Assembly (NCBI GenBank): GCA_902582155.1
Contig: CACHRI010000001.1
Coordinates: 1 to 64,000, forward strand
From: an uncultured Pelagibacteraceae bacterium
GTDB lineage: Bacteria; Pseudomonadota; Alphaproteobacteria; Pelagibacterales; Pelagibacteraceae
Direction of reading: 5' to 3'
Length of the DNA stretch: 64,000 bases
Each line of letters starts with the position of its first letter. Within the stretch, counting starts at the first letter, position 1. The notes beneath the pieces are model-generated. The model made no database searches. It had not been told where the DNA came from and saw nothing but the letters and a program-made list of their open reading frames with translations. A program made the translations under genes and the position numbers. Below, in pieces: positions 1 to 64,000 of the stretch.

Positions 1-386
1 CTTTTTACTTCTTCTGATTTTTCAATTTCAATAATTATTTTATTTAAATTTTCTGTCTCAGTTTCAATTACAGATGTACTTTTAAGTTGACGTTCTTCAA
101 TTGGAAAAAGGTACTTGAGAGAAAGAAGGGACTCATTTACCTTTCCAACTTGACAAAGTTCATTAGCAGATCTTGGAAAGAAAGATTTTGCAATATCCCA
201 TGAATAATAAAGCCAAACTAATAATAAGAAACTGCTACCAACAATTACCCAATGAATTCCACCTTGAGCCCTCTCTGGATTTCCAAAAACAGCATCTACT
301 TTTTCTGTTTTAATTAATTTCCTACCGTATAAAACACATCCGACGATAGCAAAGAAAAATACAAAAGTTAAAAAAGCTGTGATCAT
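1..386 (-). CDS. ABC transporter permease, N-terminal part (TauC-like), cut by window edge
   Basis: The reading frame starts with ATG at 386 on the minus strand and stays open to position 1, so only about 128 N-terminal residues are visible. Two hydrophobic segments can be read, at roughly residues 3-22 and 48-66, separated by a polar loop and followed by a charged stretch rich in Glu and Lys. The ATG overlaps the stop codon of the upstream ATPase gene (TAATG), so the two are translationally coupled. The permease assignment comes mainly from this operon position behind a binding protein and an ATPase; the conserved permease core lies outside the window. The long N-terminal extension before any permease core is unusual for the TauC family. 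Confidence 0.55.
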   Translation of the reverse strand, partial: MITAFLTFVFFFAIVGCVLYGRKLIKTEKVDAVFGNPERAQGGIHWVIVGSSFLLLVWLYYSWDIAKSFFPRSANELCQVGKVNESLLSLKYLFPIEERQLKSTSVIETETENLNKIIIEIEKSEEVK

Positions 387-1183
387 TAATTATCTTTACC
401 CATTATTTCTTCTTCCATGTCCCAAATCATAGAGAGAATTTCTTCTCTCTTTGAAACGAATTCTTTATTGTTTTTGATTTCCCTTAAATCGCCGTTAAGG
501 CCCATTGATGCAAAGGGTAACTTATATTCTTTATGAATTCTTCCAGGTCTTGGAGCCATAACGTAAACTTTTTCTCCAAGCAATAGCGCCTCTTCAACAG
601 AGTGAGTTATTAAAATAATTGTTTTTCCTGTTTCTTTCCAAATTTTAAGAACTAGCGACTGCATTTTTTCTCTCGTTAATGCATCTAAAGCTCCAAGAGG
701 TTCATCCATTAAAATTAAATCAGGATCATTTATTAAGCATCTGGCTAAAGCTACTCTTTGCTGCATACCACCTGATAGTTGGTAAGTAGGAGTATTACCA
801 AAACCTTTTAAACCAACTATATCCAACCATTCGTTAACTTTCTTTTGTGTTTGAACAGCGTCTTCTTCTTTCATTCTCAAACCAAAATTTACATTCTCAG
901 CAACAGTTAACCATTCAAATAATGCACCTTGCTGAAAAACCATACCTCTATCAACGCCTGGTCCATTTATTTCTTTATTATTAAGAGTAATTTTTCCTGA
1001 AGTTGGTCTAATAAATCCTGCTGTTATATTTAATAAAGTTGTTTTTCCACATCCTGAGGGACCAAGGACAGTTAATAATTCTCCTTTTTTAATTGTGAAA
1101 TTTAAATCTTTGAGCGCATGGACAGTCTCTCCTTTCGGAGTTTTAAAAATCATATTTAGGTTTTGTGAAATTAAGTCGCTCAT
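386..1183 (-). CDS. tauB: ABC transporter ATP-binding protein, taurine/nitrate type (TauB-like)
   Basis: ATPase that powers import through a taurine/nitrate/sulfonate-type ABC transporter at the inner membrane. At 265 residues it has the usual family length. The Walker A motif GPSGCGKT is at residues 41-48, the Q-loop around 84-85, the signature LSGGMQQR at 136-143, Walker B LILMDEP at 156-162, and the H-loop His in ITHSVEEA near 193. It lies downstream of the binding-protein gene and overlaps the permease gene by one base. A terminator-like hairpin separates it from the binding-protein gene, which should make it less expressed than that gene. Taurine specificity is inferred from the transaminase and alanine dehydrogenase across the sugar insert; nitrate or another sulfonate cannot be excluded from sequence alone. 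Confidence 0.85.
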   Translation of the reverse strand: MSDLISQNLNMIFKTPKGETVHALKDLNFTIKKGELLTVLGPSGCGKTTLLNITAGFIRPTSGKITLNNKEINGPGVDRGMVFQQGALFEWLTVAENVNFGLRMKEEDAVQTQKKVNEWLDIVGLKGFGNTPTYQLSGGMQQRVALARCLINDPDLILMDEPLGALDALTREKMQSLVLKIWKETGKTIILITHSVEEALLLGEKVYVMAPRPGRIHKEYKLPFASMGLNGDLREIKNNKEFVSKREEILSMIWDMEEEIMGKDN

Positions 1184-1207
1184 AAAATAATTATATTAGA
1201 TATTTAG

Positions 1208-1247
1208 TTAAAAAAATAGGCACCAATTATATAAACTGGCGCCTATT
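1208..1247 (-). terminator. intrinsic terminator or attenuator between tauA and tauB
   Basis: Read on the minus strand, two 11-base arms (1237-1247 and 1215-1225) pair fully with one G-U wobble around an 11-base loop, and the 3' arm runs directly into a run of seven U (1216-1210). This is the textbook form of a factor-independent terminator. It starts 17 bases after the tauA stop and precedes tauB by about 25 bases, so it most likely gives partial termination and high binding-protein to ATPase ratios. Confidence 0.8.
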
Positions 1248-1263
1248 AATCTGATTTCTTAAA

Positions 1264-2202
1264 CTACGGTAAAAACTTAGTAGTTACCGTACCTCTTGGA
1301 GTGTCAAATCCTTTTAAAAACTTAGCTAGATTTCCACTCTTCATAGATTTTTTTGTTTCTTTTGGTGTTAAGAATTTGAAGCCACTTAAAGTGTCTTTCA
1401 TATCAGCAACTTTCATTTCTGACTCTTTTGACATAGCTTTCATATCACTTCCACCTTTTCTGTATCTTTCGTTAGCTTCATGAGTTAACTCAACGAATGA
1501 TTTTAACATTCCTGGGTTTTCTTTCATGAATTTGTTTGTAACAGAAACAATGTCAATACCCATAATTCCACCAGCACGTGCTTCATCTACTGTTAGAAGT
1601 CTTTTTCCAACTGATGTTGCAGACTTAATAGAATTACCACCAAATAAACATGCCATTACTACATCACCGCTTACTAGTGCAGCTGCACCTTCTTCAGGAT
1701 CCATAGCAATAATATTCATTTTTTTTCTGTCAGCTCCAACTATTTTCATACTTTCAGTAAAAACGTACTCAGCCATAGTTCCTAGTGGAACTGCAACTTT
1801 TTTACCTTCAAGCTCTGAAGCATTTGCTTTTGTAATACCAGACTTATTAGAAGTAACACATGTTGTTCCTCCCATACCGTATTCCATAGCAACGTCAACT
1901 AAACTGATAGGTGCTTTTGCTTTTACAGCGTTAATGTAAGGCATTAAACCTTGTGAGTAAGAGATATCAATATCTCCAGCTAACATAGCATCTGTCATTG
2001 CCACACCATTTGTAAAATTAGTCCATTTCACTGGCACACCTAGTGCTTTTGAATATGCTTTCTTATTCATGTCCTCAAGATTAGGAGATGGCCACTCTAA
2101 AAAGTACGCAACTCTAACTTCTTTAGCAGCAGAATTTGCAACTGAAGAGTAAAGAGAAAAAGCCAAAACCATTCCAAGAACTGTGCTTATTATTTTTTTC
2201 AT
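1264..2202 (-). CDS. tauA: periplasmic substrate-binding protein, taurine/nitrate ABC transporter (TauA-like)
   Basis: Periplasmic receptor that would capture taurine or a related sulfonate and deliver it to the membrane permease. The 312-residue protein begins with a clear signal peptide (Lys-Lys followed by a hydrophobic stretch to about residue 22 and an Ala-rich cleavage region). The mature part starts with EVRVAYFLEWPSPN, the first strand of the SsuA/TauA/NMT1-like fold, followed by regions reading GVAMTDAMLAGDIDISYSQG and VPLGTMAEYVF typical of this binding-protein class. A strong ribosome-binding site (AGGAGAACT) lies just before the ATG. Its transcript is followed by a terminator hairpin. 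Ligand identity is inferred from the neighbouring transaminase and alanine dehydrogenase. Confidence 0.8.
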   Translation of the reverse strand: MKKIISTVLGMVLAFSLYSSVANSAAKEVRVAYFLEWPSPNLEDMNKKAYSKALGVPVKWTNFTNGVAMTDAMLAGDIDISYSQGLMPYINAVKAKAPISLVDVAMEYGMGGTTCVTSNKSGITKANASELEGKKVAVPLGTMAEYVFTESMKIVGADRKKMNIIAMDPEEGAAALVSGDVVMACLFGGNSIKSATSVGKRLLTVDEARAGGIMGIDIVSVTNKFMKENPGMLKSFVELTHEANERYRKGGSDMKAMSKESEMKVADMKDTLSGFKFLTPKETKKSMKSGNLAKFLKGFDTPRGTVTTKFLP

Positions 2203-2279
2203 AGTTCTCCTATATATAGTTTATTAATTGTTAAGATTTAAAATGAATTTTGTACGTAAGTAAATACAAAGAGTGTTCA

Positions 2280-2309
2280 ATAATAGGCCAAGTTTCAGTA
2301 AAAAATCAA
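2280..2309 (-). promoter_or_regulatory. candidate tauA promoter
   Basis: On the minus strand TTGATT (2309-2304) is followed after 18 bases by TATTAT (2285-2280), giving four and five matches to the sigma-70 boxes. Transcription would begin near 2273, leaving a leader of about 70 bases. Found by eye in an A+T-rich gap, so chance matches are possible. Confidence 0.35.
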
Positions 2310-2332
2310 TCCTAGGTTGAAATTAAATTTAT

Positions 2333-3058
2333 TTATCTTTTTTTAAATATCTTTTTAAACTTTGACATATTCATTGTCGTATTCGAAGGGTAAGAACTTC
2401 CAAAAACTTTTTTATAAGAAATTTTCTTTATTTTGGGATTGTATTTTTTCACAAAACTAAAAACACTTTGAGATTTACCTCCAAAATTTATAATTCCTTT
2501 TAGATTAAGTAATTTAAATACCAAAGGAGCTATTTCGTCATGAAATATAAAGTTTGTTAAAAAATCACCAAATGCTGATTTGTGAACAAAAGGCTTTTCA
2601 GTCATGGAAGCTCTTACAATAAGTGAGTTTTTATAAAGTCTAACAGCACATTCTCCACCAAGTTTCGACCAAGCATAGCTATTTATTGGCAATAAAGGAT
2701 CCTCTTCTTTGTGATTTCCTCTTTTACCTGGATACACATAACTTGATGAAAAATAAATTAACTTTATTTTCATTTTTTCACATATTTTGACAATATTAGC
2801 TGTGCCTATAATATTTAAACTAATACTTTTGCTTATATCTTTGTCATGAATAGACATTGGTCTAGATAAACCAGCTAAATGTATTAGGTATTTAGGTTTT
2901 TTTTTCTTTAAGTAACTCAGGATAGATTTTTCTTTTTGGATATTTAATTGTACTTTTGAGGGATAGTAAGTTTTGTAATTTGTTTTAATCCTTTTTAAAG
3001 ATTGTGCGAATCTGCCAGTGCCACCAGTAATTACGATACGATTTTTATAAAGAAACAT
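2333..3058 (-). CDS. RmlD-like NAD(P)-dependent sugar-nucleotide reductase
   Basis: Short-chain dehydrogenase of the extended type, closest in layout to dTDP-4-dehydrorhamnose reductase: it would reduce the 4-keto group of a nucleotide-linked deoxysugar in the cytoplasm. The 241-residue protein has the nucleotide-binding motif TGGTGRFA at residues 11-18, the SSSYVYPGKRG segment near 104-114 that matches the catalytic Ser/Thr region of RmlD, and the YxxxK pair Tyr128/Lys132. The open frame extends upstream to 3250, but that part lies antiparallel to no domain and inside the methyltransferase gene; the ATG at 3058 puts the Rossmann motif at its normal place and overlaps the upstream gene by only 14 bases. 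Together with rfbC and the C-methyltransferase it forms a three-gene minus-strand operon. Exact sugar unknown. Confidence 0.7.
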   Translation of the reverse strand: MFLYKNRIVITGGTGRFAQSLKRIKTNYKTYYPSKVQLNIQKEKSILSYLKKKKPKYLIHLAGLSRPMSIHDKDISKSISLNIIGTANIVKICEKMKIKLIYFSSSYVYPGKRGNHKEEDPLLPINSYAWSKLGGECAVRLYKNSLIVRASMTEKPFVHKSAFGDFLTNFIFHDEIAPLVFKLLNLKGIINFGGKSQSVFSFVKKYNPKIKKISYKKVFGSSYPSNTTMNMSKFKKIFKKR

Positions 3059-4244
3059 GCGAAAACCAAATGCCTCCTTTTTTTTTAAAATCTGATTCTT
3101 TAGACATAATTTCATCTTTATGATTCCAAGCAAATAAAAAAGCAACATCAGGCTTTTCTTCGTGGAATTTAGACACTGGATAAATTGGTATATGCGAACC
3201 AGGAGAAAATTTACCAATTTTTTCTTCTGTAGTATCACAAATAAAATCAATAGTTCTATTATTTATGTTACAATAATTTAAAACAGTTGTACTCTTAGCG
3301 GTGGCTGCATATCCACAAATTTTTTTATTTTCACTTTTGAATTTTTTTAAAGTATTTATTGTCATTTCTCTTGAAGCTTCACACGCTTTTTTAAACTTCA
3401 AACAAGACTCAATTGTGTCCAAGCTATGTTTTTGTTCCTCATCAATATATTTTTTTGTAATATCATTAATTTTATGAAAACCTTTTCTACCTACAATATA
3501 CCTCATGGATCCACCGTGAGTAATTTGTGGCATAACATCTATAAGTTCAAAATCATAAATATCAAAAATTTTTTTGATAGAGCTAAGAGAAAACATAAAA
3601 ATATGTTCATCATAGATTTGATCATATGAAACTTTTGAAAACATTGATCCCAAATAAGGTTCCTCAAAAATAAGAAGTCCTTTTTTAGACAACAAGCTAT
3701 CAACACTTTTTATTACATCAATAAGATCTGGTATATGAGCTATCACATTTGCTGAGCAAATAATATCAGTTGTGTGTTTAAATTCTCTTAAATCATTTAT
3801 ACTTTCCGAGTTAAAAAATTTGTTAATAGTTTTAATTTCATTTTTATTTGCTAATTCAGCAATCTTTTTAGAAGGCTCAAAGCCAATGGCTTCAATATTT
3901 TTGTTCTTAAAATTTTCTAGAAGCGTGCCGTCATTTGATCCAACTTCGATGATTTTAGTCCCCTGGTCGAGATAATTCACCATAAGCCATTCTGCAAAAT
4001 TTTTAAAATGTTTACACATATATTTAGAACTGCTTGTATAAAAAGGATAACTTTCATTATGTACTTTTTCAGGATTAGAAAAGTCATTTAGTTGAAATAA
4101 GGAAACTTTTTTTGAGAAACCAACTTCCATTTCATAGAAAAACTCTTTATCAAAATTTTTTTTTTCAAGGAAGCCATTAGCTGAGGGCATTTTTCCAAAT
4201 GACATAAATGGACTTAATTTTTCACCTGTTACTTTACATTTCAT
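3045..4244 (-). CDS. SAM-dependent sugar C-methyltransferase (TylCIII/TcaB9-like), zinc site degenerate
   Basis: The 399-residue protein has the three-part build of nucleotide-sugar C-methyltransferases: an N-terminal zinc-finger-like domain, a central SAM-binding Rossmann domain with EVGSNDGT at residues 100-107, and a C-terminal domain with GYAATAKSTT. The active-site region Tyr211-Asp-Glu213-His214 and the HGGS segment at 243-246 are kept. It probably adds a methyl group to a ring carbon of a 4-keto-6-deoxy sugar. Unusually, the four zinc cysteines are not kept: only Cys3 remains, and the second pair is replaced by FSKKVSLFQL. Its start overlaps the rfbC stop (ATGA), which supports joint action on a dTDP-linked intermediate. 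A paralogue with an intact zinc site lies at 7734-8951. Confidence 0.75.
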   Translation of the reverse strand: MKCKVTGEKLSPFMSFGKMPSANGFLEKKNFDKEFFYEMEVGFSKKVSLFQLNDFSNPEKVHNESYPFYTSSSKYMCKHFKNFAEWLMVNYLDQGTKIIEVGSNDGTLLENFKNKNIEAIGFEPSKKIAELANKNEIKTINKFFNSESINDLREFKHTTDIICSANVIAHIPDLIDVIKSVDSLLSKKGLLIFEEPYLGSMFSKVSYDQIYDEHIFMFSLSSIKKIFDIYDFELIDVMPQITHGGSMRYIVGRKGFHKINDITKKYIDEEQKHSLDTIESCLKFKKACEASREMTINTLKKFKSENKKICGYAATAKSTTVLNYCNINNRTIDFICDTTEEKIGKFSPGSHIPIYPVSKFHEEKPDVAFLFAWNHKDEIMSKESDFKKKGGIWFSHVSL

Positions 4245-4768
4245 CTTATTTTTAAAAATTCTTTTAATGTGACATTTTTTTTATCTTTTTTAGATATAAT
4301 GGGTTTTTTTATAGGCCATTTTATTTTTAATGTCTTATCATTCCAAATTAAACCCAGTTCATGATTTTTTGATCTATAATTTGTATTGTAATAATGAACA
4401 ATATTTTCCTTTTCCAGAGCAAGAAATCCATGAGCAAAACCAGGCGGTATTAATATAGATTTGCCGTTTTTATCACTGAGAACTACTTTAAAATGTTTTC
4501 CAAATGTCTTTGAACCCCGCCTTAAATCGATAGCAACATCTAGAATTGACCCTTTTAAGACTGAGACGAACTTACCCTGGGGCTTTTTAGTTTGTACATG
4601 CATTCCTCTTAGTACATTCTTTTTTGATTTTGATGTGCAAGAAAATATAAACCTGATTTTTTTAAAGAAACTAGCCTTAAAGTCCTCTTTAAAGTAACCT
4701 CGAGAGTCCCTATAAATTTTATTATTTATTATTTTAAGACCTTTTAACTTAGTGTTTTTAATTTGCAT
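4241..4768 (-). CDS. rfbC: dTDP-4-dehydrorhamnose 3,5-epimerase (RmlC/RfbC)
   Basis: Epimerises dTDP-4-keto-6-deoxy-glucose at C3 and C5, the third step of dTDP-rhamnose-type pathways. The 175-residue cupin has the family hallmarks: RGYFKEDF near 23-30, LRGMHVQ with the catalytic His57, DVAIDLRRGS at 77-86, IPPGFAHGFLAL at 107-118 and LGLIWND near 138-144. The frame runs open to 4963, but the upstream portion overlaps the opposite-strand transaminase gene and has no family similarity, so the ATG at 4768 is preferred. It is the first gene of the minus-strand rfbC, C-methyltransferase, RmlD-like operon. The partner genes rfbA and rfbB lie about 10 kb away at 14815-16691. Confidence 0.88.
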   Translation of the reverse strand: MQIKNTKLKGLKIINNKIYRDSRGYFKEDFKASFFKKIRFIFSCTSKSKKNVLRGMHVQTKKPQGKFVSVLKGSILDVAIDLRRGSKTFGKHFKVVLSDKNGKSILIPPGFAHGFLALEKENIVHYYNTNYRSKNHELGLIWNDKTLKIKWPIKKPIISKKDKKNVTLKEFLKIR

Positions 4769-4865
4769 TATTTTATATACGTTATATATATTATTAAATA
4801 TACTACTATTAGTTGTATATAATTTAGTTGTTTTAGTTAGGCAATAGTCTAAAAATTTTAATTTT

Positions 4866-6206
4866 ATGAGCTCACAAAGAACTAATATTCCCAACTCTCT
4901 AAATGAGCACTGGATGCCATTTTCTGACAACAAATCTTTTAAGAAAAACCCAAGACTAATCACTGACGCAAAAGGAGTTTATTTAACTAATCATCTTGGA
5001 AAAAAGATGATAGATGCTAGCTCTGGTTTGTTCTGCAATCCACTGGGTCATGGCAGAAAAGAAATTACTGAAGCGGTTTCAAAACAGTTAGAAAAATTAG
5101 ATTACTGCCAACCCTTCAACCAGGGTTTTGGTGGATCATTTGAACTAGCAACAAGAATAGCAAAGAAAACACCAGAGGGCATAAATAGAATTTTTTATAC
5201 GATTTGCGGTTCAACAGCTGTTGAAACTGCAATTAAGATAGCGATAGCTTACCACAGAGCAAAAGGGGATTCCAAAAGATTTAGATTTGTCGGCAGAGAA
5301 AGAGGTTATCATGGCATGAATATTGGTGCGACCACTGTCGGTGGAATGATTAATAACGTTAAAACTTTTGCCAGCGTATTAATGCCTGGGGTTCAACATA
5401 TGAGACATACTCATTTACCAGAACATAAATTTGTAAAGGGCCAACCAGAAACAGGAGTAGAATTAGCAGAAGATTTAGAGAGAATAGCTATGAACTTCGG
5501 TGGCGAAAATATAGCCGCATGTATTGTGGAACCTATAGCTGGATCAACTGGAACATTAGTTCCTCCAAAAGGTTATTTAAAGAGATTAAGAGAAATATGT
5601 GATAAACATGGAATACTTTTAATATTTGATGAAGTAATAACTGGTTGGGGAAGAACTGGATCAGCTTTTGCAGCTCAAGAGTGGGGCGTTACACCGGATA
5701 TTATGACAATGGCGAAAGCAACAACAAATGGTGTTGTTCCGATGGGGGTCGTAGCGGTAAAAGAGGAAATGTATGATGCGGTTTTAGATGCATCAAAAGC
5801 TCCAGAAGGAACGCCAGAATTATTTCATGGCTATACTTATTCAGGAATTCCAGTTGCTGTTGCAGCTGCTCTAGCTGTTCAAGATATTTTTGATAAAGAA
5901 GATATTTTTAATAGAGCAAAAGAAATGTCTCCTTATTTTCAAGATGGTTTACATTCTTTAAAAGATTTGAAAGAAGTTGTAAGCATTAGAGGATATGGAA
6001 TGATGGGTGGCATAGAAATGAAAATGGTGGAAAAACCAGGAAAAGCTGGATTTCAAACATTTAAACATTGTTATGATGCTGGAGTTAATTTTAAAAACAC
6101 CGGGGATACATTAATTATTGCTCCACAATTTATCTGTGAAAAAAAACATATTGATGAAATAATTACTAAATTGAGAACCGGTATTTCTAACTATACTAAG
6201 TCATAA
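4866..6206 (+). CDS. tpa: class III PLP aminotransferase, taurine- or omega-amino-acid:pyruvate type
   Basis: PLP enzyme that moves an amino group from a terminal amine, here probably taurine, to pyruvate, giving sulfoacetaldehyde and alanine. The 446 residues fit the family. GSTAVETAIK (115-124), the GYHG motif (147-150), DEVITGWGRTG (255-265) and the PLP-binding Lys284 in TMAKATTNG are all present. The stop codon abuts the start of alanine dehydrogenase with no gap, so alanine made here can be oxidised back to pyruvate by the next enzyme. Beta-alanine or another omega-amino acid is an alternative substrate; the choice of taurine rests on the transporter genes at 1-2202, which a three-gene sugar insert now separates from this gene. 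Confidence 0.75.
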   Translation: MSSQRTNIPNSLNEHWMPFSDNKSFKKNPRLITDAKGVYLTNHLGKKMIDASSGLFCNPLGHGRKEITEAVSKQLEKLDYCQPFNQGFGGSFELATRIAKKTPEGINRIFYTICGSTAVETAIKIAIAYHRAKGDSKRFRFVGRERGYHGMNIGATTVGGMINNVKTFASVLMPGVQHMRHTHLPEHKFVKGQPETGVELAEDLERIAMNFGGENIAACIVEPIAGSTGTLVPPKGYLKRLREICDKHGILLIFDEVITGWGRTGSAFAAQEWGVTPDIMTMAKATTNGVVPMGVVAVKEEMYDAVLDASKAPEGTPELFHGYTYSGIPVAVAAALAVQDIFDKEDIFNRAKEMSPYFQDGLHSLKDLKEVVSIRGYGMMGGIEMKMVEKPGKAGFQTFKHCYDAGVNFKNTGDTLIIAPQFICEKKHIDEIITKLRTGISNYTKS

Positions 6207-7325
6207 ATGATCATAGGAGTGCCAAAGGAAATAAAGCTTCAAGAGCATAGAATTGGCTTAACCCCTGACAGTGTTAAGGTTCTAACAGAAAAAAATCATG
6301 AAGTTTTAATTCAAAGTAACGGCGGGTTCGAAGCAGGTTTTTCAAATGAAGACTATAAAATTGCTGGAGCTAAAATAATTGATAATGCCGAAGAAATTTT
6401 CAAAAGATCAGAGATAATTGTCAAAGTAAAAGAACCTCAAATGAATGAAGTTAAAATGATAAGGGAAAATCAAATCATATATACTTATTTGCATTTAGCT
6501 GCTGCTAAAGAACTGACTGAGGGACTAATCAAATCAAAGTCAATATGTATTGCATATGAAACTGTAACAGATGATAATGGTAGACTTCCTTTACTAGCAC
6601 CTATGAGTGCTGTTGCAGGAAGAATGTCTATACAAGCAGGCGCCCACTCGCTTGAAAAAAATCAAAAGGGTAGAGGTTTGTTATTAGGAGGAGCGCCTGG
6701 AGTCGAGCCAGCAAATGTAGTTATTTTAGGTGGCGGCGTTGTTGGTGAGAACGCAGCAATAATAGCTACTGGAATGAAAAGCAAAGTATATATTGTCGAT
6801 AAATCAAAAGAAAGACTTCAACAACTACATGAATTGTTTGGAGATAAAATTATAGCTAGGGAGAGTGATAAAACAGATCTTAAAAAACTTGTTTCAGAAT
6901 GTGATTTATTAATTGGAGGCGTTTTGATTCCAGGAGCAGAGGCGCCAAAATTAGTTTCAAAAGATATGATTAAGTCTATGAAAAGAGGCTCTGTCGTAGT
7001 CGATGTTGCAATTGATCAAGGTGGTTGTATTGAAACTAGCAAACCTACTACACACGCAAATCCAACTTATATTGTTGACGACGTAGTACATTATTGCGTT
7101 GCTAATATGCCAGGCGGGGTTCCTAGAACTTCTACATTGGCATTAAATAAAGCAACTTTACCAATGTTAATTAAATTAGCTGACAAGGGAGTTAAAAAGG
7201 CATTACTAGAGAATAAAAACTATTTAAAGGGGTTAAATTTATACAAAGGGAAAGTTACTATTAAAGGTGTAGCAGACGCATTTAATTTAAAATATGTTCC
7301 GCCAGAAAATTTAGAAATCAGTTAA
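6207..7325 (+). CDS. ald: alanine dehydrogenase
   Basis: Oxidises L-alanine to pyruvate and ammonium with NAD. The 372-residue length is standard. The N-terminus MIIGVPKEIKLQEHRIGLTP carries the conserved substrate-binding Arg15, followed by VKVKEPQ (Lys around 75) and YLHLAAAKEL with the catalytic His near 96. The NAD-binding motif VVILGGGVVGENAA is near 172-185 and the VVDVAIDQGGC segment near 265-275. It directly follows the transaminase gene, so the pair would regenerate the pyruvate acceptor and release the nitrogen as ammonium. Confidence 0.93.
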   Translation: MIIGVPKEIKLQEHRIGLTPDSVKVLTEKNHEVLIQSNGGFEAGFSNEDYKIAGAKIIDNAEEIFKRSEIIVKVKEPQMNEVKMIRENQIIYTYLHLAAAKELTEGLIKSKSICIAYETVTDDNGRLPLLAPMSAVAGRMSIQAGAHSLEKNQKGRGLLLGGAPGVEPANVVILGGGVVGENAAIIATGMKSKVYIVDKSKERLQQLHELFGDKIIARESDKTDLKKLVSECDLLIGGVLIPGAEAPKLVSKDMIKSMKRGSVVVDVAIDQGGCIETSKPTTHANPTYIVDDVVHYCVANMPGGVPRTSTLALNKATLPMLIKLADKGVKKALLENKNYLKGLNLYKGKVTIKGVADAFNLKYVPPENLEIS

Positions 7326-7435
7326 ACCCGAAGCGGACAATTAATTTTTATTTAGCTAATTTTTCATCAAAATTTAGGTCAAATATACCCATAATGAACC
7401 CATAAAAGATTACATATTGAGCGCCATATGATTAA

Positions 7436-7648
7436 ATGATTTTAAGTATGAGTTCAGAGATTAAAGAAAAAGATCAAAATTACTATGAAAATATAAACGG
7501 ATCAGGTTTATATAATAAAAAAGTAAACTTAAATGAGCTTATGGCTCGAATGAATGAGTCTAAGAAACAAGAGAAAAAAAACAATATTATTCTTTCAGCA
7601 GCGGCAATTTCAGCAGTAACTGTCTTTGGTATAATATTAACTCTTTAA
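7436..7648 (+). CDS. small single-pass membrane protein, unknown function
   Basis: A 70-residue frame (66 residues if the ATG at 7448 is used) follows ald after 110 bases. The N-terminal two thirds are hydrophilic, with KKVNLNELMARMNESKKQEKK resembling a short amphipathic, highly charged helix, and residues about 50-69 form one hydrophobic segment (IILSAAAISAVTVFGIILTL) reaching the C-terminus, so the protein would be tail-anchored with its N-terminus probably cytoplasmic. I do not recognise a family. Its reality is supported by its sensible membrane topology and by lying in the same direction as ald with little other sequence around it. Confidence 0.55.
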   Translation: MILSMSSEIKEKDQNYYENINGSGLYNKKVNLNELMARMNESKKQEKKNNIILSAAAISAVTVFGIILTL

Positions 7649-7733
7649 AACACGCATTTTACTTAATTTATTTACAGTATAATTTTCCTAATTTCGCGTT
7701 GCCACGTGCCGTAGCATTGATATAAAAGTGCTA

Positions 7734-8951
7734 ATGAAAATTAAGAACTGTCGAAGTTGCAATAAAGCTAAACTTAAAAAATTATTTTCTCTTGGGAGTA
7801 TGTGTTTTACTGGAAAATTTCCCAATGAAAGACAGGTGATACCAAAAAAACCCATTAATTTAGTAATATGTAAAAGTTGTGAATTAGTTCAGTTAGGACA
7901 TAACTTTGATCTTAAATATTTATATGGACCTGACTATGGATATAGAACTGGAATAAATAAAACAATGCTGGATCATGTAAGATCAGTTGTTAGATATTTA
8001 TCAAAAAAAGCTCATCTTAAAAAAAAAGAACTGGTTTTAGACATAGCTAGTAACGATGGATCTTTATTAAAAAACTATAAAAAAGATATAGTAACATTTG
8101 GAATAGATCCAATTTTAGAAAAATATAAAAATGAATATATTGACATTAATTATAAAATTGCAGATTTTTTTTCAGCTAAAAAAATCAAAAGAATAGTTAA
8201 AAAGAAATTTAAAATTATTACTGCATTATCTGTTTTCTATGATGCCTCAAATCCAAATAACTTTTTAAAAGATGTAAAAAAATTGTTATCCAAAGAAGGT
8301 GTATTTTTACTTGAATTCGCTGATTTAGCATCAATAATTAAATTTAAAATGTTTGATACTATATGCCATGAGCACTTAGAATATTATAGCAGTCAAGTTA
8401 TAATAAACCTGTGTAAAAAAAATGGTTTAAGAGTATTTGATATTAAGAAGAACGACATTAATGGAGCTAGTAAACAGTATTACGTGTGTCATGAAAGTTC
8501 ACAACATAAAAATAATACAAAAATAATTAGAAAGGAACTTGCCGATGAAAAAAAACTTAAGCTCTCTGACGAAAATACTTATAAAAAATTTATTAGAGAA
8601 ATAAACCAGTCCAAAAAAAAACTTGTCAAATATTTAAAAAAAGTGAATAAAGGAGGAAAAAAAGTTCATTGTTATGGCGCATCAACAAAAGGAAATGTAT
8701 TATTACAATACTACAATATAAATAATAAGATAATAGATTACGCTGCAGAAAGAAATAAAAACAAATACAACCTTTATACACCAGGTACAAAAATTAAAAT
8801 TATATCAGAGGTTCTCTCAAGATTTTACAGTCCAGATTATTATCTAGTTTTACCGTGGCATTTTAAAAAAGAGATTTTATCAAGAGAAAAATTAACTAGA
8901 AAAAAGGGAACAAAGTTTATATTTCCATTACCTAAACTTGAGATACTTTAA
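7734..8951 (+). CDS. SAM-dependent sugar C-methyltransferase with intact zinc site
   Basis: Second member of the nucleotide-sugar C-methyltransferase family in the window. From the ATG at 7734 (a GTG lies two codons earlier at 7728) it has 405 residues. The zinc-binding domain is complete: Cys6 and Cys9, then Cys46 and Cys49 in ICKSCELVQL. The SAM motif DIASNDGS is at 103-110, the catalytic region reads ICHEHLEYYS, with Glu and His kept but the usual Tyr replaced by Cys, and the HGGS segment seen in the paralogue is NGAS here. The C-terminal domain has the GASTKGN stretch. It lies in the glycan island with gmd, so a GDP-linked 4-keto-6-deoxy-mannose derivative is a possible substrate, but this is inference. 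Its stop interlocks with the stop of the opposing gene. Confidence 0.72.
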   Translation: MKIKNCRSCNKAKLKKLFSLGSMCFTGKFPNERQVIPKKPINLVICKSCELVQLGHNFDLKYLYGPDYGYRTGINKTMLDHVRSVVRYLSKKAHLKKKELVLDIASNDGSLLKNYKKDIVTFGIDPILEKYKNEYIDINYKIADFFSAKKIKRIVKKKFKIITALSVFYDASNPNNFLKDVKKLLSKEGVFLLEFADLASIIKFKMFDTICHEHLEYYSSQVIINLCKKNGLRVFDIKKNDINGASKQYYVCHESSQHKNNTKIIRKELADEKKLKLSDENTYKKFIREINQSKKKLVKYLKKVNKGGKKVHCYGASTKGNVLLQYYNINNKIIDYAAERNKNKYNLYTPGTKIKIISEVLSRFYSPDYYLVLPWHFKKEILSREKLTRKKGTKFIFPLPKLEIL

Positions 8952-9820
8952 CAAGTGTTTAGTTCTTTAACTAACTCCTCAAAATGGCTTTGAAAATAGA
9001 AATCATAAGCTTTTAAACCATTAGGATAAACTAGGGGAAAACTTGGAGCAGACTCAAGCAATCTTGGAACCTTTAATGCTTCTGCAAGTGCATATCCAAA
9101 AGAAAGATTACCAATAAAAAACTTTGAATTTTTAATAATTTCCGCGAGCTCTAAAAAATCTTTACTGTCATAAAACTCAAGTTTATTTATCGAACTCTTT
9201 AAACTTTGGAATTCTTTTTCAAGACCAATAAATATTATATTTTTATAAGAATTTAAAAATGAATAATCTATATTTTTATTTTGTCTGCGCAAGCTACGCA
9301 TAATAACTATATAGTCTTTAAATTTTTCATGATTATTTACATCTAAATATTTTTCAGATAAATTAGCAAATACTCCTGTCAAATGAAAATACCACCTAAC
9401 AGAGTCTATATTAAAATTTATTGGTAATTCTCGAAAAAAATTTAAATCAATGTCTATACTTTGATTTTTATAAATTTCAACCGACTCTAAAAATGATTGT
9501 TTTTTTAACAACGGGATCATTTTATTTATGGAATTCTCAGATAAATAAACTTCTCCAAATGGATGATCTCGCGATACGACATGTGCGGGTATCTTTTTAT
9601 TGGCCTGTAAATATAAATGGCAATTTTTGTTTTTAGACAAATGTTTTATAACAGGAAGAGAATTAATAATATCTCCTAAATGACCATAATGTAGAAAGGA
9701 AATAGTTTTTTTTGTAGAAATAATTTCTCTAATTTGATTAATTCTAGGAACTATAAATTCTTTATACTTCTCTTTCTTATTAATTTTTTTACTTAGAAAA
9801 TTTTGAAAAAAACTTTTCAC
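8948..9820 (-). CDS. glycosyltransferase family 9-like protein
   Basis: A 290-residue protein whose segment SFLHYGHLGDIINSLPVIKHL near residues 39-59 matches the N-terminal nucleotide-loop region of GT9 (heptosyltransferase-like) enzymes, and the region NSKFFIGNLSFGYALAEALKVPRL near 235-258 corresponds to the family's C-terminal donor-binding site (normally D-T/S-G/A-x-x-H-x-A). The acidic and His residues of that site are not clearly kept, so it may be a divergent or inactive member. It is followed by gmd in the opposite transcriptional order (gmd is upstream by 10 bases), giving a two-gene minus-strand unit. Acceptor and donor are unknown. Confidence 0.5.
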   Translation of the reverse strand: MKSFFQNFLSKKINKKEKYKEFIVPRINQIREIISTKKTISFLHYGHLGDIINSLPVIKHLSKNKNCHLYLQANKKIPAHVVSRDHPFGEVYLSENSINKMIPLLKKQSFLESVEIYKNQSIDIDLNFFRELPINFNIDSVRWYFHLTGVFANLSEKYLDVNNHEKFKDYIVIMRSLRRQNKNIDYSFLNSYKNIIFIGLEKEFQSLKSSINKLEFYDSKDFLELAEIIKNSKFFIGNLSFGYALAEALKVPRLLESAPSFPLVYPNGLKAYDFYFQSHFEELVKELNTC

Positions 9821-9830
9821 AATTAAATTA

Positions 9831-10814
9831 TTAATAACCTTCTTTCTCTACGAATTCTAAATCAGCTTTAACCATGTCTTGAACAAGTTTTTTAAAATCA
9901 TATTTTGGTTTCCATTTCAATTCTTTTTTTGCTTTTCTACAATCTCCTAATAAACTTCTAACCTCAGAAGGCCTATATAGATTTTTTTCTATTTTTATGA
10001 ATTTTTTGTAGTCTAAATCAACTAATTCAAATGCTAACTTAGCAAAATCCCTAACTGAATACTGTTTTCCTGTACTAATCACGTAATCATTTGGTTTTTT
10101 CTTATTTAACATCAACCACATTGCTTCAACATAATCTTCGGCATGACCCCAGTCCCTCTTTGCATCCATATTTCCAAGCCTTAAATCATTTTGAAGGCCA
10201 AATTTTATTCTCGCGACAGCATGTGTAATTTTTCTTGTTACAAATTCAAACCCTCTTCGTGGTGACTCATGGTTGAATAAAATTCCACTACAACAAAACA
10301 TATTATATGCCTCTCTATAGTTTCTGGTTAAGTCATAACCTGCAACTTTTGAAATGCCGTAAACAGACCTAGGATAAAACGGTGTTTTTTCAGATTGAGG
10401 AACTTGTCTAACTTTACCAAACATTTCAGATGATCCAGCAAAATAAAATTTTGTTTTTGGAGAAAATTCTTTTAATGCTGATAAAATATAGTGAGTTCCA
10501 TTTATATTCGTATTTAATGTTGAAAACTCATCTTTGAATGAGTAATCAACATAACTTTGTGCACCCAGATGGTAAACTTCATGAGGCTTAATTTTTTGTA
10601 TAAGCTTAACTAAGCTTGCATAACTTTCTAATGACGCGGGATGTAATGTTATTCTAGTTAATAAATGCCTAAGCCGCCAAAGTCTATGATTTCCATCCTC
10701 GAGAGCGACTCTTCTCACAAGTCCATGTACTTTGTAATTCTTTTTTAATAAAAACTCAGTCAAATAGGATCCATCTTGACCAGTAATGCCAGTGATTAAA
10801 GCTTTTTTATACAT
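9831..10814 (-). CDS. gmd: GDP-mannose 4,6-dehydratase
   Basis: Converts GDP-mannose to GDP-4-keto-6-deoxy-mannose, the entry to GDP-fucose, GDP-rhamnose, perosamine and related sugars. The protein is 327 residues. The NADP motif ITGITGQDGSYL is at 7-18, the R-loop region VRRVALEDGNHRLWRL near 33-49, AGSSEMFGK near 124, the YxxxK pair in SVYGISKVAGYD, and NHESPRRGFEFVTRKI near 185-200, all strong markers of GMD rather than of RmlB. No fucose synthase (fcl) or perosamine transaminase is adjacent, so the final sugar is open; the C-methyltransferase at 7734 is the nearest candidate to use its product. Confidence 0.92.
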   Translation of the reverse strand: MYKKALITGITGQDGSYLTEFLLKKNYKVHGLVRRVALEDGNHRLWRLRHLLTRITLHPASLESYASLVKLIQKIKPHEVYHLGAQSYVDYSFKDEFSTLNTNINGTHYILSALKEFSPKTKFYFAGSSEMFGKVRQVPQSEKTPFYPRSVYGISKVAGYDLTRNYREAYNMFCCSGILFNHESPRRGFEFVTRKITHAVARIKFGLQNDLRLGNMDAKRDWGHAEDYVEAMWLMLNKKKPNDYVISTGKQYSVRDFAKLAFELVDLDYKKFIKIEKNLYRPSEVRSLLGDCRKAKKELKWKPKYDFKKLVQDMVKADLEFVEKEGY

Positions 10815-10860
10815 TATATTTTTGTAATTTAATGTTATTAATAAAAAAATATATTTAAAA

Positions 10861-11967
10861 TTGATTTACACTATTAAAAAAAAATTACAATTGCTATTTA
10901 AAAAGTTCTCATATGGACTATTTAAATTGATTTATGGTCAAATTAGTGAATTTGAACCTGTAAATAATAATTCTTTCAGTGACATCAAGCGCTCAAAAAT
11001 AGACGAAAATTTTATTTATAATGTATATTTTATTAAAAATTCTCGTATTTATACAGATACAATAAACGATACTGCTATAATTCAAAATAATAAAATAATT
11101 AAAGAACCGTCTTTTCAAATTAGAAATACAAAATTTAATGATGTAAAAGAAAATATAGTTTTTTCAAAAGGGACTCCAAGAATAAAAAAAAAACTCATTG
11201 GAAATATTTTATCTTTACTTACTGGAGGTGGAGGAAATTATAATTATTGGCACTGGCTTTTTGATGTTTTACCTCGATTAAAAATAGTAGAAAATGTTTT
11301 AAATCTTGAAAGCATTCAATATTTTCTTTTTCCAAATATCAAAAAAAAATTTCAGTATGAAAGTTTAAATTTATTAAATATTCCCAAAAATAAAAGATTA
11401 AGCAGTATAAAACACAGACATCTTAGTGGCGATCAAATTATTGTTACAGAACATCCGTACGTAATTAAAAATGATGCATCAAATGAAATCCAAAATTTAC
11501 CGCTATGGATAATTAATTGGTTAAAGAGTGAATTAACAAAGAATTTAGATTTAAAAGATAATAATTTACCAAAAAAAATATATATAGATCGAAGCGATGC
11601 TAGTCCAAATATAAAAAACCTTAGGAAGATATTAAATGAGGAAGAGATAATTAAACAATGTAGATCAAGGGATTTCGAACTGGTTCAATTAAGCGAACTA
11701 AGTTTTATCAATCAAATAAAACTATTTTATAATGCGAGAAAAATTATTGGCCTTCATGGAGCAGGATTTGCGAATGTTATTTTTAGCAAACCAGAACTTG
11801 AAATGCTTGAGCTAAAACCATCTGGAGCAGGAAAAATGTGTGAAAACTTGGCAAAAAAATGTAATGTAAATTATGACTGTATTTCGGTTACGCCTGAAAA
11901 ATATAATAACAATAATCAGATGGGTCATATATTTATAGATCCTAAAGAACTTGAAAAGAAAATTTAG
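10861..11967 (+). CDS. GT61-family glycosyltransferase (DUF563)
   Basis: Putative glycan-building transferase of 368 residues. The family markers are NYNYWHWLFDVLPRL near residues 126-140 and RKIIGLHGAGFANVIF near 298-313, matching the conserved HW-D and HGAG blocks of DUF563/GT61 proteins, with YIDRSDASPN near 240 in the usual place. The frame opens with TTG at 10861; there is no in-frame ATG until the extreme C-terminal part and an in-frame stop lies just upstream, so TTG is the probable start. It is divergent from gmd (46-base gap) and is followed after 3 bases by an acyltransferase gene. Sugar donor unknown; xylosyl and other residues are known in the family. Confidence 0.65.
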   Translation: MIYTIKKKLQLLFKKFSYGLFKLIYGQISEFEPVNNNSFSDIKRSKIDENFIYNVYFIKNSRIYTDTINDTAIIQNNKIIKEPSFQIRNTKFNDVKENIVFSKGTPRIKKKLIGNILSLLTGGGGNYNYWHWLFDVLPRLKIVENVLNLESIQYFLFPNIKKKFQYESLNLLNIPKNKRLSSIKHRHLSGDQIIVTEHPYVIKNDASNEIQNLPLWIINWLKSELTKNLDLKDNNLPKKIYIDRSDASPNIKNLRKILNEEEIIKQCRSRDFELVQLSELSFINQIKLFYNARKIIGLHGAGFANVIFSKPELEMLELKPSGAGKMCENLAKKCNVNYDCISVTPEKYNNNNQMGHIFIDPKELEKKI

Positions 11968-11970
11968 ATT

Positions 11971-13020
11971 ATGAAAAGATATTTTAGTATAGAGGCCTTG
12001 AGATTTTTAACTTCGTTAAGCGTTTTAATGTATCACTACAGGCATTTTTTTTCTCCTTTGAACTTGCTTTCAAATAATGAATATGAGTCAGTTAAAAATA
12101 ATTTACCTTTTTTTAAATATCTTGATTGGTTGTATACCTATGGTTTTTTTGGAGTACATATTTTTTATACTATTTCTGGTTTTGTATTTGCCCACGTTTA
12201 TTTATATAGTAGAAAAAATTCTTCACTTAAAGAGTTTGCGGTTAATAGAATAGCCAGATTATACCCTCTTCATTTTGCCACGCTTATTTTTGTTTCTTTT
12301 TTTCAAATTTTATTTTTAGTTAATCATGGAAATTTTCAATTTAATTTAATAAATGACTTCTATCATTTTTTTCTTCAAATATTTTTTATTTCTTCGTGGG
12401 GATTTGAAAATGGACATTCTTTTAATGCTCCAATTTGGAGCGTTTCAGTGGAAGTCGCAATTTATGTATTTTTTTTCTATTTAATAAATATATTTAAAAA
12501 ATATGATATTAAAATTTGTATTTTATTATCCGTAATTTTGATAGTGATAGACAAGTTAAAAATTTTTGATACATTGTTTTTAGAATGCGCACGACTATTC
12601 TTTTCTGGAGTACTAGTTTTTTATATTATTAATTATTATAAAAAATTTCATGTTCTTACTATACTAAGTCTTTTTTTGATAATACTTTCATTTACAGGTA
12701 ATTTTAAAACTTTTGTTTTTTGCCCAGCTATTGTTTTATTCTTTTTGAGTTTTGAAAATTTAATTAAGAGTCACAAAGTACAAAGATTGTTTAGTTTGAT
12801 GGGAAATTTGACCTACGCACTGTACTTACTTCATGTGCCTTTGCAATTGACTTTAATATTCATCTTTGAAGAATTAAGTATTAATATAAGCTATTATAGC
12901 AATTATTTATTTTTTATCGCTTATTTTGCTATTCTATTTATTTTGGCCCACATTACTTTTACATTATATGAAAAACCCATGAATAAATTATTAAGAAAAA
13001 GATTATTGAATGAAAAATAA
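11971..13020 (+). CDS. acyltransferase 3 family membrane protein (OafA/WecH-like)
   Basis: Integral membrane O-acyltransferase of 349 residues that would acetylate or otherwise acylate a surface sugar. The N-terminal YFSIEALRFLTSLSVLMYHY with the conserved R and H pair, GVHIFYTISGFVFAHVYLYS near 60-80, and the NAPIWSVSVEVAIYV segment near 150 are the hallmark blocks of the family. About ten hydrophobic segments follow one another to the C-terminus. It lies 3 bases after the GT61 gene and just before the tRNA, within the glycan island. The acyl group and target sugar cannot be read from sequence. Confidence 0.85.
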   Translation: MKRYFSIEALRFLTSLSVLMYHYRHFFSPLNLLSNNEYESVKNNLPFFKYLDWLYTYGFFGVHIFYTISGFVFAHVYLYSRKNSSLKEFAVNRIARLYPLHFATLIFVSFFQILFLVNHGNFQFNLINDFYHFFLQIFFISSWGFENGHSFNAPIWSVSVEVAIYVFFFYLINIFKKYDIKICILLSVILIVIDKLKIFDTLFLECARLFFSGVLVFYIINYYKKFHVLTILSLFLIILSFTGNFKTFVFCPAIVLFFLSFENLIKSHKVQRLFSLMGNLTYALYLLHVPLQLTLIFIFEELSINISYYSNYLFFIAYFAILFILAHITFTLYEKPMNKLLRKRLLNEK

Positions 13021-13043
13021 AAATATTATAAATCAATTACAAT

Positions 13044-13120
13044 GGCGAGGTAGCTCAGTTGGTTAGAGCACAGGACTCATAAGCCTGGGGTCGGCGGTTC
13101 GACTCCGCCCCTCGCTACCA
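13044..13120 (+). tRNA. tRNA with CAT anticodon, probably elongator tRNA-Met
   Basis: A full 77-base cloverleaf can be folded: acceptor GGCGAGG with CCTCGCT (one terminal G-U pair), D arm GCTC/GAGC, anticodon loop CTCATAA, five-base variable loop GGGTC, T arm GGCGG TTCGACT CCGCC, discriminator A and encoded CCA. The paired first position and lack of three G-C pairs in the anticodon stem argue against initiator tRNA. A CAT-anticodon tRNA-Ile2 cannot be excluded from sequence alone. It sits between glycan genes, only 10 bases before a glycosyltransferase ATG. Confidence 0.95.
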
Positions 13121-13130
13121 TCAAAATGTT

Positions 13131-13994
13131 ATGAAATTTTCTATATTAATAGTTACATTTAAAAGTGAACACCTTTTGGGTAAATTATTAAAAAAAATAC
13201 CAAAAAAGCATCAAATAATTATTGTTGAAAATTCTGGATGCACAAGAACAAAAAAAAATATAGAAAAAAATTTTAAAAATACCAAAGTATTAACCCCTCC
13301 AAAAAATTTAGGTTATGCATCTGCGTTTAACTTGGGTTTAAAAAAATGTAAGCACAAATTAGTACTAACATTAACTCCAGATATTAACATGTCAAAAATA
13401 TTAATTAATCAACTAGAAAAAATTGTAAAAACTTTTAAGAATTTTACAATTTTAGCTCCAGAATATAAAAATCAGAAAATCCACAAAAATTATTTTCCAA
13501 TTAACAATAGCGAAAAAATAAAACTTAAAGGATTCATTCTCGAACAAGTTAAAGAGTTAGACTGGTGTTTTTGCATAATTAATACATTAAAAACAAAAAG
13601 AACAAATTTGTTAGATGAAAAGTTTTTTTTGTACTTCGAAACTACTGATTATAGTAAAAGATTAATTAAGAATAATCATAAATTTTACGTTGTAAAAAAT
13701 TTATTCTTTAATCATCTAGGTACAGGCTCAACAAAAAAAAAATATAATTTTGAAATACAAGTCAATAGAAATTGGCACTATAACTGGTCAAAATTTTATT
13801 ATTTTAAAAAAAACTTTAATTATCTTTATGCAATCAAAAAGTTATTACCAAATTTATATCAAGGATTAGTAGGCATAATTATTTCTATCCTTAAAATAAA
13901 TTATTCTCACATACAATTGCATATGGCTTCAATAAAGGGCGCCTTGAGCGGAATTTTTTTATTGAAATCTTATTTTAGACCAAATATTCAATAG
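13131..13994 (+). CDS. family 2 glycosyltransferase (rhamnosyltransferase-like)
   Basis: A 287-residue GT-A type transferase. The N-terminal strand FSILIVTFKSEHLLGKLLKK, the segment ILTPPKNLGYASAFNLGL and the metal-binding region LTLTPDINM (in place of a classic DxD) resemble the RfbF/WbbL group of rhamnosyltransferases. The block RNWHYNWSKFYYFKK and C-terminal end YFRPNIQ are closely shared with the GT2 protein at 16757-17599, so the two are paralogues. It starts 10 bases after the tRNA and is probably on the same transcript, and is followed by a DUF4422 gene. Likely works on a surface polysaccharide at the inner-membrane face; substrates unknown. Confidence 0.75.
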   Translation: MKFSILIVTFKSEHLLGKLLKKIPKKHQIIIVENSGCTRTKKNIEKNFKNTKVLTPPKNLGYASAFNLGLKKCKHKLVLTLTPDINMSKILINQLEKIVKTFKNFTILAPEYKNQKIHKNYFPINNSEKIKLKGFILEQVKELDWCFCIINTLKTKRTNLLDEKFFLYFETTDYSKRLIKNNHKFYVVKNLFFNHLGTGSTKKKYNFEIQVNRNWHYNWSKFYYFKKNFNYLYAIKKLLPNLYQGLVGIIISILKINYSHIQLHMASIKGALSGIFLLKSYFRPNIQ

Positions 13995-14004
13995 AGTACT
14001 GACT

Positions 14005-14823
14005 ATGAACAACTTAAATATGTTTTGTTTAACAATTAATCCGAAGCATGAAAATTTAATAAAAAAGATAGGGTATACACCAGTAGGGTTAGGTAATAAA
14101 AAATTTTCTAATTATTGTTTAAGCGATAAAACTGGAGATAATATTTCATCAAAAAATGAGTTTTATGGAGAATACACTTTTCATTATTGGCTTTGGAAAA
14201 ATTATGTTAACAAATTAGATGATAATTGGATAGGGTTTTGTCAGTATAGAAAATTTTGGACAATTAGAGAGCAATTTGAGAACATAAGTTTGGAAAATCT
14301 TTCCGATAATCTATTAAAAAAAATTCCTGACGAATTTCAAGATTATGATGTCATACTAGGGAAGCCTTTTTTTGTAAATGAAAGAAAAACAATGAAGTTT
14401 ATTAAAAATGGATTTCCTCTCATTATGGCTAATCCCAAAATACTTTTTAAGAGAGATCTTCGAACGATTAACTTTCATTTTGACTTAATGCATGGCAGGG
14501 GCAATCTTCACAAAGCAATTGATGTCCTTGATGAAAAAAATAAGACGGATTTTAAAAATTTTGTAAATACTGAAGTATCTTTTAACCCGCATAACATGTT
14601 CATATGTAAATCTAAAAAAATACTTTTAAAGTATTATCAAGATATATTTCCATGGCTTAAATCTTGTGAAAAAATTTTTGGTTTTGATAATCTAGAGGGT
14701 TATGGCTTAAAGAGGATTTATGGTTTTCTTGCTGAAAGATATTTATCTTATTGGTTTAAAAAAAATACAAAATATTTAGAAATCCCAATACTTTTTTTTG
14801 ATATCAATAATCATTTAGAGTAA
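14005..14823 (+). CDS. DUF4422 glycosyltransferase-like protein
   Basis: A 272-residue protein with the conserved blocks of the DUF4422 group, which is found in capsule and exopolysaccharide clusters and thought to be glycosyltransferases: EFYGEYTFHYWLWKN near residues 52-66, WIGFCQYRKFW near 75-85, FNPHNMFICKSKKILLKYY near 193-211, and RIYGFLAERYLSYWF near 237-251. It has no signal peptide or membrane segment. It is 10 bases downstream of the GT2 gene and its last 9 bases overlap the end of rfbA on the other strand. Activity is inferred from family and context only. Confidence 0.65.
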   Translation: MNNLNMFCLTINPKHENLIKKIGYTPVGLGNKKFSNYCLSDKTGDNISSKNEFYGEYTFHYWLWKNYVNKLDDNWIGFCQYRKFWTIREQFENISLENLSDNLLKKIPDEFQDYDVILGKPFFVNERKTMKFIKNGFPLIMANPKILFKRDLRTINFHFDLMHGRGNLHKAIDVLDEKNKTDFKNFVNTEVSFNPHNMFICKSKKILLKYYQDIFPWLKSCEKIFGFDNLEGYGLKRIYGFLAERYLSYWFKKNTKYLEIPILFFDINNHLE

Positions 14824-15678
14824 GTTTTTTAGGTATTTAGCATATTCACAGTTACCGTAAAATTTTATACTTTCGTTAAGCACCACTTTATTAATCCATC
14901 CATTATTTAAAGCTATTTCCTCTAAGCACGCAATTTTAAAACCTTGTCTCTTTTCAATTGTGGAAACAAATGAAGTTGTGTCATAGTAATCATCTATAGA
15001 TCCAGCATCAAGCCACGCACCACCTCTCCCTAGAAATTCTGCTTTTAGCGCATTTTTTTTTCTATATTTGTTTAATAAGTCAACAATTTCTAATTCTTTT
15101 CTTTTTGATGGCTTTAATGTTTTACTAAGTTTTACAACTTGTTTATCAAAAAAATACAAACCGGTTACAGCGAGATTAGATTTTGTGATTAAAGGTTTTT
15201 CCTTTAAATTAATTATCTTTTTATTCTTTATGGTAGCAATCCCATATAGTTTTGGATTTTTTACAGGGTGCAAAAATACTTTTGCTCCTTTATTTAATTT
15301 TGTTGCATTTTTCAAAGTTTTTGTAAGACTTTGTGCATAAAAAAAATTGTCACCTAATATTAAGGCAACATTATTATTATTAATAAATTTTTCACCTATT
15401 ATAAAAGCCTCAGGAAGGCCATTAGGTTTTTGCTGTTCTTTATATTGTAATTTTACACCAAAATTTCTTCCATCTATTAATATTTTTTTAAATTGATTTA
15501 TTTGACCTTTATTTACTATTATTAAAATATCTTTAATTCCAGCCAACATGAGTACAGATAGCGAATAGTATATCAAGGGCTTATCATAAATTGGAAGAAG
15601 TTGTTTATTTACAGATTTTGTAATAGGACTCATTCTTGTGCCAAGACCCCCAGCTAGTATAATTCCTTTTTTAATCAT
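14815..15678 (-). CDS. rfbA: glucose-1-phosphate thymidylyltransferase
   Basis: Joins dTTP and glucose-1-phosphate to dTDP-glucose, the first committed step for dTDP-deoxysugars. The 287-residue protein begins KGIILAGGLGTRMSPIT with the nucleotide-binding loop at residues 4-20, followed by KQLLPIYDKPLIYYSLSVLM, ALILGDNFFYA near 103-113 with the metal-binding Asp, and GRGGAWLDAGSIDDYYDTT near 217-235. These are the standard RmlA blocks. Its ATG overlaps the rfbB stop (ATGA), forming an rfbB-rfbA unit on the minus strand. Partner epimerase rfbC lies at 4241-4768. Confidence 0.93.
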   Translation of the reverse strand: MIKKGIILAGGLGTRMSPITKSVNKQLLPIYDKPLIYYSLSVLMLAGIKDILIIVNKGQINQFKKILIDGRNFGVKLQYKEQQKPNGLPEAFIIGEKFINNNNVALILGDNFFYAQSLTKTLKNATKLNKGAKVFLHPVKNPKLYGIATIKNKKIINLKEKPLITKSNLAVTGLYFFDKQVVKLSKTLKPSKRKELEIVDLLNKYRKKNALKAEFLGRGGAWLDAGSIDDYYDTTSFVSTIEKRQGFKIACLEEIALNNGWINKVVLNESIKFYGNCEYAKYLKNLL

Positions 15679-16691
15679 ATCTTTAATCCTAACCTAGTAG
15701 AATAATGTTTTTTTGAAATAGATCTAATAAATTTTTTATTTTTCAAATACCAATCTACAGTATTGTTTAAACCTTTATTAATATTTGTTTTTGACTTCCA
15801 TTTCAACTCTTTAAAGATTTTTTTACTATTAAGTGCATACCTGAAATCGTGTCCAGGACGATCTTTTACAAATTTTATTTTAACTTTTTTCCCTAACTTA
15901 AAACCTTTTTTTTTAAATATTTTTAATATCATTTTAACCAAATCAATATTTTTTAAATTTAAATTAGAACCCACATTATAACTTTCTCCAATTTTGCCTT
16001 TTTTAAAAATCTTGTATAAAGCCTCGCAGTGATCTTCTACATAAATCCATTCTCTTGAATTTTGACCTTTTGCATATATCGGTAATGGTCTATTATTTAA
16101 AATATTTGTAATCATTTTCGGTATTAACTTTTCAGGAAATTGATAGGGTCCGTAATTATTACAACAATTAGAAATTACGGCAGGTAAATTGTATGTTCTT
16201 ACATATGATTTTATTAAATGATCGGCGCTAGCTTTTGAAGCCGAGTAAGGTGAACTTGGATTATAGGGATATTTTTCATTAGATCTATTAATTTTGATAT
16301 CTCCATAAACCTCATCAGTCGAAATATGAACTAGTTTAATTTTTTTATTTTTTTTTCTAAAATTTTTAATTACCTCTAATAAATTAAATACCCCCATAAT
16401 GTTTGAATGCATGAATTGGAAAGGCGAGTCTATAGATCTGTCCACGTGTGTTTCGGCAGCAATGTTAAAAAGACATTCAGGCTTATATTTCTCAATTATC
16501 TTTTTTAGTTGATTTTTATTATTGATATCAAGTTTAAAAAATTTGTAATTTTTATTTTGTGGTTTGTTGTAAGTATTTGATGAGTAAGCTAATTTATCAA
16601 TATTTATGACGAAGTGATTTTTTTTAATTAAATAATTAACTAAATTACTCCCAATAAACCCAGATCCACCTGTAACCAATATTTTTTTCAT
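15675..16691 (-). CDS. rfbB: dTDP-glucose 4,6-dehydratase
   Basis: Turns dTDP-glucose into dTDP-4-keto-6-deoxyglucose using a tightly bound NAD. The 338-residue protein has VTGGSGFIGSNLVNYL at residues 6-21, AAETHVDRSI near 80-89, ISTDEVYGD near 124-132 with the catalytic Thr-Asp-Glu triad, SPYSASKASADHLIKSY near 148-164 with the YxxxK pair, and CCNNYGPYQFPEKLIP near 178-193. These are diagnostic of RmlB. It is first in the rfbB-rfbA pair and divergent from a glycosyltransferase across 65 bases, which must contain both promoters. Confidence 0.94.
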   Translation of the reverse strand: MKKILVTGGSGFIGSNLVNYLIKKNHFVINIDKLAYSSNTYNKPQNKNYKFFKLDINNKNQLKKIIEKYKPECLFNIAAETHVDRSIDSPFQFMHSNIMGVFNLLEVIKNFRKKNKKIKLVHISTDEVYGDIKINRSNEKYPYNPSSPYSASKASADHLIKSYVRTYNLPAVISNCCNNYGPYQFPEKLIPKMITNILNNRPLPIYAKGQNSREWIYVEDHCEALYKIFKKGKIGESYNVGSNLNLKNIDLVKMILKIFKKKGFKLGKKVKIKFVKDRPGHDFRYALNSKKIFKELKWKSKTNINKGLNNTVDWYLKNKKFIRSISKKHYSTRLGLKI

Positions 16692-16756
16692 AATGAATAA
16701 AGAATATTTAGTGTAAATGTGTTAAAATAAAGAATTATTTTACAAAATCAAATATA

Positions 16757-17599
16757 ATGAATAATGATGATATAACCGCTGTGATTACTTCCTTTAAGAG
16801 TGAAAAAAAGATAATAAATTGCATAAATTCTTTAGGAAAAGATATTAAAATAATAGTTATTGAAAATTCTTGTGACGAAAATCTTAAAGTAAAATTAGAA
16901 AGCGAATTTTCCAATGTTAAATGTATATTGTCTGAGAAAAACTTAGGTTATGCCAAGGGTAACAATTTAGGGATCTCAAAAGTTACAACAAAATATGCTT
17001 TGATTATAAATCCAGACGCCGAAGTTCAAGACATCTCAATAAATAATTTTTTTCAAACTGCAAAAAATATACCAGAGTTTGCAATTATTGCCCCTTACAT
17101 TCAGGAGGCAAAAGACACAGAAGTTAAAAAGATCGAGAAGGGTGTCTTTGAGGTCAAAAGTGTAAAAGGTTTTGCAATGTTTTTGAACCTAAGACAATTT
17201 AAGAACATTGGTTTTTTTGATGAAAACTTTTTTATTTACTTTGAGGAAATAGATTTGTGTAAAAGATTAATAAAAGACAATAAAAAGATATTTTTAGATA
17301 CAAATATAAGAATTTTACATGATGGTGGAGCCTCACATGAAAAATCTATAAATTACGAAATGGAAAAATCCAGAAATTGGCATTGGATGTGGTCATCATT
17401 TTATTTTCATAAAAAACATTATGGTTACGTATTTGCATTATTTAAAATTTTTCCAAAATTTATATCATCTATAGTTAAAACAATTTATTTTAAAGTTATT
17501 TCTAACAATAAAAAAAAAGATATTTATTATTGTAGATTAAGTGGAATTTTAAATTCAATTTTGTTAAGAAAGTCTTGGTATAGACCAAAAATTAATTAA
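16757..17599 (+). CDS. family 2 glycosyltransferase (rhamnosyltransferase-like), paralogue of the 13131 gene
   Basis: A 280-residue GT-A transferase with AVITSFKSEKKIINCI at the N-terminus, ILSEKNLGYAKGNNLGI near 55-71, the DxD-like region IINPDAEVQD near 85-94, and FFIYFEEIDLCKRLI near 157-171, which matches the conserved acidic acceptor-side block of WbbL-like rhamnosyltransferases. The shared RNWHWMWSSFYFHKKHYGY block and C-terminal WYRPKIN show common descent with the protein at 13131-13994. It is transcribed away from rfbB and precedes the epimerase-like gene by 38 bases. A role in transferring a deoxyhexose fits the neighbours but is not proven. Confidence 0.78.
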   Translation: MNNDDITAVITSFKSEKKIINCINSLGKDIKIIVIENSCDENLKVKLESEFSNVKCILSEKNLGYAKGNNLGISKVTTKYALIINPDAEVQDISINNFFQTAKNIPEFAIIAPYIQEAKDTEVKKIEKGVFEVKSVKGFAMFLNLRQFKNIGFFDENFFIYFEEIDLCKRLIKDNKKIFLDTNIRILHDGGASHEKSINYEMEKSRNWHWMWSSFYFHKKHYGYVFALFKIFPKFISSIVKTIYFKVISNNKKKDIYYCRLSGILNSILLRKSWYRPKIN

Positions 17600-17637
17600 A
17601 GTTGATTTATTCTGATTAAAAATATAAATATTTTGCA

Positions 17638-18654
17638 GTGAATAATAATCGATACAAAATACTTGTAACTGGTGTAGCTGGTTTTCTTGGATCTCATTTA
17701 TCTGAGAAACTTTCGGCTTTAGGACATACGGTAATTGGAATTGACAACATGATCGGCGGCTATGAGGATAATATTCCTAAAGAGATAGAATTCCACAAAA
17801 TTGATTGCTGTGATTATAAAAAAATAAAACCAATTATGAAGGGAGTTGATATTGTTTATCATTGCGCAGCTACAGCTCATGAAGGTTTATCGGTATTTTC
17901 TCCATATGAAATAACTAAAAATAATTATTTAGCATCAGTTGCAATTTTTTCAGCTGCAGTAAATGAAAAAGTAAAACGAATAATTTTTTGTTCTTCTATG
18001 GCCAGGTATGGTTCTCAAGATTATCCATTTACAGAAGAAATGAGTCCAAAACCAGTTGATCCATATGCAATTTCAAAAGTTGCATCAGAGCAAGTTCTTA
18101 TAAATTTATGTGAGCTCAATAAAATTGAATGGGTGATTGCAGTACCACATAACATAATTGGTCCTAGACAAAAATATGATGATCCTTTTAGAAATGTTGT
18201 TTCAATCATGATAAATAGAATGTTACAAGGAAAAGCTCCGATCATATACGGTGATGGTCAACAAACTAGATGTTTTTCATATATTGATGACTGCTTATCT
18301 TGTATGCTGCCTATGCTAAACCAAAAAAGTTTAAATAAACAAATTATAAATATTGGACCAGACGAAGAATTTGTAACAATTAATAAAGTTGCAGAATTAT
18401 GTTCGAATGTAACAGGAATTAACCTGCCCCCAATATATAGAAAAGACAGGCCTCAAGAAGTAAAACATGCCATTTGCTCCTCTAACAAAGCAAGAAAATT
18501 ATTAAATTATAAAACTCGGGTAGGTCTTGAAGAGGGAATTAAAAAAACTTTTGAGTATATAAAGAAAAGAGGTGTAAAGCCTTTTGAGTATCACATAAAT
18601 CTTGAAATAAATAATGATCTTACACCTGATACTTGGACAAAAAAAGAAATTTAG
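17638..18654 (+). CDS. NAD-dependent epimerase/dehydratase (GalE/UDP-sugar family)
   Basis: Extended short-chain dehydrogenase of 338 residues acting on a nucleotide sugar. It has VTGVAGFLGSHLSEKL near residues 10-25, the cofactor-selecting acidic residue in IGIDNMIGGY near 34-43, CSSMARYGSQ near 120, the YxxxK pair in DPYAISKVASEQ near 141-152, and VPHNIIGPRQKYDDPFRN near 170-187. These support a UDP-glucose/UDP-GlcNAc 4-epimerase-like or UDP-glucuronate-type enzyme; the precise substrate is not clear. The start is GTG at 17638. Its stop interlocks with the stop of apt on the other strand (TTAG), marking the end of the glycan island. Confidence 0.75.
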   Translation: MNNNRYKILVTGVAGFLGSHLSEKLSALGHTVIGIDNMIGGYEDNIPKEIEFHKIDCCDYKKIKPIMKGVDIVYHCAATAHEGLSVFSPYEITKNNYLASVAIFSAAVNEKVKRIIFCSSMARYGSQDYPFTEEMSPKPVDPYAISKVASEQVLINLCELNKIEWVIAVPHNIIGPRQKYDDPFRNVVSIMINRMLQGKAPIIYGDGQQTRCFSYIDDCLSCMLPMLNQKSLNKQIINIGPDEEFVTINKVAELCSNVTGINLPPIYRKDRPQEVKHAICSSNKARKLLNYKTRVGLEEGIKKTFEYIKKRGVKPFEYHINLEINNDLTPDTWTKKEI

Positions 18655-19178
18655 TGACCAGGAAACTCAATTAAACTTTTTGTAAAATATGACTTTTTTT
18701 TAAGAAGATCATTTCCAGGCAGATCGAACAAATTAATTACAAATATAAATCCCGCAACTACTCCTCCAGATAGCTCAATTAATTTTGCCGCTGCTTCAGC
18801 AGTTCCACCGGTAGCTATTAAATCATCGATTATTAGGATTTTTTCTTTTGAATTAATGGAGTCTTTATGCACTTCTATCGTAGCCTCGCCATATTCTAAT
18901 TTAAAATCAACTGAATGCCTCTCAGCAGGTAACTTGTTTTTTTTTCTTAAAAGAACCAATGGTTTATTTAATAGGTATGATACTGCTGAGGCAAATACAA
19001 AACCTCTTGACTCTATTGCTGAAACTTTATCAAATTTTATTTTTTCTGAAATTTTGATTATTTGATCTACTGAATATTTAAAAGCATCAGGGTCTTTTAT
19101 TAAAGTAGTAATATCTCTAAATAATATTCCTTTTTTAGGATAATCAGGTATAGATCTTATATATTTTTTTAAATCCAT
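18651..19178 (-). CDS. apt: adenine phosphoribosyltransferase
   Basis: Salvages adenine with PRPP to give AMP and pyrophosphate. From the ATG at 19178 the protein has 175 residues (an ATG four codons earlier is possible). It shows the opening block YIRSIPDYPKKGILFRDITTL, the ESRGFVFASAVSYLL loop, LVLLRKKNKLP, and the PRPP-binding motif ILIIDDLIATGGTAEAA. It is divergent from mtnP by 40 bases. MtnP releases adenine from methylthioadenosine, so this gene completes the adenine branch of the module that follows. Confidence 0.92.
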   Translation of the reverse strand: MDLKKYIRSIPDYPKKGILFRDITTLIKDPDAFKYSVDQIIKISEKIKFDKVSAIESRGFVFASAVSYLLNKPLVLLRKKNKLPAERHSVDFKLEYGEATIEVHKDSINSKEKILIIDDLIATGGTAEAAAKLIELSGGVVAGFIFVINLFDLPGNDLLKKKSYFTKSLIEFPGH

Positions 19179-19218
19179 ATTTAGCTTCAATAAATAGCAA
19201 AAAAAGGCTAAACATTAA

Positions 19219-20094
19219 ATGATGAAAAAAAGAATTCTTGGGATAATTGGTGGGAGTGGCCTTTATCAAATAGAAGGTTTAGAAAATATAAAGTGGAAAA
19301 AAGTGAACACATCCTGGGGCGAACCCTCTGATAGGATTTTATCAGCCACATTAAACAAAAAAGAAGTTTACTTTGTGCCCAGGCACAAAAGAGGTCACAG
19401 GATAAACCCGTCAAATATAAATTTTAGAGCTAACATAGAGGCGCTTAAGAAAATGGGTGTGACAGATATAGTTTCAGTATCAGCTGTTGGCTCCCTTCAA
19501 GAACATTTAACTCCAGGCTCATTTGTTGTAGTGGACCAATTTATAGACAGAACTTTTGCAAGAATAAAAACATTTTTTGATAAAGAGATAGTTGCTCATG
19601 TTTCAATGGCTAAACCTACAAGCCCTTCATTAATGAAATGTTGTGAGTCTGCTCTAGTTAAATGCCAAATACCTCACCAAGTTGGAGGGACGTATCTAGT
19701 GATGGAAGGACCACAATTCTCAAGTTTAGCGGAGTCCAAAATGTATAGAAGTTGGAAAGCCGACGTTATTGGAATGACAAATATGCCAGAAGCAAAATTA
19801 GCAAGAGAAGCTGAAATAAGATATTGCACAGTCGCAATGGTTACAGATTTTGATTGTTGGCATCCAGACCATGATGTTGTCGATGTTCCTACCGTTGTAA
19901 AAACTTTGCAGCAGAATGCTTCTAATGCTCAAAATATGATTATTGAAATAATAAAAACTTTTGAGTCTTTTAACACAAAAGGAGATCCTGCTAATGATTG
20001 TTTAGATACTGCAATAATTACACCAAAAAAATTTCAAACTAAAAGTACTGTAAAAAAGTTAAAACATATAGCTGGTAGAGTATTAAAAAAATGA
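19219..20094 (+). CDS. mtnP: S-methyl-5'-thioadenosine phosphorylase
   Basis: Splits methylthioadenosine with phosphate into adenine and 5-methylthioribose-1-phosphate. The 291-residue protein has the phosphate-binding ILGIIGGSGLYQ at the N-terminus, VPRHKRGHRINPSNINFRANI near 53-73, the SAVGSLQEHLTPGSFVVVDQ block near 89-108, GTYLVMEGPQFSSLAES near 159-175, and GMTNMPEAKLAREAEI near 185-200, which together define the MTAP/MtnP branch of purine nucleoside phosphorylases. Its end overlaps the mtnA start by four bases (ATGA). Its substrate is the by-product of SpeE activity encoded four genes later in the same direction. Confidence 0.93.
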   Translation: MMKKRILGIIGGSGLYQIEGLENIKWKKVNTSWGEPSDRILSATLNKKEVYFVPRHKRGHRINPSNINFRANIEALKKMGVTDIVSVSAVGSLQEHLTPGSFVVVDQFIDRTFARIKTFFDKEIVAHVSMAKPTSPSLMKCCESALVKCQIPHQVGGTYLVMEGPQFSSLAESKMYRSWKADVIGMTNMPEAKLAREAEIRYCTVAMVTDFDCWHPDHDVVDVPTVVKTLQQNASNAQNMIIEIIKTFESFNTKGDPANDCLDTAIITPKKFQTKSTVKKLKHIAGRVLKK

Positions 20095-21161
20095 AAATTG
20101 AAGGTAAGAATTACCGAACAATTTGGTTTGAAAATAATGAAGTTAAAATCATTGATCAAACCAAACTTCCACATAAATTTATAATTAAAAGTTTAAAAAA
20201 TATAAAAGATGCAATTAACGCTATAAAAACTATGGAAGTAAGAGGTGCGCCTCTTATAGGAGCTACTGCGGCCTATGGATTAGTTCTGTCTATAATTGAA
20301 AAAAACGATTTATCCTTTTTAAAAAAATCAAGTGAAGACTTAATTTCTTCAAGACCTACAGCAATAAATTTAAAATGGGCAGTAGATCGTATGATGAAAA
20401 AATTATCGGGAGTTAATATCAGTGATATTTTGAAAATAGCTTTGGATGAGGCAAAAGCAATAACAGAAGAAGATGTAGAGTTTTGTAAAAATATAGGAAT
20501 TAATGGGGTAAAAATTATTGAGGAAATATCCAAAAAGAAAAAAGATGTAGTAAATATTTTAACCCATTGTAATGCAGGGTGGTTAGCCACAATAGACTGG
20601 GGTACAGCAACTTCCCCAATTTATCATGCTCATCAAAAAGGGATAAAGGTACATGTTTGGGTTGACGAGACTAGGCCAAGAAATCAGGGAGCCAATTTAA
20701 CTTCTTATGAACTAAACGAGGAAAAAATTCCCAATACTATTATTACAGATAATACCGGAGGAATTTTAATGCAAAGAGGAAAGATCGATATGTGTATTGT
20801 AGGTACCGATAGAACATTATCAAACGGTGATGTTTGCAATAAGATAGGCACTTACTTAAAGGCATTGTCTGCAAAAGATAATAACATTCCTTTTTATGTT
20901 GCATTACCAAGCTCAACAATCGATTGGAAAATTAAAGATCATAAAAAAATACCTATTGAAGAGAGAAACCCCGAAGAATTATCCCATGTTGAAGGAGTTG
21001 ATGAAAATAATAAAATTAAAAGAATAAGAATTTACCCACAGAAAAGTAAATCATTAAACTTAGCCTTTGACGTAACACCAGCTAAATTAGTTACAGGATT
21101 AATTACAGAAAAAGGAATTTGTGAAGCATCAGAACAAGGGCTTAAGGTACTATTTAAGTGA
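20091..21161 (+). CDS. mtnA: S-methyl-5-thioribose-1-phosphate isomerase
   Basis: Converts methylthioribose-1-phosphate to methylthioribulose-1-phosphate. The 356-residue protein shows MEVRGAPLIGATAAYG at residues 48-63, the catalytic Cys160 in LTHCNAG, DETRPRNQGANLTSYEL near 192-208, TDNTGG at 219-224, and the catalytic Asp240 in VGTDR; the two catalytic positions fall at the same numbers as in the well-studied Bacillus enzyme. eIF2B-like relatives lack this set. It overlaps mtnP by 4 bases upstream and the class II aldolase by 4 bases downstream, so the three products should be made together. Confidence 0.93.
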   Translation: MKIEGKNYRTIWFENNEVKIIDQTKLPHKFIIKSLKNIKDAINAIKTMEVRGAPLIGATAAYGLVLSIIEKNDLSFLKKSSEDLISSRPTAINLKWAVDRMMKKLSGVNISDILKIALDEAKAITEEDVEFCKNIGINGVKIIEEISKKKKDVVNILTHCNAGWLATIDWGTATSPIYHAHQKGIKVHVWVDETRPRNQGANLTSYELNEEKIPNTIITDNTGGILMQRGKIDMCIVGTDRTLSNGDVCNKIGTYLKALSAKDNNIPFYVALPSSTIDWKIKDHKKIPIEERNPEELSHVEGVDENNKIKRIRIYPQKSKSLNLAFDVTPAKLVTGLITEKGICEASEQGLKVLFK

Positions 21162-21802
21162 AAAAATTAAAAAAAGAAGTTATTAAATATTCAAAAAAAT
21201 TAAATGTTACCAATCTATCAGCTTTAAGATCTGGAAATATATCAGTAAGAGTAAAAGAAAATGGTGTAGAGGGGTTTTATATAACTCCTTCAGGAAGGAG
21301 ATATTCATCACTTAAACCTAATGACATAGTCTTCGTTTCTTTAAAAGGAGTCTATGATAAAAAAAAGGGGAAACCCTCATCAGAGTGGAGATTTCATCAA
21401 GATATTTATGTGAATAAAAAAGAGGCTAAAGCCATTGTTCATGCACATTCTACTTGTGCGACGGCAGTTTCAACCCATCAAAAAAATATTCCAGCATTTC
21501 ACTACATGGTTGCAGTTGCAGGCGGAGAGGACATTAAATGTACTAAATATGCAACTTTTGGAACCAGAGAACTTTCTAAAAATATTATTAAAGCTTTGAA
21601 AAATAGGTCAGCTTGTTTAATTGCTAATCACGGACAAGTTGCTTTTGGTGAAAATTTGGAAAACACTTTTGAGCTTGCGCAAGAGATTGAAAATATTTGC
21701 CATCAATACATAAATGCCATAAGAATCGGAATACCTAAGATTCTTTCAAAAAAAGAAATGAAAAATGTTTTAGGTAGATTTAAAAATTATAAAAAAAGGT
21801 AG
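21158..21802 (+). CDS. class II (FucA-like) aldolase, candidate 5-methylthioribulose-1-phosphate aldolase
   Basis: Zinc-dependent class II aldolase of 214 residues. It aligns by eye over its length with L-fuculose-1-phosphate aldolase: KPSSEWRFHQDIY with the catalytic Glu76, zinc ligands His95 and His97 in VHAHSTCATAV, HYMVAVAGG, YATFGTREL, and the third ligand His158 in IANHGQVAFG. MtnB dehydratases share the fold but differ in these blocks. With mtnP and mtnA directly upstream (GTGA overlap with mtnA) the likely substrate is methylthioribulose-1-phosphate, giving dihydroxyacetone phosphate and 2-(methylthio)acetaldehyde, as in the known DHAP shunt. A deoxypentose- or fuculose-phosphate activity is the alternative. 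The start is GTG at 21158. Confidence 0.78.
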   Translation: MKKLKKEVIKYSKKLNVTNLSALRSGNISVRVKENGVEGFYITPSGRRYSSLKPNDIVFVSLKGVYDKKKGKPSSEWRFHQDIYVNKKEAKAIVHAHSTCATAVSTHQKNIPAFHYMVAVAGGEDIKCTKYATFGTRELSKNIIKALKNRSACLIANHGQVAFGENLENTFELAQEIENICHQYINAIRIGIPKILSKKEMKNVLGRFKNYKKR

Positions 21803-21808
21803 TTTTTA

Positions 21809-22849
21809 ATGGTAAAAGTTGGAGAACATATTACTATCGATTTTTTAGGTGTAAAAAAAGACTACACACCTGAATTTTATGAAAAAATAATATACACAAT
21901 TGCTAAAGCAGCTAAAGTTGAAATTTTAAATGTGGCATCACATCGTTTTCAACCTCAAGGTTTTACGCTAGTTGCATTATTAGCTGAGAGCCATTTTAGC
22001 TTTCATACATTTCCAGAAAAAGGTGTAATAAGTTTTGATTTTTTTACCTGTGGAAAGGTTAATCCAAAAGTTGCTTTAAAAATTTTAAGAAAAGAAATTC
22101 AACATGAAAGAGTTGTGACCAATGCTTTTGATAGGAGCAGTATTGGACTGTACGACGATATTTATAGTTCCCCTGGTCAAAAAAAATATTATGTAGTCAA
22201 AAATGTCCTAGAAAAATTTACATCAAAAGTAGGTCAATTTGTTGAAATAATGGATTTAGAGGAATTCGGCAACGCACTATTCATTGACCATGAAATTCAA
22301 GTTTCAGAAAAGGATGAAAAAATTTATAGCTCTAATTTTTTTAAATCAAGTTATGATTTAAGTAAAAAAAATAATAATGTTGCTATAATCGGGGGAGGAG
22401 ACGGAGGAGTAGCAAGAGCTTGTCTAGAAAACAACTCAAATTATATTGATTGGTTTGAACTCGATCCAGAAATTGTTGATGTTTGTTTTAAACACCTTCC
22501 AAAAGTTTGTTCTAAAGTTAAAAAAAGCAATAAAATTAAAACGTTTTGGGGTGACGCATTTAAAAGTATAAAAGAAATAGAAGACTCGAAGTACGATAAA
22601 ATTTTTGTAGATTTAAATGATGACCAATATTGTATTGATTTAGCAAAAAAAAATATGAAAAATTTAAAAAGAATTTTAAAAAAAGGTGGCGTAATCACTG
22701 CTCAAGTAGGTAGCCAAGATAAAAAACCGAAACAGGTAGAAAAATGGTGTAATGTTTTAGAAAAAAATTTTGGTAATGTAAAACTTTCAGGTGCTTACGT
22801 ACCAAGTTTTGATTGCAAATGGAATTTTGCATCATCAATGATGCGTTAA
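21809..22849 (+). CDS. speDE: fused S-adenosylmethionine decarboxylase and spermidine synthase (SpeD-SpeE)
   Basis: One 346-residue polypeptide carries both steps of aminopropyl transfer. Residues 1 to about 120 are a complete class 1b SpeD: the self-cleavage pair Glu60-Ser61 in AESHFSFHTFPE (Ser61 becomes the pyruvoyl group), His66, and Cys81 in FFTCGK, at the same relative spacing as in the Thermotoga enzyme. Residues about 125-346 are an aminopropyltransferase with GGGDGGVARACLE near 195-207, DWFELDPEIVDVC near 214-226, GDAFKSI near 248, and VDLNDDQ at 267-273 in the place of the usual D-x-x-D-P. Self-cleavage would separate a short SpeD beta chain from an alpha chain that stays joined to SpeE. 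It follows the aldolase by 6 bases. Confidence 0.9.
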   Translation: MVKVGEHITIDFLGVKKDYTPEFYEKIIYTIAKAAKVEILNVASHRFQPQGFTLVALLAESHFSFHTFPEKGVISFDFFTCGKVNPKVALKILRKEIQHERVVTNAFDRSSIGLYDDIYSSPGQKKYYVVKNVLEKFTSKVGQFVEIMDLEEFGNALFIDHEIQVSEKDEKIYSSNFFKSSYDLSKKNNNVAIIGGGDGGVARACLENNSNYIDWFELDPEIVDVCFKHLPKVCSKVKKSNKIKTFWGDAFKSIKEIEDSKYDKIFVDLNDDQYCIDLAKKNMKNLKRILKKGGVITAQVGSQDKKPKQVEKWCNVLEKNFGNVKLSGAYVPSFDCKWNFASSMMR

Positions 22850-22912
22850 ACCTTAATATTACACAATAATAAAATACTAGTATATTATCAAATTATTCCC
22901 TAGAATTTAAAA

Positions 22913-23707
22913 ATGTTTAGAGTTTCTTGCATTCAAATGTGTTCATCTGATTGTATTAAAGATAATCTTAAAAGAAGTGAAAAACTTATTAAAAAAGCAG
23001 TAAGTCAAAAGGGCAATCTAATTATAACTCCTGAGGTATCATCAAAATTCTCTTTAAATAAAAAGAAACTTTTACAAGTTGCCACAACTATGAATAAAGA
23101 CTCCTATCTTTTAGGTATAAAAAGATTAGCAAAAAAATATAAAAAATGGATTTTAATTGGCTCTTTGATAATAAAAAATAAAAATAAACTATTTAATAGA
23201 TCAGTTCTTATAAATAACAAAGGAAAGATAAAAACTTTTTATGATAAAATTCATATGTATGATGCTAAATTGAGTAAATCAGAAAAATATTTCGAGTCAA
23301 AAACTTTTGAAGCAGGGAAAAATATTAAAGTTGTTAAGCTTCCGTGGGGTAAATTAGGACTATCAATTTGTTATGACTTAAGATTTCCTAATATGTACAG
23401 AAAAATGTCGAAAAAGGGAGCTATTTTTTTAAGTATTCCCTCAGCTTTTACAGAAACTACTGGAAAAAGACATTGGCATACTTTGTTAAAGGCAAGAGCT
23501 ATAGAAAATTTTTCATACATTTTTGCTCCAGGACAAGCTGGAAAACATTGTAATGGAAGAAAAACTTACGGACATTCTTTAATTGTATCTCCTGATGGCA
23601 AAATTTTAAAAGAGCTAGGTAAACGCGAAGGTGTTATCACTACAACTATCGATCCAAAAATACCTATCAAATTAAGAAGAACTATTCCGAGTGTTAATTA
23701 TGATTAA
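22913..23707 (+). CDS. nitrilase-family amidohydrolase (Nit2/omega-amidase-like)
   Basis: Carbon-nitrogen hydrolase of 264 residues with the complete catalytic triad: Glu41 in ITPEVS, Lys112 in FYDKIHMYD, and Cys153 in LSICYDLRFP. The KIHMYDA and RFPNMYRKM segments are typical of the Nit1/Nit2 branch, which includes deaminated-glutathione amidase and omega-amidase acting on alpha-ketoglutaramate. It begins 63 bases after speDE in the same direction. Omega-amidase is sometimes part of methionine salvage (MtnU), which makes its position interesting, but no other late salvage gene is present, so a repair role is equally possible. Its stop interlocks (TTAA) with that of the opposite gene. Confidence 0.82.
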   Translation: MFRVSCIQMCSSDCIKDNLKRSEKLIKKAVSQKGNLIITPEVSSKFSLNKKKLLQVATTMNKDSYLLGIKRLAKKYKKWILIGSLIIKNKNKLFNRSVLINNKGKIKTFYDKIHMYDAKLSKSEKYFESKTFEAGKNIKVVKLPWGKLGLSICYDLRFPNMYRKMSKKGAIFLSIPSAFTETTGKRHWHTLLKARAIENFSYIFAPGQAGKHCNGRKTYGHSLIVSPDGKILKELGKREGVITTTIDPKIPIKLRRTIPSVNYD

Positions 23708-24099
23708 TAATGAGATTTAACCTCTTTAATATTAGAACCCAATATCTCATTAATTTTTAATTTTATTTTAGCTCTTTCATCATTAGATTTATACACGTCG
23801 CGTGAGAGCTGTATGAAAGCTTCATCGAATTTTTTTTCTTTTTCGGCTTTTCGTTTATTTTCTTCGATATTCCAAAGTTTAAGATTTATTTTTTTTAAAC
23901 TTGAAATAAGATCTTCTATCTTTTTTTTATTAGGTATTTTCTCATCAGAAGTTTTTGTAAGCGAAGTTAGCTCTTTATTTATATTTTTTAATTTTTCACT
24001 ATCTGTTATTTTTTCCCTTTTAATCTCCAAAATAGTAATTTTATCCAATAGCTCTCCAGCAGAAATCTCAGCTAGTATTTGATTTAATTTTGTATTCAT
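23704..24099 (-). CDS. DUF6165 family protein, unknown function
   Basis: A 131-residue, almost entirely helical and highly charged protein without membrane segments. The blocks ISAGELLDKITILEIKREKI near residues 12-31, INLKLWNIEENKR near 71-83, and VYKSNDERAKIKLKINE near 102-118 match what I know as the DUF6165 family, often found beside glycosyltransferases. It is divergent from a family 9 glycosyltransferase here (50-base gap), which agrees with that habit. The heptad-like spacing of Leu and Ile suggests a coiled coil. No function is established; the neighbour suggests a link to cell-surface glycans. Confidence 0.65.
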   Translation of the reverse strand: MNTKLNQILAEISAGELLDKITILEIKREKITDSEKLKNINKELTSLTKTSDEKIPNKKKIEDLISSLKKINLKLWNIEENKRKAEKEKKFDEAFIQLSRDVYKSNDERAKIKLKINEILGSNIKEVKSHY

Positions 24100-24149
24100 A
24101 AAGTATTTTTTTGATTATACTAATTAATTCATTATATAAAGATAAAATT

Positions 24150-25082
24150 ATGTCAAATATCTTAATAATAAAGCATGGATCTCTTGGAGATTTAATTCAA
24201 GCAAATGGGGCTATTCAGGATATAAAAAATTCTTTTAAAACATCTAAAGTTCTACTATTAACTTCGAGGGCGTATTTAGAATTCATGTCATCATGCCCTT
24301 ATATAGATGGGGTAATTTTAGACAAAAGGCTACCAAGGTGGAATTTGTTTTATTTAAAAGATTTAAAAAAATTATTAGAAAAATATGAATTCTCCCACGT
24401 ATTTGATCTACAAAATTCAAATAGAACAAAATTTTACAAAAAATATTTGCTAAAAAAACCTATTTGGTCATCATCAGAAACTTCTCTTGATGATGGAGAA
24501 AAATTATCAGATTTTAACGAAGCCTCTGTTTTGACAAGGATGGAAAAACAATTAAAGAAAAGCAATGTGCTAACTAAAAACACCCAAGCAATTAATCTAA
24601 ATTGGAGTATAAAAGATATTTCTAGAAATTTAAAACAGTATACAAATGGAGATTTTGTTTTACTTTTTCCATTTTGTTCAAAAAAACATGTTCAAAAAAA
24701 ATGGCCTTACTTTTCTGAATTGATAATCAAAATAAAGGAATTTTATAAAAATAAGTATCCTGTTTTGGTTGCACCAGGTCCTAATGAAATAGATGAAGCA
24801 AAGAAACTTAATGCAAAACTTGTTATAGATAAAAATCAACCGGTTAATATAAGTTTTTTGATTTCTTTAATTAACTCTGCCAAATACATTGTATCTAATG
24901 ATACGGGGCCTGCACATATTTGTTCTCACCTTAATAAAAAAGGTATTGCATTATTTGGAAGTCATACAACCGCAAAAAAAGTTAATATAGGTAATTCAAA
25001 TTTTAAAACATTAACGGTCAAAAATCTAGCCGAATTAAAAGTTGATGATGTACTAAATTATATTAAAAAAGATTTAGATTAG
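24150..25082 (+). CDS. family 9 glycosyltransferase (heptosyltransferase-like)
   Basis: A 310-residue GT-B transferase related to ADP-heptose:LPS heptosyltransferases, adding a sugar to lipid-linked core. The N-terminus NILIIKHGSLGDLIQANGAI carries the conserved GD loop, WPYFSELIIKIKEFY and PVLVAPGPNEIDEAKKL form the central region, and SAKYIVSNDTGPAHICSHLNKKGIALFGS carries the donor-site D-T-G-x-x-H-x-x signature intact. The frame opens at a TTG at 24111, but the ATG at 24150 starts exactly at the family N-terminus and is preferred. The last 9 bases overlap the end of the GT4 gene on the opposite strand. Confidence 0.83.
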   Translation: MSNILIIKHGSLGDLIQANGAIQDIKNSFKTSKVLLLTSRAYLEFMSSCPYIDGVILDKRLPRWNLFYLKDLKKLLEKYEFSHVFDLQNSNRTKFYKKYLLKKPIWSSSETSLDDGEKLSDFNEASVLTRMEKQLKKSNVLTKNTQAINLNWSIKDISRNLKQYTNGDFVLLFPFCSKKHVQKKWPYFSELIIKIKEFYKNKYPVLVAPGPNEIDEAKKLNAKLVIDKNQPVNISFLISLINSAKYIVSNDTGPAHICSHLNKKGIALFGSHTTAKKVNIGNSNFKTLTVKNLAELKVDDVLNYIKKDLD

Positions 25083-26165
25083 TTTAATATATTTTTTTAT
25101 AATTTTATCCCAATTAAAATTTTTTGAAAAAGAAAGGGCATTTTTACCTAATTGTTTAAAATTATCATTATCGTAAAATTTAACAATAGTTTCATATATA
25201 GAATTTAAGTTGCCTCCATCGCATAAATATCCAGTAATTCCATCTTGAATAGCATCAGCAGCTCCACCAGCAATACCTCCAATTGAACCAGTTCCGAAAG
25301 CAGCTGCCTCTATAAAAGATATTCCAAACCCTTCAACGGATTTTTTATAAATTATTGAAGGCATTAAAAAAAGATCAGACTGTTCTAATAGTGCCGCTTT
25401 AAGTAGTTCAGTTGACTCTTTTAAAAGCAGTACTTCATTACCAAGACCTAATTCATTTTTTAAATTCTTAAGATTTTGCATTTCATCACCGTCTCCAATG
25501 GAAATATATCTAATATTAGGAAATCTTGTTTTTAAATTTTTAATTGTCATTAAAATATTTTGATGACTTTTTCTCTTATCAAGTCTCGCTACTGTAATAA
25601 TTTTTGGGAAGCAATTTCTAAATAAATCTTTCGCTTTATCTAAATTTTTGTTATCAATTTTAATTGGATAGTTGCAGCCAGGATGGATAATTCTAATTTT
25701 TTTTTCGTTTAAACCATTTTTAATAGCTAGTTTTTTGGTAAATTCAGAATTTGAAATTACATAACTGGCTTTGTTCAAAGCTTTTAACATTCTTTTATTT
25801 ATGAAAGTCCCCTCTGTGTGATTAATTTCTTTAGAATGTATTAGACAAAATGATGTTGTGTTTGCTAAGATTTTTTCATCTATATTTTCTATACTCTTCC
25901 AGTGGTCGAAAAAAAAAGCTCTAATTGAATTTTTTAGAGAAAATTCTTTAATTAAATTCGCTTTTCTATATTTTCTAAGAATTTTAAATCCTGAAACACG
26001 AGTAATATTAAAACCTGCATTTTTATCAAAGTTATTTTCTACATTAATTTTTTCTGCAAACACTTTCACTGGCCCATGCTTTAATAAAGATAAAGCTAAC
26101 CCACCCATTAAATTTTGCATTCCACCAATTTCTGGGGGAAAATTTCTTGTCGATATTAAAAACAT
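25074..26165 (-). CDS. family 4 glycosyltransferase
   Basis: A 363-residue GT-B retaining transferase. The N-terminal FPPEIGGMQNLMGGLALSLLKHG is the usual acceptor-side glycine-rich loop; ITVARLDKRKSHQNIL near 193-208 begins the C-terminal donor domain, and EGFGISFIEAAAFG near 280-293 is the E-x7-E catalytic/donor motif of GT4, followed by GGAADAIQDGITGYL. Its ATG overlaps the stop of the thioredoxin-like gene by one base (TAATG). Probably builds LPS or a surface polysaccharide; the sugar is unknown. Confidence 0.85.
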   Translation of the reverse strand: MFLISTRNFPPEIGGMQNLMGGLALSLLKHGPVKVFAEKINVENNFDKNAGFNITRVSGFKILRKYRKANLIKEFSLKNSIRAFFFDHWKSIENIDEKILANTTSFCLIHSKEINHTEGTFINKRMLKALNKASYVISNSEFTKKLAIKNGLNEKKIRIIHPGCNYPIKIDNKNLDKAKDLFRNCFPKIITVARLDKRKSHQNILMTIKNLKTRFPNIRYISIGDGDEMQNLKNLKNELGLGNEVLLLKESTELLKAALLEQSDLFLMPSIIYKKSVEGFGISFIEAAAFGTGSIGGIAGGAADAIQDGITGYLCDGGNLNSIYETIVKFYDNDNFKQLGKNALSFSKNFNWDKIIKKYIKLI

Positions 26166-26719
26166 TACTTAATCCACTTTATATTACAGCCCATACTAGG
26201 TATTTGTTTTTTTGGACCATTTTGTGTTTTAGAGATCATTAACATGCCTTTTTTGAGATCACTTTCACCATTTCTAATAGGAGTAAGATTTTTTAATTCT
26301 CTAAACCTGCCTCTATATTGGAGATTCAATTTTTTGTTGTAACCAAAAAAATCTGGAGTACACACTGCCCCAAATTTTTTTGCGACTTCTTGGTTATCAT
26401 CAAATAGGTATGGGAATTCAAAATTGTTTTCTTTTGAAAAAGACAACATATTTTCAAAAGAGTCCTCAGGATAATTTTTTGTATCATTAGACATAATCGC
26501 TACTGTTTCAACTCCATTTTTTTTCATGTCTTTTATATCTTCTACCAATTCTTTAATTATAGCTTTTACGTAGGGACAATGATTGCAAATAAACATAATC
26601 AGAGTTCCATTATTTCCAACACAATCACTAAGCCTATAAAATTTATTATCTACGCCCTTTAGATTAAAATTATGTGCATTTTCCTCAAAATTACAGATAG
26701 GGGTTTTTGTTAAGACCAT
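26165..26719 (-). CDS. thioredoxin-like/redoxin family protein (CNHCPYV type)
   Basis: A 184-residue thioredoxin-fold protein. The opening TPICNFEENAHNFNLKGVDNK and the active-site-like LIMFICNHCPYVKAI near 40-54 are characteristic of a widespread redoxin group whose active site reads CxxC-P. Further marks are VETVAIMSNDTKNYPEDSFENM near 70-91 and VCTPDFFGY near 118-126, peroxiredoxin-like features. There is no signal peptide, so a cytoplasmic thiol-redox role is likely; the partner is unknown. It is divergent from the gamma-carbonic-anhydrase-like gene with only 20 bases between the start codons. Confidence 0.8.
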   Translation of the reverse strand: MVLTKTPICNFEENAHNFNLKGVDNKFYRLSDCVGNNGTLIMFICNHCPYVKAIIKELVEDIKDMKKNGVETVAIMSNDTKNYPEDSFENMLSFSKENNFEFPYLFDDNQEVAKKFGAVCTPDFFGYNKKLNLQYRGRFRELKNLTPIRNGESDLKKGMLMISKTQNGPKKQIPSMGCNIKWIK

Positions 26720-26739
26720 ATTATATTATAATTATATTA

Positions 26740-27252
26740 ATGATTTATAATTTCAACAATATAAGTCCAAAGATAGATAAAGAGAGTTGGTTTGCACCGA
26801 ATTCAGTTTTAATCGGTAATGTCACTCTAAAAAAAGATGCAAATGTTTGGTTTAATGCAACTTTAAGAGGAGACGTTGAGCCAATTATTGTTGGGGAAGG
26901 ATCAAACATTCAAGATGGCAGTGTAGTTCATACTGATCCTGGATGTCCAGCAACAATTGGAAAAAATGTTACAGTAGGACATTTGGTTATGCTACATGGA
27001 TGTATAATTGAAGATGACTGTCTTATTGGTATAGGAAGTACAATTTTAAATAAAGCTAAGATAGGAAAAAATTCAATCATAGGAGCTAACACTTTAATAA
27101 CTGAAAATAAAATAATTCCAGAAAGATCCTTAGTTATAGGAAGTCCTGGAAAAGTTATTAGGCAAGTTACAGATGAAGAAATAAAACATATTAAAGAAAA
27201 TGCTGCTCACTATGTTAGCAATTATAAAAAATATAAAAATTTAGGGAATTAA
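26740..27252 (+). CDS. gamma-carbonic anhydrase-like hexapeptide-repeat protein
   Basis: A 170-residue left-handed beta-helix protein (from the ATG at 26740; the frame opens 11 codons earlier at a TTG). Repeats of the [LIV]-G-x4 type run through VLIGNVTLKKDANVWFNATLRGD, IIVGEGSNIQDGSVVHTDPG and ATIGKNVTVGHLVMLHGC to ILNKAKIGKNSIIGANTL. The His residues in VVHTD, VGHLVMLHG match the metal-binding triad of the YrdA/CaiE/PaaY gamma-CA-like group. Such proteins bind zinc and may act as carbonic anhydrases or thioesterases; activity is not certain. Its last 12 bases overlap the opposing gene. Confidence 0.87.
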   Translation: MIYNFNNISPKIDKESWFAPNSVLIGNVTLKKDANVWFNATLRGDVEPIIVGEGSNIQDGSVVHTDPGCPATIGKNVTVGHLVMLHGCIIEDDCLIGIGSTILNKAKIGKNSIIGANTLITENKIIPERSLVIGSPGKVIRQVTDEEIKHIKENAAHYVSNYKKYKNLGN

Positions 27253-27852
27253 CCAAGAAAACTTCTTAGATCCTTCTAGATTAATTAATGCTCTACGGTG
27301 CCCCTTAGCAGCAAGATACAACCATTCAATACTTTTAATTTTGCATTTTATAACACAAAAATTTTTGTAACCTTTTTCACTTTCCTCTTTAGAAAAATCA
27401 AAATTATCAAGTTTACTATCTAATCCTGATGTGGGATTTTCAGATTTCGTTCCCGGACCTTTTGTTACCAAATAACATTTTCTACTTATATGACCTGTTT
27501 TATTCCAAGACTCTTTTGTAATCTCATCATCGTAGTGTAACTCACTTTTAACTCTCATTCTGATTTGTATTTTTTCTTTTTTTCCATAAAACAAAAGTGA
27601 ACAATTAGAATTATTTTTAATAGTATTTATTTTAGTAGATCTTATATCGCTGTGAAATTGAATATAATTATTTTTGTCATCAACTTTTCTTAAAACAACA
27701 ACTCTACCATCTAAATTATCTCTATCACCACAAATAAATACTGGTGTCCTAAATTCCGAATTTCGGTCATTTACTGCTCTTATTAATAAAGACCATATTT
27801 TTTTTTCAATTTCATTAAAGTCTTCATAATAACTAACTTGTTTTTGTGACAC
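27241..27852 (-). CDS. pyridoxamine 5'-phosphate oxidase-like flavoprotein
   Basis: A 203-residue FMN-binding split-barrel protein. The N-terminal YYEDFNEIEKKIWSLLIRAV, FRTPVFICGDRDNLDGRVVVLRKVD near 39-63, FHSDIRSTK near 71-79, SLLFYGKKEKIQIRMR, and the C-terminal IEWLYLAAKGHRRALI and SWLIP correspond to the alternative PNPOx family (the Pyridox_oxase_2 type) rather than classical PdxH. Its ATG overlaps the stop of the dehydrogenase gene by one base, so the pair is an operon. FMN-dependent oxidation of a B6 vitamer is possible but the real substrate is unknown. Confidence 0.72.
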   Translation of the reverse strand: MSQKQVSYYEDFNEIEKKIWSLLIRAVNDRNSEFRTPVFICGDRDNLDGRVVVLRKVDDKNNYIQFHSDIRSTKINTIKNNSNCSLLFYGKKEKIQIRMRVKSELHYDDEITKESWNKTGHISRKCYLVTKGPGTKSENPTSGLDSKLDNFDFSKEESEKGYKNFCVIKCKIKSIEWLYLAAKGHRRALINLEGSKKFSWLIP

Positions 27853-28721
27853 TATTTTCTAAATCTTTTAATTAGGCTAGAAGTATCCCATCTTTGTCCA
27901 CCCATTTTTTGGACTTCAGCGTAATATTCATCTATTATTTTTGTTATTGGTAAAGGGGAATTATTTTTTTTTGCTTCCTCCATAGCAATTTTTAAATCTT
28001 TTCTCATCCAATCGACTGCGAAACCATAATCGAATTTGTCCTCAATCATTGTTTTGTGTCTATTTTCCATTTGCCAAGACTGAGCTGCACCTTTTGAAAT
28101 AACTTCAATGACATCATTCATATTTAATCCAGCATTCATTCCAAAATTAATTGCTTCTGACAAACCTTGCACCAAACCTGCTATACAAATCTGATTTACC
28201 ATTTTAGTTAATTGACCACTCCCAGAAGGACCCAAAAGTTTAATTTTCTTACTATAACAATCTATTACTGGCTCAGCTTTTTTGAACGGGGTCTCGTCAC
28301 CGCCAACCATTACTGTGAGTGTTCCACCCTCAGCCCCAGCTTGTCCACCTGATATTGGAGCATCTAAGAAATCAAATCCCTTTGATTTAGCTTCTTTGTA
28401 TAATTCTCTAGCAATATTTGCTGATGCTGTGGTGTTATCTATGTAAATTGAACCCTTCTTAGCAGTTATAAATAAACCTTTGTCACCAAGTGTGACTTCT
28501 CTTAGATCATTATCATTTCCAACACATGTAAAAATATAATCACTATCTTTTGCGGCATCCATTGGCGTTTCGGCAAGATTACCTTTGTATTCTTTAATCC
28601 ATTTTTCAGCTTTAGATTTAGTTCTATTATAAACAGTTACATTGTGTCCAGCTTTTGATATATATCCAGCCATAGGGTATCCCATTACACCTAAGCCTAT
28701 GAATGAAACTTTACAACTCAT
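27852..28721 (-). CDS. 3-hydroxyisobutyrate dehydrogenase-family oxidoreductase
   Basis: Beta-hydroxyacid dehydrogenase of 289 residues. It has the NAD(P) motif FIGLGVMGYPMAGYI near residues 6-20, YNRTKSKAEKW near 35, the substrate-binding DAPISGGQAGAEGGTLTVMVGG near 116-137, and the catalytic Lys in GQLTKMVNQICIAGLVQGL near 168-186. Members reduce or oxidise 3-hydroxyisobutyrate, tartronate semialdehyde, succinic semialdehyde and similar compounds, and the motif set does not decide between them. It is transcribed away from an MFS transporter gene whose start codon lies only 2 bases away. Confidence 0.85.
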   Translation of the reverse strand: MSCKVSFIGLGVMGYPMAGYISKAGHNVTVYNRTKSKAEKWIKEYKGNLAETPMDAAKDSDYIFTCVGNDNDLREVTLGDKGLFITAKKGSIYIDNTTASANIARELYKEAKSKGFDFLDAPISGGQAGAEGGTLTVMVGGDETPFKKAEPVIDCYSKKIKLLGPSGSGQLTKMVNQICIAGLVQGLSEAINFGMNAGLNMNDVIEVISKGAAQSWQMENRHKTMIEDKFDYGFAVDWMRKDLKIAMEEAKKNNSPLPITKIIDEYYAEVQKMGGQRWDTSSLIKRFRK

Positions 28722-28723
28722 AA

Positions 28724-29932
28724 ATGATTAATCTTTCTCTAAATAAAAAAGTAATTATATTTGGATTTATATTTACATTTTTTTCAAGTTTTGGACAGAG
28801 TTTTTTTTTGGGATTGTTTAACGCACCAATAAGAAATGAATTAGATATCTCTCATGGAAAATTTGGAACAATTTATGCCTTTGCTACAATATGTTCGAGT
28901 TTATTACTAATTTGGGCTGGAAAAAAAATTGATGATTACAAATTACTATATTATGCAATATTTGTAGTATTATTACTTTCATTATCTTCACTTTTATTTT
29001 CTTTGATAAATAACATTTATCTTTTAGTTATTGGAATTTTTTTAATGAGATTTTCTGGACAAGGTTTAATGAGTCACACATCAACAACTACGATTTCAAG
29101 ATTTTTTGAAAGGTCCAGAGGAAAGGCCTTAAGTACTATTTGGTTTGGTTTGTCGACAGCTGAATTTATTTTACCGGTTCTTGTAACTTATTTGATATTT
29201 TTGTTCTCTTGGAGATCAGTATGGCAGGGTATAGCAATATTAATTTTAGTCTTACTTCCAATCATTATATATAATTGTATTAAGACTATAAAGTTAGACT
29301 CCAGGGAGGAGGATCCTTCTAATAATAAAAAGGAAAAAATCAAAGATTGGACACGGTTAGAAGTACTTAATGATTATAAATTTTATATTATTTCTCTTAA
29401 TATGTTAGCAGGTCCATGGATAATTACAGGAATTTTTATTTATCAATCTTTTATATCTGAAGAAAAATTATGGAGTTCATTTGTAATACCAAAAGCTTTT
29501 ATGTTTTATTCAGCAACATCTATTTGCTCTTTGATATTATCAGGTTTTTTAGTAGATAAATTTACCAGCAGAAAATTAATACCTTTTGTAAATATTCCTT
29601 TGCTTCTATCAATGACGGCGTTAGTTTTCTCAAATCATGAATTTAGTGCTTTTGTTTTTCTTGGATTGATTGGGATATCAAATGGTTTGGCCAATGTTTT
29701 GGGATCTTCAACTTGGGCAGAAATTTATGGAGTTAAGTACATTGGAAGCATTAAAGCTTTAACAACAGCCCTGATGGTTTTTTCAACAGCATTTGGCACT
29801 GCATTATTTGGAATATTAATTGATTTAGGTTTTTCTATTCAAAATATAGCTCTAATTAGCGGAGCTTATATTGTAATATCTTTAGCATTATTGCTAATTT
29901 TTAGAAAAAAAATTGAACCGATTAAACTTTAA
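28724..29932 (+). CDS. MFS transporter
   Basis: Major facilitator protein of 402 residues with about twelve hydrophobic segments and a central cytoplasmic loop (residues about 193-212, rich in Glu, Asn and Lys). The LGLFNAPIRNELDISHGKFGTIYAFATIC region after the first helix and RFSGQGLMSHTSTTTISRFFERSRGKALS near 108-136 resemble the uncharacterised MFS group related to oxalate/formate and monocarboxylate carriers. No substrate can be assigned. The ATG is the only plausible start, and lies 2 bases from the start of the divergent dehydrogenase gene, so its ribosome-binding region lies inside that gene. Confidence 0.8.
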   Translation: MINLSLNKKVIIFGFIFTFFSSFGQSFFLGLFNAPIRNELDISHGKFGTIYAFATICSSLLLIWAGKKIDDYKLLYYAIFVVLLLSLSSLLFSLINNIYLLVIGIFLMRFSGQGLMSHTSTTTISRFFERSRGKALSTIWFGLSTAEFILPVLVTYLIFLFSWRSVWQGIAILILVLLPIIIYNCIKTIKLDSREEDPSNNKKEKIKDWTRLEVLNDYKFYIISLNMLAGPWIITGIFIYQSFISEEKLWSSFVIPKAFMFYSATSICSLILSGFLVDKFTSRKLIPFVNIPLLLSMTALVFSNHEFSAFVFLGLIGISNGLANVLGSSTWAEIYGVKYIGSIKALTTALMVFSTAFGTALFGILIDLGFSIQNIALISGAYIVISLALLLIFRKKIEPIKL

Positions 29933-29977
29933 AATATACTTGATTTATTAAAATTTATTGAATAAACAAACAACATC

Positions 29978-30469
29978 ATGGCAAGAATTACTGTAGAAGA
30001 CTGCTTAGAAAAAATTGATAATCAATACGATCTTGTGTTGCTGGCAAAAGAGAGAACAACTCAACTGAACTCTGGTTCCCCAATGCTTGTAGAAGAAGAT
30101 AACGATAAAAGGACAATTATTGCTTTGAGAGAAATCGGTGATGGGAAATTGTCTATTAAAGAATTAGAGAAAAATGCAATTACTAGGTTAAGAAAAGAGC
30201 CTGACGAAGTTGAAGAGCTTGAAGATACAGAGGAAGAGGTTAATGATGATTTTGAAAATATTTACAAAGGTCAAGTTTCTAAAAGTGGTATTGCTGTTTT
30301 GCCTTCAAAGAGAACAAGAAGAACTCCAGACAACAAACCAACTAGTAATTTAGCCAAAGAAGCACTATCAGAACTAAAATCGGAACAGCCTGAAATAAAG
30401 CAAGAAAACTTAGATCAGGAAGAACCTTTAGAATTAAAAGAAGAAATAGATAATATAGAAGAGAAGTAA
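29978..30469 (+). CDS. rpoZ: RNA polymerase omega subunit with long acidic C-terminal extension
   Basis: Small RNA polymerase subunit that helps fold beta-prime. The conserved part is in residues 1 to about 60: [29 protein letters not shown] and [16 protein letters not shown], in the standard order. The 163-residue protein is much longer than the 91-residue Escherichia coli protein; after about residue 68 comes an acidic, low-complexity tail ([14 protein letters not shown]), a basic patch (SKRTRRT near 108-114) and a second Glu-rich stretch to the end. The stop overlaps the dusA start (TAATG). Confidence 0.92.
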
Positions 30470-31452
30470 TGAAGAAGTCCATATCAGTCGCACCTATGAT
30501 GGATTGTACTGATAAGCACGAAATTTATTTTTTAAGTCTTATTAGTAAAAATGTACATCTATATACCGAAATGATTGTTGCTAATGCAATAATAAGAGGT
30601 GACAGAAATAAACTTTTATCGTTCAAAAATATATCCAACCCAGTAACCCTTCAAATAGGAGGATCAAACCCAAGTGAATTGGCAGAGTCTTGTAAAATTT
30701 CTGAAGATTATGGTTATAAGGAAATTAATTTAAATTTAGGCTGCCCGAGTAAAAAAGTTCAAAAAAATAAATTTGGAGCATGTTTAATGCAAGAACCAGA
30801 CCTAGTTGCAAAGTGTATTGAAGCTATGGCAAAATCAACAAAGCTACCAGTAACAATTAAAACAAGAATTGGTTACAACGAAGTTGAAGACTTTGAATTT
30901 TTAAAATCTTTTATTCAAACAACTAAAGATGCTGGATCAAAAAAATTTATTATTCATGCAAGAAAAGCATTATTGAAAAAATTAAGTCCTAAAGAAAATT
31001 TAAACATACCACCTTTAAAGTATGAATTTGTCTATAAACTTAAAGAACATTTTAAAGATGATGAAATTATTATAAATGGGGGAATTAAATCAGTTGAAGA
31101 TATAAAAAATCATTTAATAAAAGTTGATGGCGCAATGATTGGTAGAGCCGTTTATCATTCACCTTATTTTTTAGCCGATATTGAAAAAGAAATATTCAAT
31201 AATAAAAATATTCCTACAAGAGGTGATGTTATGGAAAAATTAATTCCTTATATTCAAGAACAAACATCCAAAGGCGTTCAACTAAATCATATCATGAGAC
31301 ATACAGTTGGATTATTTCATGGACAAAATGGATCGAAAACTTGGAAACAATATCTTTCAAAAAATATGTGTATTAGAGATGCAGACCTACAAAAGGTCAA
31401 TCATATAATGGATCAGGTTAAAAAAACAAATCCTGTATCTTTAGAAAGATAA
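30469..31452 (+). CDS. dusA: tRNA-dihydrouridine synthase A
   Basis: FMN enzyme reducing uridine 20/20a in the tRNA D-loop. The 327 residues show SVAPMMDCTDKHEIYFL at the N-terminus, YTEMIVANAIIRGD near 27-40, TLQIGGSNPSELAES near 60-74, NLNLGCPSKKVQKNKFGACLM near 87-107 with the catalytic Cys in FGACLM, HARKALLKKLSPKENLNIPPL near 167-187, and INGGIKSVEDI. The ARKALLKKLSPKEN block is the DusA-specific one. Start overlaps rpoZ stop. Confidence 0.94.
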   Translation: MKKSISVAPMMDCTDKHEIYFLSLISKNVHLYTEMIVANAIIRGDRNKLLSFKNISNPVTLQIGGSNPSELAESCKISEDYGYKEINLNLGCPSKKVQKNKFGACLMQEPDLVAKCIEAMAKSTKLPVTIKTRIGYNEVEDFEFLKSFIQTTKDAGSKKFIIHARKALLKKLSPKENLNIPPLKYEFVYKLKEHFKDDEIIINGGIKSVEDIKNHLIKVDGAMIGRAVYHSPYFLADIEKEIFNNKNIPTRGDVMEKLIPYIQEQTSKGVQLNHIMRHTVGLFHGQNGSKTWKQYLSKNMCIRDADLQKVNHIMDQVKKTNPVSLER

Positions 31453-31454
31453 TT

Positions 31455-32285
31455 TTGGATATTCTCTCACAATCAGAAATTATTTATTTAATTTTTATAA
31501 TGATCATAACAGCAATTCCTGCTGGGTTTGCTGCAGGTTTATTTGGTATTGGTGGCGGTTTAATTACAGTTCCAATTTTGTTTTATATTTTTAGCACTTC
31601 AGGAATAGAACCTAGTTATTTAATGCATTTAGCAGTCGGCACCTCGTTTGGAATTATAATTCCAACTTCTATTGTTTCTGTAATGACACATCATCAACAT
31701 AAAGCTGTAGACTTTAACATTGTCAAAGGTTACGGGATATTTGTAGCTACTGGGGTTATTTTAGGAACAATTTTAGCAGCAAGTTTGAAAACTAAACCTT
31801 TAATTTTATTTTTCACAATTGTTGTTTATTTTTTAGCTTTTTATTTACTCTTCCTTAAAGAGAAAGAAGAAAATTTGGATGTAAAAATTAGTTTACCATC
31901 CAGGATAATAGCAGGAATTGTAAGTGGTTTCATATCTGCACCTATGGGGATAGGAGGTGCAGTAATGAATGTGCCAATTTTAAAGTTCTTTGGTTACCCT
32001 ATAAATAAAGCGATAGGAAGTGCTGCAGCCATTGGTTTTATTATCGCCTTATTTGGTGCAGTAGGATTCTTAATATCTGGTTCATATCTTAATGCTCAGT
32101 TACCTCTTAGTATTGGATTTTTAAATATACCAGCATTTCTTATATTTTTCCCAATTACAGCTTTCATGGCTAGGTTAGGGGCTAAAGCTAGTCATAGAAT
32201 TAATAAAAAGAAAATGACTAAATATTTTGGTTTATTTTTAGTAGTTATAGGAACTAGATTTCTTTACGAATATTTTTCACTTTAA
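31455..32285 (+). CDS. TSUP family transporter (TauE/SafE-type sulfite or organosulfur exporter)
   Basis: Membrane protein of 276 residues with about eight hydrophobic segments. The family markers are the inverted repeats with glycine-rich turns AAGLFGIGGGLITVPIL near 25-41 and SAPMGIGGAVMNVPILKFFGYP near 158-179, which are the paired conserved motifs of the TSUP family. These carriers move sulfite, sulfoacetate or other anions out of the cell. A link to taurine breakdown is conceivable but the taurine genes are more than 24 kb away. The start is TTG at 31455 just after dusA; an ATG at 31500 is an alternative that loses the first hydrophobic residues. Confidence 0.83.
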   Translation: MDILSQSEIIYLIFIMIITAIPAGFAAGLFGIGGGLITVPILFYIFSTSGIEPSYLMHLAVGTSFGIIIPTSIVSVMTHHQHKAVDFNIVKGYGIFVATGVILGTILAASLKTKPLILFFTIVVYFLAFYLLFLKEKEENLDVKISLPSRIIAGIVSGFISAPMGIGGAVMNVPILKFFGYPINKAIGSAAAIGFIIALFGAVGFLISGSYLNAQLPLSIGFLNIPAFLIFFPITAFMARLGAKASHRINKKKMTKYFGLFLVVIGTRFLYEYFSL

Positions 32286-33724
32286 ATTTTTTGATCGTAC
32301 TCTCCGATTTTACCAGTTTTTTGTAGTAAACCATCAATAAATTCAAAAATCTTTCTTTTACGATCATCAGATGTTGGGCTTTCTGTTACTACAACTAGCG
32401 AAGGTTTATTAGATGAAGCTCTTATTAAACCCCAAGATCCATCTTCTAAAGAAAATCTCACACCATTAACAGTTAAAACTTCTACAATTTTTTGATTATC
32501 AATTTTAATATTTTCCTTTTGAATTTTTTGAACCTTTTTTACCATATCATCAACAACTCCGTATTTTTCCTCATCTTTACAGAAGGGGGCCATAGTTGGA
32601 GTTTGATATGTATTTGGTAATTCTTTCATCAGCTCACTCATTTTTTTGTTTTGATTATTTAACAAATGACAAACCTGTATTGCAGAATTGATACCGTCAT
32701 CATAACCATATCCTAAAGGTTGATTAAAAAAGAAATGGCCACTTTTTTCAAAACCTGCCAACGCTTTTTCTGCATTCACTTTTCTTTTGATATGTGAGTG
32801 TCCCGTTTTCCAATAAATAGTTTTACATTGATTTTCTGTTAAAACTTTATCTTTTGAGTAAAGACCGGTAGATTTAACATCTACAATAAATTTGGAGTTT
32901 TTATGTCTTGGCGCTAGGTTTCTAGCAATCAATAAACCTATTTTATCGGAAAAAATTTCATTACCCTTTTCGTCAATCACTCCGCATCTATCTCCATCAC
33001 CATCAAAACCGAAACCTATATCAGCTTTGTTATCTTTAACAGCTTTAGAAATAGCATGAAGCATTTCTAAGTCTTCTGGGTTTGGATTGTATTTTGGAAA
33101 TGACCAGTCTAGTTTACAATCCAATTCTACTACATCACAACCTATGCCTCTTATAATATCTGGTGCAAAAATACCAGCTGTTCCATTTCCACAAGCGACT
33201 ACAGCTTTAATTTTTTTGTTAATTTTATTATTTTTGATTAAATCTTGTGTGTATACGTTTTTAAAGTCGTTAATTCTTTTCAAATTACCTTTACCTGATT
33301 TAAATTTATTATTAAGAACAATATCTTTTAACTCAGACATTTCCTCTGGAGCGTGCGTTAATCCTTTTTTGATTCCCATTTTTACTCCAGTCCAACCATT
33401 TTCGTTATGACTAGCTGTTATCATTGCTATTGCATCGGAGTTTAAATTAAACTGAGCGAAGTAAACCATTGGAGAAAGAGACAAACCAACATCTTCAACA
33501 TTGCAGCCTGTCGATAACAAACCTTCACTTAAAGCCATTTTAATTTTTTCACTGTATGACCTATAATCGTGACCAACTGTTACTCTTGGATTAATTTTTT
33601 TTGTATGGCCTATTATTTGAGTTCCTAGGCCTTTTCCTAAATTGGTGATTCCCTTTATATCGATGTCTTTTTCAAAGATCCATCGAGCATCGTATTCTCT
33701 AAAACCATTAGGATTGATTTTCAT
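32282..33724 (-). CDS. manB: phosphomannomutase/phosphoglucomutase
   Basis: Interconverts hexose-6- and hexose-1-phosphates. The 480-residue alpha-D-phosphohexomutase has FREYDARWIF at the N-terminus, VGHDYRSYS near 49-57, the catalytic phosphoserine loop MITASHNENGWTGVK near 101-115, the metal-binding loop GFGFDGDGDRCGV near 236-248, the sugar-binding KSGHFFFN region near 329-336, and a C-terminal phosphate-binding block EDGSWGLIRASSNKP. This would feed mannose-1-phosphate for GDP-mannose (gmd) and glucose-1-phosphate for dTDP-glucose (rfbA) in the glycan island. Stop interlocks with the transporter gene stop. Confidence 0.9.
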   Translation of the reverse strand: MKINPNGFREYDARWIFEKDIDIKGITNLGKGLGTQIIGHTKKINPRVTVGHDYRSYSEKIKMALSEGLLSTGCNVEDVGLSLSPMVYFAQFNLNSDAIAMITASHNENGWTGVKMGIKKGLTHAPEEMSELKDIVLNNKFKSGKGNLKRINDFKNVYTQDLIKNNKINKKIKAVVACGNGTAGIFAPDIIRGIGCDVVELDCKLDWSFPKYNPNPEDLEMLHAISKAVKDNKADIGFGFDGDGDRCGVIDEKGNEIFSDKIGLLIARNLAPRHKNSKFIVDVKSTGLYSKDKVLTENQCKTIYWKTGHSHIKRKVNAEKALAGFEKSGHFFFNQPLGYGYDDGINSAIQVCHLLNNQNKKMSELMKELPNTYQTPTMAPFCKDEEKYGVVDDMVKKVQKIQKENIKIDNQKIVEVLTVNGVRFSLEDGSWGLIRASSNKPSLVVVTESPTSDDRKRKIFEFIDGLLQKTGKIGEYDQKI

Positions 33725-33787
33725 GAGCTATAAATACTAGAGAATAAAGGCATTTGTTATTAAATGTTTATTAACAAAATTTTCCAC

Positions 33788-33816
33788 TTGCAAAAATAAT
33801 CAGATGTTCTTATAAT
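33788..33816 (+). promoter_or_regulatory. sigma-70-type promoter for nrdAB
   Basis: TTGCAA (33788-33793) followed after exactly 17 bases by a perfect TATAAT (33811-33816). Transcription would start near 33823, just before the two NrdR-like boxes and about 90 bases before the nrdA ATG. A second, weaker pair TTGATT (33823-33828) with TATTAA (33845-33850) overlaps the first box. Confidence 0.6.
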
Positions 33817-33829
33817 GTTCTATTGATTT

Positions 33830-33877
33830 TGATGTTATATAGTATATTAACATAAATGTAACACAACATATAGTTGT
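33830..33877 (+). promoter_or_regulatory. tandem NrdR-box-like operator upstream of nrdA
   Basis: Two sites carry an identical core ATATAGT at 33837-33843 and 33868-33874, exactly 31 bases apart, three helical turns. The downstream site is a good match to the NrdR consensus with inverted arms ACAAC and GTTGT around ATATA (33863-33877); the upstream site keeps mainly the core. Paired boxes at this spacing are the known NrdR arrangement before ribonucleotide reductase genes. The nrdR gene is not in the window. Confidence 0.6.
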
Positions 33878-33911
33878 TTATTAACATTTAAACAGTAAAA
33901 CAAGTAAAAAT

Positions 33912-35861
33912 ATGAGTAAAAACGTATCTTTGGCAATAAAAAAAGCTATGGGCAACATAAGCCAGTTGAACCAAAATGATCTATCTATTAATGGGCCTAA
34001 AAAACCAGATTTATTTTCTCTATCAGGGGAGACAGAGCTATTTCAAAACGAAAAAGGCATTACAATAAAAATTGATAGATCAAGAGATGCCAACCTAACA
34101 GATTTTGGTCGTGCAACTTTAACAGACAGATATTTAGGTCAGAATGAATCATTTCAAGATCTATTCGCCAGAGTAGCAAGCACATATGCTGATGACAATC
34201 TTCACGCTCAAAGACTTTATAACTACATTAGTAACCTTTGGTTCATGCCAGCTACACCAGTGCTTTCAAACGGAGGTACAGAGAGAGGTTTACCGATTTC
34301 ATGTTTTTTAAACGAGGCAGGCGATAGTTTAGAGGGCATACTTGGTCTATGGAGCGAAAACGTTTGGCTAGCTGCCAGAGGAGGCGGCATAGGAAGTTAT
34401 TGGGGCAACCTAAGATCAATTGGTGAAAAAATTGGTAAGGTTGGTAAAACTTCTGGGATTATACCTTTTATAAAAGTTATGGACTCTTTAACATTAGCTA
34501 TTAGTCAAGGATCACTAAGAAGAGGCTCAGCAGCTTGTTATCTTCCAATTGATCATCCTGAAATTGAAGAGTTTATTGAAATGAGAAGGCCTACCGGAGG
34601 AGATGTAAACAGAAGATCTTTAAATCTACATCACGGAGTTCTAGTCACAGATGATTTTATGAGGGCAGTTGAAACCGATGGCCAGTGGGCACTAAGAAGT
34701 CCAAAGGATGGAACTGTACAATCGACTATACCAGCAAGAAATTTATGGATAAGATTACTAACGGCTAGAGTTGAAACAGGTGAGCCCTATATAATTTACA
34801 TAGATACAGTTAACAGACAAATTCCTCAACATCACAAATTGGCTGGATTGAAAGTTAAAACATCAAATTTATGCAGCGAAATTACGTTGCCAACTGGTTT
34901 AGATAATACTGGAAGAGAAAGAACAGCTGTTTGTTGTTTGTCTTCTTTAAATATTGAAAAATATGATGAATGGAAAGACGATAAAATATTTATAGAAGAT
35001 GTGATGAGATTTTTAGATAACGTAATGTCAGATTTTATAAATAGAGCTCCTGATAGTTTTAGCAATGCAAAATATTCCGCTATGAGAGAAAGAAGTGTAG
35101 GATTAGGTGTTATGGGTTTACATTCTTTTTTCCAACAAAAAAACATTCCTTTTGGATCAGTGATGAGCAAAGTATGGAATCAAAAAATCTTTAAACATAT
35201 TCAGGAAAAAGCCGACCTAGCTTCTGTTAAATTGGCAGAGGAAAGAGGAGCATGTCCTGATGCTGAAGAGTATGGCATAAAGGAGAGATTTTCTAACAAG
35301 ACCGCAATAGCTCCAACTGCTTCCATTTCAGTCATTTGTGGAGGCGCCTCTCCTGGAATTGAACCAATTGCCGCGAATAGTTACACTCATAAAACTTTGT
35401 CAGGCTCATTCAATGTAAGAAATAAATATTTGGCTAAAATTTTAGAAAAACATGGAAAGAACGACGACGAGACTTGGTCCACAATTACAACTAATCAAGG
35501 ATCCGTTTCGCATTTAGATTTTTTAACAGATATTGAGAAAGATACTTTTAAGACAGCTTTTGAGATAGATCAAAGATGGATAGTTGAACTTGGAGCAGAC
35601 AGAACACCAAATATATCTCAAGCTCAATCTATAAATGTTTTTGTTCCAGCAGATATTCATAAAAAAGATTTGCACCAAATACATTTTCAAGCGTGGAAAA
35701 AAGGATTGAAGAGTCTGTACTATTGCAGATCAAAATCAATACAAAGAGCCGAAAACGTTAACACTGGATCTTCAACAGATGTGACAAGAAACGTTTATAA
35801 AGCTAACGAAGAATCAAATAATGAAGAAAACAAATACGAGGAGTGTTTATCATGTCAGTAG
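33912..35861 (+). CDS. nrdA: ribonucleoside-diphosphate reductase, alpha subunit (class I), lacking the ATP-cone
   Basis: Catalytic subunit that reduces NDPs to dNDPs. The 649 residues include ATPVLSNGGTERGLPISCF near 115-133, RGGGIGSYWGN near 156, LRRGSAACYLPIDHPEI, the active-site stretch NLCSEITLPTG with its N-C-E triad, ERSVGLGVMGLHSFFQ, IAPTASISVICGGASPGIEP, and a C-terminal redox CLSC pair three residues from the end. The protein starts with the catalytic domain after only about 60 less conserved residues: no N-terminal ATP-cone (about 90 residues with VVKRDG) is seen, so overall dATP inhibition through a cone is not expected. Overlaps nrdB by 10 bases. Confidence 0.93.
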   Translation: MSKNVSLAIKKAMGNISQLNQNDLSINGPKKPDLFSLSGETELFQNEKGITIKIDRSRDANLTDFGRATLTDRYLGQNESFQDLFARVASTYADDNLHAQRLYNYISNLWFMPATPVLSNGGTERGLPISCFLNEAGDSLEGILGLWSENVWLAARGGGIGSYWGNLRSIGEKIGKVGKTSGIIPFIKVMDSLTLAISQGSLRRGSAACYLPIDHPEIEEFIEMRRPTGGDVNRRSLNLHHGVLVTDDFMRAVETDGQWALRSPKDGTVQSTIPARNLWIRLLTARVETGEPYIIYIDTVNRQIPQHHKLAGLKVKTSNLCSEITLPTGLDNTGRERTAVCCLSSLNIEKYDEWKDDKIFIEDVMRFLDNVMSDFINRAPDSFSNAKYSAMRERSVGLGVMGLHSFFQQKNIPFGSVMSKVWNQKIFKHIQEKADLASVKLAEERGACPDAEEYGIKERFSNKTAIAPTASISVICGGASPGIEPIAANSYTHKTLSGSFNVRNKYLAKILEKHGKNDDETWSTITTNQGSVSHLDFLTDIEKDTFKTAFEIDQRWIVELGADRTPNISQAQSINVFVPADIHKKDLHQIHFQAWKKGLKSLYYCRSKSIQRAENVNTGSSTDVTRNVYKANEESNNEENKYEECLSCQ

Positions 35862-36859
35862 CAAAAGAAAATACAAAGAAAATCATAGAGCCAAAAAAAA
35901 TGGGATTATTGGTAGAAAATCCAGTTTATAAACCGTTTAGATATCCATGGTGTTACGACGCATGGCTAACTCAACAAAGAATTCATTGGTTGCCTGAAGA
36001 AGTTCCACTAGGAGACGACGTAAGAGATTGGCAAAAAAACCTGTCTCAACCAGAGAAAAATTTAGTTACACAAATTTTTAGATTCTTTACTCAGGCAGAT
36101 GTTGAAGTTAACAATTGTTATTTAAGGCATTACACAACTGTTTTTAAGCCTACAGAAGTATTAATGATGATGACTGCTTTTGCATCGATGGAGACAGTGC
36201 ACGTAGCCGCATACTCACATTTACTAGACACAATAGGCATGCCGGAGTCTGAATATTCTGCTTTCATGAAATATAAAGAAATGAAAGATAAATACGATTA
36301 CATGCAAGGTTTCAATGTTAATTCAAAAGAAGACATTGCTAAAACTGTAGCTGTCTTTAGTGCTTTCACAGAGGGGTTACAATTATTTGCTAGTTTTGCA
36401 ATTCTTTTAAATTTTCCAAGACATAATAAGCTTAAAGGTATGGGTCAGATAGTTACTTGGTCTGTTAGAGACGAAACTCTCCATTGCAATTCAATGATTA
36501 GAATATTTAAAGAGTTTATTAAAGAAAATCCTGAAATCTGGACACCCCAATTAAAAAAAGAACTCTACGAAGCTTGTAGAACTATTATTGAGCACGAAGA
36601 TGCTTTTATTGATTTAGCATTTGAAATGGGTCCAATGCAAGGTTTAACAGCTCAAGAAGTTAAAGATTATATTAGATTTATTGGAAACAGACGTTTAGTT
36701 CAATTAGGATTAGAACCTATTTATGACATCAAAAAGAATCCATTAACATGGTTAGACACTATGCTTAATGCGGTAGAACACATGAACTTTTTTGAAGGTA
36801 GAGCCACAGAATATTCTAAAGCTTCAACTAAGGGATCGTGGGTTGATGCGTTCTCCTAA
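35852..36859 (+). CDS. nrdB: ribonucleoside-diphosphate reductase, beta subunit (class I, tyrosyl radical type)
   Basis: Di-metal radical-generating partner of NrdA, 335 residues from the ATG at 35852, which has a good ribosome-binding site (GAGGAG) inside the end of nrdA. Metal ligands can be traced: the acidic residue in FTQADVEVNN, the Glu and His in ASMETVHVAAYSHLL, Glu in FTEGLQLFASF, and Glu and His in VRDETLHCNSM. The radical-bearing Tyr is present seven residues after the first ligand Glu (ETVHVAAY). The C-terminal tail keeps a Tyr (ATEYSKAS) in the place used for radical transfer. No ATP-cone is attached. Confidence 0.94.
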   Translation: MSVAKENTKKIIEPKKMGLLVENPVYKPFRYPWCYDAWLTQQRIHWLPEEVPLGDDVRDWQKNLSQPEKNLVTQIFRFFTQADVEVNNCYLRHYTTVFKPTEVLMMMTAFASMETVHVAAYSHLLDTIGMPESEYSAFMKYKEMKDKYDYMQGFNVNSKEDIAKTVAVFSAFTEGLQLFASFAILLNFPRHNKLKGMGQIVTWSVRDETLHCNSMIRIFKEFIKENPEIWTPQLKKELYEACRTIIEHEDAFIDLAFEMGPMQGLTAQEVKDYIRFIGNRRLVQLGLEPIYDIKKNPLTWLDTMLNAVEHMNFFEGRATEYSKASTKGSWVDAFS

Positions 36860-36865
36860 AATTTA

Positions 36866-37510
36866 TTGAATTTCAAATTCAAAAAATATTGGCGAAAAAC
36901 TGGGTTAAGTCCTAAGTGGGGAAATAAATTAATAGAAATAATTTATGAAAAAAAACCTCATCACTTTTTGGAGATAGGTGTTTTTTGCGGCGTCACCTCG
37001 AGAAATATCTGTGAATTTTTAAATTTAATTCATAATGGTAACTTTACTTATACTGGTATAGATCTCTTTGGCAATGAAAGTGATGATAATAACGAAAAGA
37101 AACCAGTATATATAAAGCATCAAAAATTTTCTAATCCTCTAAAACATCTTTACTACAACTTGATAATCAATGAAAATTTAAATTCTCTTGAAAGTGTAAA
37201 AAAATTTTTAATAAATTTTGATGATCAAGTTACCCTTTATAAAGGAAATTCTAACAAAGTGCTTAAAAATTTAAATATTGAGAAAATTGATTTTGCTTTT
37301 ATTGATGGTGGCCATAGTTATGAAACAACACTAAATGATATTGAAATTGTTCATCAAAATATGAAAGGTAAGAAGGGAACAATTGTCTGTGACGATTACC
37401 AAGATGCTTCATATATAACTGATGTTAAGAAAGCTATTGATTATTATGTTAAAAAAGAAAATTTGTCTTTAAGGATAATAGACGGCAAGTTTGCAGTAAT
37501 CGAATTTTAA
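36866..37510 (+). CDS. class I SAM-dependent methyltransferase (Methyltransf_24 type)
   Basis: A 214-residue protein with a Rossmann-type SAM site: HHFLEIGVFCGVTSRNI near residues 31-47, TYTGIDLFGNESD near 61-73, and KIDFAFIDGGHSYETTLNDIE near 137-157, where D-G-x-H-x-Y is the conserved block of methyltransferase family 24, a group common in glycan and small-molecule clusters. It starts with TTG at 36866, 6 bases after nrdB, with no in-frame ATG until near the C-terminus. Substrate unknown; its place behind nrdAB may be mere gene packing. It ends directly against the prpC stop on the other strand. Confidence 0.7.
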   Translation: MNFKFKKYWRKTGLSPKWGNKLIEIIYEKKPHHFLEIGVFCGVTSRNICEFLNLIHNGNFTYTGIDLFGNESDDNNEKKPVYIKHQKFSNPLKHLYYNLIINENLNSLESVKKFLINFDDQVTLYKGNSNKVLKNLNIEKIDFAFIDGGHSYETTLNDIEIVHQNMKGKKGTIVCDDYQDASYITDVKKAIDYYVKKENLSLRIIDGKFAVIEF

Positions 37511-38635
37511 TTATCTTTGATTTAACAACATCACTTCTCTAACCTCTTGTCCTTTATATTTTGATAGAGGCCTAATCAATTTGTTTGAAGCATGTTGTTC
37601 CATTATATGAGCTGACCAACCTGTAATTCTAGACATTACAAATATGGGAGTATAAAAGTCTATATCTATTCCCATCATGTAATAAGTGGGTCCGCATGGA
37701 AAATCTACATTAGGGTGTATATTCTTTTTCTCTAACATAACCTTTTCTAATATTTCGTATATTTGAGTATATTTCTCTTTTTTTAAAAGCTTTGCCACTT
37801 TAAACATATAATGTTTCATAGTAGGCACTCTCGAATCTCCAGTTCTATAAACTCTGTGACCAAATCCCATAATAACCTTTTTCTTATCTAATGCATTTTC
37901 AATCCAAGCTTTAGCTTTTTCAGGTTTTTTTATTTCTTTCATCATGTGCATTACGGCTTCGTTAGCTCCACCGTGCAAAGGACCTTTAAGTGAGGCTATC
38001 GCACCTGTAATAGCACCGTGTAAATCAGATAAGCTACTTGTAATCGTTCTAGCAGTGAAGGTCGAAACATTAAAACTATGTTCAGCATAAAGAATTAGAG
38101 AAATATCAAAAGCTCTAACAATTTCTTTGTCAGGGACTTTATTAAACATCATTTTGAAAAAATTTTGTGAAAATGATAATTTTTTGTCTGGGGAAATAAT
38201 TTTTTTACCTTTTCGATACCTAAAATAGGCCGCAACTGCTGTAGGCGTCTTCGCAAAAATTCTCATTGCTTTTCTCATGTTGGCTTTAGGAGAGTTATCT
38301 TTTGTGTCTTTATCCTCTAGAGCCATCAAACTTACACAAGTTCTAATAACATCCATAGGATGTGCGGTCTTTGGCATTTTTTGAATATCATTTAAAATAT
38401 GTTTTGAAAGTTTTCTCTCTGATCTTTCATCTTTAATAAATTTTTTTAATTGTTTTTTATTTGGTAATTCTCCGTGTAAAACTAAGTAGGCTACCTCCTC
38501 AAAATCACATTTGTCACATAATTCTTGAACCGTATAACCCCTGTAAGTAAGCGTACTCAATTCTGGAACAACGTGTGATATCGTAGTTTCATCAACTACT
38601 ATTCCTAATAAACCTTTTTTAATCTCTTCACTCAT
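37511..38635 (-). CDS. prpC: 2-methylcitrate synthase (citrate synthase family)
   Basis: Condenses propionyl-CoA with oxaloacetate to 2-methylcitrate. At 374 residues it has the short citrate synthase form, with LTYRGYTVQELCDKCDFEEVAYLVLHGELP near 28-57, GAIASLKGPLHGGANEAVM near 209-227 with the first catalytic His, VIMGFGHRVYRTGDSR near 254-269 with the second, and NIHPNVDFPCGPTYYMMG near 306-323 with the catalytic Asp. Adjacent prpB (one-base overlap TAATG) decides for methylcitrate rather than citrate synthase. Confidence 0.9.
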   Translation of the reverse strand: MSEEIKKGLLGIVVDETTISHVVPELSTLTYRGYTVQELCDKCDFEEVAYLVLHGELPNKKQLKKFIKDERSERKLSKHILNDIQKMPKTAHPMDVIRTCVSLMALEDKDTKDNSPKANMRKAMRIFAKTPTAVAAYFRYRKGKKIISPDKKLSFSQNFFKMMFNKVPDKEIVRAFDISLILYAEHSFNVSTFTARTITSSLSDLHGAITGAIASLKGPLHGGANEAVMHMMKEIKKPEKAKAWIENALDKKKVIMGFGHRVYRTGDSRVPTMKHYMFKVAKLLKKEKYTQIYEILEKVMLEKKNIHPNVDFPCGPTYYMMGIDIDFYTPIFVMSRITGWSAHIMEQHASNKLIRPLSKYKGQEVREVMLLNQR

Positions 38636-39531
38636 TATTCATGCCCCTCAGTAGAAAAATCTGTAATTTTCTTATCCGGCGTATTGTATTTCTCATATTC
38701 TACGAGCTCATACAACCTTTTTCTAGTCTGCATTTTGTCTATTATATTATTTTGGTGACCATCTTTAAAAATAGATTTCAGACCTTCTTCCGCACTTTTC
38801 ATTGCTAATCTTTGAGTTGTTACTGGATAAATAACTAAATTGTATCCTAAATTTTCCAGTTGTTTTTTATCTAATAATTTTGATTTACCAAATTCAGTCA
38901 TATTGGCTAGCAAATAGCCTTTTGAATTTTTTCTTACTTTCTCAAATTCTTTCTCATCTTTTAAAGCTTCTGGGAATATCATATCAGCACCTGCACCTTC
39001 ATATGCTTTAATTCGATTAATTGTTTTGTCCAAACCTTCAACCGTATTTGCATCTGTTCTAGCAATAATTAAAAAGTTTTTATCTTTTCTTGATTTGACA
39101 CATTCTTCAATTTTTTTAACCATTTCCTCTATAGAAATAAGTTCTTTATTATCTAAATGACCACACCTTTTTTCGGCAACTTGATCTTCAAGATGACAAC
39201 CAGCCAAACCTTTACCTTCAAAAACTTCAATTGTCTTTTTACAGTTGCCAAAACCCGTATCAATATCAACTATCGTAGGTAAATCTGTAACCCTTGCTAT
39301 TTGAGAGCTTCTATAGCTCACCTGTTCTAATGATGTTAGACCAATGTCCGGCAGCCCTAAGTCATTTGACATTACTCCACCAGAAACATAGACACCATCG
39401 AAACCAATTTCAGCAATTAATTTTGCACATAGAGGATTATAAGCACCTGGAAATCTCAATAATTTTTTTGATTGTAATTTATTTATTAAGTTAGATCTTT
39501 TTTCTGGTACTGTTTTTTTTGTAAAGTGCAT
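38635..39531 (-). CDS. prpB: 2-methylisocitrate lyase
   Basis: Splits 2-methylisocitrate into pyruvate and succinate. The 298-residue PEP-mutase/ICL-fold protein has FPGAYNPLCAKLIAEIGFDGVYVSGG near 28-53, TIVDIDTGFGN near 85-95 with metal-binding Asp, HLEDQVAEKRCGHLDNK near 114-130 with the catalytic KRCGH loop, and IIARTDANTVEGLD near 154-167. First in the prpB-prpC unit. No 2-methylcitrate dehydratase (prpD or acnD/prpF) lies next to it, so that step must be supplied from elsewhere. Confidence 0.93.
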   Translation of the reverse strand: MHFTKKTVPEKRSNLINKLQSKKLLRFPGAYNPLCAKLIAEIGFDGVYVSGGVMSNDLGLPDIGLTSLEQVSYRSSQIARVTDLPTIVDIDTGFGNCKKTIEVFEGKGLAGCHLEDQVAEKRCGHLDNKELISIEEMVKKIEECVKSRKDKNFLIIARTDANTVEGLDKTINRIKAYEGAGADMIFPEALKDEKEFEKVRKNSKGYLLANMTEFGKSKLLDKKQLENLGYNLVIYPVTTQRLAMKSAEEGLKSIFKDGHQNNIIDKMQTRKRLYELVEYEKYNTPDKKITDFSTEGHE

Positions 39532-39572
39532 TTGCCAAAATGTATATTAGAGCAGAGTATAAAAATCAAAGA

Positions 39573-40172
39573 TTATTTAAGTAAAATAAATAAGCCTGTT
39601 AAAATTAGCAATATTGCAAGTAAATATTCGATTGTTTTTTTAATTCTCAAATTTGTAACAAATTTTCTTAAACCACTACCAAATAAAGCCCAAACACATA
39701 TTGATGGAAAGCATATTACTGCCGCAGTAATTGTAACAAATGCAACACCTATAAAAATATTTTCTTCAGTAGGAAAAAAACCTGAAGCAACGGTTACAGC
39801 TATTGACCACGCTTTAGGATTTACAAATTGAAAAAAAGAAGCCTCATAAAATTTTAGAGGCCTACCTGTTTCTTTTTGTATCATACTAAAAGAACCGATC
39901 ATTGTTTTAGCTAGATAAATTAAATATAAAAAACATAAGATTTTCATATAAAATTGAACCTGAGGGTAAACTAAAAATAAATTTGCTAAACCAAAACAGG
40001 TTAATCCTATTTGAAATATATGACCAAGTGGAATTCCTATTACGTGAGGCAAGGTTCTAAAAAAACCAAATTTTAATCCAGAGGCAGTTAACATAGCATT
40101 ATTCGGGCCGGGGGTTATAAACATAGTAAAATAAAAAGTTGCTAACGCCGAGAATAGGGCAAAAGTTATCAT
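39573..40172 (-). CDS. LysE/RhtB-family amino acid exporter
   Basis: Membrane protein of 199 residues with about six hydrophobic segments. ITPGPNNAMLTASGLKFGFFRTLPHVIGIPLGH near 20-52 is the LysE-family signature with the conserved P-G-P and G motifs, and FVNPKAWSIAVTVASGF near 110-126 is the second conserved block. These carriers export amino acids such as lysine, threonine, homoserine or leucine; the substrate here is not known. Its start overlaps the end of the HAD phosphatase gene by 4 bases (ATGA). Confidence 0.88.
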   Translation of the reverse strand: MITFALFSALATFYFTMFITPGPNNAMLTASGLKFGFFRTLPHVIGIPLGHIFQIGLTCFGLANLFLVYPQVQFYMKILCFLYLIYLAKTMIGSFSMIQKETGRPLKFYEASFFQFVNPKAWSIAVTVASGFFPTEENIFIGVAFVTITAAVICFPSICVWALFGSGLRKFVTNLRIKKTIEYLLAILLILTGLFILLK

Positions 40173-40831
40173 AAATATTTTTCTATGACTTTTTCGAAAC
40201 CTATAAAATCTGAAATTAAAGCGTCATGCTTAATTTCATTTTCAGATTTTTCTGTGTAGCCATCTTTTACTAAAATAAAAGGTAATTTAGCATTGTGTGC
40301 AGACATTTCATCAACTTCACTGTCACCAATCATTATTGTTTTATTTAAATCTCCACCAATAATTTCAACGACATCTGTTAAATGCCTAGGATCAGGTTTG
40401 TTAAAAGCAAAAGTATCCGATCCCGCAACATATCCAAAATACTTGTAAATATCTAATTTCTTCAATAAATCTATTGCTAAACGCTCTTGTTTATTTGTAC
40501 AAACGGCCATTGAAATATTTTTATTTTTTGCCCAATCTAAAAATTTAACTAGTCCCTTTAATGGCTTACTATACTTATCAATATTCTTAGCATAAAAATC
40601 AATAAATTCCTTGGTCATTGCTTTTTTAGTTTCCTCATTTTTAATTTCTTCTTTAAAGGATCTTTGCATCATTACCCATGCACCTTTACCAGCCAGTGAT
40701 TTTATATCTTCCATTTTTTTTTCTTCAAAACCAAATTTTCTCATTACGTGGTTATGTGCAGACATTAAATCCGGGGCGGTGTTAACAATTGTTCCGTCTA
40801 GATCGAATAAAATGGTTAGGTTTTGAGTCAT
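40169..40831 (-). CDS. gph: HAD-family phosphatase, phosphoglycolate phosphatase-like
   Basis: A 220-residue haloacid-dehalogenase phosphatase. Motif I LFDLDGTIVNTAPDL is at residues 8-22, motif II in MAVCTNKQE near 108-116, motif III Lys in FAFNKPDPRHL near 141-151, and motif IV IMIGDSEVDEMSAHNA near 167-182. The cap domain (about 20-90) with LAGKGAWVMMQRSF fits the Gph/PGP group that clears 2-phosphoglycolate, although other small phosphates are possible. Divergent from the GlmU-domain gene by 71 bases. Confidence 0.85.
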   Translation of the reverse strand: MTQNLTILFDLDGTIVNTAPDLMSAHNHVMRKFGFEEKKMEDIKSLAGKGAWVMMQRSFKEEIKNEETKKAMTKEFIDFYAKNIDKYSKPLKGLVKFLDWAKNKNISMAVCTNKQERLAIDLLKKLDIYKYFGYVAGSDTFAFNKPDPRHLTDVVEIIGGDLNKTIMIGDSEVDEMSAHNAKLPFILVKDGYTEKSENEIKHDALISDFIGFEKVIEKYL

Positions 40832-40902
40832 TTTTTAAAGTTTTAAAAAGAAATATTTTGTGACTTATTTATAATCCATTTCTAATGTAAAGAGAACTTT
40901 TT

Positions 40903-41547
40903 ATGAAGACAAATTTAAAACTAAAAAAAGCGATTAAACTAAGATCTGAACAAGATAATTTAAGAATAAAAGCCTTAAACCAAGGCGTAGAGTTAATCGC
41001 ACCAGAGACAATTTTCCTATCCAAAGATACGACATTTGGCAAAAATGTAAAAATTGAACCATATGTTGTTATTGGATCAAAAGTAAAAATCGGAAATAAT
41101 GTTACAATAAAATCCTTTTCCCATTTGGAGGGAGCCAAGCTGGAAAAAAATGTTACAGTTGGGCCTTATGCCAGAATTAGACCTGGATCACATTTTTTAC
41201 CAGGTTCGAAGGTAGGCAATTTTGTAGAAACAAAAAACTCAAAAATTAAATCTAAAAGCAAAGTAAACCATTTATCCTATATAGGTGATACAGAAGTTGG
41301 AGAAAATAGTAATATCGGAGCAGGTACTATTACATGTAATTACGATGGAATTAAAAAGAACAAAACTAAAATCAAAAAAAATGTATTTGTAGGGTCTAAC
41401 TCTTCTTTAGTGGCACCATTAGTAATTGAGGAAAATTCTGTAGTAGGCGCAGGATCTGTAATTACTAAAAATATTACAAAAAATTCACTGGCTTTAACAA
41501 GATCGCCACAAATTAACAAAAAAAATTACAAAAGGAAAAAAAAATAA
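40903..41547 (+). CDS. glmU: stand-alone GlmU C-terminal domain (glucosamine-1-phosphate N-acetyltransferase)
   Basis: Left-handed beta-helix acetyltransferase of 214 residues that acetylates glucosamine-1-phosphate on the way to UDP-GlcNAc. It aligns by eye with only the second half of bifunctional GlmU, starting at the linker helix (IKLRSEQDNLRIKALNQGVEL, residues 11-31) and continuing through PYARIRPGSHFLPGSKVGNF, VNHLSYIGDTEVG with His123 in the place of the catalytic His, and NIGAGTITCNYDG to the end. The N-terminal uridylyltransferase (about 230 residues with LAAGxGTRM) is absent, and the 71-base upstream gap cannot hold it. It overlaps glmS by one base, which supports an amino-sugar role. 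Confidence 0.85.
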   Translation: MKTNLKLKKAIKLRSEQDNLRIKALNQGVELIAPETIFLSKDTTFGKNVKIEPYVVIGSKVKIGNNVTIKSFSHLEGAKLEKNVTVGPYARIRPGSHFLPGSKVGNFVETKNSKIKSKSKVNHLSYIGDTEVGENSNIGAGTITCNYDGIKKNKTKIKKNVFVGSNSSLVAPLVIEENSVVGAGSVITKNITKNSLALTRSPQINKKNYKRKKK

Positions 41548-43364
41548 TGTGCGGGATAATTGGTATTGCGAGCAATAAGTCTGTTACCTCAAATATTATA
41601 AATTCTTTAAAAAGATTAGAATATAGAGGATATGACTCAGCTGGAATTGCGACAATCTCTAAAAAAAATCTTAATGAAAAAAAATGCTCCGGAAGAGTCG
41701 AAGAGCTTGAAAAGATATTGTTTAATTCTCCAGCTCAAGGCAATATAGGAATTGGCCACGTGAGATGGGCTACTCACGGCATACCAAACGAAGTCAATGC
41801 TCACCCACATTCTTCTGAAATAGTTTCGGTGGTTCATAATGGAATAATTGAAAATTCTAATTCTCTAAAAAAGAAACTTGAAAAAGAGGGATACAAATTT
41901 AAATCTCAAACTGATACTGAAGTTATCACACTATTAATAACGAAATATTTAAAAGACTCAAATCCAATTGATGCAGTATTAAAGTCTTTAGAATATCTAG
42001 AAGGAAGTTTTGCACTAGGGATATTATTTAAAGATCAATCTGATATTATTATTGGAGCTAGACGAGGCAGCCCACTTGCTGTTGGATACTCAAATAATGA
42101 AAATTATTTAGGTTCCGACTCATACGCACTTAAAGCTATGACAAATAAAATTTCTTATTTGGATGACGGAGAAATATGCAAGATAACAAAAGATAGTGTT
42201 GAATTTTTTGATATTTCTAAAAATAAAATTAATAAAAAAATATTAGTTTTATCTGAAGACAAAAATGAAGCAAAGTTAGGTGATTATAAAAATTTTATGT
42301 CTAAAGAAATATTTGAGCAACCAATTACTATTAAAAATTGTTTGAACGAATATATAGACAAAATAAGAAATGATATAAATCTTTATGATTTTCCTATTGA
42401 CCCAAAAAAAATTAATAAAATATTCCTTGTTGGATGTGGTACTGCTTATCATTCATGCCAAGTTGCTAAATATTGGATAGAAGAATTAACAGATTTAAAC
42501 GTAGAAACTGAGGTGGCTTCAGAATTTAGATATAGAAAAATAAGATTTAACCCTAATACTTTGTATATATTTGTGTCTCAGTCTGGAGAAACAGCAGATA
42601 CAGCAGCAGCTTTAGAAATAGCTAAAAAAAATAAAATGAAAACTTGTTCTGTTATTAATGTAGTAGAAAGCTCAATAGCTAGGAATTCTGATTGGGTTGT
42701 ACCTATTCATGCGGGCCCAGAAATAGGCGTGGCATCTACAAAAGCTTTTATAGGTCAAATGTTAGTTTTGTATATAATGAGTTTAAAGATATCTAAAATA
42801 AGAGGGAATATTGATGATAAAAATTATATTGAAAAAATTAAAAATCTTAAAAATCTACCTCTAGAAATTGAGAATTCATTAAAGACCGAGGAGCTGATAC
42901 AAATATTTGCTAAAGACTTTTTATCAGCCAAAGGATCAATGTTTTTAGGGAGAGGATCATCATTCCCCATAGCATTAGAAGGAGCATTAAAATTGAAAGA
43001 ATTATCTTATCTTCACGCTGAAGGTTACCCCGCTGGAGAAATGAAACATGGTCCACTAGCTTTGATCGAAGATGGTTTGCCTGTAATTATTTTGGCTCCA
43101 AAAGATAAATATTTTGAAAAAACTATTTCTAACATGCAAGAAGTTATAGCAAGAGGAGGAAAGGTTTTATTAATATCAGATAAACATGATGAGGTAATAA
43201 ATGAAAATATAAGATTTAAAATTGAAATGCCTTTTATTGATGAACTTTTGAATCCTTTTTTATTAACCATACCACTTCAATTATTAGCTTATCATGTGGC
43301 TCTGCTAAAAAAATGCGATATAGATAAACCAAGAAACTTGGCTAAATCTGTAACTGTTGAGTAA
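41547..43364 (+). CDS. glmS: glutamine--fructose-6-phosphate aminotransferase
   Basis: Makes glucosamine-6-phosphate from fructose-6-phosphate and glutamine, the first step to UDP-GlcNAc for peptidoglycan and lipid A. The 605-residue protein starts MCGIIGIAS with the catalytic Cys2; GHVRWATHGIPNEVNAHPH and VVHNGIIEN are the glutaminase-domain blocks. Two SIS domains follow: VGCGTAYHSCQVAKY near 296-310 and VSQSGETADTAAAL near 344-357, then ASTKAFIGQMLVLY, LGRGSSFPIALEGALKLKELSYLHAEGYPAGEMKHGP. It ends with PRNLAKSVTVE. Co-transcribed with the GlmU acetyltransferase domain gene (TAATG overlap). Confidence 0.96.
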   Translation: MCGIIGIASNKSVTSNIINSLKRLEYRGYDSAGIATISKKNLNEKKCSGRVEELEKILFNSPAQGNIGIGHVRWATHGIPNEVNAHPHSSEIVSVVHNGIIENSNSLKKKLEKEGYKFKSQTDTEVITLLITKYLKDSNPIDAVLKSLEYLEGSFALGILFKDQSDIIIGARRGSPLAVGYSNNENYLGSDSYALKAMTNKISYLDDGEICKITKDSVEFFDISKNKINKKILVLSEDKNEAKLGDYKNFMSKEIFEQPITIKNCLNEYIDKIRNDINLYDFPIDPKKINKIFLVGCGTAYHSCQVAKYWIEELTDLNVETEVASEFRYRKIRFNPNTLYIFVSQSGETADTAAALEIAKKNKMKTCSVINVVESSIARNSDWVVPIHAGPEIGVASTKAFIGQMLVLYIMSLKISKIRGNIDDKNYIEKIKNLKNLPLEIENSLKTEELIQIFAKDFLSAKGSMFLGRGSSFPIALEGALKLKELSYLHAEGYPAGEMKHGPLALIEDGLPVIILAPKDKYFEKTISNMQEVIARGGKVLLISDKHDEVINENIRFKIEMPFIDELLNPFLLTIPLQLLAYHVALLKKCDIDKPRNLAKSVTVE

Positions 43365-43427
43365 ATTTTCTAATTTAACTATTGGAAATTTAATCTCTAT
43401 ACTCTATATACATATCACAGGTTGAAT

Positions 43428-44804
43428 ATGAAAAAATGGACATTAAATAGCTGGAGTAAATTTCCTGCAAAACATCTACCTACTTATGTAGATAAGAAAG
43501 AGCTGGATTTAGTTTTAAGTAAAATACAAAAGTATCCGCCACTAGTTTTTGCTGGAGAAACAAGATCTTTAAAAAAAGCGTTAGCAGAAGTAGTTGAAGG
43601 CAAAGCCTTTTTACTTCAAGGAGGAGATTGTGCTGAAAGTTTTGCGGAATTTCATCCAGACAATATTAGAGATACGTTTAAAGTTATTTTACAAATGTCG
43701 TTAGTTTTAACAGCCTCGGCTTCAGTGCCGGTTGTTAAAATTGGAAGAATAGCGGGACAATTTTCTAAACCAAGAAGCGCTCCAACAGAAAAAAAAGATG
43801 GAAAAGAATTACCAAGTTATTTAGGTGACAACATTAATGGAATGGATTTTAGTGAGAAAGCTAGAGTACCAGATGCAAAAAGATTGTTTAGGGCATATTC
43901 TCAATCTGCTTCCACATTAAATCTATTAAGAGCTTTTTCACAAGGTGGTTTTGCCGATTTAAGACAAGTTCATTTATGGAATTTAGGATTTATTAAAGAT
44001 AAAACTAAAGGCAAATATAAAGAGATCGAGGATAAAATTAGCGATGCTTTGGCTTTCATGCATGCATGCGGTATTAATTCAGATAATAATAGAAGATTAA
44101 GAACGGTAAACTTTTACACTTCTCATGAAGCACTTTTACTTCCATTTGAAGAAGCTATGACAAGAGTTGACTCAACTACTGGTGAGTACCATGATACATC
44201 AGCTCATTTTGTCTGGATAGGAGATAGAACAAGACAGCCGGACGGAGCTCATGTTGAATTTTGTAGAGGAATTAAAAATCCTTTAGGGTTAAAATGTGGC
44301 CCGACTTTAAAACCAGAAGAACTTGTAAAACTTTGTAATATTCTAAATCCAGATAACGAACCTGGAAGAATGACCTTGATTTCAAGATTTGGTGCTGACA
44401 ACGTGGAAAAATATTTACCTAAACTAATTAAAGTAATTAAAAAAGAAGGATTAAATGTAATATGGTCATGTGATCCAATGCATGGAAATACAATCAAAGC
44501 TGCTACCGGTTTTAAAACAAGACCTTTTGATAGTGTTCTTAAAGAAGTAAAACACTTTTTTGGGGTGCACCAATCTGAAGGAAGTTACGCCGGTGGATTA
44601 CATGTTGAAATGACAGGACAAGATGTGACCGAATGTACCGGTGGAGCTCAGAAGATATCCGAAAATGATCTATCAAATAGATATAGAACACATTGCGACC
44701 CAAGATTGAATGCAGATCAGGCACTAGAATTGGCCTTTCTTATTTCCGAAGAAATAAAGAAAAACTCAAAATATTCAAAAAAAATTATTCAAGCCGCGTC
44801 TTAA
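43428..44804 (+). CDS. aroG: 3-deoxy-7-phosphoheptulonate synthase, class II
   Basis: First enzyme of the shikimate pathway, joining PEP and erythrose-4-phosphate. The plant-type (class II) DAHP synthase is recognised over 458 residues: W-T-x-x-SW near the start, [13 protein letters not shown] near 67-79 with the metal Cys, [18 protein letters not shown] near 103-120, [23 protein letters not shown] near 148-170, [61 protein letters not shown] and [28 protein letters not shown]. The frame opens at a TTG, 43422; the ATG at 43428 is preferred. A perfect hairpin covers its stop codon. Confidence 0.95.
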
Positions 44805-44826
44805 TAATTATTGTAATTATTAAGAC
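44798..44826 (+). repeat. perfect 13-base-pair hairpin over the aroG stop codon
   Basis: The arms 44798-44810 and 44814-44826 are exact reverse complements around the loop TTG. The aroG stop codon (44802-44804) lies inside the first arm. No run of T follows on the plus strand (next bases atgacc) and none follows on the other side, so it is not a classic terminator. It could be an RNA stabiliser, a processing site between aroG and nadE, or a protein-binding palindrome. Confidence 0.7.
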
Positions 44827-44855
44827 ATGACCTTAAAAGAGAAGGTGTATTAATT

Positions 44856-45593
44856 ATGGAAGTAAAAAAAAGAGCAAAAATCGTCACTGACTGGATAAAC
44901 AACTATTGCGAGACTACGTCATTTAGTCCAAAAGCATTGGTTGTAGGAATTTCCGGCGGCATAGACTCTTCTGTAGTTAGTACATTATGTGCAAACACAG
45001 GAAGAAAAACAATTGTGTTAACAATGCCAATCAAACAAATAAAGTCTCAACACGACTTAAGCTTGAAACATGCAAAATGGCTGAAAGATAAGTTTAAAAA
45101 TGTTGAACATCACTTAATCGAAATGGACAAAATATTTGGATCCTTTTCTCAAGTTTTAAATAACTTTGATAATGAGCACGGATTTGCAAATTCAAGAGCT
45201 AGATTAAGAATGGCAACCCTTTATCAGGTGGCAGCAGCTAATTCTGGTATTGTAGTTGGGACAGGGAATAAAGTTGAGGACTTTGGCGTTGGCTTTTATA
45301 CTAAATATGGTGATGGGGGTGTAGATATATCTCCAATAGCTGATTGTACAAAAACTCAAGTTTGGGAGCTAGGTAAATATCTTGGGGTTTCAAAAGAAAT
45401 TATAGACTCTCAACCGACTGATGGATTGTGGGATGACGGTAGAAATGATGTCCAACAATTAGGAATGAGTTATGAAGATCTTGAAAAAGCTATGGAAAAT
45501 AAAGACGATCCTAATTACCAGAAATATTTAAAGATAAGAGAAAAAAACTTACACAAAATGAATCCTATACCAGTTTGCAAATTTAATGAATAA
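44856..45593 (+). CDS. nadE: ammonia-dependent NAD synthetase
   Basis: Final NAD step: amidates nicotinic acid adenine dinucleotide with ATP and ammonia. The 245 residues lack the nitrilase glutaminase domain, so this is the ammonia-dependent form. The PP-loop ISGGIDSSVVSTL is near residues 32-44; ANSRARLRMATLYQVAA near 109-125, GTGNKVEDFGVGFYTKYGDGGVDISPIADCTKTQVWELGKYL and QPTDGLWDDGRNDVQQLGMSYE are standard. A good ribosome-binding site (AGAAGG, 44839-44844) precedes the ATG. It overlaps cysS by 8 bases. Confidence 0.94.
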   Translation: MEVKKRAKIVTDWINNYCETTSFSPKALVVGISGGIDSSVVSTLCANTGRKTIVLTMPIKQIKSQHDLSLKHAKWLKDKFKNVEHHLIEMDKIFGSFSQVLNNFDNEHGFANSRARLRMATLYQVAAANSGIVVGTGNKVEDFGVGFYTKYGDGGVDISPIADCTKTQVWELGKYLGVSKEIIDSQPTDGLWDDGRNDVQQLGMSYEDLEKAMENKDDPNYQKYLKIREKNLHKMNPIPVCKFNE

Positions 45594-46938
45594 CTTACAT
45601 TTAACTAACTCACTTACAAATAAAAAAGAAATTTTTAATCCAATAAATAAAGAAAATGTTTCTTTATACGCATGTGGGCCAACCGTTTATGACAATCCTC
45701 ATGTTGGAAACGCTCGTGCTTTAGTAGTTTTTGATCTTCTTTTTAGAATACTTATTGAACTTTATGGAGAGAAAAAAGTTTCTTATGTAAGAAATATAAC
45801 AGATATAGATGACAAAATTATTGAAGCTTCAAAGACAAAAAAAATAGATATTTCAGACTTAACAAAAACTGTTACAGAAAAATTTCACAAAGATTGTAAA
45901 ATTTTATTTTGTTTAAATCCTACTCGAGAGCCAAGAGCAACCGATCACGTTGAAGGCATGATAAATATGACGAAAAAATTAATTGAAAAAAACGCTGCTT
46001 ATGAAAAAAATGGGCATGTTTTTTTTGCAGTGGCGTCATTTAAAAATTATGGCAAGCTTTCAAACAAAAATCCTGATGATCTTAAAGCAGGTGCTAGAGT
46101 GGAAGTATCGAAGTTAAAAAAAGATCCTTTAGATTTTGTTCTTTGGAAACCTTCAAATAAAAATGATCCTGGTTGGGACTCACCCTGGGGAAGAGGTAGA
46201 CCTGGGTGGCATCTAGAATGTTCAGTAATGAGTGAAAAATATCTAGGTAAAAATTTTGATATACATGGTGGGGGACTAGATTTAATTTTTCCACATCATG
46301 AAAATGAAATTGCACAATCATGTGTTTATAATGGAACAGAAAAATTTGCTAATTATTGGGTGCATAATGGTTTTGTAACGATGAATAAAGAAAAAATGTC
46401 TAAATCCCTCGGAAATATTACAACAATAGAGGATGCAACCAAAAAATATTCAGGTCAAGTTGTCCGCTTATCACTCTTAAGCGCCCATTACAAACAACCT
46501 TTAGATTGGAATAATGAATTACTTACAGAACAATCCAAAACTTTAGATAAATGGTATTCAATGTATTCACCAGAAGAAAATGAAAAAACACCCGATTGTT
46601 TTAATGATTTATTAGATGACATGAATACTCCTCTTTATATATCCAAATTGCATGAGTTGTTTAAACAATCACAAAACGGAGATAAAGATAAAATAAAAGA
46701 ATTTAATAAAGCATGTCGTTTAATTGGTTTATTTAATGAAAGTTCTGAAAAAAGAGCTGAATATAAAAAAAGCAAAGTAAAAATATCTGAAGATAATATA
46801 TTAAATAAAATTAAAGATCGTGAAGAAGCCAAAAAAGCTGGTAATTATAAACTCGCTGATCAAATTAGGGATGATTTAGATAAAGAAGGTATTGATATAA
46901 AAGATGAAAAAGGTAAAACGACTTGGAACTACAAATGA
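45586..46938 (+). CDS. cysS: cysteinyl-tRNA synthetase
   Basis: Class Ia synthetase charging tRNA-Cys, 450 residues. YACGPTVYDNPHVGNARALVVFD near 28-50 carries the zinc-binding Cys and the HIGH-like HVGN motif; ITDIDDKII follows; GRPGWHLECSVMSEKYLG near 204-221 and DIHGGGLDLIFPHHENEIAQS near 225-245 hold the other zinc ligands; KMSKSLGN near 270-277 is the second signature. The ATG lies 8 bases inside nadE and the stop overlaps the cimA ATG (ATGA). Confidence 0.96.
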   Translation: MNNLHLTNSLTNKKEIFNPINKENVSLYACGPTVYDNPHVGNARALVVFDLLFRILIELYGEKKVSYVRNITDIDDKIIEASKTKKIDISDLTKTVTEKFHKDCKILFCLNPTREPRATDHVEGMINMTKKLIEKNAAYEKNGHVFFAVASFKNYGKLSNKNPDDLKAGARVEVSKLKKDPLDFVLWKPSNKNDPGWDSPWGRGRPGWHLECSVMSEKYLGKNFDIHGGGLDLIFPHHENEIAQSCVYNGTEKFANYWVHNGFVTMNKEKMSKSLGNITTIEDATKKYSGQVVRLSLLSAHYKQPLDWNNELLTEQSKTLDKWYSMYSPEENEKTPDCFNDLLDDMNTPLYISKLHELFKQSQNGDKDKIKEFNKACRLIGLFNESSEKRAEYKKSKVKISEDNILNKIKDREEAKKAGNYKLADQIRDDLDKEGIDIKDEKGKTTWNYK

Positions 46939-48539
46939 GCAAAGAAAAAATATACATATTTGATACCACTTTAAGAGACGGTGCACAGACTGAAGGAGTT
47001 GATTTTTCAGTTGAAGATAAGAATAAGATTGCAAAAATTTTATCCAATATAGGAGTAGACTACATAGAAGGTGGTTGGCCTGGAGCCAATCCAATAGATA
47101 ATGAATTTTTTGATAAATCTCCAAAACTTGGAAACTCAAAGTTCACAGCATTTGGAATGACAAAAAAGAATGGAGTTAGCGCTGATAATGATCCAAATTT
47201 ATCTCCTTTAATGAACGCCGATTGCAAAACAGTTTGTGTTGTTGGAAAAACATGGGATTTTCACGTTAAAACAGCATTAGGTATAAAAAATGAAGATAAT
47301 TTAAAAAATATAAGAGAGACAGCTAAGCATTTCGTTAAAAATAAAAAAGAATTTCTTTTTGACGCTGAACACTTTTTTGATGGATATAAAAATAATCCCA
47401 ACTACGCTCTTGATTGTTTAAAACAAGCCTACGATGAAGGAGCCAGATGGGTAGTTTTATGCGATACTAATGGCGGAACTTTGCCAAATGAAGTTGGAGA
47501 AATAATTAATAATGTTACCAAAGTAATTCCAGGAAAAAATCTAGGTATACACGCACATAATGATACTGAAAACGCTGTAAGTAATTCTTTAACCGCTGTA
47601 TTAGCTGGAGCCAGACAAATACAAGGAACAATAAATGGCTTAGGTGAAAGATGTGGTAATGCAAATTTAATGTCAATTATTCCAACACTTTTTTTGAAAA
47701 AAACTTTTAGTGATAAATTTGATTTAAATATTAATAAAAAAAAACTTTCTACTTTGACAGAATGTTCAAGATTTTTAGATGAAATTCTTAACAAAAAACC
47801 AAATAAAAGTATGGCTTATGTTGGAGGATCTGCTTTTTCCCACAAAGGTGGTTTGCATGTTTCAGCTGTAAAAAAGGATCCAAAAACCTATGAACACATA
47901 GACCCAAAGGATGTTGGTAATCACAGAAATATTATTGTTTCAAATCAAGCTGGAAGATCAAATATAATATCTAGACTTGAAAATTACGGAATTAAAATTG
48001 ATTCAAAAGACACAAAAGTTCAAAAGATTTTAAATGAGGTTAAGGAAAGAGAATTTACTGGATATTCTTATGATGGTGCTGATGCATCATTTGAACTTTT
48101 AGCAAATAAATTATTAGGCAAGCTACCAGAATATCTAAAAGTAAAAAGTTATAACGTAAATGTTAAAAAAGATAATGAATTAAAAACAACTGCTGAGGTA
48201 ACCTTTATAATCGATGGTAATGAAATTCATTGTGAAGGCGAAGGTAATGGTCCGGTAAATGCATTAGACAATGCAATCCGATCGAACTTTAAAAAAGTCG
48301 AAAAATATTATAAATATTTTTCTGATCTTAAATTACTAGATTATAAAGTAAGAATTTTGAATACTGGTACAGGAGCAACCACAAGAGTTTCAATTGAAAG
48401 CACAGACAAAACTGGAAAAAGCTGGTTCACCATTGGCGTTTCTCAGAATATTATTGAAGCCTCATTTAAAGCTTTAATTGATAGTTTAGAATATAAGTTA
48501 TTCAAAGAAAAAGCACCAGCAAATATCCATGAAAAATAA
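46935..48539 (+). CDS. cimA: (R)-citramalate synthase
   Basis: Condenses pyruvate and acetyl-CoA to citramalate, a threonine-independent entry to isoleucine. From the ATG at 46935 the protein has 534 residues. It has the isopropylmalate-synthase family blocks FDTTLRDGAQTEGVDFSVEDK near 8-28, DYIEGGWPGANPIDNEFF near 42-59, DTNGGTLPNEVG near 172-183, IHAHNDTENAVSNSLTAVLAGARQIQGTINGLGERCGNANL, and a C-terminal allosteric domain starting near 400. The GWPGANP segment marks the CimA subgroup rather than LeuA. It overlaps trmJ by 11 bases. Confidence 0.92.
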   Translation: MSKEKIYIFDTTLRDGAQTEGVDFSVEDKNKIAKILSNIGVDYIEGGWPGANPIDNEFFDKSPKLGNSKFTAFGMTKKNGVSADNDPNLSPLMNADCKTVCVVGKTWDFHVKTALGIKNEDNLKNIRETAKHFVKNKKEFLFDAEHFFDGYKNNPNYALDCLKQAYDEGARWVVLCDTNGGTLPNEVGEIINNVTKVIPGKNLGIHAHNDTENAVSNSLTAVLAGARQIQGTINGLGERCGNANLMSIIPTLFLKKTFSDKFDLNINKKKLSTLTECSRFLDEILNKKPNKSMAYVGGSAFSHKGGLHVSAVKKDPKTYEHIDPKDVGNHRNIIVSNQAGRSNIISRLENYGIKIDSKDTKVQKILNEVKEREFTGYSYDGADASFELLANKLLGKLPEYLKVKSYNVNVKKDNELKTTAEVTFIIDGNEIHCEGEGNGPVNALDNAIRSNFKKVEKYYKYFSDLKLLDYKVRILNTGTGATTRVSIESTDKTGKSWFTIGVSQNIIEASFKALIDSLEYKLFKEKAPANIHEK

Positions 48540-49254
48540 TTATGGATTTGTTTTAATACAACCACAACTCGGAGAAAACATTGGTGCATCTGCAAGATCA
48601 TTAAAAAACTTTGGGTTTGATAATTTAATTATTACTGAACCAAAATGTGGCTGGCCAAACGTAAAAGCTAAGGCAACTTCGGTTGGCGCCTTTGACGTTT
48701 TAAATAAAGCTAAAATATTTAAAAACACAGAATCTGCTATAAAAAATTTTGATTTAATATTTTCTTTTAGCGCACGCAAGAGAGATATTAATAAAAAACA
48801 TATTAGCATGTATAATTTTCTTAAAATTATAAAAAATCATAAAAAAAAAAGAATAGGTTTAATGTTTGGTCCCGAAGCATCTGGTTTATCAAATTTGGAT
48901 TTATCCTATGCAAATTACGTAGTTCAAATACCATCTTCACCAAAGTTTAAATCAATGAATTTATCTCATTCAATTTCTTTGGTATGCTATGAAATATTTA
49001 AATTGAATAATTTTAAATTAATAAAACAATCATATTTTAATAAAGGGATAGGTCAAAAGGGTAAACTTTCGTCAATACTTAAATTACTTCAAATTAATCT
49101 TGAAAAAAAAAATTTTTTCAAACCAGCTGAAAAAAGAAGATCAATGATTAAAAATATAAACAATTTATTTTATAGAATGGAGCCAAATGACAAAGAACTA
49201 AGGATTTTGGGCAGTTTAATTGGTTCTCTAAGCAAAAAAAAGAAAAAAGCATAA
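48529..49254 (+). CDS. trmJ: tRNA (cytidine/uridine-2'-O-)-methyltransferase, TrmJ type
   Basis: SPOUT-fold methyltransferase that methylates the ribose of tRNA position 32. The 241-residue protein opens FVLIQPQLGENIGASARSLKNFGF near 7-30, then ATSVGAFDVL near 49-58, IGLMFGPEASGLSNLDLSYANYVVQIPSSPKFKSMNLSHSISLVCYEIF near 107-155, the knot region with the G-P-E and N-L-S-x-S motifs. The C-terminal quarter is basic, ending in SKKKKKA. It is the last gene of the chain from glmU-C, and an rpsD promoter candidate begins right at its stop. Confidence 0.9.
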   Translation: MKNNYGFVLIQPQLGENIGASARSLKNFGFDNLIITEPKCGWPNVKAKATSVGAFDVLNKAKIFKNTESAIKNFDLIFSFSARKRDINKKHISMYNFLKIIKNHKKKRIGLMFGPEASGLSNLDLSYANYVVQIPSSPKFKSMNLSHSISLVCYEIFKLNNFKLIKQSYFNKGIGQKGKLSSILKLLQINLEKKNFFKPAEKRRSMIKNINNLFYRMEPNDKELRILGSLIGSLSKKKKKA

Positions 49255-49282
49255 TTGACATTTACCCCCTAAACCTTGTAAA
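49255..49282 (+). promoter_or_regulatory. candidate rpsD promoter
   Basis: A perfect TTGACA (49255-49260) follows the trmJ stop directly, and TGTAAA (49277-49282, four of six) follows after 16 bases. The start of transcription would be near 49289, only about 8 bases before the rpsD ATG at 49297. No clear ribosome-binding site is seen, so a near-leaderless message is implied. Confidence 0.45.
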
Positions 49283-49296
49283 CCCGTCTTCAAATA

Positions 49297-49914
49297 ATGA
49301 CAAAGAGATTAAAATCTAAACATAAAGTAGATAGAAGACTAAAAGCTAACATTTGGGGTAGACCCAAAAGTCCATTTAACGTTCGTGCATACCCCCCAGG
49401 CCAACATGGGCAAAATAAGAAAGGCAAGCCCACTGATTACGGAATTCAATTACAAGCAAAGCAAAAGCTTAAAGCTTATTACGGAAATATAAATGAGAGA
49501 CAATTTAGAAATATTTACAGAAAAGCACTTTCGAAAAAAGGAGATACTTCAGAAAATTTAATTGCCTTACTTGAAAGTAGACTTGACACAGTAGTTTATA
49601 GAGCAAAATTAGCTCCAACCGTTTTTGCAGCAAGGCAATTAATTAATCATGGTCATATTACCGTCAACAAGAAAAAAGTTAATGTATCAAGTTATCTTTT
49701 AAAAGATACTGACCAAGTTGAAGTTAACGAAAAATCAAAAAAATTAAATGTTATTGATGGTTCGATACAGAGCAAAGAAAGAGAAATTCCAGAATACATT
49801 CAATTAGACGGAAAAAGTAAATCTGTTAAGTTGGTTAGAGTGCCTAAGTTCTCTGAAGTTCCATATCCAGTTATTATGGAACCAAGTCTTGTTATAGAAT
49901 ATTATTCTAGATAA
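49297..49914 (+). CDS. rpsD: 30S ribosomal protein S4
   Basis: Primary 16S rRNA-binding small-subunit protein, 205 residues. [42 protein letters not shown] near 7-48 and [23 protein letters not shown] form the N-terminal domain. The S4 RNA-binding domain follows, with [52 protein letters not shown] near 92-143. It is transcribed alone and is not in an alpha-operon with rpsM, rpsK and rpoA, as is common in alphaproteobacteria. Confidence 0.97.
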
Positions 49915-49938
49915 TTTTGATTATTTTAAATCGATAGA

Positions 49939-50256
49939 TTAAATTAAATTTTTATCATTAAGAAGCTTTTTTAAATCACCTTTATCAAACATATCTTTAA
50001 CAATGTCACAGCCTCCGATAAATTCACCTTTGATATATAATTGCGGGATAGTTGGCCAATCACTAAAATCCTTAATACCTTGTCTTAAATTTTGATCCTC
50101 TAAAACATTCACACCTAAAAACTTTGCATCTAAATGTTTTAATACATTTGCAACAGTCATCGAAAATCCACACTGAGGGGCGTCTGGAGTCCCCTTCATA
50201 AAAAGACAAATATCATTTTTGTTTATAAGATTTTGTATATCGTCTTTTATGCTCAT
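49939..50256 (-). CDS. grxD: monothiol glutaredoxin (Grx4/GrxD type)
   Basis: Iron-sulfur cluster-carrying glutaredoxin of 105 residues. The active-site CGFS is at residues 29-32 in GTPDAPQCGFSMTVANVL, and WPTIPQLYIKGEFIGGCDIVKDM near 67-89 carries the glutathione-binding TIPQLY and GGCD motifs. It directly follows bolA, a pairing known to form Grx-BolA complexes in iron-sulfur and iron signalling. It is last in the long purine minus-strand operon. Confidence 0.95.
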   Translation of the reverse strand: MSIKDDIQNLINKNDICLFMKGTPDAPQCGFSMTVANVLKHLDAKFLGVNVLEDQNLRQGIKDFSDWPTIPQLYIKGEFIGGCDIVKDMFDKGDLKKLLNDKNLI

Positions 50257-50487
50257 TTATTTTTCCTCAGTTATCAAAGATAAAGCGTGCAACTCGTTTC
50301 CCATTTTACCCTTCAAAGATTTATAAACTAATTTATGCTGTTGAATTTTATTCATACCTTTGAATAACTTAGATTTAACTACAGCTGAATAGTGATTATT
50401 GTCGCCCATTAAGTCTTTAATCTCTATTTGTGCATCTGGAATATCCTCTAGGATATGTTTTTTTATTTCTTCAGCTTTTAAAGGCAT
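50257..50487 (-). CDS. bolA: BolA family protein
   Basis: Small Grx-partner protein of 76 residues, starting at the ATG at 50487 (the frame opens at 50520 inside purL). It shows [25 protein letters not shown], then [29 protein letters not shown] near 32-60 with the conserved His residues, and [12 protein letters not shown]. The start lies 17 bases inside the purL end, so translation is probably coupled, and its stop abuts the grxD start. Likely role in iron-sulfur cluster handling with GrxD. Confidence 0.9.
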
Positions 50488-52666
50488 TATAATTGTTATA
50501 CCATTTATTATTTGCTTCATAAAGATCTTTTACACTGATTTTCAATTCTTTTTCTAATTCAAAAAAGTCCTTTTGAGTGGTTCCAATGTTTTCATAATAT
50601 GTATTATTTTCTTTTAGAAACTTTTCTACTTTAGGAGAATTATTATTATCTACCTCCACGATATATCTACTTTGATCTTCCCCGAAGAAAAATTCAAAAA
50701 TATTAGATAATTTTTTTGGTTTATTTATTTTTATACCTATTGAAGAACTAATACTCATTTCTGCTAAAGCTAAAATTATACCACCAGAAGAAACATCGTG
50801 CACAGAATTTATTAAATTTTTATTGATTAAATTTATTACAATCTCTCCATTGTTCTTTTCATTTGATAGATTGACTTCTGGCGGCAAACCTTCTCGTAAT
50901 GAATATACTTCATCTAAAAATACACTTTGTCCAAGGTGACCAAATGTTTTGCCTATTAATATTATTTGACTATTTAATTTCTTAAATCTATGATTTTGAA
51001 TCCTTTTTAGATTTTTTATTAAACCAACCCCTCCGATAACTGGAGTTGGAAATATATTGTTTTTGTTTGTCCCGTTATAAAAGGACACATTACCAGAAAC
51101 GACTGGAAAATCTAAAAATTCACATGCTTCTTTTATTCCTAAAATATTTTCAGCAAATTCACCCATAATTTCTGGATTTTCTGGATTACCAAAATTTAAA
51201 CAGTTTGTAATGGCTAAAGGTTTTGCGCCAACTGAAATTAAATTTCTCCAATTCTCGCAAACTATTTGTTTACCTCCGTTGTTTGGATTTGATTTACAGT
51301 AATTAGCAGATGAATCAACAGTTACTGCAACTGCTTTATCTTTATTATGTATTTTGATAATAGCTGCATCAGCACCAGAGCGCTCAATAGTATCTCCCAT
51401 TACCATTTGGTCATATTGGTCCGTAACCCATTTCTTATTAGAATGATTAGGCGATGAAAATATCTTTAAAAAAGCATTTTCAAACTTAACTTTTTTTAGA
51501 TCTTTCAAACTAATTTTTTTTTTTGAAAGCTTCTTTTTACTCCATTTTCGATCATATACAGGAGCTTTTGAAGATAAAGCTTCAATAGGGATTGATGCAA
51601 CTGATTGATTTTTAAACTTAAGTGATAAGTCTCTGGCTTCGGTAGTTTTTCCAATTACAACAAAATCAAGATCCCATTTTGTAAAAATTTTTTTAGCACT
51701 TTCTTCCTTACCGTCTTCTAAAATTATTAGCATTCTTTCCTGACTTTCCGATAACATCATCTCATAAGGACTCATATTTTCTTCTCGGCAAGGAACTTTA
51801 TCTAAATCAAGTTCTATACCTAAATTTCCTTTATGAGCCATTTCAACACTTGAGGAGGTTAGACCGGCAGCTCCCATATCTTGAATGGAAATGATAGACT
51901 TTTCTTTCATCAATTCTAAACAAGCTTCCATAAGAAGTTTTTCAGTAAATGGATCACCAACTTGGACTGTTGGTTTTTTTTCTTCAGAATTGTCATCAAA
52001 TTCTGCTGATGCCATAGATGCACCATGAATTCCATCTCTACCAGTTTTCGAACCAACGTATACAACAGGTTTATTAATACCTTTTGCTTTAGAATAAAAA
52101 ATTTTATTTTTGTTAGCCAATCCTACAGCCATAGCATTAACCAAAATATTCTCATTATATGTACTATTAAATTTAGTTTCACCTGCAACAGTAGGTATAC
52201 CTATACAATTTCCATAACCACCTATGCCAGAAACAACACCATTAAGAAGGTTTTTAGTTTTTAAATTGTTTGGGCTGCCAAAATGTATTGAATTTAAAAG
52301 AGCAATTGGTCTAGCACCCATTGTAAATACATCTCTTAAAATTCCACCAACACCAGTAGCTGCCCCTTGGTATGGCTCAATAAAAGAGGGATGATTGTGG
52401 CTTTCAATTTTAAAAATAATAGCATCGTCATCACCAATATCAATTACACCTGCATTTTCTCCTGGACCTTGAATAACATTTTTATTTTTTACAGGAAGTT
52501 TTTTTAAATGAACTTTTGAAGATTTATATGAACAATGTTCATTCCACATAGCAGAAAAAATACCAAGCTCAAGGTAATTAGGTTCCCTATTAAGCAAAGA
52601 TTTAATCTTAGCGTATTCATCTAATTTTAAACCATGTGATAAAATTATATTTTCAGTAATTTTCAT
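50471..52666 (-). CDS. purL: phosphoribosylformylglycinamidine synthase, PurL subunit (small type)
   Basis: ATP-dependent synthetase subunit of FGAM synthase, 731 residues. This is the short form that works with separate PurS and PurQ, both present upstream. It shows [17 protein letters not shown] near 36-52, [46 protein letters not shown] near 70-115, [31 protein letters not shown] and [12 protein letters not shown]. It overlaps purQ by one base and bolA by 17. Confidence 0.95.
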
Positions 52667-53343
52667 TAATTTAAAATACTTGAGAACAACTCAACTCCAT
52701 CGGTATTACTTATCAAATTATCTATCATACGCTCAGGATGAGGCATCATGCCTAAAATATTTTTTTTCTCATTTAATATCCCAGCGATATTATTTAACGA
52801 TCCGTTTGGATTACTAGATTCATTTATTGTGCCATTCTTGTCACAATATTTAAATGGTATTAAATCTTTGTCCTCTAATTCTTTTAAATGATCGCTGTTT
52901 GTAAAAAAGTTTCCTTCGTTATGTGCAATATTTAATTTAATAACTTTACCTTTTTTAAAATTTTTACAAAATTTATTTTCATTCCCTAATACTTTTAAAT
53001 AAACATCTTTTGAGATAAATTTTAAGTTTTTGTTTCTTAATAAAGCTCCTTTTAAAAGACCTGTTTCAATTAGAATTTGAAAACCGTTACATATACCTAA
53101 AACAGGGCAACCTGAATTTGCTGCTTTTATAATTTCCTTTAAAATATTTGATTTAGCCGCTATAGCTCCAGATCTTAAATAATCACCATAAGAAAAGCCA
53201 CCAGGTATTACGATTAAATCAGATTTTGGTAACTCACTATCTTTATGCCAGACCATTTTATTTTTAAATTGAAGTTTAGTAAGAGCGTCAGCAACATCTC
53301 TGTCACAATTTGATCCAGGAAAAACTATAACTGAAGAGTTCAT
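52666..53343 (-). CDS. purQ: phosphoribosylformylglycinamidine synthase, PurQ glutaminase subunit
   Basis: Class I glutamine amidotransferase delivering ammonia to PurL, 225 residues. [11 protein letters not shown] near 6-16, [18 protein letters not shown] near 45-62, the nucleophile Cys in [11 protein letters not shown] near 81-91, IAHNEGNFF near 138-146 and the His-Glu of [11 protein letters not shown] near 198-208 are present. It lies one base from purS and overlaps purL by one base, as expected for a stoichiometric complex. Confidence 0.95.
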
Positions 53344-53583
53344 CTATATTTTATTTATTTTATAATCTTCTATGATTAGATTTGCTAAAAGCTTATCACA
53401 CATTTCTTTTACTATATTATTTGCTTTAAACTCATCTTTTTCGTTAATTTCAATTTCAAAATATTTACCCTGCCTAACATTCTGTAAAGAATTCATACCC
53501 ATACCTTGTAGTGTTTGTTTGACAACTTTACCTTGTGGGTCAAGCACGTCTTTTTTTAAAGTTATTGTAATAGCAAATTTCAA
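53344..53583 (-). CDS. purS: phosphoribosylformylglycinamidine synthase, PurS subunit
   Basis: A 79-residue structural subunit that joins PurL and PurQ. The VLDPQGKVVKQTLQGMGMNSLQNVRQGKYFEIEI stretch near residues 13-46 and the C-terminal MCDKLLANLIIEDYKI are the full family pattern. It sits one base downstream of purC and directly upstream of purQ. Confidence 0.94.
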   Translation of the reverse strand: MKFAITITLKKDVLDPQGKVVKQTLQGMGMNSLQNVRQGKYFEIEINEKDEFKANNIVKEMCDKLLANLIIEDYKINKI

Positions 53584-53584
53584 T

Positions 53585-54376
53585 TTATTTTTTTTTGAAT
53601 TTTATTGAACTAGGCTTTTTAAAATTTACTTCTTTAACGTTTGAAATTTCTGGCATTATGCCAAGTCTTCTTGCAACTTCTTGGTAACCTTCAATAATGT
53701 TTCCCAAATCTTTTCTGAATCTGTCTTTATCTAATTTTTTTTCTGTTTTAGAATCCCAAAGTCTACATGTATCTGGACTAATTTCATCTGCTAAAACTAT
53801 TTCATTTTCATCTTTATCTTTATTCCATGCTTTTCCATATTCTATTTTAAAATCTACTAGCTTAATGCCTATTCCTCTAAATAAACCAGTCAAAATATCG
53901 TTAATTCTTAAAGTTATTTTGTCTATTTCTTTAATTTCGTTTTTTGTAGCCCACTCAAAATTAAAAATATGCTCTTTGGATACAATTGGATCTTGTAATG
54001 CATCATTTTTAAGACAATACTCTAATAAAGGTTTTTCCAAAATTGTACCTTCTGGTATTCCTAGTCTTTTTGTTAATGATCCACTAGCGATATTCCTAAC
54101 AATAAACTCAATTGGAATTATTTCAGCACGTCTAATTAGTTGTTCACGCATATTTAGTCTTTTTACTAAATGTGTTTTAATTCCACATTGCTCTAGATTT
54201 GATAATATGTGCTCTGAGATTCTATTATTTAAAACACCTTTTCCTTCAACTTTTGATTTTTTTAAATTATTAAAAGCAGTTGCGTCGTCTTTGAAATGTT
54301 GAATAACTAAATGCTTATTATTTGTTGAATATATAATTTTAGCTTTTCCCTCGTAAAGTTTTTTACCCTTATTCAT
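53585..54376 (-). CDS. purC: phosphoribosylaminoimidazole-succinocarboxamide (SAICAR) synthase
   Basis: ATP-dependent ligase of 263 residues that adds aspartate to CAIR. KLYEGKAKIIYST near 6-18, FKDDATAFN near 28-36, RAEIIPIEFIVRNIASGSLTKRLGI near 83-107, LVDFKIEYG near 176-184, and LADEISPDTCRLWDS near 196-210 are the standard blocks. Transcribed between purB and purS. Confidence 0.96.
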   Translation of the reverse strand: MNKGKKLYEGKAKIIYSTNNKHLVIQHFKDDATAFNNLKKSKVEGKGVLNNRISEHILSNLEQCGIKTHLVKRLNMREQLIRRAEIIPIEFIVRNIASGSLTKRLGIPEGTILEKPLLEYCLKNDALQDPIVSKEHIFNFEWATKNEIKEIDKITLRINDILTGLFRGIGIKLVDFKIEYGKAWNKDKDENEIVLADEISPDTCRLWDSKTEKKLDKDRFRKDLGNIIEGYQEVARRLGIMPEISNVKEVNFKKPSSIKFKKK

Positions 54377-54382
54377 ATTAGA

Positions 54383-55678
54383 TTAATTTTTTAAAGTTCT
54401 TTTAAAAATTATATTAATTTGTTTAGAATGGTAGCTTAATTTAAATAAATTTTTTAGTTTATTAACAGGCATTTTATTAATGATTTTTGGATCTTTTGAC
54501 AAATTTTCAAAAAAAGAAGTGTTACTTTTCCAAGTTGACATCGCATTTTTTTGAACTATTGCGTATGCTTGCTCTCTTGAGAAGCCGTAGGATGTTAGTT
54601 CAAGCATTACTCTTTGAGAAAAATATAAGCCTTTGGTGAGATCAAGATTTTTTTTCATTTTATCTGGATAAATATTTAAATTTTTAACAACATCATTAAG
54701 TCTAACAAGTGCAAAGTCTAAAGCTGTAGTCGCATCAGGTCCAATATTTCGTTCAACGGCAGAATGTGAGATATCCCTCTCGTGCCAAAGTGCTACGTTT
54801 TCTAGAGCTGGTATTACACTTGATCTTATAAGTCTAGCCAACCCAGTTAAATTTTCACTTAAAATTGGATTTTTTTTATGTGGCATTGCCGACGAACCTT
54901 TTTGTTTTTTGCCAAAATATTCCTCAACTTCCAAAACTTCTGTTCTTTGTAAATGTCTTATTTCTAATGCGAACCTTTCAATAGAACTAGCTATGATTGC
55001 CAAAGTTGAAAAAAACTGAGCATGACGATCTCTTGGTATAACTTGAGTTGAGATAGGTTCAACATAGAGGCCTAATTTTTTTGATACATAAGCTTCAATT
55101 TTTGGGTTTATATTTGCAAATGTTCCTACGGCTCCAGATATTGCACAAGTAGATATTTCTTCAATAGAGTTGAGAAGTCTCTTTTTATTTCTTAAAAACT
55201 CTTGATAATATGTAAGCATTTTTAATCCGAAAGAAATAGGTTCAGCATGAATTCCATGGCTTCTTCCAATACACATTGTAAATTTATGTTTAATGGCTTG
55301 TTTTTTTATTGACGATAAAAGTATATTTAAGTTTTGAATTAATATTTTACCAGATTGTTTTAATTGTAAATTAAAACATGTATCTAACACGTCCGACGAT
55401 GTCATACCTTTATGTAAATATCTTGCCTCTTTACCAACTTTTTCTGTTATTGAAGTTAAAAAAGCTATAACATCATGTTTAACTTTTTTTTCAATTTCTA
55501 GAATTCTTTTTGGATTAATTTTTGCTTTAGATTTTACTTTTCTCGCAACTCCCTTTGGAATTATTTTATATTTTTCCATCGCTTCTGCTGAAGCAATCTC
55601 TATTTTTAACCATATGGAATATTTGTTATAATCACTCCAAATATCTTTAAACTCTTTTCTTGAATATCTATCTATCAT
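54383..55678 (-). CDS. purB: adenylosuccinate lyase
   Basis: Acts twice in purine synthesis, cleaving SAICAR and adenylosuccinate. The 431-residue fumarase-fold protein has HDVIAFL near 68-74, YLHKGMTSSDVLDTCF near 86-101, IGRSHGIHAEPISFGLKML near 136-154, the signature GSSAMPHKKNPILSENL near 260-276, and NIGPDATTALDFAL. The final helix extends to SYHSKQINIIFKRT. Its ATG overlaps the map stop by one base. Confidence 0.95.
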   Translation of the reverse strand: MIDRYSRKEFKDIWSDYNKYSIWLKIEIASAEAMEKYKIIPKGVARKVKSKAKINPKRILEIEKKVKHDVIAFLTSITEKVGKEARYLHKGMTSSDVLDTCFNLQLKQSGKILIQNLNILLSSIKKQAIKHKFTMCIGRSHGIHAEPISFGLKMLTYYQEFLRNKKRLLNSIEEISTCAISGAVGTFANINPKIEAYVSKKLGLYVEPISTQVIPRDRHAQFFSTLAIIASSIERFALEIRHLQRTEVLEVEEYFGKKQKGSSAMPHKKNPILSENLTGLARLIRSSVIPALENVALWHERDISHSAVERNIGPDATTALDFALVRLNDVVKNLNIYPDKMKKNLDLTKGLYFSQRVMLELTSYGFSREQAYAIVQKNAMSTWKSNTSFFENLSKDPKIINKMPVNKLKNLFKLSYHSKQINIIFKRTLKN

Positions 55679-56439
55679 TATAAATTTGGAGGAAAATTTA
55701 AACCTTTTTTAGATAAAGTAAAAATTTCGTATCCTTCTTTAGTTACACCAACAGTGTGTTCAAATTGTGCAGACAACGACTTGTCTTTGGTTACCGCCGT
55801 CCAGCCATCTTTTAACGTTTTAGTTTCGAAGTCTCCAGAATTTATCATTGGTTCAACGGTAAAAATCATACCGGGTTTTAAAGGTTTGCCAGTATTTTTT
55901 TCACCATAGTGAAGTACATTAGGACTTTCATGAAACTTTTTTCCAATACCATGACCGCAAAAATCCCTAACCACAGAAAAACCTTCAGCTTCAACTGTGT
56001 TTTGAATTTCGTAGCCTATATTACCCATCTTAACATTAGCTTTTATAATCTTTATTGCTCGCATCATAGCTTCATATGTTACTTTAATAAGTTTTTTTGC
56101 TTTTACAGAACATTCACCAACAGCAAACATTCTGCTAGTGTCGCCATGCCACTCATCTTTTAAGGCAGTGACATCAACATTAATAATGTCGCCTTCATTT
56201 AAAATTTTATCAGAAGGTATTCCATGACAAACTATGTGATTAGCTGATGTACAACATGATTTTGGATAACCCCTATAAAAAAGAGGAGCAGAAAAAGCAT
56301 TATGATCATTAATGTATTCGTAGCATAACTTATCAATTTCTGAGGTACTTATACCAGGTCTAATTATATTGTTCACTTCATCTAAGGCTCCAGCAGCAAT
56401 GGAACCAGCTATTTTTGTTTTTTCGAAACCTTCAGACAT
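55678..56439 (-). CDS. map: methionine aminopeptidase, type I
   Basis: Removes the N-terminal Met from new proteins. The 253 residues keep all metal ligands of the pita-bread fold: Asp in INVDVTAL, Asp in HGDTSRMF, His in FCGHGIGKKFHESP, Glu in FTVEPMINSG, and Glu in AQFEHTVGVT, plus the substrate His in ANHIVCHGIPS. It overlaps sfsA upstream and purB downstream by one base each. Confidence 0.96.
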   Translation of the reverse strand: MSEGFEKTKIAGSIAAGALDEVNNIIRPGISTSEIDKLCYEYINDHNAFSAPLFYRGYPKSCCTSANHIVCHGIPSDKILNEGDIINVDVTALKDEWHGDTSRMFAVGECSVKAKKLIKVTYEAMMRAIKIIKANVKMGNIGYEIQNTVEAEGFSVVRDFCGHGIGKKFHESPNVLHYGEKNTGKPLKPGMIFTVEPMINSGDFETKTLKDGWTAVTKDKSLSAQFEHTVGVTKEGYEIFTLSKKGLNFPPNL

Positions 56440-57134
56440 TAATTTATAAATTTTACCCTTTTATTTATTATTATTCCTTTTGATAAAAATTTACAATCAT
56501 AGCAAATTACTTTTAATTTATTTTTTAAAGCAAATGTTAATAATTCTTTATATTTAGTGTCAATGTCATTGGCAATTTTAAATATTTTACAATCTTCTCT
56601 CTGTATAACGAATGCCAGGTATGCCTCAAAACCTCTTCTTTTTGCTTTAACTAACTCTTTTAAATGTTTAGACCCTCTATCTGTAACAGCGTCTGGAAAT
56701 TCTGCTGTATTCTTATTTCTCGACATAGTTACATTTTTTACTTCTATAAAACATCCCTTGTTTTTTTTTTGTACAAAAAAATCAAATCTTGTATCTGAAC
56801 TAAATCTTTTCTCACTAATGATTTTGACTGCATTATTTAATTTTAAAATTTTTCCATTCTGTAAAGCTTCATAGAATATTTTATTTGTTAAATGAGTGTT
56901 TATACCAACTTTAATTCCATCTACTTCAATAATTTGAAGAGTGTATTTTAATTTTCTATTAGGGTTTTTAGATAAAGTAAACCAAACACGATTTCCTTTT
57001 TTCAAAAGACCCATCATAGTTCCAGTATTAGGACAATGTGCTGTAATTACTTTATTTTTAACCTTTATATCCACAAAAAATCTTTTATATCTTTTGATTA
57101 AGACACCTGGTATTAATTCGTTTTCAAAATTCAT
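56439..57134 (-). CDS. sfsA: SfsA family protein (sugar fermentation stimulation, DNA-binding nuclease-like)
   Basis: A 231-residue protein with an OB-like N-terminus (LIPGVLIKRYKRFFVDIKV), TAHCPNTGTMMGLLKKGNRVW near 31-51, and the C-terminal PD-(D/E)xK-like domain: SDTRFDFFVQ near 113-122, CFIEVKNVTMSRN near 128-140, and FPDAVTDRGSKHLKELV near 146-162. The role is poorly defined. First gene of the minus-strand map-pur chain, with its start only 12 bases from the divergent CinA-like gene. Confidence 0.92.
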   Translation of the reverse strand: MNFENELIPGVLIKRYKRFFVDIKVKNKVITAHCPNTGTMMGLLKKGNRVWFTLSKNPNRKLKYTLQIIEVDGIKVGINTHLTNKIFYEALQNGKILKLNNAVKIISEKRFSSDTRFDFFVQKKNKGCFIEVKNVTMSRNKNTAEFPDAVTDRGSKHLKELVKAKRRGFEAYLAFVIQREDCKIFKIANDIDTKYKELLTFALKNKLKVICYDCKFLSKGIIINKRVKFIN

Positions 57135-57146
57135 ATATAAATTACT

Positions 57147-57902
57147 ATGAAGAAAAAATTCAAAAAAGTAAATGCAGCTATACTTATAATAGGAAATGAA
57201 ATTTTATCAGGGCGCACTCAGGATCAAAATGTCTCATTTATTTCAAAGTGGCTAAACGAGACTAACGGCATTTCTGTTGCAGAAGTTAGAGTAATTCCAG
57301 ATATCGAAAAGACTATAATTTTTACTATTAATGAACTAAGAAAAAAATTTAATTATGTTTTTACAACTGGCGGTATAGGACCCACTCATGATGACATTAC
57401 TGCTCAGTCCTTATCAAAAGCATTTAAAGTAAAATATGAATATCACAAAGAAGCATTTAGTATATTACAAAAATATTATGGTAAAATAAAATTTAATGAT
57501 GGAAGAAAAAAAATGAGTAAAATGCCTAAAGGAGCTAAACTTATATACAATCCATCTAGCGCAGCCCCAGGATTTAAAATAAAAAATGTTTTTTGTCTTC
57601 CAGGTGTTCCGCTTATTTTAAAATCAATGATACATAACTGCAGTAAATATTTAAATAAGGGCTCAAAGGTTTTAAGTGACTCGATAAATTTAATTACAGT
57701 AGAAAGCAATATATCTCGTGAATTAGCCACAATACAAAAAAAATTTAAAAAAGATATTGATATTGGTAGCTATCCTTTTTTTAGGCTAGGAAGAGTTGGG
57801 GTTTCAATAGTTCTGAGGTCTCAAAATAAACATAAAATTTCTTTATGTAAAAAAGCTATTTTAAAAAATATTGTGATAAAAAAAAAGATTAAATCAGTAT
57901 GA
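57147..57902 (+). CDS. molybdopterin-binding/CinA N-terminal domain protein
   Basis: A 251-residue protein of the MoCF-biosynthesis fold. AILIIGNEILSGRTQDQNVSFISKWLNE near 11-38 and YVFTTGGIGPTHDDITAQSLSKAF near 69-92 are the conserved nucleotide-binding blocks of CinA/COG1058 proteins, and YNPSSAAPGFKIKNVFCLPGVP near 133-154 completes the core. It lacks the C-terminal CinA nicotinamide-nucleotide amidase domain (about 160 further residues). ADP-ribose or CoA-type pyrophosphatase activity has been shown in relatives. It overlaps the next glycan gene by 4 bases. Confidence 0.85.
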   Translation: MKKKFKKVNAAILIIGNEILSGRTQDQNVSFISKWLNETNGISVAEVRVIPDIEKTIIFTINELRKKFNYVFTTGGIGPTHDDITAQSLSKAFKVKYEYHKEAFSILQKYYGKIKFNDGRKKMSKMPKGAKLIYNPSSAAPGFKIKNVFCLPGVPLILKSMIHNCSKYLNKGSKVLSDSINLITVESNISRELATIQKKFKKDIDIGSYPFFRLGRVGVSIVLRSQNKHKISLCKKAILKNIVIKKKIKSV

Positions 57903-58789
57903 AAATTTATGATTGTTTCATGTTTTATGATGAGGATTTAATAGCTGATCTTCGTTTTAATATTTTAGATAAATACGTAGATGAGTTTGTAGTAGTAGAA
58001 AGTAAATTCACACATAGTGGAGAAAAAAGAAAACTAATATTTGATATAAATAAATACACTAAATTTAAAAAAAAAATAAATTATATTATTTTAGAAAATG
58101 AACCTGACAATTTGGAAATTGTCAATCAGAGCGACTCAAAAGATAAAAAAAATTCAAAGTACATTATGAATGCTCTAAAGAGAGAGAACTTTCAAAGAAA
58201 TGGAATAACAAAAGGTTTAGAACATGCTCAATCTGAAGATTTTATTTTAATATCAGATGTTGACGAAATACCGAATCTATCTAATCTAGAATTAAATCTC
58301 ATCAATGAAAAAATAGTTTTATTTAAACAAAATTTTTATTATTATAAATTCAATTTAAAACTCGAAGATATGCCTTGGTTAGGAACTAAAGGCTGCAAAT
58401 TTAAAACACTCAAATCACCACAATGGCTTAGAAATGTAAAAGACAAAAAATATCCTCTATGGAGAATAGATATATTATTTTCTGATAAAAAATATTCTAA
58501 TATTAAATTTATTGAAAAAGGAGGTTGGCATTTTTCAAATATGAAAACCCCAGCTGAAATAGAAAAAAAAATGAGAACTTATCTTCATCACAGAGAATAT
58601 GATATTAATCCACTAGGTGAAGAAAAAATTAAACAAATCATAAAAAGCAAAAAATCTATTTATAACTTAAGAGCAGACATGAAAACTGAAAAATTCGATG
58701 GCACACAAAGTCTTAGACCAACTGATGGTTCTGAACTACCTAACTATATAAAAATTAACAAAGACAAATATTCTAATTGGATTGAATAA
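57899..58789 (+). CDS. family 17 glycosyltransferase
   Basis: A 296-residue protein of the GT17 (beta-1,4-N-acetylglucosaminyltransferase-like) family. It starts MKIYDCFMFYDEDLIADLRFN, the family's N-terminal signature, continues YVDEFVVVESKFTHSGEKRKL near 27-47, and has the metal-binding DxD in FILISDVDEIPN near 113-124 and a GGWHFSNMKTPAEIEKK segment near 207-223. Bacterial members occur in surface-glycan clusters. Downstream gene starts at the next base. Confidence 0.85.
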   Translation: MKIYDCFMFYDEDLIADLRFNILDKYVDEFVVVESKFTHSGEKRKLIFDINKYTKFKKKINYIILENEPDNLEIVNQSDSKDKKNSKYIMNALKRENFQRNGITKGLEHAQSEDFILISDVDEIPNLSNLELNLINEKIVLFKQNFYYYKFNLKLEDMPWLGTKGCKFKTLKSPQWLRNVKDKKYPLWRIDILFSDKKYSNIKFIEKGGWHFSNMKTPAEIEKKMRTYLHHREYDINPLGEEKIKQIIKSKKSIYNLRADMKTEKFDGTQSLRPTDGSELPNYIKINKDKYSNWIE

Positions 58790-59701
58790 ATGACAAAAAA
58801 AACTATAGTTACACTTGCAGACTCTAATTATTTTTCTTTACTTGAAGAATTAGTACAATCAATACGAAAATTTAAACAAAGTGAGAATATTGATATTTGT
58901 GTTTTAGACGCTGGATTAACTAACAACCAAATAGAATCTTTAAGTACAAAAGTTACTGAAATAAAAAAGGCCGAATGGGATATAGAAATTCCATTTTATA
59001 AAAAAGGTAAGGAGTGGTTAAAAAGTCAAGTATCAAGAGCATTTATCCCAAAGTACTTCCCAAATTATGACAAGTACCTTTGGATTGATTGTGATGCATG
59101 GGTAAACTCTTGGAATTGTATTGAAAATTATTTCAAAGCTTGTGAGAAAAATAAATTAGGTATTACACAATCAATAGGACCAGGGTATAAAAATTTAGCT
59201 AAAGTCAATTGGATTTTTGGAAAAATTGCATCAATAAAAACACAAAATTATAAACACGCAAAAATGTCAGGGCTTTCAGAAAATGACTCACGGAAAATAG
59301 CTTTTGCACCTCATTTAAATATAGGTGTTTTCTCACTAATGAAAAACTCACCATGTTGGGATATATGGCAAAAAAATTTAAAAAAAACTTTATCCAAGGG
59401 AAGAGTTTTTGGCTCCGAAGGATTAGCAATAAATATATCAGTTTACATAGATAATATTGATACTGAGTTTCTTCCTTTAAGTCACAACTGGATAATAAGC
59501 CATCTAATGCCTGTTTATGATGAGAATAATAAAACTTTTAAGGAGCCGTATATACCCCATAATGAAATTGGAATAATGCATTTGGCAGCAGGAATATGGA
59601 AAAACGGGGTAGATATGAGAGTTGATAAAAATATAAAGGTGAATATAAAGTCTTTAGAAGGAAAAAATTTAGTAAAAAGTTTAAGATACTCGAATAATTA
59701 A
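58790..59701 (+). CDS. GT8-like glycosyltransferase
   Basis: A 303-residue GT-A type protein starting TIVTLADSNYFSLLEELVQSIRKF. FIPKYFPNYDKYLWIDCDAWVNSW near 85-108 carries a D-C-D metal site in the place of the GT8 DxD, and the His and Trp of MHLAAGIWKNG near 263-273 suit the C-terminal H-x-x-G-x-x-K block of family 8. It has no membrane segment. It lies between the GT17 and fumarylacetoacetase-like genes. Sugar and acceptor not known. Confidence 0.68.
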   Translation: MTKKTIVTLADSNYFSLLEELVQSIRKFKQSENIDICVLDAGLTNNQIESLSTKVTEIKKAEWDIEIPFYKKGKEWLKSQVSRAFIPKYFPNYDKYLWIDCDAWVNSWNCIENYFKACEKNKLGITQSIGPGYKNLAKVNWIFGKIASIKTQNYKHAKMSGLSENDSRKIAFAPHLNIGVFSLMKNSPCWDIWQKNLKKTLSKGRVFGSEGLAINISVYIDNIDTEFLPLSHNWIISHLMPVYDENNKTFKEPYIPHNEIGIMHLAAGIWKNGVDMRVDKNIKVNIKSLEGKNLVKSLRYSNN

Positions 59702-59705
59702 AACT

Positions 59706-60551
59706 ATGAAACTTTGTAGAATAGGCGAATTAGGCAAAGAAAAACCGGCTATTATAGACGTAGATGGCTCTTACAAAGATCTATCTAAAGTAATAACTGA
59801 TCTTGATCCTCAAAATTTAAATTTTGAGACTATTGAAAAATTAAACAAAATAAATTTGAAAGATTTACCTGTCATTAGTAGCAACTCTAGAATAGGTGCT
59901 TGTGTTAAAAATCCATCAAAGTTTTTAGGAATAGGTTTAAATTTTAAAGATCATGCTTTAGAACAAAATTTACCAATACCTAAAGAGCCAATAATCTTTT
60001 CTAAATTTACTAGCTGCATTGTTGGACCTAACGATGACATAGAAGTTCCAAAAAATTCAAATCATACAGATTGGGAAGTTGAAATCGGCTTTGTAATTGG
60101 AAAAAAAGCTAAATATGTTGATGTGCAAAATGCTCTCGATTATGTTTTGGGATTTTTTTTAGTAACAGATGTCAGTGAAAGAGAATTTCAAAAAAATAAA
60201 GGCCTTACTTGGGACAAGGGAAAAGGTTTTGATACCTTTGGTCCAATTGGACCTTATATTTTAACAAAAGACGAAGTAAAGGATTATAAAAACCTAAATA
60301 TGTTCCTAGACGTAAATGGAGAAAGAATGCAAACAGGAAACACTAAAGAAATGATATTTAATATCGAACAACTTGTTTCTTACATGAGTCATTGTATGAC
60401 TTTATACCCAGGTGATATATGCTGTACAGGAACACCAAATGGCGTAGGAGAAAACATGAAACCACCTAGATTTTTAAAAGGTGGGGAAGAACTTATTTTA
60501 GGTATAGATAAATTAGGGAAACAAAAACACAAAGTTCTTAAACTTGATTAA
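59706..60551 (+). CDS. fumarylacetoacetate hydrolase-family protein
   Basis: A 281-residue beta-diketone hydrolase/decarboxylase. FLGIGLNFKDHALEQNLPIPKEPIIFSKFTSCIVGPNDDIEVP near 73-115 and DWEVEIGFVIGKKAKYV near 121-137 with the metal-binding Glu residues, TDVSEREFQ near 154-162, and PGDICCTGTPNGVG near 235-248 are the standard blocks. Relatives act on 2,4-diketo-3-deoxy-fuconate, acylpyruvates, and ureidoglycolate. A role in deoxysugar breakdown would suit its place among glycan genes, but this is inference. It overlaps the methyltransferase gene by 8 bases. Confidence 0.85.
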   Translation: MKLCRIGELGKEKPAIIDVDGSYKDLSKVITDLDPQNLNFETIEKLNKINLKDLPVISSNSRIGACVKNPSKFLGIGLNFKDHALEQNLPIPKEPIIFSKFTSCIVGPNDDIEVPKNSNHTDWEVEIGFVIGKKAKYVDVQNALDYVLGFFLVTDVSEREFQKNKGLTWDKGKGFDTFGPIGPYILTKDEVKDYKNLNMFLDVNGERMQTGNTKEMIFNIEQLVSYMSHCMTLYPGDICCTGTPNGVGENMKPPRFLKGGEELILGIDKLGKQKHKVLKLD

Positions 60552-61704
60552 AAAATTTAAAAAATTTCTTTTAAAATTAAAAAAAGACAATAAATCATTA
60601 CATCAAATTGAAGTATCAAATAAATATTTAAGTGATAATTTTCATTTTAATTATTCTAAAAATCATTTAAGTGAAGAAGGAATTGATCGTTTATTTTCTT
60701 TTGCTAATCGATTACTTGATAAAGAAAAAAGACTTGAATATCAAAAGAATGATTTATGGAATAAAATTATTTCAGGAGGAGACCATGACGATTTGATGAA
60801 ATATTGTTTAAATAAAGATATAAAAAATTTTTATTCTCTCATCGACATTGCCGGCAAAACAAATCTTACATCAGGATTTTCTAATTATTTAAATTATCAA
60901 ATTTTATCTAAATCAAAAAAAAAAAAAGACAAAGAAGCAGTACAGTTACTTGATAAACTTATTTCTTTGGCAGAATATCTTAAACTAATTAAAGTTTATA
61001 ATCCTGAACAAGGAGGTTGGGAAATAAATAATGTTAATTACAAAGATTTAATTGAAAGTATTTTTAACGTTAATAATAAGAAAATTACGCCTTTTAAGTC
61101 ACCCAATTATATTTACGGCTTAAGAACAAATAAAGAATTTTATTGTTTAAAAGATTTTAAAAATTTTTACACATCTATAAGAATTAATGAAATTTTAGAT
61201 AATAATGCACATATAAAAACAATAGCCGAAATTGGAGCAGGATTGGGATATACCGCATACTATTCTACGCATTTAAACAAATTGCCATATAATATATATG
61301 ATTTATCCTCTGTTTTAATACTTCAAGCTTATTACTTAATGCTTTCAGCTGGAGAAGAAAAAATTTATTTAGACGGAGAAGAAAAAAAAGATGATGCACA
61401 AATATGTTTGTATCCTTATTGGGAAATATTTAATCATAAATTTGTTGATAACACTTTATGGGTTAATCAAGACAGTTTCCCAGAGATTGATATAAATCTT
61501 GCCAAAAAGTATGTAGCAATAATGTCGAAGACTAACAAAAGTTATTTTCTTTCAATCAATCAGGAGTCAAAAAACTTTAACACAATGGGAAAAATCCAAC
61601 ATCCCGTTAACGAAATTATTTCAAATGAAAAATGGAAACTTTTATATCGTTCAAGAGATTTTTTAAGGTTGGGTTATATAGAGGAGTTTTATTCAATCAA
61701 TTAA
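60544..61704 (+). CDS. putative sugar O-methyltransferase
   Basis: A 386-residue protein that matches the putative sugar O-methyltransferase family of surface-glycan clusters. The SAM site IKTIAEIGAGLGYTAYYSTHL is near residues 221-241, followed by NIYDLSSVLILQAYYLML near 248-265. The N-terminal 200 residues contain a helical region without a known domain, and the C-terminus ends in YIEEFYSIN. The start is TTG at 60544 inside the end of the previous gene. It is the last gene of the second glycan cluster before the tRNA. Confidence 0.72.
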   Translation: MIKKFKKFLLKLKKDNKSLHQIEVSNKYLSDNFHFNYSKNHLSEEGIDRLFSFANRLLDKEKRLEYQKNDLWNKIISGGDHDDLMKYCLNKDIKNFYSLIDIAGKTNLTSGFSNYLNYQILSKSKKKKDKEAVQLLDKLISLAEYLKLIKVYNPEQGGWEINNVNYKDLIESIFNVNNKKITPFKSPNYIYGLRTNKEFYCLKDFKNFYTSIRINEILDNNAHIKTIAEIGAGLGYTAYYSTHLNKLPYNIYDLSSVLILQAYYLMLSAGEEKIYLDGEEKKDDAQICLYPYWEIFNHKFVDNTLWVNQDSFPEIDINLAKKYVAIMSKTNKSYFLSINQESKNFNTMGKIQHPVNEIISNEKWKLLYRSRDFLRLGYIEEFYSIN

Positions 61705-61827
61705 AAATAAAGAAACTGCAAACAATTTTGAGCAGACTGGACGATAGAGACGGAAAATAAATTATTTTTACTTCTTTTAAACACTTGTGTATTAATATAT
61801 TAACAATATCAACAAAATATGACTAAA

Positions 61828-61913
61828 GCCCTCGTGGTGAAATTGGTAGACACAAAGGACTTAAAATCCTTGCCCTTTTGGGAGTGCCAGTTCGAGTCTG
61901 GCCGAGGGCACCA
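61828..61913 (+). tRNA. tRNA-Leu (TAA anticodon)
   Basis: 86-base class II tRNA with acceptor GCCCTCG pairing with CGAGGGC, D arm GTGG...GGTAGAC, anticodon stem AAGGA/TCCTT with loop CTTAAAA (anticodon TAA), long variable arm GCCCTTTTGGGAGT with a hairpin, T arm GCCAG TTCGAGT CTGGC, and encoded ACCA. It lies 6 bases before nadK and is probably processed from the same transcript. Confidence 0.95.
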
Positions 61914-61918
61914 CTAAT

Positions 61919-62695
61919 ATGAAAAAACTTCACTTCATTTTTGATAAAAATAAAAAATCGTTAGCTTATAAAAAAAAACTTTTGAAGAAATTTAAAAATT
62001 ATTCTCCTAAAAAAAGCTCATGCATTGTTGTTTTTGGTGGCGATGGATTCATGCTTAAAAACTTAAAAAAATTTTATAAATTTAAAAAACCTTTTTATGG
62101 AATAAATTGTGGATCATACGGTTTTTTAATGAATAATTCCAGTATTGAAAATTTAGATAAAAGAATTTTGAAATCAAAAAAAACAACTATCGATAGCTTG
62201 TCTATAAACTGTGCTTACGGCAATGGATTAAATCAAAATTTATTGGCCATAAATGAAATTTCTATTTTTAGACAAAGCAAACAAACTGCTTCATTGAATA
62301 TTTCTGTAGGAAAAAAAGAAATTATTAAAAAATTAATTGGCGATGGAGTTTTAATTTCCACTCCAGCAGGTAGCACAGCATATAATTTATCTGTTCATGG
62401 GCCAGTTTTGTCTTTAAATTCTGGTAAACTTGCGGTTACTCCAATTAGTCCTTTTAGACCAAGAAGATGGAAAGGAAAAATTATATCAAATAAATCTGTT
62501 GTAAAAATTAAAAATTTAGATTCAAAAAAAAGACCTATAGCTGCAGTTGCTGATAATATCGAGCTTAGAAATGTTAAGAATTTAACCATTAGAAGAAATA
62601 AAAAAGTAAATATAAATTTATTGTTTGATAGCAATAGAAGTTTGAATAATAGAATAAAAAAAGAAATAAAAAGACAAAAAGGCTCAAATTATTAA
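61919..62695 (+). CDS. nadK: NAD kinase
   Basis: Phosphorylates NAD to NADP. The 258-residue protein has the nucleotide-binding VVFGGDGFMLKNL near 37-49, the GSYGFLMN segment near 63-70, NEISIFRQ near 105-112, and the LIGDGVLISTPAGSTAYNLSVHGP block near 139-162, followed by TPISPFRPRRWKGKIIS. Start ATG 5 bases behind the tRNA-Leu CCA end; 6 bases before the potassium transporter gene. Confidence 0.93.
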   Translation: MKKLHFIFDKNKKSLAYKKKLLKKFKNYSPKKSSCIVVFGGDGFMLKNLKKFYKFKKPFYGINCGSYGFLMNNSSIENLDKRILKSKKTTIDSLSINCAYGNGLNQNLLAINEISIFRQSKQTASLNISVGKKEIIKKLIGDGVLISTPAGSTAYNLSVHGPVLSLNSGKLAVTPISPFRPRRWKGKIISNKSVVKIKNLDSKKRPIAAVADNIELRNVKNLTIRRNKKVNINLLFDSNRSLNNRIKKEIKRQKGSNY

Positions 62696-62701
62696 TAAGA
62701 A

Positions 62702-64000
62702 ATGAACTTTAAATCTATTTTTTTTTTCTTAGGACTTTTTATTTTGCCACTTAGCATTCTATCATTTGTAAATATTCTGTATTCCACTTACTTTGACTAT
62801 TTTTTAAGTATAGAGTCTTATACTTTTACTTTTTTTATTACATTATTTTTTGGAATACTTTTTTGTATTTATGGGAAAGGTTCGATAAAAAAAATTAATT
62901 TTTATGAGCAGCTTGTACTTATTATTTTAGTTTACACTTTTTCATCGTTATTTATATCGCTTCCATACTATTTTAGTAATTACCAAATTCTTTTTATCGA
63001 TGCATTATTTGAAAGCTTTTCAGGCATCACATCTACTGGATTTTCTATTTTTGACAATATTAAGTATTTGGATCCTACTTTAATACTTTGGAGATCATCA
63101 TCTCAATGGATAGGAGGATTATATTTTTTAATATTTTTAGTTATTATTTTTTCAAATAATCAATACAAGTTTAAACTTAATTATTTAGTAAATTCTGAAA
63201 ATAGTGGCTCATTAACCTCATCTAATATAAAAAAAATTATTTTACAAATTTTTTTAATATATTCGATTTTATCTTTGGTAATTTTTATAATTTTAAATTT
63301 TGCTAATATAAGATTGTTTAATTCGTTAAACCTCACTATGACAATAATTTCTAATGGAGGTTTTTTACCTACAGATAGTATTAATAAAATATTTTTAAAC
63401 AATAATTATTATTTTTTGGCGATAGTATTGTTGTTTCCAATGTTAAATATTTTTTTCTTCTTTAATATATTTGATAAAAAAAAAATTATAAAAAGTCATC
63501 AAGAAGACTTGTTCCTGGTATTATTTGTCGTAATTTTATCATTACTGATACTTTTTTTGTTAAACAATAATAATCCAATTGAAATCATAATAAACATTCT
63601 TAGCAGTTTAAGTAATTCAGGAATTACAGTTACAAAATCAGTCGATGATACATTGTTGTTTACAATTCTTTGTATTATTGGCGGTTCTTTAATATCCAAC
63701 TCATCAGGTATTAAGTTTTTAAGAATTTATATTCTGCTTAAGACAGCTTCAGCAGAAATAATCAAATTAGTTAGACCAAATAATATTTTTAATAATAATC
63801 TATTTTATTCGGAAACAAAAATTGACAACCAAACAGTAAATTTATCATTTCTAATTTTTATATCATTCTTTATAAGTGTATTTATTTTGTCAAGTTTCTT
63901 GATATTAGACAATATAAGTTTTGAAAATTCATTTAAATTATCAATATTAACATTGACCAATACCGTTAACTCATCATTGTATGGAGTTACAGAAATTGAT
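62702..64000 (+). CDS. TrkH/KtrB-type potassium uptake protein, cut by window edge
   Basis: The frame starts with ATG at 62702 and stays open for 433 codons to the end of the window. Long hydrophobic helices dominate. DALFESFSGITSTGFSIFDN near 105-124 is the first potassium-selectivity P-loop of the TrkH family, SQWIGGLYFLIFLVI near 139-153 matches its R-x-x-x-QWIGG block, TMTIISNGGFLPT near 220-232 is the second P-loop, and LSSLSNSGITVT near 308-319 the third. The C-terminus lies outside the window. Membrane potassium uptake, usually with TrkA. Confidence 0.85.
   Translation, partial: MNFKSIFFFLGLFILPLSILSFVNILYSTYFDYFLSIESYTFTFFITLFFGILFCIYGKGSIKKINFYEQLVLIILVYTFSSLFISLPYYFSNYQILFIDALFESFSGITSTGFSIFDNIKYLDPTLILWRSSSQWIGGLYFLIFLVIIFSNNQYKFKLNYLVNSENSGSLTSSNIKKIILQIFLIYSILSLVIFIILNFANIRLFNSLNLTMTIISNGGFLPTDSINKIFLNNNYYFLAIVLLFPMLNIFFFFNIFDKKKIIKSHQEDLFLVLFVVILSLLILFLLNNNNPIEIIINILSSLSNSGITVTKSVDDTLLFTILCIIGGSLISNSSGIKFLRIYILLKTASAEIIKLVRPNNIFNNNLFYSETKIDNQTVNLSFLIFISFFISVFILSSFLILDNISFENSFKLSILTLTNTVNSSLYGVTEID

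Follow-up and report, generated by a model that had tools for sequence, protein, structure and literature searches.

Gene organization at the speDE locus

The window, the whole stretch of 64,000 nucleotides analysed here, belongs to a SAR11 (Pelagibacteraceae) assembly of 0.98 Mb that is 88% complete. At its centre of interest lies speDE, an intact open reading frame of 346 codons that runs from ATG to TAA with no internal stop (Table 1). Three genes stand directly upstream on the same strand, with 4-base overlaps between mtnP and mtnA and between mtnA and the aldolase gene; apt is transcribed divergently and a carbon-nitrogen hydrolase gene follows downstream. The initial annotation had placed speDE with the enzymes for its by-product, 5'-methylthioadenosine (MTA), and this is borne out by mtnP, mtnA and the aldolase gene upstream, in an order that recurs across related loci. 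Of 80 such loci, 63 have the complete arrangement of apt (-), mtnP, mtnA, aldolase, speDE, nitrilase-like gene and DUF6165 (-); the remaining 17 lack a match for at least one flanking gene, and several of them are short on one side. In 79 loci, 6-14 bases separate the aldolase gene from speDE immediately after it; the sole exception is a locus that is short upstream and starts ~468 bases before speDE. With regard to riboswitch control of the operon, the window gave no Rfam match except two tRNAs. For the carbon-nitrogen hydrolase, the closest model is deaminated glutathione amidase, at a score far under the cut-off (210 versus 500 bits).

Table 1. Features of the speDE locus, in window coordinates
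Feature	Position	Strand	Basis
apt, adenine phosphoribosyltransferase; divergent neighbour, adenine salvage from MTA	18651..19190	-	TIGR01090, 196 bits vs 186
mtnP, 5'-methylthioadenosine phosphorylase	19219..20094	+	TIGR01694, 297 bits vs cut-off 275
mtnA, 5-methylthioribose-1-phosphate isomerase	20091..21161	+	TIGR00512, 428 bits vs cut-off 279
Class II aldolase, FucA/DrdA-like; probable 5-(methylthio)ribulose-1-phosphate aldolase (Ald2 role) of a DHAP shunt	21158..21802	+	Sequence and context
speDE, fused class 1b S-adenosylmethionine decarboxylase-aminopropyltransferase, 346 aa	21809..22849	+	ORF, Pfam/NCBIfam, published SAR11 orthologues
AdoMetDC (SpeD) domain, residues 7-109; E60/S61 processing site, H66, C81	21827..22135	+	PF02675
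Interdomain linker, residues 107-125, without in-frame ATG	22127..22183	+	pLDDT <50, sequence
Aminopropyltransferase (SpeE) domain, residues 119-338; GGGDGG 195-200, DLND 268-271, PSFD 332-335	22163..22822	+	Pfam, PDB alignments, homologue alignment
Carbon-nitrogen hydrolase, deaminated glutathione amidase-like; usual downstream neighbour	22913..23707	+	Pfam, NCBIfam, gene order

Domain architecture and catalytic residues

The two halves of the protein are recognized by distinct models. AdoMet_dc (PF02675) covers residues 7-109 (E=4e-27, 95.1 bits versus a cut-off of 25), and the SpeD half also scores above the NCBIfam cut-off for the Bacillus subtilis-type, class 1b AdoMetDC (TIGR03330; 94.8 versus 75.65 bits). 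In the SpeE half, Spermine_synt_N (PF17284) covers residues 119-167 (E=2e-5, 24.7 bits versus 22.1) and Spermine_synth (PF01564) residues 171-338 (E=2e-24, 86.6 bits versus 22.9). Matches in the PDB follow the same partition, with AdoMetDC proenzymes over residues 2-118 and spermidine or thermospermine synthases over residues 122-341. SpeD and SpeE are thus joined in one polypeptide with no stop or start between them, as the initial annotation had stated: both Pfam domains lie in a single frame and the linker contains no in-frame ATG. Its placing of Glu60-Ser61, His66, Cys81 and GGGDGG is likewise exact. The motifs read AESH from residue 59 (E60, S61 and H62), FFTCG at 78-82, DLNDD at 268-272 and VPSF at 331.

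The SpeE half scores well under the cut-offs of the full-length speE equivalog models (98.6 versus 249.6 bits for TIGR00417 and 122.6 versus 260 bits for NF002010). It is a divergent aminopropyltransferase, with superfamily membership intact and the label 'spermidine synthase equivalog' withheld. This divergence is in line with the spermine (Spm) and thermospermine (Tspm) activity of the SAR11 orthologues.

Residues E60, S61, H66 and C81 are invariant across 113 homologues, down to ~62% identity, and the same is true in the 113 of GGGDGG, D268 and D271; the Pro of DxxDP is absent. The initial annotation had contrasted the catalytic stretch VDLNDDQ with D-x-x-D-P. The final Pro is indeed replaced, but the D-x-x-D itself is present and without variation: D268, L269, N270 and D271 never change, and D272 and Q273 each vary once. 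In the alignment with the solved aminopropyltransferase 7xif, D268-L-N-D271 faces D-L-T-D-P, with the acids kept and Pro alone replaced. Because both acidic residues are retained, the stretch alone predicts no altered acceptor, contrary to what had been read from it. Loss of catalysis through VDLNDDQ can be ruled out, as D268 and D271 are invariant and SAR11 orthologues are active. The stretch is a lineage signature rather than damage. At the C-terminus, SpeDE shares P-S-F with 7xif, where spermidine synthases have P-T-Y; this fits triamine acceptors, but does not prove them.

Function of the SAR11 fusion enzyme

SpeDE is an already known fused polyamine enzyme of SAR11, ordinary for its group. 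The arrangement, which the initial annotation treated as new, is published and family-wide, and its main unknowns have been answered for orthologues by two studies (PMC11107197 and PMC8437039). In the first, the AdoMetDC-aminopropyltransferase (APT) fusions of Ca. P. ubique HTCC1062 and Ca. P. sp. HTCC7211 (WP_011282223 and WP_008544956) were tested in 2024: they restore spermidine in an Escherichia coli speD deletion strain, which establishes that the AdoMetDC domain works, produce Spm and Tspm in strains deleted for speE and speG, and form norspermidine (Nspd) from diaminopropane (PMC11107197). The suggestion that the acceptor could differ from putrescine is therefore covered, for SAR11 orthologues, by published acceptors beyond it. 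In the second study, from 2021, the SAR11 enzyme is described as a known gene fusion of broad substrate range, published as such by Green et al. (2011, Mol Microbiol 81:1109). It is proposed there also to run backwards, breaking down environmental spermidine (PMC8437039). The HTCC1062 and HTCC7211 proteins resemble SpeDE in their N-terminal class 1b AdoMetDC, their C-terminal APT, the single APT of the genome and their membership of the same group, and no difference from SpeDE is known. AdoMetDC-APT fusions of other bacteria similarly carry both enzymes in one polypeptide; the title of Green et al. (2011), as cited in PMC8437039, gives the fusions independent evolutionary origins. The SAR11 fusion shows how streamlined cells make triamines and tetraamines from one gene.

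With high confidence, the window gene encodes this SAR11 bifunctional AdoMetDC-aminopropyltransferase, with MTA handled by the operon partners. The class 1b domain would cleave itself between Glu60 and Ser61, Ser61 becoming the pyruvoyl cofactor, and would give a beta chain of ~6.8 kDa and an alpha chain of ~32.7 kDa bearing the SpeE domain (masses of 6.8 and 32.7 kDa are computed from the sequence for a cut at this site). The class 1b mechanism, together with the gene order, implies that SpeE should stay attached to the pyruvoyl chain. The processed SpeD domain would then decarboxylate SAM, and the SpeE domain would move the aminopropyl group to putrescine and then to spermidine, leading to spermidine and spermine or thermospermine, with diaminopropane also usable. 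For the SpeDE protein itself, we infer both cleavage and activity. The AlphaFold model (21 sequences) has a pLDDT of 68.6 and a pTM of 0.51, a confidence too low for a fold search or for active-site geometry or a channelling distance to be read from it; residues 107-125, below 50 pLDDT, are modelled as an uncertain and perhaps flexible linker. Channelling of decarboxylated SAM (dcSAM) by the fusion, as put forward in the initial annotation, finds no support in this analysis or in the cited papers, and the model is neutral on it.

An alternative that we consider unlikely is that the SpeE domain, altered at VDLNDDQ, has another main reaction or acceptor, for instance agmatine in an N1-aminopropylagmatine route. 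It would account for the replaced Pro of DxxDP and for a C-terminal PSFDCxWNF where spermidine synthases have PTYP; moreover, the genome encodes an agmatinase and an ODC-fold decarboxylase, of a type that in SAR11 has proved to be an arginine decarboxylase (ADC), and agmatine was used by 17 of 18 spermidine synthases in PMC11107197. However, the two catalytic acids are kept throughout the 113 homologues, and spermidine, Spm/Tspm and Nspd are all products of the SAR11 orthologues that were assayed (PMC11107197). Were SpeDE to use agmatine, this would extend its activities rather than make it a different enzyme.

It is far less probable that the SpeD domain is a neofunctionalized pyruvoyl arginine or ornithine decarboxylase that feeds agmatine or putrescine to its own SpeE half. 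SpeD homologues with these activities do occur in bacteria and in pelagiphage HTVC201P (PMC10407285 and PMC9992855), but the genome, at 88% completeness, shows no other SpeD for the supply of dcSAM and has its own PLP-type decarboxylase and agmatinase, the domain scores over the TIGR03330 cut-off for AdoMetDC equivalogs, and SAR11 orthologues complement the speD deletion (PMC11107197). Profile searches of the genome (88% complete) gave one PF02675 match and one convincing PF01564 match. SpeDE is the sole SpeD and the sole SpeE found there, so that the separate speD and speE genes for which the initial annotation had allowed do not appear in it. A candidate second speE on contig C4 of the assembly (locus L003) was rejected, being a weak PF01564 match in an ORF of another type, which reads, by its sequence, as a cyclopropane-fatty-acid-synthase-type methyltransferase.

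Distribution of the fusion

The nearest speDE loci are 83-99% identical over the full length and all belong to Pelagibacteraceae/Pelagibacterales (SAR11). These near relatives include Ca. Pelagibacter ubique HIMB058 and SCGC AAA795-E07, and two records named Ca. P. ubique are 91-92% identical to the SpeDE protein. In viral contigs, a search for close relatives found no phage-borne fusion. An origin of the fusion in misassembly or in a frameshift that merged two neighbouring genes, a notion to which the frequent occurrence of separate and adjacent speD and speE in other Alphaproteobacteria (G353, G310 and G444) lends some colour, can be dismissed, since 110 of 112 homologous ORFs from many related assemblies are exactly 346 aa long, the remaining two ending at contig edges, and the orthologues cloned in the literature are fusions (PMC11107197). 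From the same separate arrangement, in which speD and speE are commonly neighbours in the wider class, the fusion would be expected to derive.

A SpeD match is present in 201 of 248 genomes sampled from the order. The open frames listed are nearly all ~346-361 aa, the length of a fusion; a few are shorter, at 121-245 aa. Most of these SAR11 bacteria carry the fused gene. Two genomes of the same order, both of family f2 (G039 and G050), have much weaker SpeD matches (E ~1e-15), and the fusion query finds nothing there; these matches may reflect a stand-alone speD or a decarboxylase with changed specificity. A SpeD match is absent from two genomes of the same genus (G177 and G199) and from further Pelagibacteraceae genomes that are >87% complete. 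Such genomes may truly have lost spermidine synthesis, or the gene may fall in a gap of the assembly.

Fate of MTA

The aldolase encoded upstream of speDE matches FucA at 4.5e-46 and the structures 6btd/6btg at 3e-38. The latter, a fuculose-phosphate-aldolase entry, we take to be the 5-deoxyribulose-1-phosphate aldolase DrdA of Bacillus thuringiensis. The MtnB model scores far below its cut-off on this protein (69 versus 137 bits), which by sequence is FucA/DrdA-like rather than MtnB-like. Other components of canonical methionine salvage are similarly missing from the searches. In the genome (88% complete), MtnK and MtnC have sub-threshold matches only and no RuBisCO-like protein was found; ARD (MtnD) was not found in any of 61 genomes, many of them incomplete, in a search that gave matches in five of 14 control genomes and reached the cut-off in two. 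Collectively, the genome does not show canonical salvage (MtnB, MtnC/MtnW-X and ARD), and what is present, namely MtnP, MtnA and a class II protein of aldolase type, not MtnB, is the gene set of an MtnP-type DHAP shunt.

Because the aldolase is not MtnB-like and the other methionine-salvage genes were not found, MTA probably goes via this shunt. MtnP would convert MTA into adenine and 5-methylthioribose-1-phosphate (MTR-1-P), MtnA would isomerize MTR-1-P to 5-(methylthio)ribulose-1-phosphate (MTRu-1-P), and the class II aldolase is probably the enzyme that cleaves MTRu-1-P, a substrate suggested by sequence and gene context, to DHAP and 2-(methylthio)acetaldehyde. Enzymes of the MtnP form of the shunt are described in Rhodospirillum rubrum and Rhodopseudomonas palustris (MtnP-MtnA-Ald2; PMC5893883). 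The SAR11 locus likewise brings together MtnP, MtnA and a class II aldolase, but the genes lie directly upstream of the speDE fusion, the role of the aldolase is a predicted one, and with no RuBisCO-like protein found in the genome there would be no isoprenoid-shunt backup. The E. coli shunt (Pfs-MtnK-MtnA-Ald2; PMC10986504) shares the module of isomerase and aldolase; the SAR11 genome differs in having MtnP and no MtnK above the cut-off. A literature search, with most subscription papers outside its coverage, found no report of a DHAP shunt in SAR11.

It is tempting to propose that SAR11 unites SAM decarboxylation, aminopropyl transfer and MTA disposal in one compact conserved cluster, in which an aerobic MtnP-MtnA-aldolase DHAP shunt replaces canonical salvage and agmatine is maybe a direct acceptor; we regard the chances of this composite picture as evenly balanced. 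If it is true, SAR11 polyamine synthesis would release adenine and DHAP together with a methylthio compound that is volatile or can be used again. Given a DHAP shunt, these very abundant bacteria of the ocean would form 2-(methylthio)ethanol or methanethiol as they make polyamines, which would link SAR11 polyamines to marine sulfur chemistry.

Diamine supply and agmatine

Contig C4 of the assembly carries, in a row, genes for an ODC-fold decarboxylase, a deoxyhypusine-synthase homologue and an agmatinase-family protein. In a SAR11 cluster of like make-up, arginine proved to be a substrate of the decarboxylase (PMC9992855). Given agmatine in the cell, its use as a direct acceptor by SpeDE is plausible; the accessible part of PMC11107197 contains no agmatine result for the SAR11 fusion. 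The deoxyhypusine-synthase homologue (L105:2601-3647) scores above the cut-off of NF002699, '1,9-bis(guanidino)-5-aza-nonane synthase' (572 versus 500 bits), and, on this assignment, may condense agmatine, not putrescine, before agmatinase acts.
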